Shown here piece by piece: positions 1-46,141 of a DNA stretch of 46,141 bases. The stretch lies in assembly GCA_017398945.1 (NCBI GenBank), contig JAFQES010000011.1, forward strand, positions 1 to 46,141. The letters are read 5' to 3'. Each line of letters begins with the position of its first letter. The stretch's first letter is position 1. The stretch comes from Bacilli bacterium. GTDB lineage: Bacteria; Bacillota_I; Bacilli_A; RF39; UBA660. A program made the translations under genes and the position numbers. The notes below the pieces were generated by a model. The model saw only the letters and a program-made list of their open reading frames with translations, did no database searches and was not told the origin of the DNA.

Positions 1-124
1 AAAAGTTTCTTTCTTCTTCGGTTTCAAATGATGTTGACCATAATACCTTATCTACTTTATCTGCTTTTACAATACTTATTGGAAGTACTAACATCAACAT
101 AATTATCAAAATTAGTTTTTTCAT
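1..124 (-). CDS. Secreted adhesin paralogue, 5' end only (partial)
   Basis: Only the first 41 codons are inside the window; the rest lies beyond its left edge. They encode a lysine-starting hydrophobic signal peptide (MKKLILIIMLMLVLP...) followed by KADKVDKVLWSTSFETEE. This is nearly identical to the start of the dockerin-bearing adhesin gene at 6979-8373, with about six base differences over 124 bases and no gap. The homology continues through the promoter. The full product is therefore probably another secreted protein with a cleaved-adhesin domain, but its C-terminal domains cannot be seen. Its own promoter is at 149-177 and a GGGG ribosome-binding site precedes the ATG. Confidence 0.8.
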   Translation of the reverse strand, partial: MKKLILIIMLMLVLPISIVKADKVDKVLWSTSFETEEERNF

Positions 125-148
125 TATATACCCCTACTTTCTACTTTT

Positions 149-177
149 AGTATATCATTCATTCTATTAGTCTTCAA
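149..177 (-). promoter_or_regulatory. Sigma-A-type promoter of the partial adhesin gene
   Basis: On the minus strand TTGAAG (172-177) and TATACT (149-154) are separated by 17 bases. The same two boxes with the same spacing occur at the paralogous gene (8399-8427), while the spacer sequence has diverged. That is good evidence that the boxes are under selection. Confidence 0.75.
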
Positions 178-191
178 TCTTTCTATTCTCT

Positions 192-208
192 TTTGACAAT
201 CTTTGACA
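192..208. promoter_or_regulatory. Tandem TTTGACA repeats upstream of adhesin promoter
   Basis: TTTGACA occurs at 192-198 and 202-208, exactly 10 bases apart, 14 bases upstream of the -35 box. The same pair at the same distance lies at 8442-8448 and 8452-8458 before the paralogue. One-turn spacing on the same helix face suggests an activator or repressor site, but the regulator is unknown. Confidence 0.45.
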
Positions 209-210
209 TC

Positions 211-234
211 AAAAAAACTGACATATGTCAGTTT
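211..234 (-). terminator. Intrinsic terminator of the cadherin-like gene/lepA operon
   Basis: A perfect 20-base palindrome (215-234, centred on ACATATGT) is followed on the minus strand by seven T (211-217). It lies about 20 bases beyond the stop codon of the cadherin-like gene. Confidence 0.75.
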
Positions 235-254
235 AATGCAAGATTTCTCTAATT

Positions 255-653
255 TCATTTTCTTTTTTTAGAAGTAAACAACATAGCGTATAAAGTTAAA
301 ATAATTAAGAAGCAACTTGCCCCAATTAAAGGAGCAACATACACTGGCGCTGTATTACCAACTTCTAATGTTGTAACATCATACATTCCAGAAAATACTG
401 CTCCGGATGATTCTTTTATAGCTGTTAGATAAATATATTCATAGTTATCTTCTTTGTTTATAGAGATAACTATTTTATTTTCTCCTTCTTTTAAATTATC
501 ATTACCAAATATCTTTACTTTAATATTATCGTTTGTTTCATAGCTAATGTCTAAACTAATTACATCTTCTTCTATTTTAACAGTATAAGTATCATTATAC
601 TTATTATACTCTGGTGATAATTTTCCATTGGTGATTTCTAATTTATCTAACAC
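255..653 (-). CDS. Small cadherin-like beta-sandwich protein with C-terminal membrane anchor
   Basis: About 132 residues. The first 85 or so match the cadherin-like beta-sandwich pattern common in Firmicute surface proteins: LEITNGKLSP, YTVKI, GNDNLKEGENKI and a final YLTAIKE. A hydrophobic segment (about 105-127) and a basic KKRK tail follow. LEVGNTAP just before the membrane segment resembles a degenerate sortase-type sorting signal, but no LPXTG is present. No N-terminal signal peptide is visible, which is odd for an extracytoplasmic domain. A GTG start at 653 is chosen because AAAGGA lies nine bases upstream; a TTG at 662 is the alternative but overlaps that site. It is the third gene of the lepA-hemW operon, 13 bases after the hemW stop. 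It may be the surviving C-terminal part of a larger surface protein. Function unknown. Confidence 0.65.
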   Translation of the reverse strand: MLDKLEITNGKLSPEYNKYNDTYTVKIEEDVISLDISYETNDNIKVKIFGNDNLKEGENKIVISINKEDNYEYIYLTAIKESSGAVFSGMYDVTTLEVGNTAPVYVAPLIGASCFLIILTLYAMLFTSKKRK

Positions 654-666
654 ATTTATCAATCCT

Positions 667-1752
667 TTAAATCATTTTAATGAGTATTTCATTCATTATA
701 TATAATTTACTAGGATTAATAAAAATATACCCTTTTTTCTTAATTAAATCTTTATTTTTTAATAATGGGTCTATTGGATAATTATTTTCTATTTTTTCTT
801 GATATTTTTCTTCAAAGTTTTTAATATTAATTCCTTTTAATAATCTAAACCCCAACATTAATTCATTATCCATTTTCTCTTTTTTACCTAAAAGAGTAAT
901 ATTTTTACCATAATCATTACTTAAATATTTAGTTAAGTTTTTCGTATTTTCATATCTTGTATCTTCAATATATCCAGATGCTCCTAGACCAAATCCATAG
1001 TATTCTTCATTATGCCAATAAACTAAATTATGTTTAGATTCATAACCATCTAAAGCAAAGTTACTTATTTCATAATGATTATATCCCTTAGACTTTAGCT
1101 TCTTACAAATATATTCATACATATTGTAATCAAGTTCATCACTGATTGGCTCTTGATTTTTTACTTTCAAAAACGTATTATCTTCAATTATTAAACTGTA
1201 AGTACTAATGTGATTTGGTTTTAATTTTAAGAATAATTTTAAATCTTCTTTTAAATCTTTTAAAGTTTCATTTCCTACACCATAAATTAAATCAAGATTA
1301 ATATTATTTAGATTATATTTATGACATAAAGCTATTTTTTCTTCCGCTTCTTTATAAGTATGAAATCTATTTAATAATTTTAATTTATCGGGATTAAAAG
1401 ATTGAATTCCTATACTTATTCTATTTACATGATAAGCTTGTAATAGACTTAAAAATTCTTCCGTTATATCATTTAAATTACATTCGATAGTAAATTCCTC
1501 TAAGTTTTTTATATTTAAATGGTTTATTAATTTAAGTAAATATTCTAATTGAATATTATCTAAACAAGAAGGAGTTCCTCCACCTACATAGATAGTTTTT
1601 AATGATTCGTTGTGATAACGATCTTTAATTTCATTAGTTAGCGCAATTAGATATTTATCCACCCAATCTTTCTTATAAAACATTTTACAAAAATCGCAAT
1701 AAGAGCAGATATTTTTACAAAAAGGAATATGGATATATGCAGATGAAACCAT
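667..1752 (-). CDS. hemW: HemW, radical-SAM heme chaperone (HemN-like)
   Basis: 361 residues. The N-terminus carries the radical-SAM cluster motif as C12-x3-C16-x2-C19 within IPFCKNICSYCDFC, followed by YVGGGTPS and the SIGIQSFN and LDLIYGV segments of the HemN/HemW family. The length fits HemW (about 380) rather than HemN (about 450). HemW binds heme and a 4Fe-4S cluster and is thought to deliver heme to membrane proteins; such proteins are often misnamed oxygen-independent coproporphyrinogen oxidase. A further cysteine at position 22 gives CX3CX2CX2C; most HemW I recall have N or S there. The ATG overlaps the lepA stop codon by one base (TAATG) behind GGAGAAG, so translation is probably coupled. 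The lepA-hemW pairing is conserved in Bacillus. Confidence 0.92.
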   Translation of the reverse strand: MVSSAYIHIPFCKNICSYCDFCKMFYKKDWVDKYLIALTNEIKDRYHNESLKTIYVGGGTPSCLDNIQLEYLLKLINHLNIKNLEEFTIECNLNDITEEFLSLLQAYHVNRISIGIQSFNPDKLKLLNRFHTYKEAEEKIALCHKYNLNNINLDLIYGVGNETLKDLKEDLKLFLKLKPNHISTYSLIIEDNTFLKVKNQEPISDELDYNMYEYICKKLKSKGYNHYEISNFALDGYESKHNLVYWHNEEYYGFGLGASGYIEDTRYENTKNLTKYLSNDYGKNITLLGKKEKMDNELMLGFRLLKGINIKNFEEKYQEKIENNYPIDPLLKNKDLIKKKGYIFINPSKLYIMNEILIKMI

Positions 1753-3548
1753 TATTCTTCTCCGCTTAAAACAGCTAGGAATGCTTCTTGAGGAACTTCA
1801 ACACTACCAACCATTTTCATTTTCTTTTTACCTTCTTTTTGTTTTTCTAATAACTTTCTTTTACGAGTAATATCTCCACCATAACATTTTGCTAAAACAT
1901 TTTTACGCATGGCACTGATGTTCTCTCTAGCAATTACTTTGCTACCGATACTAGCTTGAATTGGCACTTGAAACATTTGTCTTGGAATTAATTCTTTTAA
2001 TTTTTGGGTAATTGCTCTTCCTCTTGGATAAGCAAAATCTTTATGAACAATAACACTTAAAGCATCAACGATATCTCCATTTAATAAGACATCCATTTTA
2101 ACTAAATCACTCGGTTTATAACCACATATTTCATAATCAAAAGATGCATAGCCTTTAGTATAACTTTTTAATTTGTCAAAGAAATCATACACTATTTCAC
2201 ATAAAGGAATTTCATAATGAATATTAACTCTAGCTTCATCAATATATTCTAATGATTTATAAATACCTCTTTTATTTTGACATAGCTCCATAATTGGTCC
2301 GATATATTCTGATGGTGTAATTATATTAGTATAGATATATGGCTCTTCTATTCTATCTATTGTTGCACGATCAGGCATTTTGTTAGGAGAATCTATTTTT
2401 ATCATTTCGCCATTAGTTAAATAAACATCATAGATAACACTAGGACTTGTAGCAATTACATCAATATTAAATTCTCTTTGAATTCTGGTAGTAATAATAT
2501 CCATATGTAATAAACCTAAAAAACCTACGCGAAACCCAAATCCCAAGGCATCAGAAGTTTCTGGTTCATAAGATAATGCTGCATCATTAAGTTTTAATTT
2601 TTCTAAAGCTTCTTTTAAAGATTCAAATAAATTAGGTTCTATAGGAAATATTCCTGAGTAAACCATTGGTTTCATTGGTTTATATCCAGCAAGAGGTTCA
2701 GTAGATAAATTTCTTTCAACGGTTACCGTATCACCTACTGCTACTTTAGAAATATCTTTAATACTGGCACAGATAAAACCTACTTCACCACAGATTAAGC
2801 TACTTTTTTTAACTTCTTTGGGGGTATTAACACCTAATTCTACAACTCCAAAACTACTTTTGGTTTGAAGCATTTTAATAGTATCAGTTGTTTTTATTTC
2901 ACCATCAACCACTTTAACAAGTAAAATAACTCCACGATAAGGATCAAAATAACTATCAAATACTAAAGCTCTAGTTGGTCCTTCATTATTGATTTCAGGT
3001 GGATTGATTCTTGTTATAACAGCTTCAATTAAGTCTTTTACACCTTCACCAGTTTTTCCACTACAACAAATAATCTCCTCTTCTTTAAAACCTAACACCC
3101 TAACTAATTCTTCTTTTACTTTTGGCACATCCGCATTAGGTAAATCAATTTTATTAATAACTGGAATAATAGTTAGATCACTTGCTAGTGCTAAATAAAG
3201 GTTGGCAAGAGTTTGAGCTTCGATACCTTGGGCGGCATCAACTACTAAAATCGCTCCTTCACAAGCTGCCAAGCTTCTTGATACTTCATATGAAAAATCG
3301 ACATGACCTGGAGTATCAATTAAATTTAAAATATACTCTTCATTATTTAATTTATAATTTAATTTAACAGCATTTAATTTAATTGTAATGCCTCTTTCTC
3401 TTTCTAAGTCCATATTATCTAAAAGTTGTTCTTTCATCTGCCTTTTATCAACTGCTCCAGTTACTTCTAAGATGCGATCAGCAAGCGTACTTTTTCCATG
3501 ATCAATGTGAGCTATAATACAAAAGTTTCTAATATTTTTCTGATTCAT
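1752..3548 (-). CDS. lepA: Elongation factor 4 (LepA)
   Basis: About 598 residues, the usual length. The G domain shows the P-loop AHIDHGKST, the DTPGHVDF motif and NKIDLP. The C-terminal region has the LepA-specific domain with the [23 protein letters not shown] block that occurs in all EF4 proteins. EF4 is a ribosome-associated GTPase that remodels stalled or mistranslocated ribosomes and is membrane-associated in some bacteria. The ATG at 3548 is chosen over a GTG nine bases upstream because AAGGTG is correctly spaced before it. A TATAAT box lies at 3565-3570 with only a weak -35. First gene of the lepA-hemW operon. Confidence 0.97.
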
Positions 3549-3564
3549 AAATAACACCTTTTTA

Positions 3565-3570
3565 ATTATA
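3565..3570 (-). promoter_or_regulatory. -10 box of lepA
   Basis: TATAAT on the minus strand, 17 bases before the lepA ATG. No convincing -35 is seen 16-18 bases further upstream, so this is a partial promoter call. Confidence 0.45.
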
Positions 3571-3586
3571 CACTAAAACAAAATAA

Positions 3587-3616
3587 AAAGAAAGCTACCT
3601 TAATTGGACTTTCTTT
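3587..3616 (-). terminator. Terminator overlapping the end of the 389-residue membrane gene
   Basis: AAAGAAAG (minus strand, inside the last codons) pairs with CTTTCTTT across a 14-base loop that includes the stop codon. A T-rich tail (TTATTTTG) follows. The stem is AT-rich, so strength is uncertain. Confidence 0.5.
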
Positions 3617-4769
3617 CAAAGCTTTTTGTAATACTAGTTTGTCTATCCTTCGTTATTTCTAACTCTATTGCAAGAATCATATTATTATTAATATCTTTTT
3701 TTCTAAAAATAACTTCTCCATATATTTGATTTTCTATCATCCATTTTCCAATATTATTTGCCAGTTGATTCAATTGATTTTCACTAATATCTGCGTATAT
3801 ATCGACACTAAAATCAATTGGACATTTATTAACTAAATTATTTAAAGTTATTTCATTTTTATTTTCATCTTGATAATTATATTTCAGTATTGTTATATAA
3901 TAATTATTGTTTCTTATCATATTTTGAATTAATGGATTTAAATGTTGTCTTAATAAATCTTCAATTTGACTAAATATAAATCTGTCAATTATAACTAAAT
4001 CATTATTTAAGGTTACTTTAAATTCATTATTAGTATTTTTTTCTTTAACATTACAATCTAAACTAAAACTAGTTCCAAGAGGAGAGCTAACTTTTTTTTG
4101 GCAATTTATAACCTCATATTCTCTTTGGTACTTTTCTGCTAATTTATAAGAAACATATATTTCAGCTTGCTTATTAGAAAAGCTAAATTCACAATTTCTA
4201 TTTGTCAATGGTTCATTATATTTTAAATTGTCTAATGTTCCTTCAACTTTATGTTTTCCATCACTAATACAGACATAGATCTCATTATCAAAATTACTAA
4301 TGTAAGAGCTGTCTTGATACAATAGATTATATGGACTTTCTTTTAGGGTTTTATCTAGTTGTTGTAAATCTTCTAATTTATAGACAAATTTATTTAAATC
4401 ATCTTTTTTTACTTTGTTTGCTATTTTGGTTATTTCATTTATAAACTCTTTTTTCTTAACATTTGTTATATTAATATTAATTGAAGATACTAAACCAAGC
4501 ATTAATGAGATACTCCCAATCATTGAAACTAACTTTAATTTAATTTTTTTATCTTTAGTATTTAGCATATTTATAATTAAAAATATAATAAACAAAATAA
4601 AACATATAATAAAAATTATTAGTAAACCCAGAGAAATTAGTGTTAACAGAAATGATTTGTCTTCCTTAAAAGAATTAAGTAAATTTAGCAAAAATCTTAT
4701 TTCTAATATTACTAAGGAAATTATAAATAACATTTGAACGTTTTTATTTATCCTGTTTTCTGTTTGCAT
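3600..4769 (-). CDS. Membrane protein of unknown function (three N-terminal TM segments, large outside domain)
   Basis: 389 residues, family not recognised. Three hydrophobic segments lie near residues 12-32, 40-69 and 80-100. They are followed by about 285 mostly polar residues with a cysteine-containing region (VNCQKK, LDCNVKE, NKCPIDF) that could form disulfides outside the cell. GGGAGAGG stands five bases before the ATG. It starts 13 bases after the 188-residue membrane gene, so the two form an operon under the palindrome-overlapped promoter near 5393-5421. Nothing in the sequence gives a catalytic motif. Confidence 0.7.
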   Translation of the reverse strand: MQTENRINKNVQMLFIISLVILEIRFLLNLLNSFKEDKSFLLTLISLGLLIIFIICFILFIIFLIINMLNTKDKKIKLKLVSMIGSISLMLGLVSSININITNVKKKEFINEITKIANKVKKDDLNKFVYKLEDLQQLDKTLKESPYNLLYQDSSYISNFDNEIYVCISDGKHKVEGTLDNLKYNEPLTNRNCEFSFSNKQAEIYVSYKLAEKYQREYEVINCQKKVSSPLGTSFSLDCNVKEKNTNNEFKVTLNNDLVIIDRFIFSQIEDLLRQHLNPLIQNMIRNNNYYITILKYNYQDENKNEITLNNLVNKCPIDFSVDIYADISENQLNQLANNIGKWMIENQIYGEVIFRKKDINNNMILAIELEITKDRQTSITKSFERKSN

Positions 4770-4782
4770 ATGCCTCTCCCTT

Positions 4783-5340
4783 TTAATTAAGTTGCTCTTG
4801 CAATTTTTTTAACGCTTCTAAAAAAGCTTCTTCTTTTTGATAGCTAATAACTTGAACATTTATTTTCGGCATTTCAATTTCGGCTGGTGCTACTAAATCA
4901 TCTAAATTTACTTTCTTTATAGTTAAATCACCAAGAGTTTGTTCTTCTTCATAATTAATTTTTAAATTATTTGTTTTTTCAATTAATTCATCATAACTAA
5001 TAATAGCTCTTTGTTCTTGTTCCTCTTCATATTCAGTCATGTCAATTATTTTTGTATCTCTTTGTTCTAAAGCTTCTGTTATTGCTTTTAAATCTAATAA
5101 TTCCTCTTTTTCTGCTTCATCTTCAATAAGTGGAACTATGCTTATCGGCTCTTCTTCATTTATGATTTCGGCAATATTTACAATATCATTTTTTATTTCT
5201 TCTTCAGGATCATTTATTTTAATAAAATATATTAAAGTTACTATTAAAATAATTAAAGCTAATACAGCCATAAAGAAAACAAAGTCTACCCATGATAGAG
5301 CCATAAATGTATTTAAAAAAATTTCTAATCCTAATATCAT
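4783..5340 (-). CDS. Single-pass membrane protein with long acidic cytoplasmic tail, unknown function
   Basis: About 185 residues from the ATG at 5340; a GTG nine bases upstream is the alternative. An N-terminal hydrophobic stretch (about 10-42) is followed by a strongly acidic, predicted helical tail (EEEIKNDIVNIAEIINEEE, DMTEYEEEQEQR, ISYDELIEKTNNL). It ends in a short coiled-coil-like helix (EEAFLEALKKLQEQLN). The pattern suggests a membrane-tethered adaptor or scaffold, but I recognise no family. It leads a two-gene operon whose promoter is overlapped by a perfect palindrome, so expression is probably controlled. Confidence 0.7.
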   Translation of the reverse strand: MILGLEIFLNTFMALSWVDFVFFMAVLALIILIVTLIYFIKINDPEEEIKNDIVNIAEIINEEEPISIVPLIEDEAEKEELLDLKAITEALEQRDTKIIDMTEYEEEQEQRAIISYDELIEKTNNLKINYEEEQTLGDLTIKKVNLDDLVAPAEIEMPKINVQVISYQKEEAFLEALKKLQEQLN

Positions 5341-5382
5341 AAAAATCACTATCTTTCGTTACATAAATATCTTAACATTTAT

Positions 5383-5432
5383 ACTGTATATAAGTATACA
5401 GTTATTTTTAGTGTTTTACAAATTATTGTAAA
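5383..5432. promoter_or_regulatory. Operator-like palindromes over the promoter of the 4783/3600 operon
   Basis: ACTGTATA-TAAG-TATACAGT (5383-5402) has perfect 8-base arms. A second inverted repeat TTTACAA-ATTA-TTGTAAA covers 5415-5432. On the minus strand TTGTAA (5416-5421) and TATACT (5393-5398) are 17 bases apart, forming a promoter whose -10 lies inside the first palindrome and whose -35 lies inside the second. This is the layout of a repressed promoter. The regulator is unknown. Confidence 0.55.
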
Positions 5433-5476
5433 TTTTATAACTAATTTACTTGAATATATTTTATTCAAATTTATTT

Positions 5477-5506
5477 TTGTGTTTTTTTTATTTTATATGT
5501 TATTAT
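5477..5506 (+). promoter_or_regulatory. Promoter of the lipoprotein gene
   Basis: TTGTGT (5477-5482) and TATTAT (5501-5506) are 18 bases apart, and a TGT directly precedes the -10 (extended -10). An AGGAGGTG ribosome-binding site and the ATG at 5538 follow at normal distance. Confidence 0.55.
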
Positions 5507-5537
5507 GTTTTTATAAAAATAAAATAGGAGGTGACAT

Positions 5538-5981
5538 ATGAAAAAGAAATTGGGTTTATTTTGTATAATACTTATTTCAATTTTTATTACTACAGGATGT
5601 AGTTCTTCAAAATTTTATGTTTTTAATGTTGATACTGGTGATGCTGTAAAATTAAAATTGGATACTTCTAATGGATATGATATTTCAAACGATTTGCCTT
5701 TTGTTATATCCCAAAATGAAGAAACTTTATGTCAAGGAACTTTTATATATTCATCAGGATATGATCAATATATAGATGTAATAAAAAATGATCAAAAAGC
5801 AGAAATAGTAGAAACAAACAGTATCAATGGAATTACTTATACTTTTTATACTTATAACAATGAAGAGTTTAATTATGTTATAAAAATAGATAATTCTAAT
5901 ACTGGTGTATTAATTGGAAATATTATATCAGAAAAATCAGCAAGAGAATGTTTTGATAGATTAACTATAACAGTAGAATAA
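5538..5981 (+). CDS. Putative lipoprotein, unknown function
   Basis: 147 residues. The N-terminus MKKKLGLFCIILISIFITTGC is a lipoprotein-type signal peptide ending in TTGC. The -3 residue is T instead of the usual L/V/I, but hydrophobicity and the following SSS support lipidation. The mature part is polar with no recognised domain. The ribosome-binding site AGGAGGTG is near perfect, six bases before the ATG. Monocistronic: own promoter, bidirectional terminator directly after. It is divergent from the 188-residue membrane gene. Confidence 0.75.
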   Translation: MKKKLGLFCIILISIFITTGCSSSKFYVFNVDTGDAVKLKLDTSNGYDISNDLPFVISQNEETLCQGTFIYSSGYDQYIDVIKNDQKAEIVETNSINGITYTFYTYNNEEFNYVIKIDNSNTGVLIGNIISEKSARECFDRLTITVE

Positions 5982-5991
5982 AAAATATTAT

Positions 5992-6020
5992 AAAACCTCA
6001 TTTCATTGAAACGAGGTTTT
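5992..6020. terminator. Bidirectional intrinsic terminator, lipoprotein gene and miaA
   Basis: AAAACCTCATTTC pairs with GAAACGAGGTTTT over a 3-base loop (13 pairs, one mismatch), with T-rich tails on both strands. It lies between the two converging genes. Confidence 0.85.
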
Positions 6021-6037
6021 CTTATTATTTAATATCT

Positions 6038-6886
6038 TTACATTTCTTTATCAATGTACAATTTTACACTATCTATAGTTTTATTAAAATCATCAAAATT
6101 CACTTCAAACCACTTCACATCTAATTGATGATTAAACCATGTATATTGCCTTTTAGCATAATGACGAGAATTTATTTTTATCTGATAAACAGCTTCTTCT
6201 AAAGTTATTTCATTATTAAAATACTTAAATAATTCTTTATATCCGATTGCTGTATTTAATGCCCTACTATGAGGATTTTCTTGATATAAGTGTCTAGCTT
6301 CTTCAAGTAAACCATTTTCTATCATTTTATCAACTCGTTTATTTATAATATCATATAATTTATCTCTAGATGTTGTTAGTCCAATTATTTTGGCATCATA
6401 TAATTTTTTAGTAGCTTTAGAAGAAGCTTTTCTTTTTAAATAGCTAATTAATCTTTGGCGATTATTTTGATGAATATCTACATTTGGATTTTTTGTGATA
6501 GCTAACTTATATAATTCTTCATTTGAGTATTTTTCATAATCTTTATCATCGATAGAACTAAATTCATAGTCATATAATAAAGCTTTTAAGTATAATCCTG
6601 TTCCACCTACCAAAACAATATTTTTATCTTTATTTTCCTCTAATAATTTACGAGCTTCTTGTTGGTAATTAAAAACTGAATAATTGTCAGCTAAATTACA
6701 AATATCAAATAAATAATGAGGTATATCTTCTTTTTCTACTTCTGTTATTTTTGCAGTTCCTATATCCATATTTTTATATACTTGCATTGCATCACAATTA
6801 ACGACTACAGCATTATAATGTTTTGCTAATTCCACACTTAATTTTGTTTTACCAACTCCAGTTGGACCTACTATAGCTAAAATCAT
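6038..6886 (-). CDS. miaA: MiaA, tRNA dimethylallyltransferase
   Basis: 282 residues, somewhat shorter than the usual 300-315. It has the P-loop GPTGVGKT (7-14), CDAMQVYKNMDIGTAK, VGGTGLYLKALLY and the C-terminal NTAIGYKEL and YAKRQYTWF motifs of the family. The enzyme transfers a dimethylallyl group to N6 of A37 in tRNAs reading UNN codons and stabilises codon pairing. ATG at 6886 with AAGAAGG upstream. Its own promoter is at 6914-6941. Monocistronic, ending at the bidirectional terminator. Confidence 0.96.
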   Translation of the reverse strand: MILAIVGPTGVGKTKLSVELAKHYNAVVVNCDAMQVYKNMDIGTAKITEVEKEDIPHYLFDICNLADNYSVFNYQQEARKLLEENKDKNIVLVGGTGLYLKALLYDYEFSSIDDKDYEKYSNEELYKLAITKNPNVDIHQNNRQRLISYLKRKASSKATKKLYDAKIIGLTTSRDKLYDIINKRVDKMIENGLLEEARHLYQENPHSRALNTAIGYKELFKYFNNEITLEEAVYQIKINSRHYAKRQYTWFNHQLDVKWFEVNFDDFNKTIDSVKLYIDKEM

Positions 6887-6913
6887 AAATCATACCTTCT
6901 TTTTTTCAATTTT

Positions 6914-6941
6914 AGAATAACATAGTTTATAATTTTGTCAA
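6914..6941 (-). promoter_or_regulatory. Promoter of miaA
   Basis: Minus-strand TTGACA (6936-6941) and TATTCT (6914-6919) with 16 bases between them and TGT directly before the -10. It lies within the 92-base gap between miaA and the end of the adhesin gene. Confidence 0.6.
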
Positions 6942-6978
6942 CCAAAAATAACTAACACTTATAAGTTCCAGCTATCTA

Positions 6979-8373
6979 TTAGTTTATCGGTAATCCAACC
7001 AATAATTTTCTGGCTGCAATTAAATCGACCAAGCTTAGTTTTCCATCTTTTGTTAAATCTACTCTTGCTAATAATTCTACACTTATCTGGGTTGGATTTA
7101 CCATATATAAACGATATTGGATTAAATCTATTAATGTATAACTTCCATTTCCATTCCAATCTCCTAAGACTACTTCATCTTCAGTTGGTGGTGTTTCTCC
7201 TGTTTCTCCATCAGGTAGGTAGCCATATAGTACTACCTCATCTATTTTTATTGAGTATTGATCTGTACAGTCGTGATGAACAAATATTATCTGTACTTCT
7301 TTTCCTATAAACTTTTCATCTAACTGGGATATTTTTAAAACAAATTCATATGTACTTAATGTCTCTTCATGTAATTTTTGCGAGATGCTTTCATCTGCTA
7401 ATTGTTCTTTAATATTATCTTTCGTTAATTCTTCTGTTCCGCTATATACATATACTGAATAATGTTCTGCAAAATCTGTATCATCTATAGACCCAACATA
7501 CCATTCTAATTGTGCTTTTTGATATTTTGAATCTATTTTTATTTTTGGACTTATTATATAATTTTCTGGTGTAAATGCTTCAAAATCATGGGAAGCTGAT
7601 GCTATTACTCCTTTACTATTATAGCCATCAAACCCATAACTAGAAGTTTTATGTTCCCAATTGTGCCCATCACCATCATAGTCGATTGTTCTCCATCCTT
7701 CTAATCCTTCCTCAAATGTATATTCAACAATATGTTTATAATACCTTTCAATCGATACTGAATCTATTTTTAATCCTACTTTATCAGTACTATTATGATG
7801 TCTGAATACTATTCTTATTGTTTTTTCTTCATTATCGTTTGGATACCATTCATTTAAATATTCTTTTATTTCTACATTTCTATGTTGATACAATACTGTT
7901 TCCTCTGATAGAGTCTCATTAAAGATTGCTTCTGCTGTATTATTTTTAATAGCATTTTTTATATTTTCAGTTGTTTCATCACCTTTAAATATATATACAC
8001 TATATTGTTCGTCATAATAACCACGATACACTGCTAGATACCAAGCTAATCTAATATTTTGATTTATATTATAATCATCAACAGTTATTGAATTGCTTAT
8101 AGCTAGATTATCTGGGGTTAATGGTACACCGTAGTATGACCTTGACTCTAAAATATATATTCCATCTTGAGCTGTATAACTTGGGCTGATTTCACTTGAT
8201 TTATACTCCCACACTTTACCATCACCATCTAAGTCTCCTGTTAAATCCCAAAAGTTTCTTTCTTCTTCTGTTTCAAATGATGTTGACCATAATACCTTAT
8301 CTACTTTATCTGCTTTTACAATACTTATTGGAAATACTAACATCAACATAATTATCAGGATAATTTTTTTCAT
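6979..8373 (-). CDS. Secreted surface protein: two cleaved-adhesin (choice-of-anchor J) domains plus type I dockerin
   Basis: 464 residues. Signal peptide (1 to about 21), then two repeats of the cleaved-adhesin/choice-of-anchor J fold (about 28-209 and 217-384). These share the signatures SFE/TFEEG, DGDG-x-W, LTPDN/FTPEN, W-Y and EQYSVYIF/EHYSVYVY. A proline/threonine/glutamate linker (387-400) leads to a C-terminal dockerin (402-462) with two calcium-loop repeats, DWNGNGSYTLIDLIQYRLY and DLTKDGKLSLVDLIAARKLL. Dockerins bind cohesin modules, and in non-cellulolytic bacteria this assembles surface complexes; no cohesin is present here. Single gene with its own promoter (8399-8427). An almost identical 5' end occurs at 1-124, so this is a recent duplicate family. 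A weak stem (AACTAA/TTAGTT, 6950-6984) may terminate it. Confidence 0.85.
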   Translation of the reverse strand: MKKIILIIMLMLVFPISIVKADKVDKVLWSTSFETEEERNFWDLTGDLDGDGKVWEYKSSEISPSYTAQDGIYILESRSYYGVPLTPDNLAISNSITVDDYNINQNIRLAWYLAVYRGYYDEQYSVYIFKGDETTENIKNAIKNNTAEAIFNETLSEETVLYQHRNVEIKEYLNEWYPNDNEEKTIRIVFRHHNSTDKVGLKIDSVSIERYYKHIVEYTFEEGLEGWRTIDYDGDGHNWEHKTSSYGFDGYNSKGVIASASHDFEAFTPENYIISPKIKIDSKYQKAQLEWYVGSIDDTDFAEHYSVYVYSGTEELTKDNIKEQLADESISQKLHEETLSTYEFVLKISQLDEKFIGKEVQIIFVHHDCTDQYSIKIDEVVLYGYLPDGETGETPPTEDEVVLGDWNGNGSYTLIDLIQYRLYMVNPTQISVELLARVDLTKDGKLSLVDLIAARKLLVGLPIN

Positions 8374-8398
8374 TATATACCCCTACTTTCTTGTTTTT

Positions 8399-8427
8399 AG
8401 TATATCAAAATCAATTTTTTTCTTCAA
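8399..8427 (-). promoter_or_regulatory. Sigma-A-type promoter of the dockerin adhesin gene
   Basis: Minus-strand TTGAAG (8422-8427), 17-base spacer, TATACT (8399-8404). The arrangement is identical to the paralogue at 149-177, with a diverged spacer. TTTGACA pairs lie at 8442-8448 and 8452-8458, as in the paralogue. Confidence 0.75.
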
Positions 8428-8574
8428 TCTTTCAATGTTTCTTTGACATTCTTTGACATCAAAAAAAACTGGTAAATATTCATCTACAATTTTCATTTTT
8501 TATTTAATAAGTTAACTCTTAACTTTTAAGAAAATTTAAGATATAATCAAACTTAATTATTAAAAGAAAAAAGA

Positions 8575-8590
8575 TTTCTCTAATGAGAAA
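8575..8590 (-). terminator. Probable original rpoC terminator, now beyond the IS
   Basis: On the minus strand TTTCTC-ATTA-GAGAAA is followed by TCTTTTTTCTTTT. It lies directly against the IS left end. Removing the IS would place this hairpin about 6 bases after the rpoC stop codon. In the present arrangement it is about 1.28 kb downstream. Confidence 0.6.
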
Positions 8591-8717
8591 ACTTGGTTGT
8601 AAAATATTTAGTGTGTGTAACTAAAAAGTTATATGCACTATTTTTATATAAAAAAGACATATAAATAAAACTTGATACAATGTAAGTGGTCAAATAAACA
8701 CGAAAGAAGGTATTTAT

Positions 8718-9786
8718 ATGTCTAACCAAAATTATATTATAGAAATGTTGGAATTGAAAGATAATAATATTGCTTTTGAGGAAAATTTTTATTACAAAGA
8801 AAAGATTAAGAATGTTACCCATAAAGTTTTTGAAGGTTATCTTTCATATCAACCGCTTTGTTGTAGTAAATGTGGTGTTGTTTTTGATGAAAAATTTGAA
8901 AAGCATGGTTTTATTACTTCTAACATCAAAATCCCAGATGTTGCTGGTTTTAAATCTATTTTAAGATTACACAAACAACGTTATCTTTGCAAACACTGCA
9001 ATAAAGCTTTTACTCTTAAATCTAACATTTGTGATTTTGGTTGTTTTATTTCTAATAATACTAAATGGAAAATTGCTAATGATTTAAGGCAGAAACGTTC
9101 TGAAAAAGATATTGCTATTGCTAATAATGTTTCTCCTAACACCGTTGAACGTATTATGGATTCTTATTACAACACCGTCAAAATTTACAAAAATTATCTT
9201 CCTAAAGTTTTATCTTTTGATGATTTTAAATCCGTTAAGTCCGCTGATGGTGCTATGAGTTTTCATTTATGTAATAGTGAAACTGGACAAACTATTGATA
9301 TTGTTGAAGATCGTCTATAACAAAATGAAAAGATATTGGAGATTATTTCTAAAAGACAGAAATGATTTGGATTTCAGCAAATGGAAAAGATTTACTTGAT
9401 TTCCAGACTTAACTACTGAAAAAGATGTTGTTGATTATATGCTAAACCAAAACATTGAACTTAAAGAAACTTATATTTTATACCAAGGTTTACTATCAAC
9501 TTTCAAAGAAAATGATTACAGCGCTTTTATTAAAATTCTTAATGATGATCACTCTTTAATCTCTGATTATATGAAGACTTCTTTAAAAACTCTTAATGAA
9601 TTTAAAAATAACATCTTTAACACCTTTAACAATAAATATCACAATGGGTTTATTGAAGGTAAAAACAACTTTATTAAAGTTATCAAAAGAATTGCTTTTG
9701 GTTTTAGATCTTTTCGCAGATTTAAAGCGCGTATTATGATTTGTAAAGGTTTAATCAAATTAAACAAAAAAGTAGCCAATACCTAA
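8718..9786 (+). pseudogene. ISL3-family transposase, disrupted
   Basis: First part 8718-9320 (200 residues): N-terminal zinc ribbon (CSKC ... CKHC), a helix-turn-helix (KDIAIANNVSPNTVERI) and the start of the DDE domain (LSFDDFKS, then IDIVEDR). It stops where the intact family continues with the central catalytic part. A second part begins near 9325 in another frame (KRYWRLFLKDRNDLDFSKW). It has an in-frame TGA where the family has a sense codon, and continues from 9439 to 9786 with the C-terminal NGFIEGKNNFIKVIKR motif containing the last catalytic glutamate. An internal deletion with frame change plus a nonsense codon make it non-functional. Stop at 9784 within its terminator loop. Confidence 0.85.
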
Positions 9787-9799
9787 CGGTACCAGCTAC
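9772..9799 (+). terminator. Terminator at the end of the IS transposase
   Basis: GTAGC-CAA-TACC-TAAC-GGTA-CCA-GCTAC forms a two-part stem with a symmetric internal loop, followed by CTTATATTTTT. The transposase stop codon is in the loop. Confidence 0.6.
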
Positions 9800-9867
9800 C
9801 TTATATTTTTATTAATTATCACTTATTTTGTGTCTACACACATTATTTGACAATTAACCGAAACCTT

Positions 9868-12800
9868 TTAATCTTCCATCAATTGGTCTTCTAGAAATTC
9901 ACTAGCATCTGATTCTTTCATGAATTCTTTCTCTAGTAATAATTCTATATCACTATATTGTTTTGCACCTGTTCCAGCTGGGATTAATTTACCAATGATA
10001 ACATTTTCTTTTAATCCTCTTAGGTGATCAACTGTTCCTCTAATAGCAGCATCAGTTAATACTCTTGTTGTTTCTTGGAATGATGCAGCAGATAAGAATG
10101 AATCAGTTTCTAATGATGATTTAGTAATACCTAACATAATTGGTCTTCCTGTAGCAGGAACTCCACCGTTTATGATTACTGGTTTATTTCTTTCAGCAAA
10201 TTCTCTTAGAGAAATAGTTAAACCATCTACTAAATCAGTATCTCCAGCATCAACAATTCTTATTTTACTAATCATACGTTTAACAATAATTTCAATGTGT
10301 TTATCAGAGATATCAACACCTTGTAATTTATAAACGTTTTGAATTTCTTTTAAGATATATTCTTGAGCAGTTAATGGGTCAGTTACAGCAAGTAATTCTT
10401 TTGGAGCAATTGAACCTTCTGTTAATTTATCTCCAGCATTTACACTGTCACCTACAGCAACACGTAATTTCATGTTGTAGTTAGTTACATGGTCTCTGAT
10501 ACCAGATTCATTTTCAACAGAAATTTTATATTTTCCATTTTGATCTTCAATATTAATTACTTTACCAGTAATTTCTGATACTGTTGCTTTATATTTTGGA
10601 GTACGAGCTTCAAATAATTCTTCAACTCTTGGAAGACCTTGAGTAATATCGTCTCCACCAGCAACTCCACCTGTATGGAATGTACGCATTGTAAGCTGTG
10701 TTCCTGGTTCTCCAATTGATTGGGCAGCCATAATACCTACAGCTTCACCAGTTTCAACTAAGTTACCAGTTGCTAAGTTACGTCCATAACATTTTTGACA
10801 TACACCATTAGCTGTTTTACAAGTTAATACACTTCTAATTTCGATTGATTTAATACTTGTTTTCTTAATTTTAGATACGATATTTTCAGTAATCATTTCG
10901 CCTTTTTCTAAGATAACTTCTTTAGTTTCTGGATTAATGATTTTTTGAGCTGAATAACGTCCTAAAATACGTTCATATAATGATTCAATTACAGAGTTAT
11001 CTTTGTCGTTAACTAAATCGTAAACTTCAACACCTTGAATTGAACCACAATCAAATTCTTTAACAATTATGTCTTGAGCTACATCAACTAAACGTCTTGT
11101 TAAATATCCAGAGTCTGCTGTACGTAATGCTGTATCGGCAGATCCTTTACGCGAACCATGACTTGATAAGAAGAATTCTGATACGCTTAATCCTTCAACG
11201 AAGTTTGATGTAATTGGAATTTCAACGGTAGATCCATCCGGTTTAGCCATTAGTCCACGCATACCTGCAAGTTGAACGAAGTTGGAAATAGATCCACGAG
11301 CACCTGAGTTCATCATCATGAAGATTGGATTTTCAAAGTCACCTTTAGCCATTTCTTGTAATTCAGCTTTAATCTTATCACTTTGTTTTGTCCAAGCTTC
11401 GATTACACTGCTATATCTTTCTTCTTCCGTAATTAAACCACGTTTAAATTGTTTATTAATTTTATCAACGATTTCTTTACCTTCAGCTATAATTGCCTCT
11501 TTTGTTTGACTAATTTTGATATCGGCAGCTGATACGGTAACACCAGCAACTGTAGAATACTTAAATCCTAAGTCTTTTAATTTATCTAGCATAACTGATG
11601 TTTCAGTTGTTTTATATCTTTTAAATACTTGAGCAATGATACTTTCTAAGTTTTTCTTAACAAATGGAGTTACAAGTGGCATTTTAGCAATTTCTTCTGG
11701 AATATTGCTTCCCATTTCTAAGAAATACTTATTTGGAGTAATTCCTTCAATATTTTCTTTTGTACCTTCATTTATAAAGGGGAAAGTATCAGGTAAGATA
11801 TCATTAAAGATTATTTTACCTACTGTTGTTACTAAATATTTATCTTTTTGTTCATCTGTAAATAATTTATATTTAAATGAACTTACTGGAAGGGCAATTC
11901 TAGTATGAAGAGTAATATCTTTACGATCATAAGCCATTAAAGCTTCATTCGTATTTCTAAATACTTTACCTTCGTTTTCTAGTCCTGCTTCTTCAATTGT
12001 TAAATAACAGTTTCCTAAAACCATGTCTTGTGATGGAGTAACGATTGGTTTTCCATCTTTTGGATTTAGGATGTTATTAGCACCTAACATTAATATTCTT
12101 GCTTCAGCTTTTGCTTCTTCAGAAAGTGGTACGTGAACTGCCATTTGGTCTCCATCGAAGTCGGCATTAAATGCTGTACAAACTAATGGATGTAAACGAA
12201 TAGCTTTTCCACCAACTAACTTCGGCTCAAATGCTTGAATACCAAGTCTATGTAATGTTGGAGCACGGTTTAACATAACTGGATGTTCAATAATAACATC
12301 TTCTACTACATCCCAAACTTTTTCATCACGAGATTCGATTAATTTCTTAGCTCCTTTAATATTGTGAGCAAGTCCTCTTTCTACTAATCCGTGAATTACA
12401 TGCGGTTTAAATAATTCTAAAGCCATTTCTTTAGGAATACCACATTGATACATTTTTAAGTTTGGTCCAACAACGATAACACTACGTCCTGAGTAGTCAA
12501 CACGTTTACCAAGTAAGTTTTGACGGAAACGTCCTTGTTTACCTTTTAACATGTTAGATAAACTCTTAAGTGGTCTGTTACCAGCTGCTGTAATACTTCT
12601 TCCTCTTCTTCCGTTATCGAATAATGAGTCTACAGCTTCTTGAAGCATACGTTTTTCGTTTTGAACGATAATTGTTGGAGCTCCAAGTTCTAATAATTTC
12701 TTTAAACGATTGTTTCTATTAATAATACGACGATATAAATCATTTAAATCACTTGTAGCAAATCTTCCACCATCTAATTGAATCATTGGACGAAGTTCTG

Positions 12801-13506
12801 GTGGAATTACTGGTAGAACATCTAAAATCATCCATTCAGGGCGATTTTTTGATTCTGAGAAAGCAACTAAACAATCTAAACGTTTTACTAAACGAATTCT
12901 TTTTTGTCCAGTAGCATTTTCTAATTCTTCTCTTAAGTCAGCAATTTCTTTTTCAATATCAACTTCAGTTAATAATGTTTTAATTGCTTCGGCACCCATA
13001 CCTACTTTAAAAGCATTTCCATATTTTTCATAGTAAGCACGATACTCTTTATCAGATAAAGTTTGTTTTTTTTCTAAAGGAACATTTCCGGGGTCTAATA
13101 CTACATAACTTACAAAGTATAATACTTCTTCTAAATCTCTTGGAGACATATCTAGAACAAGTCCCATTTTAGAAGGAACACCTTTAAAGAACCAAATGTG
13201 GCTGCAAGGAGCAGCAAGTTCAATATGACCCATTCTTTCTCTACGAACTTTAGAACGAGTAACTTCTACTCCACAGCGATCACAAATAACATTTTTATAT
13301 CTTAATCTTTTATATTTTCCACATGAACATTCAAAATCTTTTGATGGTCCAAATATTTTTTCACAAAATAATCCATCACGTTCAGGTTTTAAAGTACGGT
13401 AATTGATAGTTTCTGGTTTTTTTACTTCACCATAAGACCAGCTTCTAATCTTTTCTGGTGAGGCAATTCCTATTTTAATCCCTTTAAATTTACTTACATC
13501 TATCAT
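9868..13506 (-). CDS. rpoC: RNA polymerase subunit beta' (RpoC)
   Basis: 1212 residues, typical for Firmicutes without large insertions. The N-terminal zinc finger ([20 protein letters not shown]), active-site [12 protein letters not shown], the trigger-loop region [16 protein letters not shown] and the second zinc site ([13 protein letters not shown]) are intact. Catalytic core of RNA polymerase. Start ATG overlaps the rpoB stop (ATGA), so translation is coupled. The following str-operon genes of Bacillus are absent: an ISL3 element begins eight bases (the target duplication) beyond the stop codon. Confidence 0.99.
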
Positions 13507-16500
13507 ATCAATTCACCTTCTTCTTCGTCTTCAATGTCGATATCTCCTGGGAATTCTAAATCATCTAAATCTGGTTCATCGTCTTCTTCGTCTTCAATGT
13601 AATCATCATTTTCACCTTCAGTTACGATTTCGCCAGCTTCTAATGAAGCTTCTGTATCGATTTCATCAATTCTTAACGCTTCATCTTTATCTTCATCTTC
13701 TTCTAAATCTTTAAACTCTAGGATATTATCATCAGGATCTACTACTTGCATGTCTAATCCTAATGCTTGGAATTCTTTTACTAATACTCTGAATGACTCT
13801 GGAACACCAGCTTGGTTAACTGTTTTACCTTTAACTAAGGCTTCATAAACTTTAACACGTCCTACGATATCATCGGCTTTAACAGTTAAGATTTCTTGAA
13901 GAACATGAGCAGCACCATATGCATACAATGCCCAAACTTCCATTTCTCCGAATCTTTGTCCTCCGAATTGTGCTTTACCACCTAGTGGTTGTTGTGTTAC
14001 TAATGAGTAAGGTCCAGTAGCACGAGCATGTAATTTATCATCAACCATGTGGTGTAATTTAACCATGTACATAACACCAACGCTAATACGATGATCAAAT
14101 GGTTCACCAGTACGTCCACTTCTAAGTTCTACTTTTCCGTCTTCAGCCATACCAGCTTCAGCCATTTCTTCTTGAATGTCGGCCCATTTTGCTGAGTCAA
14201 ATACTGGAGTTGCATAGTGAACGCCTAATTTTTTACCAGCCATACCTAAGTGTAATTCTAAGATTTGTCCGATATTCATACGAGATGGAACTCCTAGAGG
14301 GTTAAGCATGATATCAACTGGGCGACCATCTGGCATGAATGGCATATCTTCTTCTGGTAATACTAATGAGATAACACCTTTGTTTCCATGACGTCCAGAC
14401 ATTTTATCTCCAACTTGAATTTTTCTTTTTTGAATAATGTAAACACGAACTATTTTTGAAACACCAGCAGGTAGTTCATCACTATTTTCCTTTGTATAAA
14501 CTTTAACATCATGAACAATACCAGCTGCACCGTGTTCAACTCTTAATGAAGTATCTCTAACTTCACGAGTTTTTTCTCCAAATATAGCGTGTAATAATTT
14601 TTCTTCACTTGTTAATTCTTGAACACCTTTTGGAGTAACTTTACCAACCAAGATGTCTCCTTCTTTAACTTCAGTACCGATTCTGATAATACCATTAGCA
14701 TCTAAGTTTTTACGAGCTTCTTCACCAACGTTTGGAATATCTCTTGTAATTTCTTCAGGTCCTAATTTAGTATCACGACAATCGATATCATAGTGATCTA
14801 TGTGTAATGATGTATAAACATCATCTTTAACTAATTTTTCATTTAAGATAACAGCATCTTCATAGTTATATCCATTAAATGTCATGAATGCTACTGTCAT
14901 GTTTTTACCTAAAGCAAGTTCACCTTTTTCAGTTGAAGGTCCATCAGCGATTACTTGCCCACGATGTACTTTGTCTCCCGCACTTACTAAAGGTTTATGA
15001 TTTAGGGAAGTTGAGGCATTTGTTCTTTCAAAGTTTGCTAAATAATAAGTATCTTTGCTTTTAGCAGTTTTAACGATGATTTTCTTAGCGTCAGCATATT
15101 CAACTACACCATCAGCTTTACAAACTACGGTAGATCCTGAATCACGAGCAGCAATCCATTCAACTCCAGTACCAACGATTGGTGCTTCTGGAACTAATAG
15201 AGGAACTGCTTGACGTTGCATGTTGGCACCCATTAGGGTTCTGTTAGCATCGTCGTATTCCAAAAATGGGATGCAACTTGTGGTAATAGCTACTACTTGT
15301 GATGGAGCTACGTCAACAAAATCAACTTTATCTTTCTTGATCATAACGTTATCGCCATTAATTCTTACGATAACTTCATCATTAGCTATTTCATTATTGT
15401 CATTTAATTCAACTGTTGCTTGAGAAATATAATAATCTTTTTCTTCATCAGCAGTCATGTATACAATTTCATCTGTTACTTTAGCATTTTCGACTTTGCG
15501 ATATGGAGTCATAATAAATCCATACTCATTAATTTTAGCGTATCCAGCTAATGATGTAATAAGTCCGATATTTTGTCCTTCTGGTGATTCGATTGGACAA
15601 ATACGACCATAGTGTGATGCATTTACGTCACGAACATCCATTCCAGCACGATCTCTTGATAATCCTCCTGGACCTAGAGATGATAAACGACGTTTGTCAG
15701 TTAACTCAGCAATTGGGTTTACTTGATCCATAAATTTAGATAACTGACTTGATCCAAAGAATTCTTTTAACGCTGCAGTTACAGGACGAATATTGATTAA
15801 TGATTTTGGTGTAACATTTTCAATTTCTTGAGTAGTCATTCTTTCTCTGATTACTCTTTCCATACGAGCCATACCAGTACGGAATTGATTTTGAATTAAT
15901 TCACCAACTTGACGCACACGACGATTTCCTAAATGGTCGATTTCATCAATATCTCCAATATTATCTAATAAATTTAAGTAATAAGATACTGATGCATAAA
16001 CATCTGGAATAGTAAGACGTTTAACATCAACACTTGTATCTATACCAATAAGGTTGATAACTCTTTCTTTATCTTCTTTATCAAATACTTTAACAACTTG
16101 AATTTTGTTATAATCATCTAATTCTTCATTAATTGTTGTTTCATTTAAGTTATAACCATTTTTAAAGATTGGTCTTAATGTTTCTAATACTTCTTTAGTT
16201 ACTAGAGTACCTTTAGCAACAATTACTTCTTTCCCATCTTTAATATCTTCAGCTATTATTGTGTTAATTAAACGATCTACAACATTTAATTTTTTATTAA
16301 ATTTATAACGTCCAACTTTAGCTAAATCATAACGGAAACGATCAAAGAATCTAGTTACTAATTGATTTTTAGCACTATCTAAAGTAGCAGGTTCACCTGG
16401 TCTTAATTTTTCATAAATTTCAATTAAGGCTTCATCCGTATTTTTAGTACTATCTTTTTCAATAGTATTCATTATATATTTATTTTCCCCAAATAAAGCT

Positions 16501-17123
16501 ATAATGTCTTCGTCATTAGATAATCCTAATGCTCTTAAGAATGTTGTAATAGGTACTTTTCTCGTACGATCGATACGAACATAAATAACATCTCTGGCAT
16601 CAAGTTCATATTCTAACCAAGTACCTTTATTAGGTATTACTTCTCCACTAATAATGCGACGCCCATTTTTATCAATTTCACGTTTGAAATAAACGCTTGG
16701 ACTTCTTACTAATTGAGATACGATAACTCTTTCTGCTCCATTTATAATAAATGTTCCAGCATCAGTCATTAAAGGCATATCCCCTAAGAATATTTCTTGT
16801 TCTTTAACTTCTCCCGTTTCATGAATAAATACTCTAGCTTGAACCTTTAAAGGTGCAGCATAGTTTACCATTCTTTCTTTGGCTTCTTTAATAGAATATC
16901 TTGGCTCATCAAAAGAATAATCACCAAATTCTAGTGAAAGATTACCAGTGAAGCTTTCGACAGGAAATAAATCCTCGAATACTTCTTTAATTCCCACTTC
17001 TAAGAAATCTTGATATGATTTCTTTTGTACTTCTAATAAGTCTTCTAGTTGTAAGTTGTTTTTTGATTTTGAGAAACTTCTTCTTTCGCGATAGTCCCCG
17101 AATTTAACATTTTTATATGCCAC
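13503..17123 (-). CDS. rpoB: RNA polymerase subunit beta (RpoB)
   Basis: About 1206 residues. The GTG at 17123 is preferred because GGGGTGAT lies four bases upstream and the product then begins [17 protein letters not shown], lining up with family N-termini. An in-frame ATG 18 bases further up would place the ribosome-binding site inside the gene. Rifampicin-region motifs are present ([31 protein letters not shown]), as are GQNIGLI and the C-terminal [19 protein letters not shown]. The extreme C-terminus is a long acidic tail (residues about 1130-1206, mainly D/E). It ends in TGA, overlapping rpoC by four bases. Own promoter candidate at 17193-17221. Confidence 0.99.
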
Positions 17124-17192
17124 TTTATCACCCCATAACAATATTTTTTAGTGCTTCTAAATATTAAAAAACAAATACGTCACCAATTTAAA

Positions 17193-17221
17193 ATTTTAAC
17201 AATAAGATTAGTAAAAGTCAA
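17193..17221 (-). promoter_or_regulatory. Promoter of rpoBC
   Basis: Minus-strand TTGACT (17216-17221, overlapping the stop codon of the upstream methyltransferase gene), 17 bases, TAAAAT (17193-17198), about 70 bases before the rpoB GTG. Confidence 0.55.
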
Positions 17222-17823
17222 CGATTTTCAGCTTTTATGACATAAAAACCTTTGCTTTTATTCACAATTTGACAATTATAGTCATTTTCTAATAGTTTTA
17301 AAATACTTTTAGCTCCTTGGTCTTTCTTAATTACAAACCATAAACTACCATCATCGCTTAAATGATTTTTTGCTTCTTTTAAGAATTTTAAAACTGTTTC
17401 TTTGCCGGCTCTTATCGGCGGATTAGTAAGAATAAGATTGTATTTGTCTTTAATATTTTCGTATATATCACTAATAAAAGCATTTGCTGAAACTTCATTT
17501 AAAGCAATGTTTTTCTTACAAAGATGAACTGCTCTTTCATTAACATCGACCAGATCAGCTTGGCAAGAAAAAAATTTGCTCAAACATATTCCCATAAATC
17601 CATAACCACATCCAACATCTAAGATGTTAGTTGGAGCAGTTTCAATATTTTTCATTATTTCAGTAACAAGTAAATTACTACCAAAGTCGATTTTGTCTTT
17701 AGAGAAAACTCCATTATCACTAAAAAAAGATAGGCGTAATTCTCCTATTTTAGCATCGACTTTTCTTAATTCACTTTTTATTTGGGGGTTATTTGAGAAA
17801 TAATGTTCCAAAGGCTTCACCAT
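17218..17823 (-). CDS. RsmC-like 16S rRNA guanine-N2 methyltransferase (YbxB family)
   Basis: 201 residues. The class I SAM-dependent methyltransferase fold is shown by NILDVGCGYGFMG (motif I), VDVNERAV (motif II) and the target-amino motif NPPIRAGK (motif IV, NPPF/Y type used for exocyclic N2 of guanine). The N-terminus (EHYFSNNP ... FFSDNGVFSKDKIDFGS) matches Bacillus YbxB, whose gene likewise stands directly before rpoB. It probably methylates a guanine in 16S rRNA. The start is uncertain: ATG at 17823, with in-frame GTG or TTG codons just inside. Its promoter at 17851-17880 overlaps a palindrome. Confidence 0.85.
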   Translation of the reverse strand: MVKPLEHYFSNNPQIKSELRKVDAKIGELRLSFFSDNGVFSKDKIDFGSNLLVTEIMKNIETAPTNILDVGCGYGFMGICLSKFFSCQADLVDVNERAVHLCKKNIALNEVSANAFISDIYENIKDKYNLILTNPPIRAGKETVLKFLKEAKNHLSDDGSLWFVIKKDQGAKSILKLLENDYNCQIVNKSKGFYVIKAENR

Positions 17824-17842
17824 CTCTTGCTTTTTTAGTTGA

Positions 17843-17880
17843 TATACTTAAGTATAATACAAAAGATGAGGCGTCGTCAA
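17843..17880 (-). promoter_or_regulatory. Promoter of the rsmC-like gene with overlapping palindrome
   Basis: Minus-strand TTGACG (17875-17880), 18 bases, TATACT (17851-17856). The -10 box is one arm of the perfect 14-base palindrome TATACTTAAGTATA (17843-17856), which could be an operator or a by-product of AT-rich sequence. Confidence 0.5.
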
Positions 17881-17911
17881 TCTTTTTTAATTAATTTATT
17901 CCAACAAAAAA

Positions 17912-17927
17912 ACTAACTTTCGTTAGT
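17912..17927 (-). terminator. Terminator of hup
   Basis: Minus-strand ACTAAC-GAAA-GTTAGT with a GNRA loop, followed by seven T (17905-17911), ten bases after the HU stop codon. Confidence 0.8.
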
Positions 17928-17936
17928 CTTTTCTAA

Positions 17937-18209
17937 TTAATTTAAAGTATCTTTAAGTTTGCTTCCAGCTTTGAATGAAGCTACAACTTTAGCAGGAATT
18001 TTAATTGCTTCTTTAGTTAATGGGTTAATTCCATCTCTAGCAGCTCTTTTTTTAGCACTGAAAGTTCCGAATCCAACTAAAGCAACCTTTCCTTCTTTTT
18101 TTAAACCAGCTGTGATACCTTCTAAAGCAGCATCTAAAGCACGATTAGCATCAGCTTTAGTTAAACCAGCTTTATCAGCAATAAAATCAACTAATTCAGT
18201 TTTTGACAT
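17937..18209 (-). CDS. hup: HU family DNA-binding protein
   Basis: 90 residues from the ATG at 18209, the normal HU length. GGGAGG precedes it; the open frame extends 38 codons further upstream but without HU similarity. MSKTELVDFIADKAGLTKADA, the beta-arm region (VGFGTFSAKKRAARDGINP, with the conserved proline) and the FKAGSKLKDTLN tail are all typical. Histone-like nucleoid protein that bends DNA. Monocistronic with own promoter and terminator. Confidence 0.97.
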   Translation of the reverse strand: MSKTELVDFIADKAGLTKADANRALDAALEGITAGLKKEGKVALVGFGTFSAKKRAARDGINPLTKEAIKIPAKVVASFKAGSKLKDTLN

Positions 18210-18262
18210 TTTTGTACCTCCCAATACATTTTTTATTATAAGGTTCATATCCTTACATATTA

Positions 18263-18291
18263 AACATAGCAAAAAACCTAGGTAAAAGCAA
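18263..18291 (-). promoter_or_regulatory. Promoter of hup
   Basis: Minus-strand TTGCTT (18286-18291), 17 bases, TATGTT (18263-18268), with TGC immediately before the -10 (extended -10). Confidence 0.55.
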
Positions 18292-18365
18292 GCAAAACAA
18301 GGCTTTTTTAACTTTTCGGACATTTAATGACATTTTTCAAACAAAAATTTTACTAATTCTTGACA

Positions 18366-19499
18366 CTATTTTTTCAAAATATCTTTAGCTAAATCATACA
18401 ACTTTTTCATTGCATCTTTATTATCAGACATGCTTAGTTTATTTTTCATCCGTTCTATATCATTATGATTTCTTTCTAAATTATTAAAGTATTTATAAAT
18501 AGCTCTTGGCGTTTTAAAGATTCTAGCATAACCTTTTTTAACAAAGTAACTTATATTATAGTTTTCTTGTCCGCCGCTACTTTTGATTAAAAGCATTGGC
18601 TTTTTAAAATATAAGCATTCAGTAGTTTGCGCTCCCCCTGGTTTTGTAACTACAAAATCTGATGCTTGTAATAATTCTGGAACATTATCTACAAAACCAT
18701 AAACTAAACAGTTACGGACATCATACTTTTCTACTAAGGCACTTATTTTATCGTAAGCTTTTTTATTATTACCAGCTATAAAAATTAAATTTATATTTTG
18801 ATTACTTTTAATAATTCCTTTAATGTATGGTAATGTAGCTGTAGAACCATTTCCACCTCCAGCAAAACATACACATGTAGGAATATGTTTATTAAGTTTT
18901 AATTTATCTAGTATTTGTTCTTTTTTACTTAAATCTTCTTCTTTGGGAAAGATTGGTATTCCAAATGTTTTTATATGATTTTTATCAATCTTTCTTTTTA
19001 ATAAAGTATGACGTTCTTCTTTTGAAGGAACAACAATATATTCTTCTTTATTATAATGATCTAACCATAAATCATGAGCTTCATAATCAGTTATAACAGT
19101 AATCAATTTAGATTTGATAATTTTTTCTTTGTTAAAATCTGTAATAATACAACTTCCATAAAAATGAGTTGAAATTGTTAAGTCAGGATTAAATTCCATT
19201 ATATCTTTTTTTAGAGCATTTTTGTCAAACCACTTTAAAGAAACTCGATTAGTAAAATGAGATGTATATTTATGATCAGCCCATTTAAATAGTGCGTCCC
19301 AAATAATCGGATGTTTAAGCATTAAGTTTTCACTAATACTTTTACTTAATTTTCCCAATCTTTTACTATAACTAATCATATCGATTAATTTTATTTCTAA
19401 TTCGCTATCTTTGTTTAAAAAATAATTATTGATATATTTTGCAATTGCTTTATGTCCACTTCCGTAAGTTGCATAAACAATTAATATTCTTTTCTTCAT
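18366..19499 (-). CDS. UgtP/MGDG-synthase-like glycosyltransferase (diacylglycerol glycosyltransferase family)
   Basis: 377 residues from the ATG at 19499 (GAGGTAG upstream; an in-frame ATG 48 bases earlier lacks a site). It begins KKRILIVYATYGSGHKAIAKYI, the signature of the monogalactosyldiacylglycerol-synthase N-domain. It continues with a GT-B C-domain: CFAGGGNGSTATLPYI, GFVDNVPELLQASDFVVTKPGG and the acceptor/UDP site around KSSGGQENYNISYF. In Firmicutes, relatives transfer glucose from UDP-glucose to diacylglycerol, giving the membrane glycolipid that anchors lipoteichoic acid. The exact sugar and acceptor cannot be told from sequence. Peripheral membrane enzyme on the cytoplasmic side. 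Confidence 0.8.
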   Translation of the reverse strand: MKKRILIVYATYGSGHKAIAKYINNYFLNKDSELEIKLIDMISYSKRLGKLSKSISENLMLKHPIIWDALFKWADHKYTSHFTNRVSLKWFDKNALKKDIMEFNPDLTISTHFYGSCIITDFNKEKIIKSKLITVITDYEAHDLWLDHYNKEEYIVVPSKEERHTLLKRKIDKNHIKTFGIPIFPKEEDLSKKEQILDKLKLNKHIPTCVCFAGGGNGSTATLPYIKGIIKSNQNINLIFIAGNNKKAYDKISALVEKYDVRNCLVYGFVDNVPELLQASDFVVTKPGGAQTTECLYFKKPMLLIKSSGGQENYNISYFVKKGYARIFKTPRAIYKYFNNLERNHNDIERMKNKLSMSDNKDAMKKLYDLAKDILKK

Positions 19500-19549
19500 A
19501 TTAGCTACCTCGTAAATATTATATCTCATTTTCTTAAAATTTAACACAA

Positions 19550-19690
19550 TTATTTCGAAACAATGGCGAGTTGTTCTTGAGGCATTGGATTATTTAGCTT
19601 ACTAAAACGATAGTTTACTAACATTACACCTCCTACTATTACTAAATAAAAGGCAATAACCCCAAAATATTTTCTTATAACCTTTTTCAT
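19550..19690 (-). CDS. 46-residue SOS-controlled membrane micro-protein (possible YneA-like division inhibitor)
   Basis: The ATG at 19690 follows AAAGGAGG at ideal distance; the longer in-frame extension upstream has no such site. The product has a basic start (MKKVIRKY), one membrane segment (about 8-26, FGVIAFYLVIVGGVMLVNY) and a short outside tail ending PQEQLAIVSK. The gene is divergent from lexA. Its promoter (TTGACT 19738-19743, 18 bases, TGC-TATTAT 19714-19719) contains a LexA box in the spacer. In Bacillus the gene divergent from lexA is yneA, an SOS inhibitor of cell division made of one membrane segment plus LysM. Here LysM is absent. SOS control is well supported; the role as division inhibitor is inference. 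Confidence 0.75.
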   Translation of the reverse strand: MKKVIRKYFGVIAFYLVIVGGVMLVNYRFSKLNNPMPQEQLAIVSK

Positions 19691-19713
19691 CCTCTTTCCT
19701 CCTTTACAAGAAA

Positions 19714-19743
19714 ATAATAGCACGAACATTTGTTTATAGTCAA
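19714..19743 (-). promoter_or_regulatory. Promoter of the SOS micro-protein with LexA box in spacer
   Basis: Minus-strand TTGACT (19738-19743) and TATTAT (19714-19719), 18 bases apart, TGC before the -10. The LexA box 19723-19736 (plus strand CGAACATTTGTTTA) fills most of the spacer. Confidence 0.7.
19723..19736 (+). promoter_or_regulatory. LexA (SOS) box 1
   Basis: CGAACATTTGTTTA agrees with the Gram-positive SOS box CGAAC-N4-GTTCG except for the last two bases. It lies within the promoter of the micro-protein gene. Confidence 0.75.
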
Positions 19744-19751
19744 CTGACAAA

Positions 19752-19791
19752 TGAACATTTGTTTGACAATTGACGTCAAATATGATATTTT
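19752..19791 (+). promoter_or_regulatory. LexA box 2 and lexA promoter
   Basis: TGAACATTTGTTTG (19752-19765) repeats box 1 at 12 of 14 positions. It overlaps the -35 TTGACA (19763-19768), which is followed by 17 bases and TATTTT (19786-19791). This is the expected layout for lexA autorepression. Confidence 0.75.
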
Positions 19792-19809
19792 TATGGTGGA
19801 GGAAAAATT

Positions 19810-20430
19810 ATGGAATATAATTTAACAAAAAAACAAAAAGAAGTTTTAGATTACATAAAAAAATATATTACTTCTCATGGTTATCCGCCCGCCATTAGAG
19901 AAATTGGGGCTGGTTTAGGATTATCAAGTCCAGCAACAGTTTTTGCTCATTTAAAAAAATTAGAAGATTACGGTCTTATAAAAAAAACAAATTCTAAATT
20001 TAGAACAATTGAAATTTTAGTAGAAAATGAATATGCACAACAAAACGAAGATATTGTAAAAGTTCCCCTACTTGGTAAAATTACAGCAGGTAGTCCAATA
20101 GAAGCAATCGAAATGCCAAATCAATTTTTTGACTTACCGGCATCATTAGTTCCAGCTTCACATGAAGTATTTACTTTACATGTAAGTGGCGAAAGTATGA
20201 TTAACAAAGGAATTTTTGATGGAGATTATGTAATTGTTCGTCGTCAAAATAACGCTAAAAATGGTGATACAGTTGTAGCCATGACTGACGAAAACGAAGT
20301 TACTTTAAAAACCTTTTACAAAGAAAAAGATCATATTAGATTACAACCTGAAAATGATACAATGGATCCTATCATTCTAGATAATTGTACAATCTTAGGT
20401 ATAGCCATTGGTTTATATCGAAAATTGTAA
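19810..20430 (+). CDS. lexA: LexA repressor
   Basis: 206 residues. N-terminal winged helix (LTKKQKEVLDYIKKYI ... PPAIREIGAGLGLSSPATVFAHL). C-terminal S24 peptidase-like domain with self-cleavage site A93-G94, catalytic S129 (SGESM) and K167 (EVTLKTF). Represses SOS genes until RecA filaments trigger self-cleavage. Its operator and that of the divergent micro-protein share the 119-base gap. GGAGG precedes the ATG; a bidirectional terminator follows. Confidence 0.98.
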   Translation: MEYNLTKKQKEVLDYIKKYITSHGYPPAIREIGAGLGLSSPATVFAHLKKLEDYGLIKKTNSKFRTIEILVENEYAQQNEDIVKVPLLGKITAGSPIEAIEMPNQFFDLPASLVPASHEVFTLHVSGESMINKGIFDGDYVIVRRQNNAKNGDTVVAMTDENEVTLKTFYKEKDHIRLQPENDTMDPIILDNCTILGIAIGLYRKL

Positions 20431-20437
20431 TAAACAA

Positions 20438-20467
20438 AAATCAGTTCAAATAATTATGAACTGATTT
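20438..20467. terminator. Bidirectional terminator, lexA and the four-gene membrane operon
   Basis: AAATCAGTTCA and TGAACTGATTT form an 11-base-pair perfect stem with an 8-base loop and T-runs on both sides, between converging genes. Confidence 0.88.
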
Positions 20468-20469
20468 TT

Positions 20470-20835
20470 TTAATATATTATTAAGTTAATTATTTCTCCA
20501 CCTACATAAGAAGATAAATTCAATATAAATGATAATAAAAATGGATTAATCTTTTTAAAATCTAAATATTTTTTATAAATATGACCTTCAAATAATACAG
20601 TTAATATTTCTAATACTAATAAAACTATATTTCTAGCAAAACTACCATAAGTTATATTAATTAAAAATGGAATTGTGACAACTAAAGGATTAGTAACTAT
20701 ATTTACAAGAATTATATTTATAAAATCTTTCTTATTTTTTATTTTAAATAATTTTGCAACTAATAACTCAATTAATAAAGTAGATATTAAGCAAATTAGC
20801 ATTACTTTAGGTAAAAATAATTTATCTATAGTCAT
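20470..20835 (-). CDS. Small polytopic membrane protein, unknown function (operon gene 4)
   Basis: 121 residues with about four membrane segments (9-28, 38-60, 66-84, 96-120) and an acidic residue within a membrane stretch (LLIELLVAKLF). The central IVTNPLVV motif resembles an N-x-x-T-N-P-L pattern I associate with uncharacterised Firmicute membrane proteins, but I cannot assign a family. Its ATG overlaps the stop of the 81-residue gene by four bases. Last gene of the operon; terminates at the hairpin shared with lexA. Confidence 0.7.
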   Translation of the reverse strand: MTIDKLFLPKVMLICLISTLLIELLVAKLFKIKNKKDFINIILVNIVTNPLVVTIPFLINITYGSFARNIVLLVLEILTVLFEGHIYKKYLDFKKINPFLLSFILNLSSYVGGEIINLIIY

Positions 20836-21077
20836 TTTTCTTCAATATTAGAAGAACTATTATTATCAGAAGTTAAATTTTTCTTCATTTCTTTTCTTTG
20901 ATTAATTATTTTTATTACTACAAATGCAACTAATGCAATAGCAATTGCACCACATACAAAATACATAGTAAATTCTTTACTGCTATAACTAGGTACTTCC
21001 GTCGGCGCAGCAACATCAGCTAATGCCATTAGTGGCAGGAATAATAAACTAGTAATCAAAAACACTATCTTTTTCAT
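20832..21077 (-). CDS. 81-residue exported single-pass membrane protein (operon gene 3)
   Basis: Classical signal peptide (MKKIVFLITSLLFLPLMALA, cleavage probable before DVAAP), then a short proline-containing outside segment (PTEVPSYSSKEF). A membrane helix (about 37-58) and a basic/polar cytoplasmic tail (NQRKEMKKNL ... EEK) complete it. The mature protein would be a type I membrane protein with a tiny exposed N-terminus. It overlaps both neighbours by four bases (ATGA), implying translational coupling and a fixed stoichiometry. Function unknown. Confidence 0.75.
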   Translation of the reverse strand: MKKIVFLITSLLFLPLMALADVAAPTEVPSYSSKEFTMYFVCGAIAIALVAFVVIKIINQRKEMKKNLTSDNNSSSNIEEK

Positions 21078-21220
21078 TTTTTCACCCTTTCTTTAAATTC
21101 TTTTTTTACTAATATAACTGTTAAAATTATGATTAATAAAATGGTTGATATTGTTAATATAAATGGTAACATACACTGCTGTAAAAAATATTTATTTACA
21201 ACAAAATTAATTTCATTCAT
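21074..21220 (-). CDS. 48-residue membrane micro-protein (operon gene 2)
   Basis: Begins MNEINFVVNKYFLQQCMLPF, then a single membrane helix (about 18-38, ILTISTILLIIILTVILV) and a basic tail (KKEFKERVKK). GGAGGTGCTAGA before the ATG at 21220 is an excellent ribosome-binding site. Its start overlaps the MFS stop and its stop overlaps the next start, both as ATGA, exactly like the other junctions of this operon. That makes a chance open frame unlikely. Confidence 0.75.
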   Translation of the reverse strand: MNEINFVVNKYFLQQCMLPFILTISTILLIIILTVILVKKEFKERVKK

Positions 21221-22290
21221 TCTAGCACCTCCATTTTTCGCATTACTTTATTTATGATTAATACACAAATTATGGTTAAAACTAAAATGATAACGCAATT
21301 AATCTTGGTTGAAAATCTAACAAAGAAGATAGGAAGCGTTCCTAAGAGTAATCCAATCGTTGTAAGACCAAAAGCTAAGCCAGGAGTTCTTTTTAAAACT
21401 GACACCAGTATTCCTAAAGTTATTGGCATAGTTAAACTAAATAATAAAACTCCGATTAAGGAAATCATCATTAAGTTATCTCCAAACAATAAAAACGGTA
21501 AAGCTCCTATTATACTTATAAGTGCTATTTTTTTTGCTCCAAAGGTATCAGATAATATACCACCCATTAATTTACCAATTCCCATCGCAAAATATAAAGC
21601 AACAGTTTGAATAGCAGTTTTGTTCCAAGAGGTTGGTATTCCATACCCCATATAAGCTCTTACTATAACTATGAATACAGTTAAAAGTAAAATAACTTTA
21701 GGATTTAATTTTAAATTTTGATAATTAAATTTTTGACAACTTAATGAAGATGATGAAGATTCATTTTTATACATATCAGCAAGTATTATAAAAGGAATCA
21801 TGGTTAATGATAAAATAGTTAAAAACCAGAAAGATACATTAGTACTACTTAGCAATTTTCCCGCGACAACCCCAAATGATCCTCCCCCAACAAAAATAGC
21901 ACTAGGAGACAATTTTCCATCTGATGATTTAAGTGTAACTTCTGCTCCTGCAATATGAATAAAGGCATTTCCTAGACTTACTAAGACAATTTCTAAATAT
22001 TCACTTGAAAATAAATTTAAACTAAATGCTATTAATCCAAACGTCAATAAAAGTACTCCTATTATCCCAAAATTTAATTTGGGGTATTTATCATTTACAT
22101 AACCAATTAAAGATTGCGGAGCAAAAGCTAAAGTATCATATATTAAAGGAGATAACCATAATACAATATTATTTCCAATTACTTTTCCTAGAACATAAAA
22201 ACAAATAAGTTCAGTAATTAGATGAACATAAAAATAAAGATATCCTGAGCGATTATACTTTTGTTTAAATACTGAAAATATTCTACTCAT
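21217..22290 (-). CDS. MFS-type membrane transporter (operon gene 1)
   Basis: 357 residues, about 12 hydrophobic segments, with MFS features: a central cytoplasmic loop (DMYKNESSSSSL), glycine-rich helices (GNAFIHIAGAEV, FVGGGSFGVVAGKL) and MGIGKLMGGILSDTFGAKK at the start of the second half, a variant of the MFS loop 8-9 signature. No substrate can be inferred. It leads an operon of four overlapping membrane-protein genes. A large inverted repeat stands upstream (22323-22377). The ribosome-binding site (AGTAGGAAT) is modest. Confidence 0.75.
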   Translation of the reverse strand: MSRIFSVFKQKYNRSGYLYFYVHLITELICFYVLGKVIGNNIVLWLSPLIYDTLAFAPQSLIGYVNDKYPKLNFGIIGVLLLTFGLIAFSLNLFSSEYLEIVLVSLGNAFIHIAGAEVTLKSSDGKLSPSAIFVGGGSFGVVAGKLLSSTNVSFWFLTILSLTMIPFIILADMYKNESSSSSLSCQKFNYQNLKLNPKVILLLTVFIVIVRAYMGYGIPTSWNKTAIQTVALYFAMGIGKLMGGILSDTFGAKKIALISIIGALPFLLFGDNLMMISLIGVLLFSLTMPITLGILVSVLKRTPGLAFGLTTIGLLLGTLPIFFVRFSTKINCVIILVLTIICVLIINKVMRKMEVLE

Positions 22291-22322
22291 ACTATTCCTA
22301 CTCTCATACTTAGCTTAAATCA

Positions 22323-22377
22323 TTTTCTGTTTATTGTCAATGTAAGGAATATATATTGACAATTAATTAACAGAAAA
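22323..22377. repeat. Large two-part inverted repeat upstream of the MFS operon
   Basis: TTTTCTGTT (22323-22331) and ATTGTCAAT (22333-22341) pair with ATTGACAAT (22355-22363) and AACAGAAAA (22369-22377), leaving a 13-base loop and a 1-versus-5-base internal loop. It lies 33 bases before the MFS start. It contains a minus-strand TTGACA (22335-22340) with a weak TAAGCT 17 bases on. It could be an operator or a leader RNA hairpin. Confidence 0.5.
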
Positions 22378-22395
22378 GATGGCCTATTAACCATC

Positions 22396-23544
22396 CTATC
22401 TAAATAACAAATATCCCAAAAACACTATTAATATTGCACAACAAATTAATCCATTAATTCTTTCTTGCTTATTAGTTTTTCCAGTTACTCCAACAGCCAT
22501 ACTCATTAAAAAGCCTCCAACTAATCCACCTATATGAGCAGCATTGTCGATCCCTGGGATGATAAATCCAATTACCAGATTTAGTAAAATTATTGGGATA
22601 ATTTGTCTTTTTAAAGCTTCTCCTAAATAAATACGATAATGATATCCAAAGTATAGCAATGCTCCAAGTAAGCCAAATATCGCCCCGCTAGCTCCGATAG
22701 ATATTCCACCCGTTAGGATCGCTGATAACAATCCTGCTGTAATCCCTGAAAATAAATATATTGCTAAAAATTTAGCTTTACCTAAGAATGTTTCGATTTG
22801 ATTACCAATAACAGCTAAGCTATACATGTTAACAAATATATGAGTTATATTTCCATGCAAGAACATATAAGTAAATAATCTGTATACTTGACCAGCTAAG
22901 ATACTTATCTTTTCGTTAGCTCCTAATTTATATAATGTTAGAGTATCAATAGATAATAAATTACCTGATAAAATTCCACTTATTAAATACATTAAGATAC
23001 AACTTATAATTAATATCTTAGTTACAAATATTTTTTTTGGTTTAAATGTATCTTCATAAATCTTATTAGCTTTTTCCGTTTTTTGATTTAAATCAGATGT
23101 AACATTAACTATAAAATCAATACCCGTTTTATCTGTGATTAATTTTTGATTAATATCTGGAAAAACTTCTAATAATTCTTTATTTTGTTTTATATCTTCT
23201 AAATTTTTGATTGTGGTAGTATCAATATTTTTATCATTTCTTAATTCTACATTGTCACCTAAATCAGTGAATATATTTAAAGTATTAAGAGAAAAAGAAA
23301 AAGTTTTCTTTTTTATTTGTTTTACGATACTTTTTGTTTTAAAAAAATCAAAATCTAATTGTTCATTATTATGAATATAATTTGAGTTAATTCTTATTAT
23401 TTTATAAGCAGCGTTATTATTTTCTAACCATATTTCATCTTTTACTCCTTTTACAACAATAGGAGTATAGTTTTTCACAGTTACAAAATAATGAACTAAC
23501 GCCATGATCATTTCGTCTTTTTTATCTATAACGATTGTACTCAT
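22396..23544 (-). CDS. Rhomboid-family intramembrane serine protease (GluP/YqgP-like)
   Basis: 382 residues. An N-terminal cytoplasmic domain of about 170 residues is followed by six to seven membrane helices. Catalytic serine in GASGAIFGLLGALLYFG and catalytic histidine in NAAHIGGLVGGF; HGNITHIFVNMYSLAVIG is the conserved H-x-x-x-N region. Bacillus GluP has a similar N-domain but also C-terminal TPR repeats, which are missing here. Cleaves membrane proteins within the bilayer; substrate unknown. GGAGG before the ATG, promoter at 23565-23593. A short GATGG/CCATC stem with TTTT (about 22377-22394) may terminate it. Confidence 0.9.
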   Translation of the reverse strand: MSTIVIDKKDEMIMALVHYFVTVKNYTPIVVKGVKDEIWLENNNAAYKIIRINSNYIHNNEQLDFDFFKTKSIVKQIKKKTFSFSLNTLNIFTDLGDNVELRNDKNIDTTTIKNLEDIKQNKELLEVFPDINQKLITDKTGIDFIVNVTSDLNQKTEKANKIYEDTFKPKKIFVTKILIISCILMYLISGILSGNLLSIDTLTLYKLGANEKISILAGQVYRLFTYMFLHGNITHIFVNMYSLAVIGNQIETFLGKAKFLAIYLFSGITAGLLSAILTGGISIGASGAIFGLLGALLYFGYHYRIYLGEALKRQIIPIILLNLVIGFIIPGIDNAAHIGGLVGGFLMSMAVGVTGKTNKQERINGLICCAILIVFLGYLLFR

Positions 23545-23564
23545 AAATACCTCCGTGTAATAAT

Positions 23565-23593
23565 ATTTTATCGTAATTCATAAATTTAGTAAA
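23565..23593 (-). promoter_or_regulatory. Promoter of the rhomboid gene
   Basis: Minus-strand TTTACT (23588-23593), 17 bases, TAAAAT (23565-23570), then GGAGG and the ATG. Confidence 0.5.
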
Positions 23594-23606
23594 GAGGTGA
23601 TGCAAA

Positions 23607-23948
23607 CTGTTATCGGCATTCAATATCGTATATTATCTATCTTTAATCTTAATGACAATATGTATTAGTAGGATCTTAAGACGTAGTAATTATAACAACA
23701 ACATTATCTTTTATTTGTTATCAATTATCATTTTAAATTATAGTTTAGTAATATTTTGGTATTATTTTCATAATTTAGCAGTTTGCTTAATTTTCAGTCT
23801 TTTATTAATGGTTACTACCTTTGCATTTTTATTAGAACTGAAATTAATTTGTAAGCATTCTATTAAATTATGTTTACCTTACTTTATTTTAACTATTTAT
23901 CTGTTTGCATATATTATTAATCAATTTCTTTGTCTAGCTCATCAATAA
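23607..23948 (+). CDS. Small plus-strand membrane protein, possible CTG start
   Basis: 113 residues if started at CTG 23607, 98 if at ATG 23652. AAAGAGGTGA ends six bases before the CTG, in ideal position, whereas nothing resembling a ribosome-binding site precedes the ATG. The added residues (LSAFNIVYYLSLIL) extend the first membrane helix. Three to four membrane segments follow with basic loops (RILRRSN). Its 3' end overlaps rluD by 32 bases. No family recognised. It could be spurious, since AT-rich complements of coding DNA often look hydrophobic, but most of it lies in a gap without another gene. Confidence 0.5.
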   Translation: MLSAFNIVYYLSLILMTICISRILRRSNYNNNIIFYLLSIIILNYSLVIFWYYFHNLAVCLIFSLLLMVTTFAFLLELKLICKHSIKLCLPYFILTIYLFAYIINQFLCLAHQ

Positions 23949-24822
23949 ATTCTTGAAATTCATTAGGTAAAGGACATTCAAAATGCATCTTTTCATTAGT
24001 TATGGGATGAATTAAATCCATTTTAGCTGAATGAAGAAATTGCCCAAACTTAGTTGTTTCATCATTAGTATATATTGGATCATTGTAAATAGGATGATTA
24101 ATATAATTCAAATGGACTCTAATTTGATGCGTTCTTCCTGTATCTAAAATTAAACTTAATAAAGTATACTTTTGATATCTTTTTAATACTTTAAAATGGG
24201 TAATAGCTGGCTTAGAGTTTTTTTCTGTTACCGTCATTTTTAATCTATTTTTTTCATCTCTACCAATCGGAGCTTCAATAGTTCCTGTATTAGGTCCAAT
24301 CACCCCTTTAGCTAGAGCAATATATTCCCTACGAATAGCTTTATTTTTGAAATTATCAGCTAAAATTTCATGAGTTTTATTATCTTTTGCTAGAATAATT
24401 AACCCACTCGTATCTTTATCAATCCGATGAACAACCCCGGGACGTTCTAAGCCACCAATATCACTTAAGTTTTTGCCATAATAAAGCAAAGCATTTACTA
24501 AAGTATTATCATGGTTACCAGCTCCTGGATGAACAGTTAGGCCAGATTGTTTATTAACTATAATCAGATATTCGTCTTCATAAACAATATCTAAAGGAAT
24601 ATTAGCTTCTTCTAAATTAGATGATTCTTTTTCTATAGTATCCCAAGCTATAACATCATTTTCTTTAACTAAATAGCTAGCTTTTACTGGTTTATCATTT
24701 GCTAAAACTAAACCATCTTTAATCATCTTGATAATTGTTTGTCTACTATACGAAGTATTATCTGCTAAATACTTATCTATTCTTATATTACTTAATTCTT
24801 TTGTTACTACTATTTTTTCCAT
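23917..24822 (-). CDS. RluD/YlyB-type 23S rRNA pseudouridine synthase
   Basis: 301 residues. N-terminal S4 RNA-binding domain (IRIDKYLADNTSYSRQTIIKMIKDGLV), then the RluA-family catalytic domain with HRIDKDTSGLIILAK (catalytic aspartate), and GRTHQIRVHL near the C-terminus. Makes pseudouridines in rRNA, in the RluD group in helix 69 of 23S rRNA; the exact target is inferred. Directly follows lspA with a 35-base overlap, the same pair as lspA-ylyB in Bacillus. Confidence 0.92.
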   Translation of the reverse strand: MEKIVVTKELSNIRIDKYLADNTSYSRQTIIKMIKDGLVLANDKPVKASYLVKENDVIAWDTIEKESSNLEEANIPLDIVYEDEYLIIVNKQSGLTVHPGAGNHDNTLVNALLYYGKNLSDIGGLERPGVVHRIDKDTSGLIILAKDNKTHEILADNFKNKAIRREYIALAKGVIGPNTGTIEAPIGRDEKNRLKMTVTEKNSKPAITHFKVLKRYQKYTLLSLILDTGRTHQIRVHLNYINHPIYNDPIYTNDETTKFGQFLHSAKMDLIHPITNEKMHFECPLPNEFQEFIDELDKEID

Positions 24823-25273
24823 ACATATCTTCTTTCTTTAAAACCGCAATTAAAATCAAAAGCATTCCGATGACAATTGCCATATCAGCTATATTAAATA
24901 CCGGAAAATGATAATTAACTATAATAACACTGATAAAATCTTTAACAAAGCCATGAAATATTCGATCGATTAAATTACCTAATAGTCCTCCAAAAACTAA
25001 ACCAAAAGCAATTTTATTTCTGGTATTTAATAAAAATGATTGCCTATATTTTAACAAAACCAAAAAAACAATCATACTGACCAATATCAATCCTAATACT
25101 TGGTTATTAAACAAATTCCAAGCCGCTCCATAATTTTCACAATAATTAATACTAAATAAATCTTTTATAATAGCTATTTCTTTATTAGTAAAGATAAATT
25201 TAGTTATCTGATCTAAAATCAATATTATAATAGCTACTATTTTTATTAAATGATTATTAATCTTTTTTTTCAT
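24788..25273 (-). CDS. lspA: Lipoprotein signal peptidase LspA
   Basis: 161 residues, four membrane helices. The two catalytic aspartates lie in GNLIDR and FNIADMAI; the NYGAAWNLF segment is the family N-x-G-x-A/S motif. Cleaves diacylglyceryl-modified prolipoproteins such as the one encoded at 5538. A TATAAT (25290-25295) precedes it with a weak -35 in the end of ylmC. Operon with the pseudouridine synthase. Confidence 0.96.
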   Translation of the reverse strand: MKKKINNHLIKIVAIIILILDQITKFIFTNKEIAIIKDLFSINYCENYGAAWNLFNNQVLGLILVSMIVFLVLLKYRQSFLLNTRNKIAFGLVFGGLLGNLIDRIFHGFVKDFISVIIVNYHFPVFNIADMAIVIGMLLILIAVLKKEDMYGKNSSNKRIK

Positions 25274-25307
25274 TTATATCACTTTTTTTATTATAACTTA
25301 TTTTTTA

Positions 25308-25535
25308 TTAAAGTTCTACCAATATTACATCTTCTCCTATTTTTTTGATTTGACTTACTTTTATGGTTATATCTGGTTCAGAAGACGAAAATATCCGCCA
25401 AAAAAATCTTTTTTTCTCTACCACAAAATAATCGATAGTACCAATTTCACTCAATTCTACATCAATAATTTTGCCTAGATTTTTACCATCTGCCACATTA
25501 ACTACATCTTTTATTTGTAAATCTGATAATCTCAA
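25308..25535 (-). CDS. YlmC/YmxH-family PRC-barrel protein
   Basis: 75 residues from a TTG at 25535, chosen because AGGTGAT stands four bases upstream and the product then begins MRLSDLQIKDVVNV, like Bacillus YlmC. A GTG at 25544 lies inside that site. LSDLQIKDVVN ... GKIIDVELSE ... IKKIGEDVILVEL spans the single PRC-barrel. In spore formers this gene follows sigG and belongs to the YlmC/YmxH sporulation-associated family; molecular function unknown. 33 bases after the sigG stop, no terminator between them. Confidence 0.88.
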   Translation of the reverse strand: MRLSDLQIKDVVNVADGKNLGKIIDVELSEIGTIDYFVVEKKRFFWRIFSSSEPDITIKVSQIKKIGEDVILVEL

Positions 25536-25568
25536 TTTTATCACCTATTAATATTTAGTCAAAAAAGA

Positions 25569-26345
25569 TTATTTTATTAATTTTTTTACGTGTTCTATAG
25601 CATTTTTTTCAATTCGCGATACTTGAGCTTGGCTGATACCTAAACTTTGGGCTATTTCCATTTGCGTTTTGCCAATCATAAATCTTTCTAATAATATTTT
25701 TCTTTCTCTTTCTTTAATCATATTTAAGGCTTTGCGTAGAGAAATTACCATGTCTTTATCCTGATTGGATTCTTTTTTATCGGCAATTTGGTCTTCTAAA
25801 TAAATAGTATCTCCTCCGTCATTATAAATGGGTTCAAAGATGCTCATTGGATCTTTTAAGGAATCCAGAGCATAAGATATTTTATATTCTTCTATTTCTA
25901 ATAGTTTTGCTATTTCTTCATTTGATGGTTCACAACCATTTTTAGCCATTAGATCATCTTTTAATTTAATTATTTTGTAAGCTAAATCTTTAATACTTCT
26001 ACTTACTCTCAAAGAGGTATTATCTCTAATACTCCTTTTACATTCTCCTATTATTAAAGGAACAGCATATGTAGATAGTTTTAAATTATATGATAAATCA
26101 AAGTTTTCGATTGCTTTAATAAGTCCGATAACTCCAACTTGAAACAGATCATCTAGATTTTCGACCTTATTAGCAAATCTTTTTACAATTGATAAAACTA
26201 ACTTTAAATTACCTTCTACTAATTTATCTTTAGCAGTTTCATCTCCGTTTTGGTATTTCTTAAATAACTCTATAGTTTCATCATGTGATAATACTTTTAA
26301 ATTACTTGTATTAATTCCTGTAATATCGACTTTATGTTTAGCCAT
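25569..26345 (-). CDS. sigG: Sporulation sigma factor SigG
   Basis: 258 residues. It has the SigG-specific N-terminus (KHKVDITGINTSNLKVLSHDE), region 2 (DDLFQVGVIGLIKAIENFDLSYNLKLSTYAVPLIIGE), the EPIYNDGGD block shared with Bacillus SigG, and the region 4 helix-turn-helix (GKTQMEIAQSLGISQAQVSRIEK). Directs late forespore transcription. Its Shine-Dalgarno (AAAGGAG) is part of the 3' arm of a hairpin immediately followed by seven T and the ATG (26354-26385), so initiation is probably throttled and upstream transcription may terminate there. Unusually, a surface-protein gene separates it from sigE. I found no convincing sigma-F/G promoter by eye. Confidence 0.97.
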   Translation of the reverse strand: MAKHKVDITGINTSNLKVLSHDETIELFKKYQNGDETAKDKLVEGNLKLVLSIVKRFANKVENLDDLFQVGVIGLIKAIENFDLSYNLKLSTYAVPLIIGECKRSIRDNTSLRVSRSIKDLAYKIIKLKDDLMAKNGCEPSNEEIAKLLEIEEYKISYALDSLKDPMSIFEPIYNDGGDTIYLEDQIADKKESNQDKDMVISLRKALNMIKERERKILLERFMIGKTQMEIAQSLGISQAQVSRIEKNAIEHVKKLIK

Positions 26346-26353
26346 AAAAAAAG

Positions 26354-26385
26354 CTCCTTTCGTATTTTTGTTGATACGAAAAGAG
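26354..26385 (-). terminator. Hairpin between BspA-like gene and sigG: terminator and SD sequestration
   Basis: On the minus strand CTC-T-TTTCGTAT pairs with ATACGAAA-G-GAG around the loop CAACAAAA (11 pairs, one mismatch), followed by CTTTTTTT and then the sigG ATG. The descending arm includes the sigG Shine-Dalgarno (complement of 26354-26359). T-runs stand on both sides of the hairpin. Confidence 0.8.
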
Positions 26386-26390
26386 TTTTT

Positions 26391-27845
26391 TTATTCATCA
26401 ACATCTACAGCTGATAATAGTAATTCTTCCATTGTATTGTTAGAAAAGTATCCTATATGGATATTATCTGTTGTAAGATTAGTATTTCCGCTGAAAACAG
26501 CATCCCCCAAAATTATTGTATTATTTAGCGTAAGTTTGTTAATGTTATTATTTTTAAACACAGAATCTCCTAATGTTATTTCAGAATTAAATTCTATCTG
26601 TTCTATTTTATTATTACTAAAAGCGCTGTTTTGTATTTCTTTTAAAGTCGTTGGTAAAAATAAATTTTCGATGCTATTGGATTGAAATACATATGCATTT
26701 ATCCTTTCCAGTCCTTCTGGAAGTTCTAATTTAGTTAGTTTTAAATTATTATAAGTAATATTATTGCTTATATATTTTAAATTTTTTAGTCGACTTAAAT
26801 CAAGTGATTTAACCGAAAAAATATATTTGTTCTGTTCAATTAAATCTGAATAATTCATCATACTAGAATATAATAGTGTGTGTTGATTTATTGTTCCATT
26901 GTAATAACTTAAGTCAACCCCAATTGGTACTTTTAACCAAAAATAATCTGAATTTCTCATTCCACTTAAAGCAACATCCCAATCTTGCATTTCACTTACT
27001 TTAACATATCTTATTCCATCAGTCCATAATTCAGCCTGATCAATATTTTCTAAAACATATTTAATTGAATTGAAATTTTTCTCATCAAAAATAACAAAGA
27101 CGGTTTCAAAAGCATCCCAATCAGTATACCATAATACATTGGCATCTATAAAAGCATCCATTTCTATATCAGTTATTTCTGTTCCATTAATGTATTGAGG
27201 AACAATTATATCCCCAGAACACATATAATTTTTATATTTTATAATTGTATTATTATTAGTGATAAAACAATCTTCGGATGCAACTTCATTAGCCATTATA
27301 TTTTGACCAGCTATAACAAATATTTGACTTTTAAATTTTGCATTTTGGGCTTCATTACCAGCATTTACATCTACCCACATTTTTATTTTATGAGTATACT
27401 CTTCTTTTGCCTGTAATACTCCGGAATAGATATTCTTGGCATAACTAGCATCAGAGGAATACTTATCTGCTTCAGCATAATTATCCAACGCTCTTGCTAC
27501 TCGATTATCAATTGCAAGATTAACCACCGCTTGATCAAGATTGACAGCCCCTGTTACATTAAAGACATCTAAGTTAACTAAATATGCAACTTTTTGGTTA
27601 CAATTATTTTTTATTGTAAAGGAATATCCTTCTTGATTTTGGCCTTCTGCATCTGTAATAGGTTGAGTTTTATCTAATGAAATAGTCCCAGTTTCGTTTA
27701 CATAAGAAACACTTAGGCAAGCGGTGTTAAATATATTATTTCCTTGTTGTTTTTTACTTATTGTCCACCACGCAAAAGAGATACCTACTACTAGACAACT
27801 AAGCATGATAGTTGAAATAATTAACATAATCTTGTTACTTTTCAT
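26391..27845 (-). CDS. Surface protein: TasA-like N-terminal module plus BspA-type leucine-rich repeats
   Basis: 484 residues. N-terminal membrane segment (8-25) ending SFAWW, a form seen in TasA/camelysin-type precursors. A beta-rich module of about 150 residues contains Cys43/Cys82 and the pattern ISLDKTQPITDAEGQ ... GYSFTIKNNC. A second cysteine pair (193/209) encloses a short module leading to IVPQYINGTEITDI. BspA-like leucine-rich repeats run from about 340 to 470 (LKLTKLELPEGLERINAYVF, NLFLPTTLKEIQNSAFSNN). No C-terminal anchor. Likely exported, adhesive or matrix-forming. A strong promoter stands before it. It is inserted between sigE and sigG, and its paralogue lies at 31821-33869. 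Confidence 0.8.
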   Translation of the reverse strand: MKSNKIMLIISTIMLSCLVVGISFAWWTISKKQQGNNIFNTACLSVSYVNETGTISLDKTQPITDAEGQNQEGYSFTIKNNCNQKVAYLVNLDVFNVTGAVNLDQAVVNLAIDNRVARALDNYAEADKYSSDASYAKNIYSGVLQAKEEYTHKIKMWVDVNAGNEAQNAKFKSQIFVIAGQNIMANEVASEDCFITNNNTIIKYKNYMCSGDIIVPQYINGTEITDIEMDAFIDANVLWYTDWDAFETVFVIFDEKNFNSIKYVLENIDQAELWTDGIRYVKVSEMQDWDVALSGMRNSDYFWLKVPIGVDLSYYNGTINQHTLLYSSMMNYSDLIEQNKYIFSVKSLDLSRLKNLKYISNNITYNNLKLTKLELPEGLERINAYVFQSNSIENLFLPTTLKEIQNSAFSNNKIEQIEFNSEITLGDSVFKNNNINKLTLNNTIILGDAVFSGNTNLTTDNIHIGYFSNNTMEELLLSAVDVDE

Positions 27846-27867
27846 AGATACCTCCTTATCTTATTTA

Positions 27868-27896
27868 ATTATAACTTAATTAAAGATTTGCGTCAA
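27868..27896 (-). promoter_or_regulatory. Promoter of the BspA-like gene between sigE and sigG
   Basis: Minus-strand TTGACG (27891-27896), 17 bases, TATAAT (27868-27873), starting three bases after the sigE stop. This is one of the best sigma-A promoters in the window. It implies vegetative expression of the surface gene and, by read-through, possibly of sigG. Confidence 0.7.
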
Positions 27897-27898
27897 TG

Positions 27899-28582
27899 TT
27901 AAGAATTCATATAATTTTGTAATTTTTTTATAACTTTTTTTTCAATTCTCGATATATATGATTGACTTATCCCTAATATCTCAGCCACTTCTTTTTGGGT
28001 ATATTCTTCCGTATTATTAAGACCATAGCGCATTATCATAATTTGTTTATCACGTGGTGGTAACTTAGTTATTTCCTTAGCTAAAAATTGTTTATCTAAC
28101 TTTTGTTCAAACTCTTTATGGACAATATCATCTTCTGTACCAAGAATATCTTCTAAATGTAATTCATTGCCTTCCGCATCATAATTTAAAGCATCTTCTA
28201 AACTTATTTCTCCACGGCGACGTTTATTTTTTCTTAAAAACATTAATATTTCATTAGAAATACATCTTGAAGCATAAGTAGCTAATTTAATATTTTTATC
28301 TATTTTGTATGTGTTGATCCCTTTAATTAGTCCAATTGACCCAATACTAACTAAATCTTCAACATCATAACCAGTATTTTCATATTTTTTAGCCAAAAAT
28401 ACAACAAGGCGTAAATTATGTTCAATTAAAATGTTTCTGGCATCTTCATTACCTTTTTTGGCTTTGATTAAATATTCTAATTCTTCTTCTTTACTTAAAG
28501 GGGGTGGTAATTTATCGGTACTACCAACAAAGAAACATTGGCAATATTTGTTTTTTAAAAATTCAATTAATTTTCTTATCAT
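27899..28582 (-). CDS. sigE: Sporulation sigma factor SigE (pro-sigma-E)
   Basis: 227 residues. Region 2 (ENTGYDVEDLVSIGSIGLIKGINTY, IKLATYASRCISNEILMFLRKNKRRRGE) and region 4 (EYTQKEVAEILGISQSYISRIEKK) match SigE closely, as does LPPPLSKEEE near the N-terminus. The membrane-associating pro-sequence (MIRKLIEFLKNKYCQCF) is only about 17 residues before FVGSTDKLPPPL, against 27 in B. subtilis, where cleavage falls before YIGGSEALPPPL. Activated by SpoIIGA, encoded directly upstream with a four-base overlap. Controls early mother-cell transcription. Confidence 0.97.
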   Translation of the reverse strand: MIRKLIEFLKNKYCQCFFVGSTDKLPPPLSKEEELEYLIKAKKGNEDARNILIEHNLRLVVFLAKKYENTGYDVEDLVSIGSIGLIKGINTYKIDKNIKLATYASRCISNEILMFLRKNKRRRGEISLEDALNYDAEGNELHLEDILGTEDDIVHKEFEQKLDKQFLAKEITKLPPRDKQIMIMRYGLNNTEEYTQKEVAEILGISQSYISRIEKKVIKKLQNYMNS

Positions 28583-29340
28583 AATTCCTCCACTAATTTA
28601 TTATTTAGCAAACAATTTATACCATCATTAAATAAATTGTTTTCACAAGCTCCTATTAAATAATTATTATATTTTTTTTTATTAATAATAATATATTCTG
28701 GTTTAAAGCATTCAATTAAACTACTCTTATTAACTGTTTTAATAGGAACGTACATTGGACTTCTTATATTATAAACCCCCTTTAAACACTTCTTTTCAAC
28801 TAAAATTATTGGTTTATTTGTAATTGGATCAACTAGTTTATTTCCAGTATCCAAAAAACCACTTAGATTAATTTCTTTTAAATTTTTAAAGATTAACTTA
28901 ACTTGATAATAAAATGAATAGTGTTTTTTCATTTTTTTATTTTGTTTAACAAATCCTAACAATATTATTGGAGTTATTATAGTAACTATTAGAAAATATA
29001 AATACTTATTTGTTTCTAAATTAGGTTTGACCAAATTGATAGCTCCACCCAAAATGACACCTGACATTAATAAATAAATTAAGTTATTGGTGGTATAAGA
29101 AATACTTTTAAATTTGAAAGCTATAATACACATTAATATTCCTAATAAAAGTTTTATAATTAAAAGAATAAGATAACTAATATTTAAAAACAAAAAAATA
29201 ATACTTAGTGCTCCAATTAGGCTTGCAATTATAACTCTAGTCAATTTAGTTATTCTTTTAAGCGTTAGTTTAACTACTATTAATAAAAGGAAATCTATCC
29301 ACCAATTAAAAATAAACAATAAATCTAAATATAACGTCAT
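28579..29340 (-). CDS. spoIIGA: SpoIIGA, aspartic protease that processes pro-sigma-E
   Basis: 253 residues from the ATG at 29340 (GGTGAT upstream; product begins MTLYLDLLFIFNWWIDFLLL like Bacillus SpoIIGA). Five membrane segments fill the N-terminal half. The C-terminal half carries the catalytic aspartate in GFLDTGNKLVDPITNKPIILV, an HIV-protease-like half. SpoIIGA sits in the septal membrane and is activated by SpoIIR from the forespore. The stop overlaps the sigE ATG by four bases. A strong terminator lies between ftsZ and this gene. Confidence 0.95.
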   Translation of the reverse strand: MTLYLDLLFIFNWWIDFLLLIVVKLTLKRITKLTRVIIASLIGALSIIFLFLNISYLILLIIKLLLGILMCIIAFKFKSISYTTNNLIYLLMSGVILGGAINLVKPNLETNKYLYFLIVTIITPIILLGFVKQNKKMKKHYSFYYQVKLIFKNLKEINLSGFLDTGNKLVDPITNKPIILVEKKCLKGVYNIRSPMYVPIKTVNKSSLIECFKPEYIIINKKKYNNYLIGACENNLFNDGINCLLNNKLVEEL

Positions 29341-29355
29341 ATAATCACCAAAAAA

Positions 29356-29389
29356 ATTATAAAAAAAAAACAACAAATTAATTGTCGTT
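29356..29389 (-). promoter_or_regulatory. Candidate Spo0A-type promoter of spoIIGA-sigE
   Basis: TATAAT (29356-29361, minus strand) lies 15 bases before the spoIIGA start. TGTCGTT (29383-29389, plus strand) differs from the 0A box TGTCGAA at two positions and would fall near -34 to -40. No good -35 hexamer exists, as at the Spo0A-activated B. subtilis spoIIG promoter. All of it overlaps the ftsZ terminator, so this call is tentative. Confidence 0.35.
29370..29388 (-). terminator. Terminator of ftsAZ
   Basis: Minus-strand ACGACAA-TTAAT-TTGTTGT (seven pairs, one G-U) followed by nine T (29361-29369), eight bases after the ftsZ stop. It separates vegetative ftsAZ transcription from spoIIGA-sigE. 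Confidence 0.75.
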
Positions 29390-29396
29390 TTTATGG

Positions 29397-30470
29397 TTAA
29401 TTATTGTAATCGCGACTACTTCTTAAAAATGGTGGGATTTCTAAATCAGACTCATCGTCTTCTTCAATAATACGACGACGAGGTGGTTCATTAGTATTAC
29501 TAAATAATTGATCATCCACATCGTTATTTTCAAATCCAGTTGCAATAACTGTTACAATAACTTCATCAGATAAGTTTTCATTTTTTATAGCCCCGAATAT
29601 AATATTCACATCACTATTAGCTGCTTCTCTTACAGTTTCTACAGCATCTTCAATTTCAAATAATGTTAAATTTTTACCACCAGTTACGTTAACAATTGCA
29701 TTAGTTGCGCCTTCAATAGTTGCTTCTAATAAAGAATTTGCTACTGCTTGACGAGCAGCTTCAATTGCTCTATTTTCACCAGCGTTGCATCCGATACCAA
29801 TAATGGCACTTCCGCTTTTTTCCATTACAGCTTTTACATCAGCAAAGTCTAAGTTAATAACTCCAGTAACCGCTATTAAATCGGAAATTGATTGAACACC
29901 ACGATGTAATACATTATCAACTTCTTTAAACGCATCTTCAAAGCTTGTTGTTTTATCAATAATATCTCTTAATCTATCATTAGGAATAATTATTAATGTA
30001 TCAACATGTTTTTTTAATTCTTCTAATCCAACTAAAGCATTTTCCATTCTTCTTTTACCTTCGAACTTAAATGGTTTAGTTACAATTCCTACAGTTAAGG
30101 CACCTTGTTCTTCAGCTATTTCAGCAATGATTGGAGCAGCACCTGTTCCTGTACCACCACCAAGGCCGCATGCAACAAAAACCATATCAGCTCCTTTTAA
30201 AGCTTCTTCTAATTCTACTTTGCTTTCTAAAGCTGCCGCTCTTCCTATTTCTGGATTGGCTCCAGCGCCAAGCCCATCGGTAATATTAGCCCCTATTTGA
30301 ATTTTATTTTCGGCACAAGAAGCATTTAATACTTGTAAATCAGTATTTACAACGATAAACTCTACTCCTTTAACACCTTCTTCAATCATGCGGTTTACGG
30401 CGTTACATCCGCCTCCGCCTACTCCTACAACTTTTATTTTTGCTATTTGGTCCATTTGTAATCCATTCAT
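29397..30470 (-). CDS. ftsZ: Cell-division GTPase FtsZ
   Basis: 357 residues from the ATG at 30470 ([21 protein letters not shown]); the frame extends 13 codons into ftsA but without similarity. Tubulin signature [13 protein letters not shown]7 loop [11 protein letters not shown], and the conserved C-terminal peptide [10 protein letters not shown] that binds FtsA and other partners, preceded by an acidic linker. Polymerises to the Z ring at mid-cell and, in sporulation, at the polar septum. Follows ftsA by 16 bases in one transcript. Confidence 0.99.
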
Positions 30471-30486
30471 TATAAACACTCTCTTC

Positions 30487-31728
30487 CTAATTGTCGAAAA
30501 AATATCCAAATAATTTTCCTAATAAGGAATTATCAGATAAATTTGTTTTCTTTGTTAACCCGCTTAATTCTTCTTGTTCTTCAAGATTAAATATTGAAAA
30601 GTCCTTGTTCCGTAATTTTAACCTACTGTTATAATATTTAATCATCCCTACTGCAGTTGAATATTTATTATCGCGTACACCGATTTCATAAACTCGTTTC
30701 ACTTCTGCTTTAGGTCCAAATATTTCTTCTAAGACTAACTCAAAATCAGTAATTTCCGTTAATCCTCCTGTTAGTATTATATAACTTATTTCCTTTTTTG
30801 TTAAGAGGTTAATTTGTTTTTTTGCTAAATTTAAGATTTCTTCAATTCGACTCTTAACAATCTCAGATGCATTATATTGATTTATTTTAACATCAGAGCC
30901 AGTTTTATCTGTAAATATCATATATTCATTGGGTTGAGCAAGTCTATCATGAGCCAAGGCTAATTTTTCCTTAATCGTTTTTGCATCCCCTTTAGTTAAT
31001 TTATATACGTATGCTAAATCATTATCTATATTAGATCCGCCTATTTCTAACACTTCACATTTTGTTAAAACGCCACGATTAATAATAGAAACAGTTGTAG
31101 TTGCATCTCCTATGTTAACTATAGCTCCAACTTGCTTGTTATAATCTTTTATTTTATATTCATAGTAGTCACCTAAAGCACTTATCGTTATATCAATAGT
31201 TTCTATTCCTATTTTTTGTAAACAATAAACAATTCCTGAAACATTTTTTTTCGGAATTGTAACTATAACAGATTTCACCAAAAGATTTTCACCTATCATA
31301 TTTAAAGGATTTTTAGTAGTTTCACCATTTACATTAAAAAATGTTGGTATTACACTAACAAGCTCCTTATTAGATGCAATTTGATTGTATACACATGCTT
31401 GCATACAACTAACAATATCTGATGATTTAATCACTTTATTTTCGCTTGTAATAGTTGTTTTTCCTTCCGCCATAAAACATTCAGTATTAAAAGCTGGAAC
31501 ATTTACAATAACCTTTGATACCTTAATACCGATCATATCATAAGCTTTATCAAAAAGTTCTTTTAAGGCTTCAATGGTACTTTCAGGATTTACAACATAC
31601 CCCTTTTTTATTCCTCTAGAAGGAACTTCTAATGCTGCTAGAATATTAAGTTTATTTTTATATATTTCGCCAACTACTAACTTAATAGAATTTGAACCAA
31701 CATCTAATGTTGCAATAATTCTTCGCAT
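30487..31728 (-). CDS. ftsA: Cell-division protein FtsA
   Basis: 413 residues. Actin-like ATPase fold: phosphate 1 ([14 protein letters not shown]), [15 protein letters not shown] (phosphate 2) and ILTGGLTEI. The C-terminal amphipathic helix [14 protein letters not shown] anchors it to the membrane. Tethers FtsZ filaments. GGAGG precedes the ATG. Promoter TTGAAG-17-TATAAT at 31758-31786. Forms an operon with ftsZ. Confidence 0.97.
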
Positions 31729-31757
31729 ACATTCGCCTCCTACTATTACTAATAAAT

Positions 31758-31786
31758 ATTATATCTAAATTAATTATAAACTTCAA
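31758..31786 (-). promoter_or_regulatory. Promoter of ftsAZ
   Basis: Minus-strand TTGAAG (31781-31786), 17 bases, perfect TATAAT (31758-31763), 13 bases beyond the terminator of the upstream gene and 30 bases before the ftsA ATG. Confidence 0.7.
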
Positions 31787-31798
31787 GGGATTTAAAAA

Positions 31799-31820
31799 GA
31801 AGTAATAAATTTATTACTTC
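31799..31820 (-). terminator. Terminator of the large BspA-like gene
   Basis: A perfect 22-base palindrome (arms GAAGTAATAAA and TTTATTACTTC) starts directly after the stop codon and is followed on the minus strand by five T. Confidence 0.75.
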
Positions 31821-33869
31821 TTATTGTTCATAAGTTACATTAGCACTTCCACTCCAATTTGTCCCTAAACTTACATTACTTGTTACATCCGCTTGTGTTC
31901 TATGAAATGCAATTGTGCTTGTGTTTGTCATTCCTGAAAAAGCATAATCACCAATTGAATTGACAGAATTTGGTATTGTAATTGTTTTTATCTTTGTTTG
32001 ATTTCCAAACGCCGAATTTCCAATAGTTGTTAATTGGCTTGGCTTTGTAGTCGTATCTTCAAAAACAACCTCTTCTAATATACCGGTTATATGATTAGCG
32101 CCAAATGCTGATTCACCTATGTTTGTAACTGAAGCTGGAATCGTTACCCTTTTTATATAGGCATCCCAAAATGAGGATTCGCCAATTTCTGTTCTTCCTG
32201 CTGCAAATTGAAGATTTCCAATATATTCAGCTGATTGGAATACACCATAATCTGTTACTAAATCTAAAGTGTTTGGTAAAGTAACATTTTCAAAAGTGGA
32301 ATCACCAAATGGATAATTATCATTTCGGTCAATTTCAGTTATGCCTTCATTTATATTCATGTTTTGGACTTTCATTCTCATTAGTGGAGTAGTTCTAAGG
32401 CACATTGCCGTTGGATCATTAGCTGGATACATATAAGAAGGATTATCTCTGTCAAATAGCTTGGTTGTTTCTGGTGTTGCTTTTACATCTAAATTAGCAA
32501 CTGAAGCGTTTGCAAATGGAACCGTAATACTGTCGCTATCAGAAGGACATCCTGGTAAATATGAAGCATAAATTGTTAAATCGTCCACATCTATATTGGC
32601 AAAAGCATTATGTCCAAATATAAGTTCTTTATTGTTTTCTCCAAATGTTAATGAAGTTAAACTTGTTTTATAATTGCTATATTCAGTTAAATTAGTAACA
32701 TTTGCTGGAACATTGCTAAACGCACTTTCTTCGATTGTTTCTAAATATATTACTTTACTTAAATCTAAACTTTTTATCGAAACGGTTGATTGTTCTTCAA
32801 GATATTTAAATCCTATTGGTGATGCTTCTGCTGTCATATAAATCATTAATTGATTAACAACCATTTCTGGTGCTGGTTCTGTTGTTGAATTAGCCCGATA
32901 TAATTTTTGATTAGGCTTAGCTAGCATACTTTCCAACTGAGTATTTATATCCTCATTATCTGTATAAGAAATTCCATAATTAACAATATTAACTAAATTT
33001 GACCAGTCAATTTCATCTCCTCTTGTATAATTATCTATTACAACTGAGAACACTGCATCACTTACATCAATTGAAGACTCTTCATTCATTTCTGAATCAA
33101 AGTATACGATATTTGTAGCTGTAGTTTTAAAAGCATTTGTATCAATAGTTTTTACTTCTGTTCCATTTATTTTTGCTGGTATTACAACATTAGTTCCGCA
33201 ACTAGCATTATATCCGATGATTTCACCTTTTCCTTCTTCATCTAATGTAAAGCATGATGCTTCTGTCGCTGGAACGTTATTATTTTCTATTCCCTGTCCT
33301 CCCGTAATCATTACTCTACTTTTAAACGCTCTATTTTGTTGAGTTAATGGCGTTTCTTCTGCTAACCATAATTTTATATTATGACTATTTGTTTTATTAG
33401 CTTTTACCGTCGCCGTTGTTACTTCTTTTGTTTCTCTTATTGATTCTGCATCGCCTTCTAAAATTACATTATCAATAGTTGTTAAATTTTCATATGTTTT
33501 TTCTATTTCGTCATCAATTGCTAATCTAATATATTTATAATCTAAATATGTTGCTCCTGCTACTTCTAAAGATTCTAGTCCAATTATATAATTTACATCG
33601 TATGGACATTTATTTTCAACTGTAAAAGTATATCCATCAAGGTTTCTTCCTTCTTCATCGCTGATTGGCCATGCTGCTCCTAAACTTATTCCCGTGTTTT
33701 CTGGATCAGCATTTTCTAAAACTAAATTTAAGCATGCTGATACCATTTCGTTTGGACTTTTTTGTTTTTTGGTTATTTGCCAATATGCATATGATGACAT
33801 TATGACAAATAAGCTAACTAATATACCCCCTCCTGTTATTATTAACGGTGTTAGTTTCTTTTTGTTCAT
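31821..33869 (-). CDS. Large surface protein: TasA-like N-terminal module plus BspA-type leucine-rich repeats
   Basis: 682 residues, paralogue of the gene at 26391-27845. N-terminal membrane segment (8-27) ending SYAYW. A beta-rich module follows with Cys46/Cys88 and the shared pattern ISLGAAWPISDEEGR ... GYTFTVENKC, ending in LAIDDE. A Cys206/Cys224 module (CFTLDEEGKGEIIGYNASC) leads into VVIPAKINGTEVKTIDTNAF. Irregular BspA-like repeats continue to the C-terminus (LTTIGNSAFGNQTKIKTITI, IPNSVNSIGDYAFSGM). No sortase or other anchor. Probably exported and involved in adhesion or extracellular matrix. Own promoter (33899-33927), good GAGGAG site and terminator, so it is monocistronic. It lies upstream of ftsA. 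Confidence 0.8.
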   Translation of the reverse strand: MNKKKLTPLIITGGGILVSLFVIMSSYAYWQITKKQKSPNEMVSACLNLVLENADPENTGISLGAAWPISDEEGRNLDGYTFTVENKCPYDVNYIIGLESLEVAGATYLDYKYIRLAIDDEIEKTYENLTTIDNVILEGDAESIRETKEVTTATVKANKTNSHNIKLWLAEETPLTQQNRAFKSRVMITGGQGIENNNVPATEASCFTLDEEGKGEIIGYNASCGTNVVIPAKINGTEVKTIDTNAFKTTATNIVYFDSEMNEESSIDVSDAVFSVVIDNYTRGDEIDWSNLVNIVNYGISYTDNEDINTQLESMLAKPNQKLYRANSTTEPAPEMVVNQLMIYMTAEASPIGFKYLEEQSTVSIKSLDLSKVIYLETIEESAFSNVPANVTNLTEYSNYKTSLTSLTFGENNKELIFGHNAFANIDVDDLTIYASYLPGCPSDSDSITVPFANASVANLDVKATPETTKLFDRDNPSYMYPANDPTAMCLRTTPLMRMKVQNMNINEGITEIDRNDNYPFGDSTFENVTLPNTLDLVTDYGVFQSAEYIGNLQFAAGRTEIGESSFWDAYIKRVTIPASVTNIGESAFGANHITGILEEVVFEDTTTKPSQLTTIGNSAFGNQTKIKTITIPNSVNSIGDYAFSGMTNTSTIAFHRTQADVTSNVSLGTNWSGSANVTYEQ

Positions 33870-33898
33870 ATTTCTTCTCCTCTACTATCTTTATGATT

Positions 33899-33927
33899 AT
33901 TATAAAGTTTATTTTTAATTTAATCAA
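33899..33927 (-). promoter_or_regulatory. Promoter of the large BspA-like gene
   Basis: Minus-strand TTGATT (33922-33927), 17 bases, TATAAT (33899-33904), about 30 bases before the ATG. Confidence 0.7.
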
Positions 33928-33955
33928 TACTTTTAAGTTTAATTGACATAAAAAA

Positions 33956-33975
33956 AATACAAATTGCTTTGTATT
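33956..33975 (-). terminator. Terminator of yceD-rpmF
   Basis: Minus-strand AATACAAA-GCAA-TTTGTATT (eight perfect pairs, GNRA loop) followed by eight T, starting at the rpmF stop codon. Confidence 0.88.
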
Positions 33976-34159
33976 AATTATTTTCTTTTACTTTGATAAC
34001 TTCGCTATTTTTGTAGTTTCCACATTTAGTACATGCTCTATGTGGTCTTATAGTAGCTCCACATTTAGTACATTTAGTTAATGCTCCTACTTCTTTCTTT
34101 AAATGAGTACGACGCATTCTCTTTTTTGTTTTACTAGTTCTTCTAAAAGGAACAGCCAT
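33974..34159 (-). CDS. rpmF: Ribosomal protein bL32
   Basis: 61 residues from the ATG at 34159 (MAVPFRRTSKTKKRMRRTH; GGAAGGAG upstream). Zinc-ribbon form with CTKC and CTKC spaced nine residues apart. Basic component of the large ribosomal subunit. Follows yceD by five bases, the pairing found throughout bacteria. Confidence 0.97.
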   Translation of the reverse strand: MAVPFRRTSKTKKRMRRTHLKKEVGALTKCTKCGATIRPHRACTKCGNYKNSEVIKVKENN

Positions 34160-34164
34160 TTTTT

Positions 34165-34641
34165 TCACTCCTTCCTTTGATCAAGTAGTTCTTGTAACTT
34201 CGCCAATCTTGGATCAATTTCTTCTTCATCTTTTTTATTCAGTTGCCAACCTTCACCTTCTAATGTGATGTCTTCCTCATCCTGGCGAATACGAATTGGA
34301 ACTTCCAGTACAATATTTTGCCATAAAATCTCACTAATATCAAGTGTATTTTGCAAATTATTGAAATATTCTTTAAAATTATCATCTTCTTGTCTTAACG
34401 TTTCTTCTATTTTAATCTCAAAATATTTTTCAATTTCATTTAGCGTAATTGAATCTATTAAAATCATCTTACCAGTTAATAATAAATCTAATTCAATATT
34501 TTCATCTTCATTTAATCTTATTGCTCCACTATAATGAGCATTTTTTACATCTTTAAGACCATTGATTAAACTTTTATTTTCAAATATAATATCTTCATCA
34601 ACTATTAAATCTTTTATTATTAATTTATTTAAATCTATCAT
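34165..34641 (-). CDS. YceD/DUF177-family protein
   Basis: 158 residues from the ATG at 34641; AGAGGTG lies seven bases upstream, and a GTG nine bases earlier falls inside that site. ELDLLLTGKMILIDSITL is the DUF177 core, although the cysteine usual in that motif (C-x-R-x-L type) is replaced. Acidic C-terminus (LEGEGWQLNKKDEEEIDPRLAKL). In plants and E. coli, relatives affect 23S rRNA accumulation; the bacterial function is poorly known. It precedes rpmF as in most bacteria and is divergent from tmcAL, as ylbN-rpmF is from ylbM in Bacillus. Confidence 0.9.
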   Translation of the reverse strand: MIDLNKLIIKDLIVDEDIIFENKSLINGLKDVKNAHYSGAIRLNEDENIELDLLLTGKMILIDSITLNEIEKYFEIKIEETLRQEDDNFKEYFNNLQNTLDISEILWQNIVLEVPIRIRQDEEDITLEGEGWQLNKKDEEEIDPRLAKLQELLDQRKE

Positions 34642-34657
34642 AAGCCACACCTCTTTA

Positions 34658-34686
34658 AGTATAATCTAAAAATAAAATTTTCTCAA
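34658..34686 (-). promoter_or_regulatory. Promoter of yceD-rpmF
   Basis: Minus-strand TTGAGA (34681-34686), 17 bases, TATACT (34658-34663). Confidence 0.65.
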
Positions 34687-34689
34687 TAC

Positions 34690-34718
34690 TTTACGAATTT
34701 ATTTTTTTTTGATATATT
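34690..34718 (+). promoter_or_regulatory. Promoter of tmcAL
   Basis: TTTACG (34690-34695), 17 bases, TATATT (34713-34718), close to the start codon at 34736. It stands back-to-back with the yceD promoter. Confidence 0.45.
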
Positions 34719-34735
34719 ATGAGCCGGTGAGGCAT

Positions 34736-35833
34736 ATGCAAACAGTTGGTATTATCGCTGAATATAATCCATTTCATAATGGACATTTATATCAAATCGA
34801 AAAAGTAAAGAGATTATATCCTGATTCTTTAATTATCGTTATTTTAAATGGCTACTTTTTAGAACGGGGTGAATTAAGCATTTTAACTAAAGAAGATAAA
34901 GTAAAATTTTGTTTAGAATATGGTGTTGATTTAGTAGTTGAATTACCATGTTTATTTGGAACTCAAGCTGCTGATATCTTTGCAGAAAAAGCCATCTTAC
35001 TTTTAAATGAATTAAAAGCAGAAAAACTAGTTTTTGGTAGCGAAAGTAATAATATAAATAAATTAAAAGAAATAGCTAAAAAACAATTAGATGAAGATTT
35101 AGACGAGAAAATAAAAATTTATTTAAAAAAAGGATACAATTATCCAACTGCTTTAAAAAAAGCTGTAAATATTGATTTTGATTATAATAATCCGAATGAT
35201 TTATTAGGCATTAGTTATATTAAAGCTATTTTAAGAAATAATTTAAATATTGAACCAATTTCAATTCAAAGAACTAATAATTATCATGATATTTCTAGTA
35301 ATGATAATATGGTAAGTGCATCTAATATTAGAAATCGTTTATATAATAATGAAGATATAACTAAATTTATTCCATATAGTGATGCTAGTTTTCATTTAAA
35401 TGACTACTTTAATTATTTAAAGTATGCTATTTTAATTAATGATTTAACCAAGATTTTATCTGTTGATGAAGGATTAGATAATTTACTAAAAAAATATATT
35501 TTAGAAGTTAGGTCAATTAAAGAATTAATTAGTAAATTAAAATCAAAAAGATATACCTATAATCGTTTACAAAGAATGCTTGTTCATATCTTATTAAATG
35601 TTTTAAAAGAAGATAGTAATTTATCTTTGGAGTATATTAAAATACTAGGATTTAATAAAAAAGGAAGATCCTATTTAAATAAAGTCAAAAAAGATTTTTC
35701 TATTCCTCTATATAATAATAAGTTATTTTCTAAAGTAAAAGATTATGAATTAAAAGCTAGTTTAATATATGATTTAATTAATCATACCAACACTTATAAT
35801 TTTGAATTAAAAAATAAGCCGTTAATTAAATAA
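34736..35833 (+). CDS. tmcAL: tRNA(Met) cytidine acetate ligase (TmcAL, YlbM)
   Basis: 365 residues from the ATG at 34736 (GGTGAGG upstream). Nucleotidyltransferase-type N-domain: GIIAEYNPFHNGHLYQI carries the HxGH-like ATP motif; GTQAADIFAEKA and VFGSES follow; MVSASNIRNRL completes the active site. The family activates acetate with ATP and acetylates C34 of elongator tRNA-Met to N4-acetylcytidine, preventing misreading of AUA. Gene order relative to yceD-rpmF matches Bacillus. Ends in a bidirectional terminator shared with mutM. Confidence 0.93.
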   Translation: MQTVGIIAEYNPFHNGHLYQIEKVKRLYPDSLIIVILNGYFLERGELSILTKEDKVKFCLEYGVDLVVELPCLFGTQAADIFAEKAILLLNELKAEKLVFGSESNNINKLKEIAKKQLDEDLDEKIKIYLKKGYNYPTALKKAVNIDFDYNNPNDLLGISYIKAILRNNLNIEPISIQRTNNYHDISSNDNMVSASNIRNRLYNNEDITKFIPYSDASFHLNDYFNYLKYAILINDLTKILSVDEGLDNLLKKYILEVRSIKELISKLKSKRYTYNRLQRMLVHILLNVLKEDSNLSLEYIKILGFNKKGRSYLNKVKKDFSIPLYNNKLFSKVKDYELKASLIYDLINHTNTYNFELKNKPLIK

Positions 35834-35844
35834 CGACTTATTTT
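35811..35844. terminator. Bidirectional terminator, tmcAL and polA-mutM
   Basis: AAAATAAGCCGTTA pairs with TAACGACTTATTTT (14 pairs, one mismatch) around a six-base loop holding the tmcAL stop. T-rich tails on both strands. Confidence 0.8.
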
Positions 35845-36658
35845 ATTTTTGACAGTTATCACAATAGTAAGTGCTTCTTCCATTAACTTTTAAAACTTTA
35901 ATAGAATTGCCACAAATTAAACATTTTTCATCTTTTCTTTTATGAACTTTTAGTTCTTGTTGGAATCTACCTGTAACACCTAAACTTGAAGTATAACTTT
36001 TGATAGTAGTTCCACCTAGTTCTATCGCTTTGGGGATTATTTTATTAGCAGCATCAATAATATTTTGAGCATCAGTTAAAGAAAGTTCACTTCCCTTTTT
36101 TAAAGGATTTATTTTCGCCTTAAACAAAACTTCGTTAGCATAGATATTTCCTAAGCCACTAATGATGGTTTGATCTAATAAAAGAGTTTTAATAGCTATA
36201 TTGCTACTTTTTATTTTTTCATATAAATATTCTTTAGTTAGATTTTTATCTAACGGTTCATATCCTTGTTTTTTTATTTCTTCTAAAAAGTACGCATCTT
36301 CTTTTAAACAAAGAATCATCCGTCCAAACTTTCTAGTATCATGATATCTTAAATCGCTATCATCAACAAAGGTAAATATAACATGTTCATGCTTTTCAAC
36401 CTTTTCTTGCTTGTTTTTCAAGAAAAACTTCCCTTCCATTCTTAAATGACTTAATAAAGCATAGTTTTCTGTTTCAAAAATAAGCCATTTACCTACTCTT
36501 TTTATATCTTGGAATATTTCATTAACAAGTAAATTTATATCTAATGATTTAGAAGATATAATATTTTTATATAAAACATCTATCTTTTTGATTTTTTTAT
36601 TTAAAATTTTATTTAACAAAGTTCTTCTTACTGTTTCTACTTCTGCTATTTCTGGCAT
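35843..36658 (-). CDS. mutM: Formamidopyrimidine-DNA glycosylase (MutM/Fpg)
   Basis: 271 residues. Catalytic N-terminal proline and glutamates in PEIAEVET (usual form PELPEVET), active-site lysine in SHLRMEGKF, H2TH motif (LLDQTIISGLGNIYANEVLF) and the C-terminal zinc finger (CLICGN ... YYCDNC). Removes 8-oxoguanine and formamidopyrimidines. Starts two bases after the polA stop; the polA-mutM pair is conserved in Firmicutes. Confidence 0.97.
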   Translation of the reverse strand: MPEIAEVETVRRTLLNKILNKKIKKIDVLYKNIISSKSLDINLLVNEIFQDIKRVGKWLIFETENYALLSHLRMEGKFFLKNKQEKVEKHEHVIFTFVDDSDLRYHDTRKFGRMILCLKEDAYFLEEIKKQGYEPLDKNLTKEYLYEKIKSSNIAIKTLLLDQTIISGLGNIYANEVLFKAKINPLKKGSELSLTDAQNIIDAANKIIPKAIELGGTTIKSYTSSLGVTGRFQQELKVHKRKDEKCLICGNSIKVLKVNGRSTYYCDNCQK

Positions 36659-36660
36659 AA

Positions 36661-39231
36661 TTATTTTGCTTCATACCAATTATAGCCAAAGTCAGCTTCA
36701 GCTTTAATAGGAACATCTAATGTAATAACATTTTCCATTATATCTTTGGCTATATTGATAACCCTTTCTTTTTCTTCTTCAAAACAATCAAACACTAATT
36801 CATCATGAATTTGTAAGATCATTTTACTTTTAATATTTTGTTTGTCAAATTCAGCTGCTATTCTTACCATAGCTAATTTTAAAATATCAGCACAAGTTCC
36901 TTGTATTGGGGTATTTAGAGCAATTCTTTCACCTTGACTCCTTATCATATAATTTTTATTTGTTAATTCTTCTATCGTTCTTTTACGATTAAATAAGGTT
37001 TTTACAACACCATTTTGATAAGCTTCTTTAATGATATTATCCATATAATTTTTTACACTAGGATAAAGTTCATAATATTTATCAATAAACATTTTTGCTT
37101 CTTTAGGACTTATTTCTAAGTTTTCTCCTAAGCCAAATCCACTTATGCCATAAATAATTCCAAAGATAACAGCTTTAGCGTAAGAACGCATTTTTTTGGT
37201 AACTTGATCTTCTCTAACTCCATTTATATCAGCTGCTACTTTAGTATGAATATCACTATTTTCTTTAAATGCTTTAATTAATTCTTCAGAATGAGCAATA
37301 TGGGCTAGTAAGCGAAGTTCAATTTGTGAATAATCAATACTAACAAATAAATCATTACTTGGAATAAAGGCTTTTCTAATTTTTTTTCCTTCTTCTTGGC
37401 GAGTCGGAATGTTTTGTAAATTTGGTTCAGCTGAAGACAATCTTCCTGTTCTAGTTAATGTCTGTTTATAAATTGTATGAATTTTTCCATCTTCTTTAAC
37501 ATATGGTTCTAATCCTTCTAAATAAGTTGTATATAATTTATTTAGATTACGATATTCTAAAATTTTAGCAATAATCTCATGAGTATCAATTATTTTGTGT
37601 AAGCTTGCTGCATCAGTTTTATACCCTGTTTTATTTCCTTTACCATGAGGAAGATTAAGTTTTTCAAATAGGATTACTCCTAATTGTTTAGGACTATTAA
37701 TATTAAATGATTCTCCCGCTAAATTATATATATCATTACTTAAAATATCAATTTTAGCTTTGATAGTTAGTTTCATTTCTTCTAATTTTTCTTTATCTAC
37801 TTTAATACCATTCATTTCCATATTAGCTAACACTTTAGCTAAAGGAAGTTCGATTTCACTATATAACTTGGTCATTTCTTCTTTGGCTAACAAGCCTAAA
37901 ATATCATCTTTTTTATCAAATATATAACGTGATTTTAAACAAATTGTTTTATCAAGATCATTGTTTTCAAAGTTTTGTTTTTTTAGCTGATCATATAAAG
38001 GAACTTCATAATTATCAGGAAGCATTAAATATGCTATATCATCTTTTACATTCATTTCCAAAAGATAAGCACCAATCATCAAATCGAACTCTATTTTATC
38101 TAAATTAATGCCTAAATGTTCTAAAGCAACATAATGCTTTTTACTATCATAAGTATATAATTTTTTATTTTTTAAAACTTCTAGTACTTCTTTTAGCATC
38201 TCTAATGGAACAATATAATTATTAATTTTATCAGATACACTAAACTTAATTATCTTTGCTTCGTGATAATTTTCATTATCAATCTCTAAATAAATAGCAT
38301 ACTCATTACTAGTTAGTTTACTTATATCATCTAAATTGCTAAAACTTATTTTTTTAGACTCGGCTGGTTTTATATCAATATTTTTTAAAAGAGAATAAAA
38401 TTCTAAATCTTCATAAATACTTTTAATTTTTTCTAAATTTGGTTCTTTAACTTTTAACTCTTCAAAAGATATATCCAAGGGAACTTCTTTATAAATAGTT
38501 GCCAGTTCTTTACTAAAAAAAGCATTTTCTTTATCAGTTATTAATTTATCTTTTAATTTGCCAGCAATATTATCAATATTTTCATATATTCCTTCTAAAT
38601 CATTATATTGTTGAATGAGTTTTAAAGCAGTTTTTTCTCCTACTCCTCTTACGCCAGGAATATTATCAGATGCATCCCCTGCTAAAGCTTTTAAATCAAT
38701 TATTTTAATTGGTTCTATTCCGTAATCAGCCATAAAACTTTCCGGATTATATCTAATGTAGTCTTTCGTTTTTAAAAGTTTTATTTCAGTTTCATGTGAT
38801 ATTAATTGAATTAGGTCTTTATCACTCGAAACAATTGTACAAGCATATTCTGGATCTAATTCAGCCCAGTTTACTAATGTTCCAATGATATCATCAGCTT
38901 CATACATTTCTTTTTCTAAATAAACTATTCCCATGGCATTTAAAAGTTCTTTGGCTACTGGCATTTGCATTTTTAATTCTTCTGGTGTAGCAATTCTTCC
39001 CGCCTTATAATCCTGATATTTTTCAAACCTAAAGTTTTTTCCTATGTCAAAAGCTACCGCCATGTATTCTGGTTTTTCTTCAGCAATAATTTTATTAATC
39101 ATCGCTAAGAACCCATAAACAGCATTAGTTGGAAATCCTTTGGAATTTTTCATTATATTTCCTGAATATGCAGTTGCATAATAACTTCTAAATATTAAAT
39201 TATTACCATCTACTAATACTACTTTTTTCAT
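36661..39231 (-). CDS. polA: DNA polymerase I (PolA)
   Basis: 856 residues from the ATG at 39231 (AGGTGAT upstream; a GTG nine bases earlier lies in that site). 5'-nuclease domain (1 to about 285; VVSSDKDLIQLI, ALAGDASDNIPGVRGVGEKTA). The central exonuclease-like domain lacks the metal-binding acids: motif I reads IYLEIDNE and the YxxxD motif is replaced, as in Bacillus, so it probably lacks proofreading. Polymerase domain with motif A (SIDYSQIELR), motif B (RSYAKAVIFGIIYGISGFG) and motif C (LQIHDELVFD). Works in Okazaki-fragment maturation and repair, beside mutM. Confidence 0.98.
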   Translation of the reverse strand: MKKVVLVDGNNLIFRSYYATAYSGNIMKNSKGFPTNAVYGFLAMINKIIAEEKPEYMAVAFDIGKNFRFEKYQDYKAGRIATPEELKMQMPVAKELLNAMGIVYLEKEMYEADDIIGTLVNWAELDPEYACTIVSSDKDLIQLISHETEIKLLKTKDYIRYNPESFMADYGIEPIKIIDLKALAGDASDNIPGVRGVGEKTALKLIQQYNDLEGIYENIDNIAGKLKDKLITDKENAFFSKELATIYKEVPLDISFEELKVKEPNLEKIKSIYEDLEFYSLLKNIDIKPAESKKISFSNLDDISKLTSNEYAIYLEIDNENYHEAKIIKFSVSDKINNYIVPLEMLKEVLEVLKNKKLYTYDSKKHYVALEHLGINLDKIEFDLMIGAYLLEMNVKDDIAYLMLPDNYEVPLYDQLKKQNFENNDLDKTICLKSRYIFDKKDDILGLLAKEEMTKLYSEIELPLAKVLANMEMNGIKVDKEKLEEMKLTIKAKIDILSNDIYNLAGESFNINSPKQLGVILFEKLNLPHGKGNKTGYKTDAASLHKIIDTHEIIAKILEYRNLNKLYTTYLEGLEPYVKEDGKIHTIYKQTLTRTGRLSSAEPNLQNIPTRQEEGKKIRKAFIPSNDLFVSIDYSQIELRLLAHIAHSEELIKAFKENSDIHTKVAADINGVREDQVTKKMRSYAKAVIFGIIYGISGFGLGENLEISPKEAKMFIDKYYELYPSVKNYMDNIIKEAYQNGVVKTLFNRKRTIEELTNKNYMIRSQGERIALNTPIQGTCADILKLAMVRIAAEFDKQNIKSKMILQIHDELVFDCFEEEKERVINIAKDIMENVITLDVPIKAEADFGYNWYEAK

Positions 39232-39248
39232 GTTTATCACCTAATAAA

Positions 39249-39254
39249 ATTATA
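39249..39254 (-). promoter_or_regulatory. -10 box of polA-mutM
   Basis: TATAAT on the minus strand, 17 bases before the polA ATG; the 17-base-distant -35 would be the weak TTCAAA (39272-39277). It overlaps the terminator hairpin at 39264-39285. Confidence 0.4.
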
Positions 39255-39263
39255 CAATAAAAA

Positions 39264-39285
39264 AACATTATTTTGAAGTAATGTT
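39264..39285 (-). terminator. Second terminator between the transporter gene and polA
   Basis: Minus-strand AACATTA-CTTCAAAA-TAATGTT followed by TTTTTTATTG. It lies downstream of the hairpin at 39301-39325 and would act as a backup. Confidence 0.6.
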
Positions 39286-39300
39286 ATTTTATTATACAAA

Positions 39301-39325
39301 AAAGATGAGTTAAAAACTCATCTTT
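39301..39325 (-). terminator. Terminator of the transporter gene
   Basis: AAAGATGAGT and ACTCATCTTT form ten perfect pairs around five bases; the minus-strand arm runs into TTTTTTG. It is 15 bases after the stop codon. Confidence 0.85.
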
Positions 39326-39339
39326 CAATTACTTAAGTT

Positions 39340-41055
39340 TTATAAGTAAAACATTAATAAATAAATCACTAATAAGCAAACAAACATTCCTACTAAGAAT
39401 TTCCAAATGTATTTTAGCCAATTTTTGTATTCTACATTTGAGTAAGTCAACCCAATAATTAGAATTGCACTTGTTGGCACAACAAATTGAGCAAATCCAT
39501 ACATAGTTAGGAAAATTATAAATAATATACTTAAGTTAGCTCCAAATCCAGTAACCATATAACTAGATAATGAGTAAGCTGTATAGTTTAAGTCTAGATG
39601 AAAAATACTTGATACGATTGAAGCGATAGTAGCTCCTGCAATACTAAAGTCAGTATCAACGTTAACATCTGGAAGTCCGTCACCATCGATATCTAAGTTA
39701 GTAATTGATTGTTCAGTAAATGAATCTAATATTTCTTCGTCATTTTCATCTACTTTACCATTTCCATCAAAATCTAAATTTTTATCTGGATAACCATCAT
39801 TGTTTGTATCACAATTAACTTTACAATTATCTTTTGTGTTTACTAAATTTTTATCAGCTTTTCCATCGTCATCAGAATCAATATTAAAATAAGCAATTCC
39901 ACTTCCATTGTAATCAATATTGATATTTGGCTTTCCATCTACTGGCATTAAAGTATTTACTATTGTATTCATCATTGGGGATAAATAAAATACCGTAAAT
40001 ATTGTATAAGCTACTGATAATGCTAATACAGGTTTTCCAATTTTTTTAATACCTTCGCTTACACTTGATAGTATTTTTCCAAAATCAAGACGTGACATAA
40101 TTGCCACAATTAATCCTAGGAAGAATAAAACAGAAATCATTGTAAACAAACTAAAATCGCTTGACCCTAAAGCTGCCCCACTATTTCCTAAAATGTAAGC
40201 AAATATTGTTTGATCTTTACCAATAGTTAATTCAGTTAACCAAGTATGGAAATTATCAAAAATTTCAATCCCAAAACTTTCATTCCATCTTATAAATCCT
40301 AAAATTGTAAATAAAGCTACAATAGATAGGACTACAATCATCGGCCAAGTTCTGACTTTATCTTTTACTTCATTAACTTCATAAACGTCTTCAATAATCT
40401 CATTATTTTTATTTTTTAATGACTTTTTCATATGAGTTATTGTAAAGAAATTAAACAATAAAATTCCTACCACCAAAATTACTACACGATAAATTACTCC
40501 ATCTTTCATAAAATCTACTGCAGCATTATTAGCTAAATAATAATTTAACCAATATAATCCCTCAGTACCAAATATAGTACCTAAAGTCCCAATTAGAATT
40601 GAACCAAATGTAGATACTAATACTGTCATTTTATCTAATTTCATACTAGCTAAAATATTAATTACAAATGGAACGAATATTAAACTAGCGTAAGCAGATG
40701 AACTAAATGCCGTAAATACTGTTAAAAACAGTGAAACTAAGACAGTAAATAATATTTCCTTTCCTTTTAATTTCTTAGCTATTGTTGTAACTATTCTTTG
40801 ATATGCTGGAACCTTAGTTAAAATACCATAGAAAGCTCCTAAAGCTAATAAGAATAAAACCTTATCAATAGCCATAGCAATAACGTAATATAGCATATTT
40901 CCGAAATCAGCAATACCAATTCTTAGTAAGCCTTGATCAACAAATTCAGAACCATTAAAACTTCCAACTGGAATTACCCATGAAAGAATTACAGCTAATA
41001 CTAATACTATACTAAGTATTTTTCCTAAACTATGTTTTTCCCAAAACTTTTTCAT
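39340..41055 (-). CDS. YfcC/DcuC-like ion-transporter-superfamily permease with inserted DxDxDG repeats
   Basis: 571 residues. About 10-12 membrane segments in two similar halves; LGAFYGILTKVPAYQRIVTTIAKKLKGKE and the following serine-rich TAFSSSAYASLIFVPF recall YfcC/DcuC-type carriers of the ion-transporter superfamily. The substrate cannot be assigned. In the second half (residues about 371-471; 39643-39945) a hydrophilic insert carries at least four calcium-loop-like repeats, DSDDDGKAD, DTNNDGYPD, DFDGNGKVDEND and DIDGDGLPD, plus two cysteines (CKVNC). It lies between membrane segments, probably outside. GGAGG and an extended -10 (TGC-TATAAT, 41075-41083) precede the gene. Monocistronic. 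Confidence 0.75.
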   Translation of the reverse strand: MKKFWEKHSLGKILSIVLVLAVILSWVIPVGSFNGSEFVDQGLLRIGIADFGNMLYYVIAMAIDKVLFLLALGAFYGILTKVPAYQRIVTTIAKKLKGKEILFTVLVSLFLTVFTAFSSSAYASLIFVPFVINILASMKLDKMTVLVSTFGSILIGTLGTIFGTEGLYWLNYYLANNAAVDFMKDGVIYRVVILVVGILLFNFFTITHMKKSLKNKNNEIIEDVYEVNEVKDKVRTWPMIVVLSIVALFTILGFIRWNESFGIEIFDNFHTWLTELTIGKDQTIFAYILGNSGAALGSSDFSLFTMISVLFFLGLIVAIMSRLDFGKILSSVSEGIKKIGKPVLALSVAYTIFTVFYLSPMMNTIVNTLMPVDGKPNINIDYNGSGIAYFNIDSDDDGKADKNLVNTKDNCKVNCDTNNDGYPDKNLDFDGNGKVDENDEEILDSFTEQSITNLDIDGDGLPDVNVDTDFSIAGATIASIVSSIFHLDLNYTAYSLSSYMVTGFGANLSILFIIFLTMYGFAQFVVPTSAILIIGLTYSNVEYKNWLKYIWKFLVGMFVCLLVIYLLMFYL

Positions 41056-41074
41056 TTTCTTACCTCCTTTTCAT

Positions 41075-41083
41075 ATTATAGCA
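41075..41083 (-). promoter_or_regulatory. Extended -10 of the transporter gene
   Basis: TGC-TATAAT on the minus strand, about 20 bases before the ATG. A TTGACA stands further upstream (41111-41116 region) but too far for a standard spacer. Confidence 0.5.
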
Positions 41084-41140
41084 CTATAAAATCGCAAAAA
41101 AAAGCTTTTTGTGTCAATTTATGTTAATATGCTTTTATAA

Positions 41141-41180
41141 AAAAAGTAGAATATATCTGTTTTTGACTCATCTACTTTTT
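41141..41180 (-). terminator. Terminator of the ldh-ASCH-zeta-like operon
   Basis: AAAAAGTAGA and TCTACTTTTT form ten pairs around a 20-base loop. The minus-strand arm runs into a T-tract (TTTTTTTATAA). It is 34 bases after the last gene. Confidence 0.7.
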
Positions 41181-41213
41181 ACGTCATCCAAGTATTTTTT
41201 GATTTAATTAAAT

Positions 41214-41783
41214 TTATATCCTTGTTCCCATAACTTCATCTTTCACTTGATAAAACCAACTAGGAATATTTTCATCAATAAAGGCACGATGGCCACTTTC
41301 AAATGTTGCAAAACATCTTAATTTGTCAGTATTATCATATAACAATAATAAATCAATTTCTTCAAAAATTAATTTTAAATTTTCTAAAGATTCAAAATAA
41401 CGTCTTTCTATTTTCTCTGCCGATATTCCATGACCGCCAGATACTACTCTATTTTGAACTCTTTGTTTTACAATATTAACATTATCAACACCTACATAAT
41501 GCATTTCAATTGAATATCCTTTACTTTTGGCTTTTTTTATATTGTTAATAATTCCTTTCCCACACAGCGTTGCTTCTTGATTAAAAGATATTTCCTTTTC
41601 CATAAATTCATTTATTTTATTAATAGCAATTTTTCCGGATTTTATTACCGCTCTAGGATCATCAACTTCATTAACAAATTCATCGCTATTGACTCTAGGA
41701 AGTGATTGTAATTGTTCTAGCGCATAAAACAATGTAGTTTTTCCAGCACCATTAACACCAGCAATTATAACATATTTTTTCAC
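41214..41783 (-). CDS. Zeta-toxin-like P-loop ATPase/kinase
   Basis: 189 residues from a GTG at 41783 (GGAAAGG upstream). P-loop IIAGVNGAGKTTL, RVNSDEFVNE (substrate aspartate region), EATLCGKG and a lid RVVSGGHGISAEKIERRYFESL. This is the arrangement of chromosomal zeta-toxin/COG4185-type proteins. Plasmid zeta toxins phosphorylate UDP-N-acetylglucosamine. No epsilon-type antitoxin is adjacent, and the context (behind ldh and an ASCH gene) is that of a housekeeping or stress enzyme. Toxin activity should not be assumed. Confidence 0.75.
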   Translation of the reverse strand: MKKYVIIAGVNGAGKTTLFYALEQLQSLPRVNSDEFVNEVDDPRAVIKSGKIAINKINEFMEKEISFNQEATLCGKGIINNIKKAKSKGYSIEMHYVGVDNVNIVKQRVQNRVVSGGHGISAEKIERRYFESLENLKLIFEEIDLLLLYDNTDKLRCFATFESGHRAFIDENIPSWFYQVKDEVMGTRI

Positions 41784-41835
41784 TAAAACTTTCCTTTCCA
41801 AATTTCTAATCTATTTTACCAAATCATTATGAATA

Positions 41836-42219
41836 TTATAAATTATCTTCATAATTCCATAAGCCTAGTTTACCTTTAACAAAAATAGGTTCTTCATACT
41901 TTTTAATATTAGTTAATTTCCAAGCATAAATACCAACATGATTATTTCCATAAACTAGAGGATTTTTTAAATTAAGTTCTTGATTAAATTTTTCATCCAC
42001 CAAAATACAATCTTCTATAATAGCTTCACCGATAATTGCTCCTTTTTGATAATTTAAATTATATTCTTTAAACCTATTTGCATAAACACTTTCCACATTA
42101 AGACCAGCATGAATTAATATCTTACCACGATAATTTGTTTTCCAAGTGCGAAATTCATATTCTTTATATCCTTCTATGATTAAACTAGCCCAAGGATTTT
42201 TAATTGTTAATGCTTTCAT
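41836..42219 (-). CDS. ASCH-domain protein
   Basis: 127 residues. The N-terminus KALTIKNPWASLIIEGYKEYEFRTW followed by YRGKILIHAG is the ASCH signature (PUA-like fold). Members bind RNA or act as nucleoside/acetylcytidine amidohydrolases; which applies here is unknown. AGGTGAA precedes the ATG. It lies 33 bases after ldh and 52 bases before the zeta-like gene, no terminator between, so it is in the same operon. Confidence 0.85.
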   Translation of the reverse strand: MKALTIKNPWASLIIEGYKEYEFRTWKTNYRGKILIHAGLNVESVYANRFKEYNLNYQKGAIIGEAIIEDCILVDEKFNQELNLKNPLVYGNNHVGIYAWKLTNIKKYEEPIFVKGKLGLWNYEDNL

Positions 42220-42252
42220 TTATTCACCTAATATTTTTCCGTTGTTATCTCT

Positions 42253-43203
42253 TTAATTATTATTTTGCGAAAAAATAAAAGGTTTCTTTGGGTCAGAATT
42301 TAAATTACTTATATTATCTTTAATTACATCTATAGAATTTTGAAGTTTTTTACTTTCTTCTTCTGTTAACTTTAAATGGACTCTTCTTTGGGCCCCATCT
42401 TTATTTAAGATTGCTGGCATCCCAATATAGCAATCATTTACTTCATCATATATTGATAAGGCAATAATCGTATTTTCATTTCCTAAAATGGCATTGGTTA
42501 TTCTAACTAAAGCCATACCAATTCCATAATATGTCGCTCCTTTTTTCTTGATTATTTCATAAGCCGCATTTCTTACATCTTCCTCAATCTCTTGCATTTC
42601 TTCTTCAGTTAAAAACTCTTTAATATTTTGCAGGCTTATACTAGCGTTACTCCAAGGAATAAATTCAGAATCTCCATGTTCACCAATAACATATGCTTGA
42701 ATGTTTTTAGGATTAATACATAATTTTTTGCCAATCATTAATTGTAAACGCGCGGTATCTAAACTTGTCCCACTTCCAATAACGCTACTTGCCGGAAGTC
42801 CTGAATACTTATATGTTAAATATGTCATAACATCTAAAGGATTAGTTGCCACTAAAAAAATTCCATTAAAACCAGAAGCCATAACATTATCTATTATATC
42901 TTTAAAAATACTAGCATTTTTATGAATCAAATCCATTCTTGTTTCTCCAGGTTTTTGATTAGCACCAGCAGCGATGACAACTATTCTAGCATCAGCACAA
43001 TCATTATAATCTCCAGCATTAATGCTTATTTTAGAAGGAGCATAAGAAAGACAATGATTTAAATCCATCACTTCTCCTTCTACTCTTTCTTTATTAATAT
43101 CAATTAAAATTAATTTATTGACATAAGTTCTTTGATTTAATAAGGCATAAGCATAGCTCATTCCCACATTTCCACATCCTATAATAACAACTTTATTATT
43201 CAT
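42253..43203 (-). CDS. ldh: L-lactate dehydrogenase
   Basis: 316 residues. NAD site GCGNVGMSYA with IDINKERVEGEVMDL, catalytic loop GANQKPGETRMDL (Q at the position that selects lactate over malate, R substrate-binding), proton-relay DxxR/H in GEHGDSEFIPWS. Reduces pyruvate to L-lactate with NADH, consistent with a fermentative lifestyle. Starts within the last codons of the upstream membrane gene (8-base overlap), AAGGAG as ribosome-binding site. Confidence 0.95.
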   Translation of the reverse strand: MNNKVVIIGCGNVGMSYAYALLNQRTYVNKLILIDINKERVEGEVMDLNHCLSYAPSKISINAGDYNDCADARIVVIAAGANQKPGETRMDLIHKNASIFKDIIDNVMASGFNGIFLVATNPLDVMTYLTYKYSGLPASSVIGSGTSLDTARLQLMIGKKLCINPKNIQAYVIGEHGDSEFIPWSNASISLQNIKEFLTEEEMQEIEEDVRNAAYEIIKKKGATYYGIGMALVRITNAILGNENTIIALSIYDEVNDCYIGMPAILNKDGAQRRVHLKLTEEESKKLQNSIDVIKDNISNLNSDPKKPFIFSQNNN

Positions 43204-43660
43204 TTTTATTCTCCTTTTTAAATGTTATTTGACAATTGGATAACTCCTTATATAGATGTTTTTTTCTTTTCCTTTTAACGCTATTAAACAATAAGTCATA
43301 TATTACTTCCCATATAATGACCCAACCAGCTATTAAAGATATTTCCCTAAAAATGTTTTTTAAGATATATGATAGTAAAATTAAGATAACTCCAATGAGA
43401 AATAAAACTAATCTAAAAATATGATCATGCTTATCTATATAATCAAGATAATCATTCTTCTTTTCATAGGTTTTATGAATTGCTAAAATCAATTTATCTT
43501 TTTCTTCTTCCTCAAACTTACCTTCAATATTAATTTTTACGTCATTTAACGGAATCATCTTTACTACTGAATTTATATAGTTTTCTAATGATTCCGATAT
43601 TACATCTTGATCATAAGTATTAAAGGCATCTTTATATTTATCCAATTTTATTTTTATCAT
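43196..43660 (-). CDS. Two-TM membrane protein of unknown function upstream of ldh
   Basis: 154 residues. A soluble, charged N-half (1-80), two membrane segments (about 83-103 and 107-126) and a basic C-terminus (SVKRKRKKHLYKEL). AAGGAGAA precedes the ATG; extended -10 TGC-TATAAT at 43682-43690. It overlaps ldh by eight bases, so expression is linked. No family recognised; N- and C-termini are probably cytoplasmic. Confidence 0.7.
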   Translation of the reverse strand: MIKIKLDKYKDAFNTYDQDVISESLENYINSVVKMIPLNDVKINIEGKFEEEEKDKLILAIHKTYEKKNDYLDYIDKHDHIFRLVLFLIGVILILLSYILKNIFREISLIAGWVIIWEVIYDLLFNSVKRKRKKHLYKELSNCQITFKKENKNE

Positions 43661-43681
43661 TTATTTTCTCCTTATATTTTT

Positions 43682-43690
43682 ATTATAGCA
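43682..43690 (-). promoter_or_regulatory. Extended -10 before the membrane protein-ldh operon
   Basis: TGC-TATAAT on the minus strand, 22 bases upstream of the ATG, just beyond the preceding terminator; weak -35. Confidence 0.5.
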
Positions 43691-43710
43691 TTAAATTTAA
43701 ATAAAATAAA

Positions 43711-43737
43711 AAGATAATTATTTAACACAATTATCTT
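43711..43737 (-). terminator. Terminator of the HD/PH-domain genes
   Basis: AAGATAATT and AATTATCTT form nine perfect pairs around nine bases, overlapping the PH-domain gene stop, with a TTTTATTTTATTT tail on the minus strand. Confidence 0.75.
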
Positions 43738-44096
43738 AATACATAATTAGCAATTAATTTATCAAATTCTCTTACATCGACACCTTTAGATAACTTTATT
43801 TTAAAATTACCTAATTTAGTCCATAAACAAATTTCAGAATTAATATCTAGTAAACCGGCATTTTCTGTTGACCATATAATAATTGAATCATATGGAATAG
43901 AATAAACTTCTGCTTTTTTACCGGTCATTCCTTGCGCATCTCTCATAATAATTCTTTTGTTAGTAAATATAGCTGTATCTCTAAAAGTTTTGTAAGCCGC
44001 AATAGCTTTTTCGTTATTTGTTAATAAATCATTTACATCTGCAGGAACTTTACATTGCGCAAACAAAGTCCACTCTAATAATGATTTTATTTCCAT
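43731..44096 (-). CDS. Bacterial PH-domain protein
   Basis: 121 residues, all one domain. DVNDLLTNNEKAIAAYKTFRDTAIFTNKRIIMRDAQG followed by EVYSIPYDSIIIWSTE is the signature of bacterial pleckstrin-homology proteins (bPH_1/DUF1696). Usually cytoplasmic; the ligand is unknown. AAAGGAAA before the ATG, two bases after the HD gene stop. Confidence 0.85.
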   Translation of the reverse strand: MEIKSLLEWTLFAQCKVPADVNDLLTNNEKAIAAYKTFRDTAIFTNKRIIMRDAQGMTGKKAEVYSIPYDSIIIWSTENAGLLDINSEICLWTKLGNFKIKLSKGVDVREFDKLIANYVLR

Positions 44097-44098
44097 TT

Positions 44099-45085
44099 TT
44101 ATTTCCTTTCTTTTTTTCTAATATAGATATTATCTTTGTTTAACTTTATTTTTTCTTCAATTAACTTAACTTCTGCAAACGAAAATATTTCATTAATTAA
44201 AGGATAATATTCCACAGGATATTGAGCATAAACTTTATCCAATATTTTTTGGTTTTCGATAATTTCTAAGCTACCTGTAAAATTAAGATTTCTTAAAATA
44301 GTAGAAATTGTCCACCAAAGCGTATAGATAAAATTATAGTTTTCATAATTTTTTAGTTTTTCAACCGAAACATTTTCATTATAAATTGCATTTTTAAATT
44401 CTATTGTAACTTTTAGACTTTGAATTTCATTTATTTTATTATTTTTTAAATAAGTTCCTTGTCTAATAGCAAATTGATATAAATTATCAATATTATCTAT
44501 ATCTGTTAACATTTGTAACAATAAAGCTATTATATTTATTTCTTCTTCTAAAAAATCGTAACTTCCTTGAATAATAGCTTCAAAATCTTTATTTTGTAGC
44601 AATTCAGCTACTTCATTAGTAAATATTTTTGGCATATCTTCTTTATGATGATAAGCTATACAAGTTCCTATCACTGGTTGATATTTTTCTTCTATACCTA
44701 ACCTTTCAAACCCATGATGTTCTTCTAGTAAAAGATACCCATATTCAGCGTGATTTTTAAAAGCCTTATTTTTAAAAACTTTCTTATCATCAAAACTCGT
44801 GTGTAATATTGCTTGTTTATATCTACCATAATCATGGATCAATCCAATAGTTTTAATTAAATCTTCATTACTTTTAGCTAAATTTAAAAGTTTATTTAAT
44901 TCTAATAATCCTTTTATAACTCTTAAAGAATGTCGATAACTTGATGAAATAAGCGAAACTTTTTTTTCGTATAAAGATGCATTTTTTTTACTTATCTCGC
45001 TATATCCACAAATGTCTCTAGCATGTTGATAACACGAAGACAAATAGTTATTAAACTTGTTTTCAATACGATTGTAATCTAACAT
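44099..45085 (-). CDS. HD-domain phosphohydrolase
   Basis: 328 residues from the ATG at 45085 (GAAAGGAA upstream; an ATG seven codons earlier lies before that site). Metal ligands of the HD fold: YRHSLRV, IGLIHDYGRYKQ, KNHAEYG, AYHHKED and a later LTDIDNID. The HDYGR(Y) form occurs in HD proteins acting on small phosphorylated nucleotides, but no substrate can be named. The C-terminal 130 residues have no recognised domain. Extended -10 TGT-TATAAT at 45107-45115. Co-transcribed with the PH-domain gene. Confidence 0.8.
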   Translation of the reverse strand: MLDYNRIENKFNNYLSSCYQHARDICGYSEISKKNASLYEKKVSLISSSYRHSLRVIKGLLELNKLLNLAKSNEDLIKTIGLIHDYGRYKQAILHTSFDDKKVFKNKAFKNHAEYGYLLLEEHHGFERLGIEEKYQPVIGTCIAYHHKEDMPKIFTNEVAELLQNKDFEAIIQGSYDFLEEEINIIALLLQMLTDIDNIDNLYQFAIRQGTYLKNNKINEIQSLKVTIEFKNAIYNENVSVEKLKNYENYNFIYTLWWTISTILRNLNFTGSLEIIENQKILDKVYAQYPVEYYPLINEIFSFAEVKLIEEKIKLNKDNIYIRKKERK

Positions 45086-45106
45086 AATATTATTCCTTTC
45101 ATGCAT

Positions 45107-45115
45107 ATTATAACA
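45107..45115 (-). promoter_or_regulatory. Extended -10 before the HD-domain gene
   Basis: TGT-TATAAT on the minus strand, 21 bases upstream of the chosen ATG; the -35 is weak (TTTATG). Confidence 0.45.
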
Positions 45116-45152
45116 TTAATTAAAGTCCACATAAATTAAATCTTCTTTTATC

Positions 45153-45815
45153 TCAATTATTTAAATAACTTTCATCGTTATAGATAATTGCGTAAAATAT
45201 TTTTTCTTGATTACTATCTAATTGTTCAATGACTATATTAATTGAATTATAAGATTTATTTTCAAATAAATTTTCTATAAAATCATTAACTTTTTTTGTA
45301 TTTACATCACTAAAATCCAAAGCAAAATTTATTGTATTAGGAGAACAATTTGTCTGTTTACAGCCAAGATCTTCTTCAATTTTTACTTTTACTTTATCAT
45401 CATAAACATATACTTCATACCAATCTATACTATTATTGTAATGAAGACGATATTTATAATTTTGATCTTTATCTATAATAACCCCTATGATAAAAAAAAC
45501 TAAAAACACAGCCATAATTATCATAGTAATTAATCTCCCATTTTTCCCTTTTTTGAATAACTTTATTAAACCATAAACACCCCATGTAACACCAATAGTT
45601 CCTATAGTTTTCGAAATCACATAAATCATTATAACACACAAAATAAATGAACCAAATAAATATACAAGGATTTCAAGTCCATTAGTAGCTGGATTATTTG
45701 CTTCAAAATTATATTTTAATCCACAATATGTTAGTATCCCAAGTATTATTCCTAATCCTAATACTACTAAAGAAATTATTAACAAAATTTTTTTGATTTT
45801 TTCTTCCCGTTTCAT
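45153..45815 (-). CDS. Membrane protein with C-terminal outside domain, unknown function
   Basis: 220 residues. Three membrane segments (about 10-30, 48-72, 94-114), then about 100 polar residues with a cysteine pair (LGCKQTNC), probably outside the cell. AAGGAG precedes the ATG; extended -10 TGT-TATAAT at 45838-45846. No clear terminator after it, so read-through into the HD gene is possible. Family not recognised. Confidence 0.7.
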   Translation of the reverse strand: MKREEKIKKILLIISLVVLGLGIILGILTYCGLKYNFEANNPATNGLEILVYLFGSFILCVIMIYVISKTIGTIGVTWGVYGLIKLFKKGKNGRLITMIIMAVFLVFFIIGVIIDKDQNYKYRLHYNNSIDWYEVYVYDDKVKVKIEEDLGCKQTNCSPNTINFALDFSDVNTKKVNDFIENLFENKSYNSINIVIEQLDSNQEKIFYAIIYNDESYLNN

Positions 45816-45837
45816 GTAAATCTCCTTTTTTTATTTT

Positions 45838-45846
45838 ATTATAACA
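45838..45846 (-). promoter_or_regulatory. Extended -10 of the 220-residue membrane gene
   Basis: TGT-TATAAT on the minus strand, about 22 bases before the ATG; no good -35. Confidence 0.45.
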
Positions 45847-45909
45847 TTTATTCGTATCTTTATATTTAAAAAAATTTATATTTACACTTATTGTACTTTT
45901 TACTTTGTC

Positions 45910-46141
45910 CTATAAGGACATCCTACTGGCAGCACTATTTTGTGCTTCGAATTGCTTATCGCTTTCACTACTTTTACTACAGCTATTTAAATAGAGTAAA
46001 TGTTTTACTTTCTTCCCAGTAAATGGATCAATGTACTCTTTGCTACTTAAATCATCATGTAATTTATCTTCTTTCAATTGATTTGCTATATACTCCTTTA
46101 TTACTTTTGTATTTTTTCCTACTGTATCTACATAATATCCT
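45910..46141 (-). CDS. IS200/IS605-family transposase TnpA, C-terminal part (partial)
   Basis: The last 76 codons of a gene entering from the right edge. GYYVDTVGKNTKVIKEYI, then NQLKEDKLHDDLSSKEYIDPFTGKK, is the C-terminal pattern of the single-strand Y1 transposases. The tyrosine of KEYIANQ is the expected catalytic residue. A further 30-residue tail (HLLYLNSCSKSSESDK ... ASRMSL) differs from the common ending. Whether the rest is intact cannot be seen. A small hairpin TGTCC-TATAA-GGACA (45906-45920) covers the stop codon. Confidence 0.8.
   Translation of the reverse strand, partial: GYYVDTVGKNTKVIKEYIANQLKEDKLHDDLSSKEYIDPFTGKKVKHLLYLNSCSKSSESDKQFEAQNSAASRMSL

Follow-up and report, generated by a model that had tools for sequence, protein, structure and literature searches.

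In the stretch of DNA analysed here, from an uncultured, spore-forming gut bacterium (the window; 46,141 nt, contig JAFQES010000011.1 of assembly GCA_017398945.1, to which all coordinates in the sigG region refer), the leader of the forespore sigma factor gene sigG is likely to act as a read-through firewall, in which an intrinsic terminator and a lock on the Shine-Dalgarno (SD) sequence would be opened only by initiation in the forespore. This reading is drawn from sequence and rests on the hairpin, a conserved promoter with conserved spacing, covariation of the stem, links of the stem with the U-tract and with upstream context, and recurrence of the design at spoIIR. Read-through into sigG is a genuine problem among Firmicutes, as in C. 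difficile the promoter preceding spoIIGA also drives transcription of sigG (PMC7438776). When misexpressed during growth, sigG is active in B. subtilis (PMC5942855). An element of this kind would be a compact way of keeping a dangerous developmental regulator directly behind a vegetatively transcribed gene without leakage, with five elements (-35, terminator, -10, SD and U-tract) packed into about 50 nt, and with each transcript being readable or not according to where it began.

The hairpin between the BspA-like gene and sigG

In a profile search, the best NCBIfam match of the 25569-26345 product was SigG, and the gene upstream of it matched Pfam LRR_5, in agreement with the two neighbours named in an earlier note on this DNA. 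Further upstream lie sigE, spoIIGA and ftsZ. The BspA-like gene also stands between sigE and sigG in a same-genus relative, where its putative sigma-A promoter is kept, and is missing from this position in many other relatives. Two BspA-like LRR genes (31821-33869 and 26391-27845) whose N-terminal parts are built alike flank the ftsA-ftsZ-spoIIGA-sigE block on the same strand, the second being the one between sigE and sigG. The features of the locus and of the hairpin are as follows.

25569..26345 (-), sigG, forespore sigma factor (NF006071 3.7e-104, TIGR02850 1.3e-100, both below curated cut-offs)
26343..26345 (-), sigG ATG (sequence)
26346..26352 (-), terminator U7 tract, abutting the sigG ATG (sequence, terminator scan)
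26353 (-), bulged C (fold)
26354..26360 (-), sigG SD AAAGGAG, wholly within the 3' arm (sequence)
26354..26365 (-), 3' arm ATACGAAAGGAG (fold)
26366..26373 (-), hairpin loop, 8 nt (fold)
26374..26385 (-), 5' arm CTCTTTTCGTAT, antisense to the SD (fold, terminator scan)
26391..27845 (-), BspA-like LRR surface protein gene (Pfam LRR_5)
27868..27896 (-), putative sigma-A promoter of the BspA-like gene, TTGACG-17-TATAAT (kept in a same-genus relative)

On the minus strand, the leader from the BspA-like gene to sigG reads AAAAACTCTTTTCGTATCAACAAAAATACGAAAGGAGCTTTTTTTATG. The earlier note had proposed a stem of 11 pairs at this place; the stem is real and has 12 pairs including one G-U (26385-26374 with 26365-26354), just four of them G-C. 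As that note also stated, the 3' arm carries the sigG SD and only a short run separates it from the start codon, namely C-U7-AUG (the stretch CUUUUUUU, 26353-26346, and the AUG). An A-tract at 26391-26386 can pair with the U-tract and lengthen the stem. The folding check suggested in the note gave -24.3 kcal/mol for 26410-26325 compared to -9.9 +/- 2.5 for shuffled sequences (z -5.7), with none of 200 shuffles as good. With a U-rich tract immediately 3' of the stem, the hairpin has the form of an intrinsic terminator and ranks first of seven terminator-like sites in a 16-kb scan, and with the SD of the downstream gene buried, it also has the form of a read-through-specific ribosome-binding site (RBS) hairpin. 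No Rfam match was found within the window.

A promoter nested in the hairpin

Leaders of sigG were gathered from the family and class, yielding 176 that were usable. Common to these is the pattern GWATAAA-N18-CAWWAT, with GWATAAA in nearly all, a spacer of 18 nt (counted from GNATA) in 153 of the 176, and CAWWAT right before the SD; the most frequent distance from the -10 to the GG of the SD is 16 nt. When scored with a position weight matrix (PWM), 95% of the 176 leaders exceeded the 99th percentile of the local background, and the window promoter scored 13.4 bits, which no background site equalled. Its parts are listed here.

26392..26396 (-), -35 element GAATA, overlapping the last codon and the first two stop-codon bases of the BspA-like gene (PWM)
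26374..26391 (-), 18-nt promoter spacer, holding the A-tract and the 5' arm (PWM)
26367..26373 (-), -10 element CAACAAA, in the hairpin loop (PWM)

The window -10 departs from CAWWAT, and the motif alone is not enriched in the window's own genome, where the exact pattern GWATAAA-N16-CAWNAT had four matches and its reversed control nine; one of the four is spoIIR. Placement of the -10 within the loop recurs in 47 of the 61 hairpin-bearing leaders. The same matrix, trained on sigG alone, matched 29 of 30 spoIIR leaders, including that of the window's own genome, and 1/24 gpr, 1/26 spoIVB and 0/25 spoIVA leaders. From work in B. subtilis, spoIIR is known as a classical sigma-F gene, and spoIVA is a sigma-E gene. 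As the element matches the former and not the latter, it is best read as a putative sigma-F promoter. This promoter within the hairpin had escaped the earlier note.

Judged by the -10 spacing, sigG transcription is predicted to start at about 26362 +/- 4, within the 3' arm. With the -10 in the loop and the start in the 3' arm, mRNA made from this promoter would lack the 5' arm and hence the hairpin, and the probability that the SD is unpaired rises from 0.002 in read-through RNA to 0.62 in the predicted promoter-started RNA. The AUG is mostly paired in this predicted short mRNA (P unpaired 0.10).

Taken together, the arrangement is a promoter nested in an inverted repeat, with the spacer as 5' arm, the loop as -10, the 3' arm as SD and a U-tract that runs to the AUG. 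Polymerase arriving from the gene upstream, which is the BspA-like gene with its sigma-A promoter here and often sigE elsewhere, would transcribe both arms, and the hairpin and U-tract would terminate it. Any RNA escaping termination would have its SD buried and be untranslatable. Forespore polymerase would start at the nested promoter, within the 3' arm, and its mRNA would carry no 5' arm and a free SD. The proposal of the earlier note that the hairpin ends transcription after the surface gene and hides the sigG RBS in read-through RNA thus agrees with the structure, its covariation and the SD probability of 0.002, as a predicted effect. Of its statement that only ribosomes or RNA polymerase starting inside the hairpin could free the SD, the polymerase part is borne out, in that the nested promoter predicts such a start. 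We found no evidence for the trans-acting factor that it had also raised.

The earlier note further suggested that the hairpin keeps the gene's own mRNA silent until after engulfment, and named a transcript starting downstream of the ascending arm as what would count against its reading. The predicted start lies downstream of the 5' arm, so this silencing is refuted on the note's own terms. In its general form, as an RBS hairpin dampening sigG's own mRNA in the manner of the small B. subtilis RBS hairpin, the explanation can point to that precedent, with a 2-4-fold effect (PMC5942855), and to an SD lying wholly in the 3' arm. We nonetheless regard it as highly improbable, given that the -10 of the conserved promoter lies in the loop and that, as described below, few leaders have the hairpin when the upstream gene is divergent or a separate terminator is present, which would be unexpected for a dampener.

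Stem conservation and upstream context among relatives

Most of the relatives compared are uncultured bacteria represented by draft assemblies. For an arm-swap test, each leader was paired with the spacer of another species and refolded. Among 115 thinned leaders, 36.5% folded at <= -12 kcal/mol with the native spacer and 3.1% with a swapped one. When leaders were picked by a U-run after the SD only, native folds were better than swapped folds by 3.9 kcal/mol (p 4e-6), and leaders without a U-run showed no significant difference between the two (p 0.37). The result held after thinning to 29 dissimilar leaders (p 0.005). Covariation was scored on 20 leaders chosen by their U-run and aligned without gaps, giving 0.291 compared to 0.205 +/- 0.020 in shuffled alignments (0/500 as high) and <= 0.173 when the register was slid by 1-3 columns, with 23 cells changed on both sides of the stem. 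The compensatory changes for which the earlier note had advised looking are therefore present. In alignment A1 of the sigG leaders, the GAAAGG of the SD is invariant. Counting pairs in a fixed register over all 97 spacer-18 leaders was abandoned as the varying -10-to-SD distance diluted the signal, and was replaced by arm-swapping and the same-distance subset.

These changes bear on whether the inverted repeat is an RNA structure at all, or an operator in the DNA, bound by some regulator of the sigG promoter. Operators are often inverted repeats centred on a -10, and the one here is near-perfect and so centred. However, arm sequences vary between species with complementarity kept by double changes, the U-run goes with the stem, and the dependence on upstream context would be unexpected for an operator, which makes this explanation extremely unlikely.

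Some leaders depart from the common form. An SD hairpin without a U-run occurs in L065, L066 and L138, and another family of the class has weaker sigG hairpins (L038, L182). In leaders L064, L067, L069, L070, L073 and L135, a different sigG leader type is seen, TTCCTCAGAATG...ATGGAGGAA, whose SD GGAGGAA can pair with a TTCCTC overlapping the -10, again with no U-run.

The gene upstream of sigG varies among relatives (often sigE, BspA-like in some, others elsewhere), from which it follows that the nested element belongs to sigG and not to its neighbour. The distance from the upstream stop to the sigG start ranges from 45 to >300 nt, and the arm, -10 and SD are near-fixed relative to the promoter. 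This matters for translational coupling, by which ribosomes ending the BspA-like gene would unfold the hairpin and in this way allow translation of sigG from a shared mRNA. In the window, the BspA-like stop codon (26393-26391) sits just 5' of the 5' arm, abutting it and inside the footprint of a terminating ribosome, as coupling would have it; across relatives, however, the stop moves and the gene changes identity while promoter, arm and SD keep their spacing, and we consider coupling very unlikely.

With gene orientation and terminators assigned by simple scripts, a hairpin of <= -12 was present in 40 of the 85 leaders whose upstream gene is co-directional and in 1 of the 26 whose upstream gene is divergent (p 2e-5). 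Within the co-directional set, such a hairpin was seen in 39/59 leaders that lack a separate terminator upstream of the -35 and in 1/26 that have one (p 4e-8), and this relation was significant at all terminator thresholds tried between -4 and -9. In many relatives, a separate terminator just upstream of the -35 stands in for the hairpin. Some divergent-context leaders have moderate SD hairpins, with no U-run. Hairpin state changed at least 27 times on the sigG tree. In phylogenetically independent pairs, the U-run followed context in the predicted direction (6.3 vs 0, p 0.03), and the hairpin itself showed the same direction without significance (5.0 vs 1.1, median p 0.22). With the set thinned strongly, to 29 leaders, the context link gave p = 0.03 and 0.06. 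This pattern of predicted structures is the one expected of a read-through insulator and not of a dampener of sigG's own mRNA.

A plain intrinsic terminator of the upstream gene would also account for part of these observations, with the overlap of promoter and SD being space economy in a small AT-rich genome and burial of the SD having no role of its own. The association of the U-run with the stem, the replacement of the hairpin by a separate terminator and the short gaps in genomes of 0.7-1.8 Mb all fit this. Support also comes from a second fusion of terminator and SD in the same genome, at a ComEA-like gene after an ftsW/rodA-like gene (G000:C5:91459, minus strand; AAATCATC...GATGATTTTTTT-ATG), which has no sigma-F-type promoter. 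Against it stand the SD hairpins without a U-run in the three leaders named above and the rarity of SD hairpins at other genes. In the same loci of relatives, SD hairpins of <= -10 occurred in 28/66 sigG leaders and 6/330 other genes, about 20 times more rarely, so economy alone fails to explain their concentration at sigG and spoIIR. On balance, we hold a plain terminator to be possible but somewhat less than probable. Over about 37% of the window's own genome (391 genes with an SD), only sigG combined an SD hairpin of <= -10 kcal/mol with a U-run of >= 5 before the start codon; at <= -8 there were two, sigG being far the stronger and having the best promoter match. Fusion of SD and terminator as a general genome-wide habit was rejected on these counts (2/391 in the own genome, 6/330 in relatives).

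Known systems, spoIIR and forespore control

In B. subtilis, sigG is described as having two hairpins, a small one that covers the RBS within PsigG mRNA and a large one found in read-through RNA only, which is not formed in PsigG mRNA and is proposed to block read-through translation of sigG (PMC5942855, its ref. 52). Of the two, the window hairpin resembles the large one and not the small one to which the earlier note referred. Compared by description, the large hairpin likewise lies upstream of sigG and forms in read-through RNA only (here a prediction). It has 20+ pairs and no stated terminator function, whereas the window has 12 pairs and a U-tract abutting the AUG, and can terminate for that reason; the upstream gene also differs, being BspA-like here. 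The small hairpin likewise pairs the sigG RBS with leader sequence, but does so within the PsigG transcript (5 pairs, -6.2 kcal/mol; PMC5942855), and the window hairpin would not form in the predicted sigG mRNA, which would start inside the 3' arm and leave the SD unpaired at the probability given above.

A parallel for the promoter is in phage T4-type late genes, where RBS hairpins (gene e, I-TevI, segB, and mobE of Aeh1) have a late promoter inside the 5'-strand region, such that early read-through RNA hides the RBS and late RNA without the 5' strand is translated (PMC3014915, PMC2988022). The sigG leader has the same predicted placement of a stage-specific promoter yielding a transcript without the 5' arm. 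The T4 hairpins differ in belonging to phage genes, using the T4 late promoter, having unrelated sequence and not being described as intrinsic terminators. The window element shares with ordinary intrinsic terminators a stable stem, a U-tract following at once and a position at a gene end, but here the next gene draws its SD from the 3' arm and its SD-AUG spacer from the U-tract, and a promoter lies inside. IS10 transposase is subject to fold-back inhibition, in which the RBS of the gene within is hidden in RNA that comes in from outside, as is predicted for sigG, but what is protected is a transposon and not a developmental gene. The read-through RBS lock itself is therefore known. What is new is that it is fused with an intrinsic terminator, that it and a separate terminator stand in for one another, and that it recurs at spoIIR. 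A literature search for a terminator doubling as the SD of the next gene found nothing direct.

At spoIIR, which is unlinked to sigG, the nested promoter, SD hairpin and U-run were found in 17/29 relatives with native sequence compared to 4% when swapped (p 2e-5; leaders L235-L255), mostly close behind a co-directional gene. The window genome's own spoIIR is without a clear hairpin design. The design therefore appears at two unlinked forespore genes in many species, and is missing or swapped for a separate terminator where insulation is no longer needed. As it recurs at two genes and is absent or replaced where the need is gone, the firewall role is directly testable in a laboratory spore-former.

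The window's family looks, by gene content, like the order RF39, for which a published survey predicts sporulation with reduced or absent spoIIAB and spoIIE (PMC10868615). In 25 genomes of the family, our profile search yielded no SpoIIAB scoring above the curated cut-off, nor any convincing SpoIIE, so control of sigma-F must differ from that in B. subtilis; SpoIIAB was present in five genomes of other families. It is conceivable, though we think it unlikely, that this RF39-like family confines sigG and spoIIR to the forespore in part at the RNA level, by SD-locking terminators around sigma-F promoters that help replace anti-sigma control. If true, this would be a general firewall, making transcripts from other sigma factors untranslatable at early forespore genes (sigG, spoIIR). 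Immediately after a SpoIIAA-like STAS gene comes a sigF-like gene, with no intervening spoIIAB (G000:C9:12904-13533; L004:1486-2475).

Finally, leaders of gpr and spoIVB share neither the promoter matrix match nor the hairpin with sigG. In many relatives, the spoIVB leaders (L284-L294) carry a conserved string upstream of the SD, CATAATAATAATGTAGTCTG, which is probably a sigma-G -10 region plus a conserved leader.
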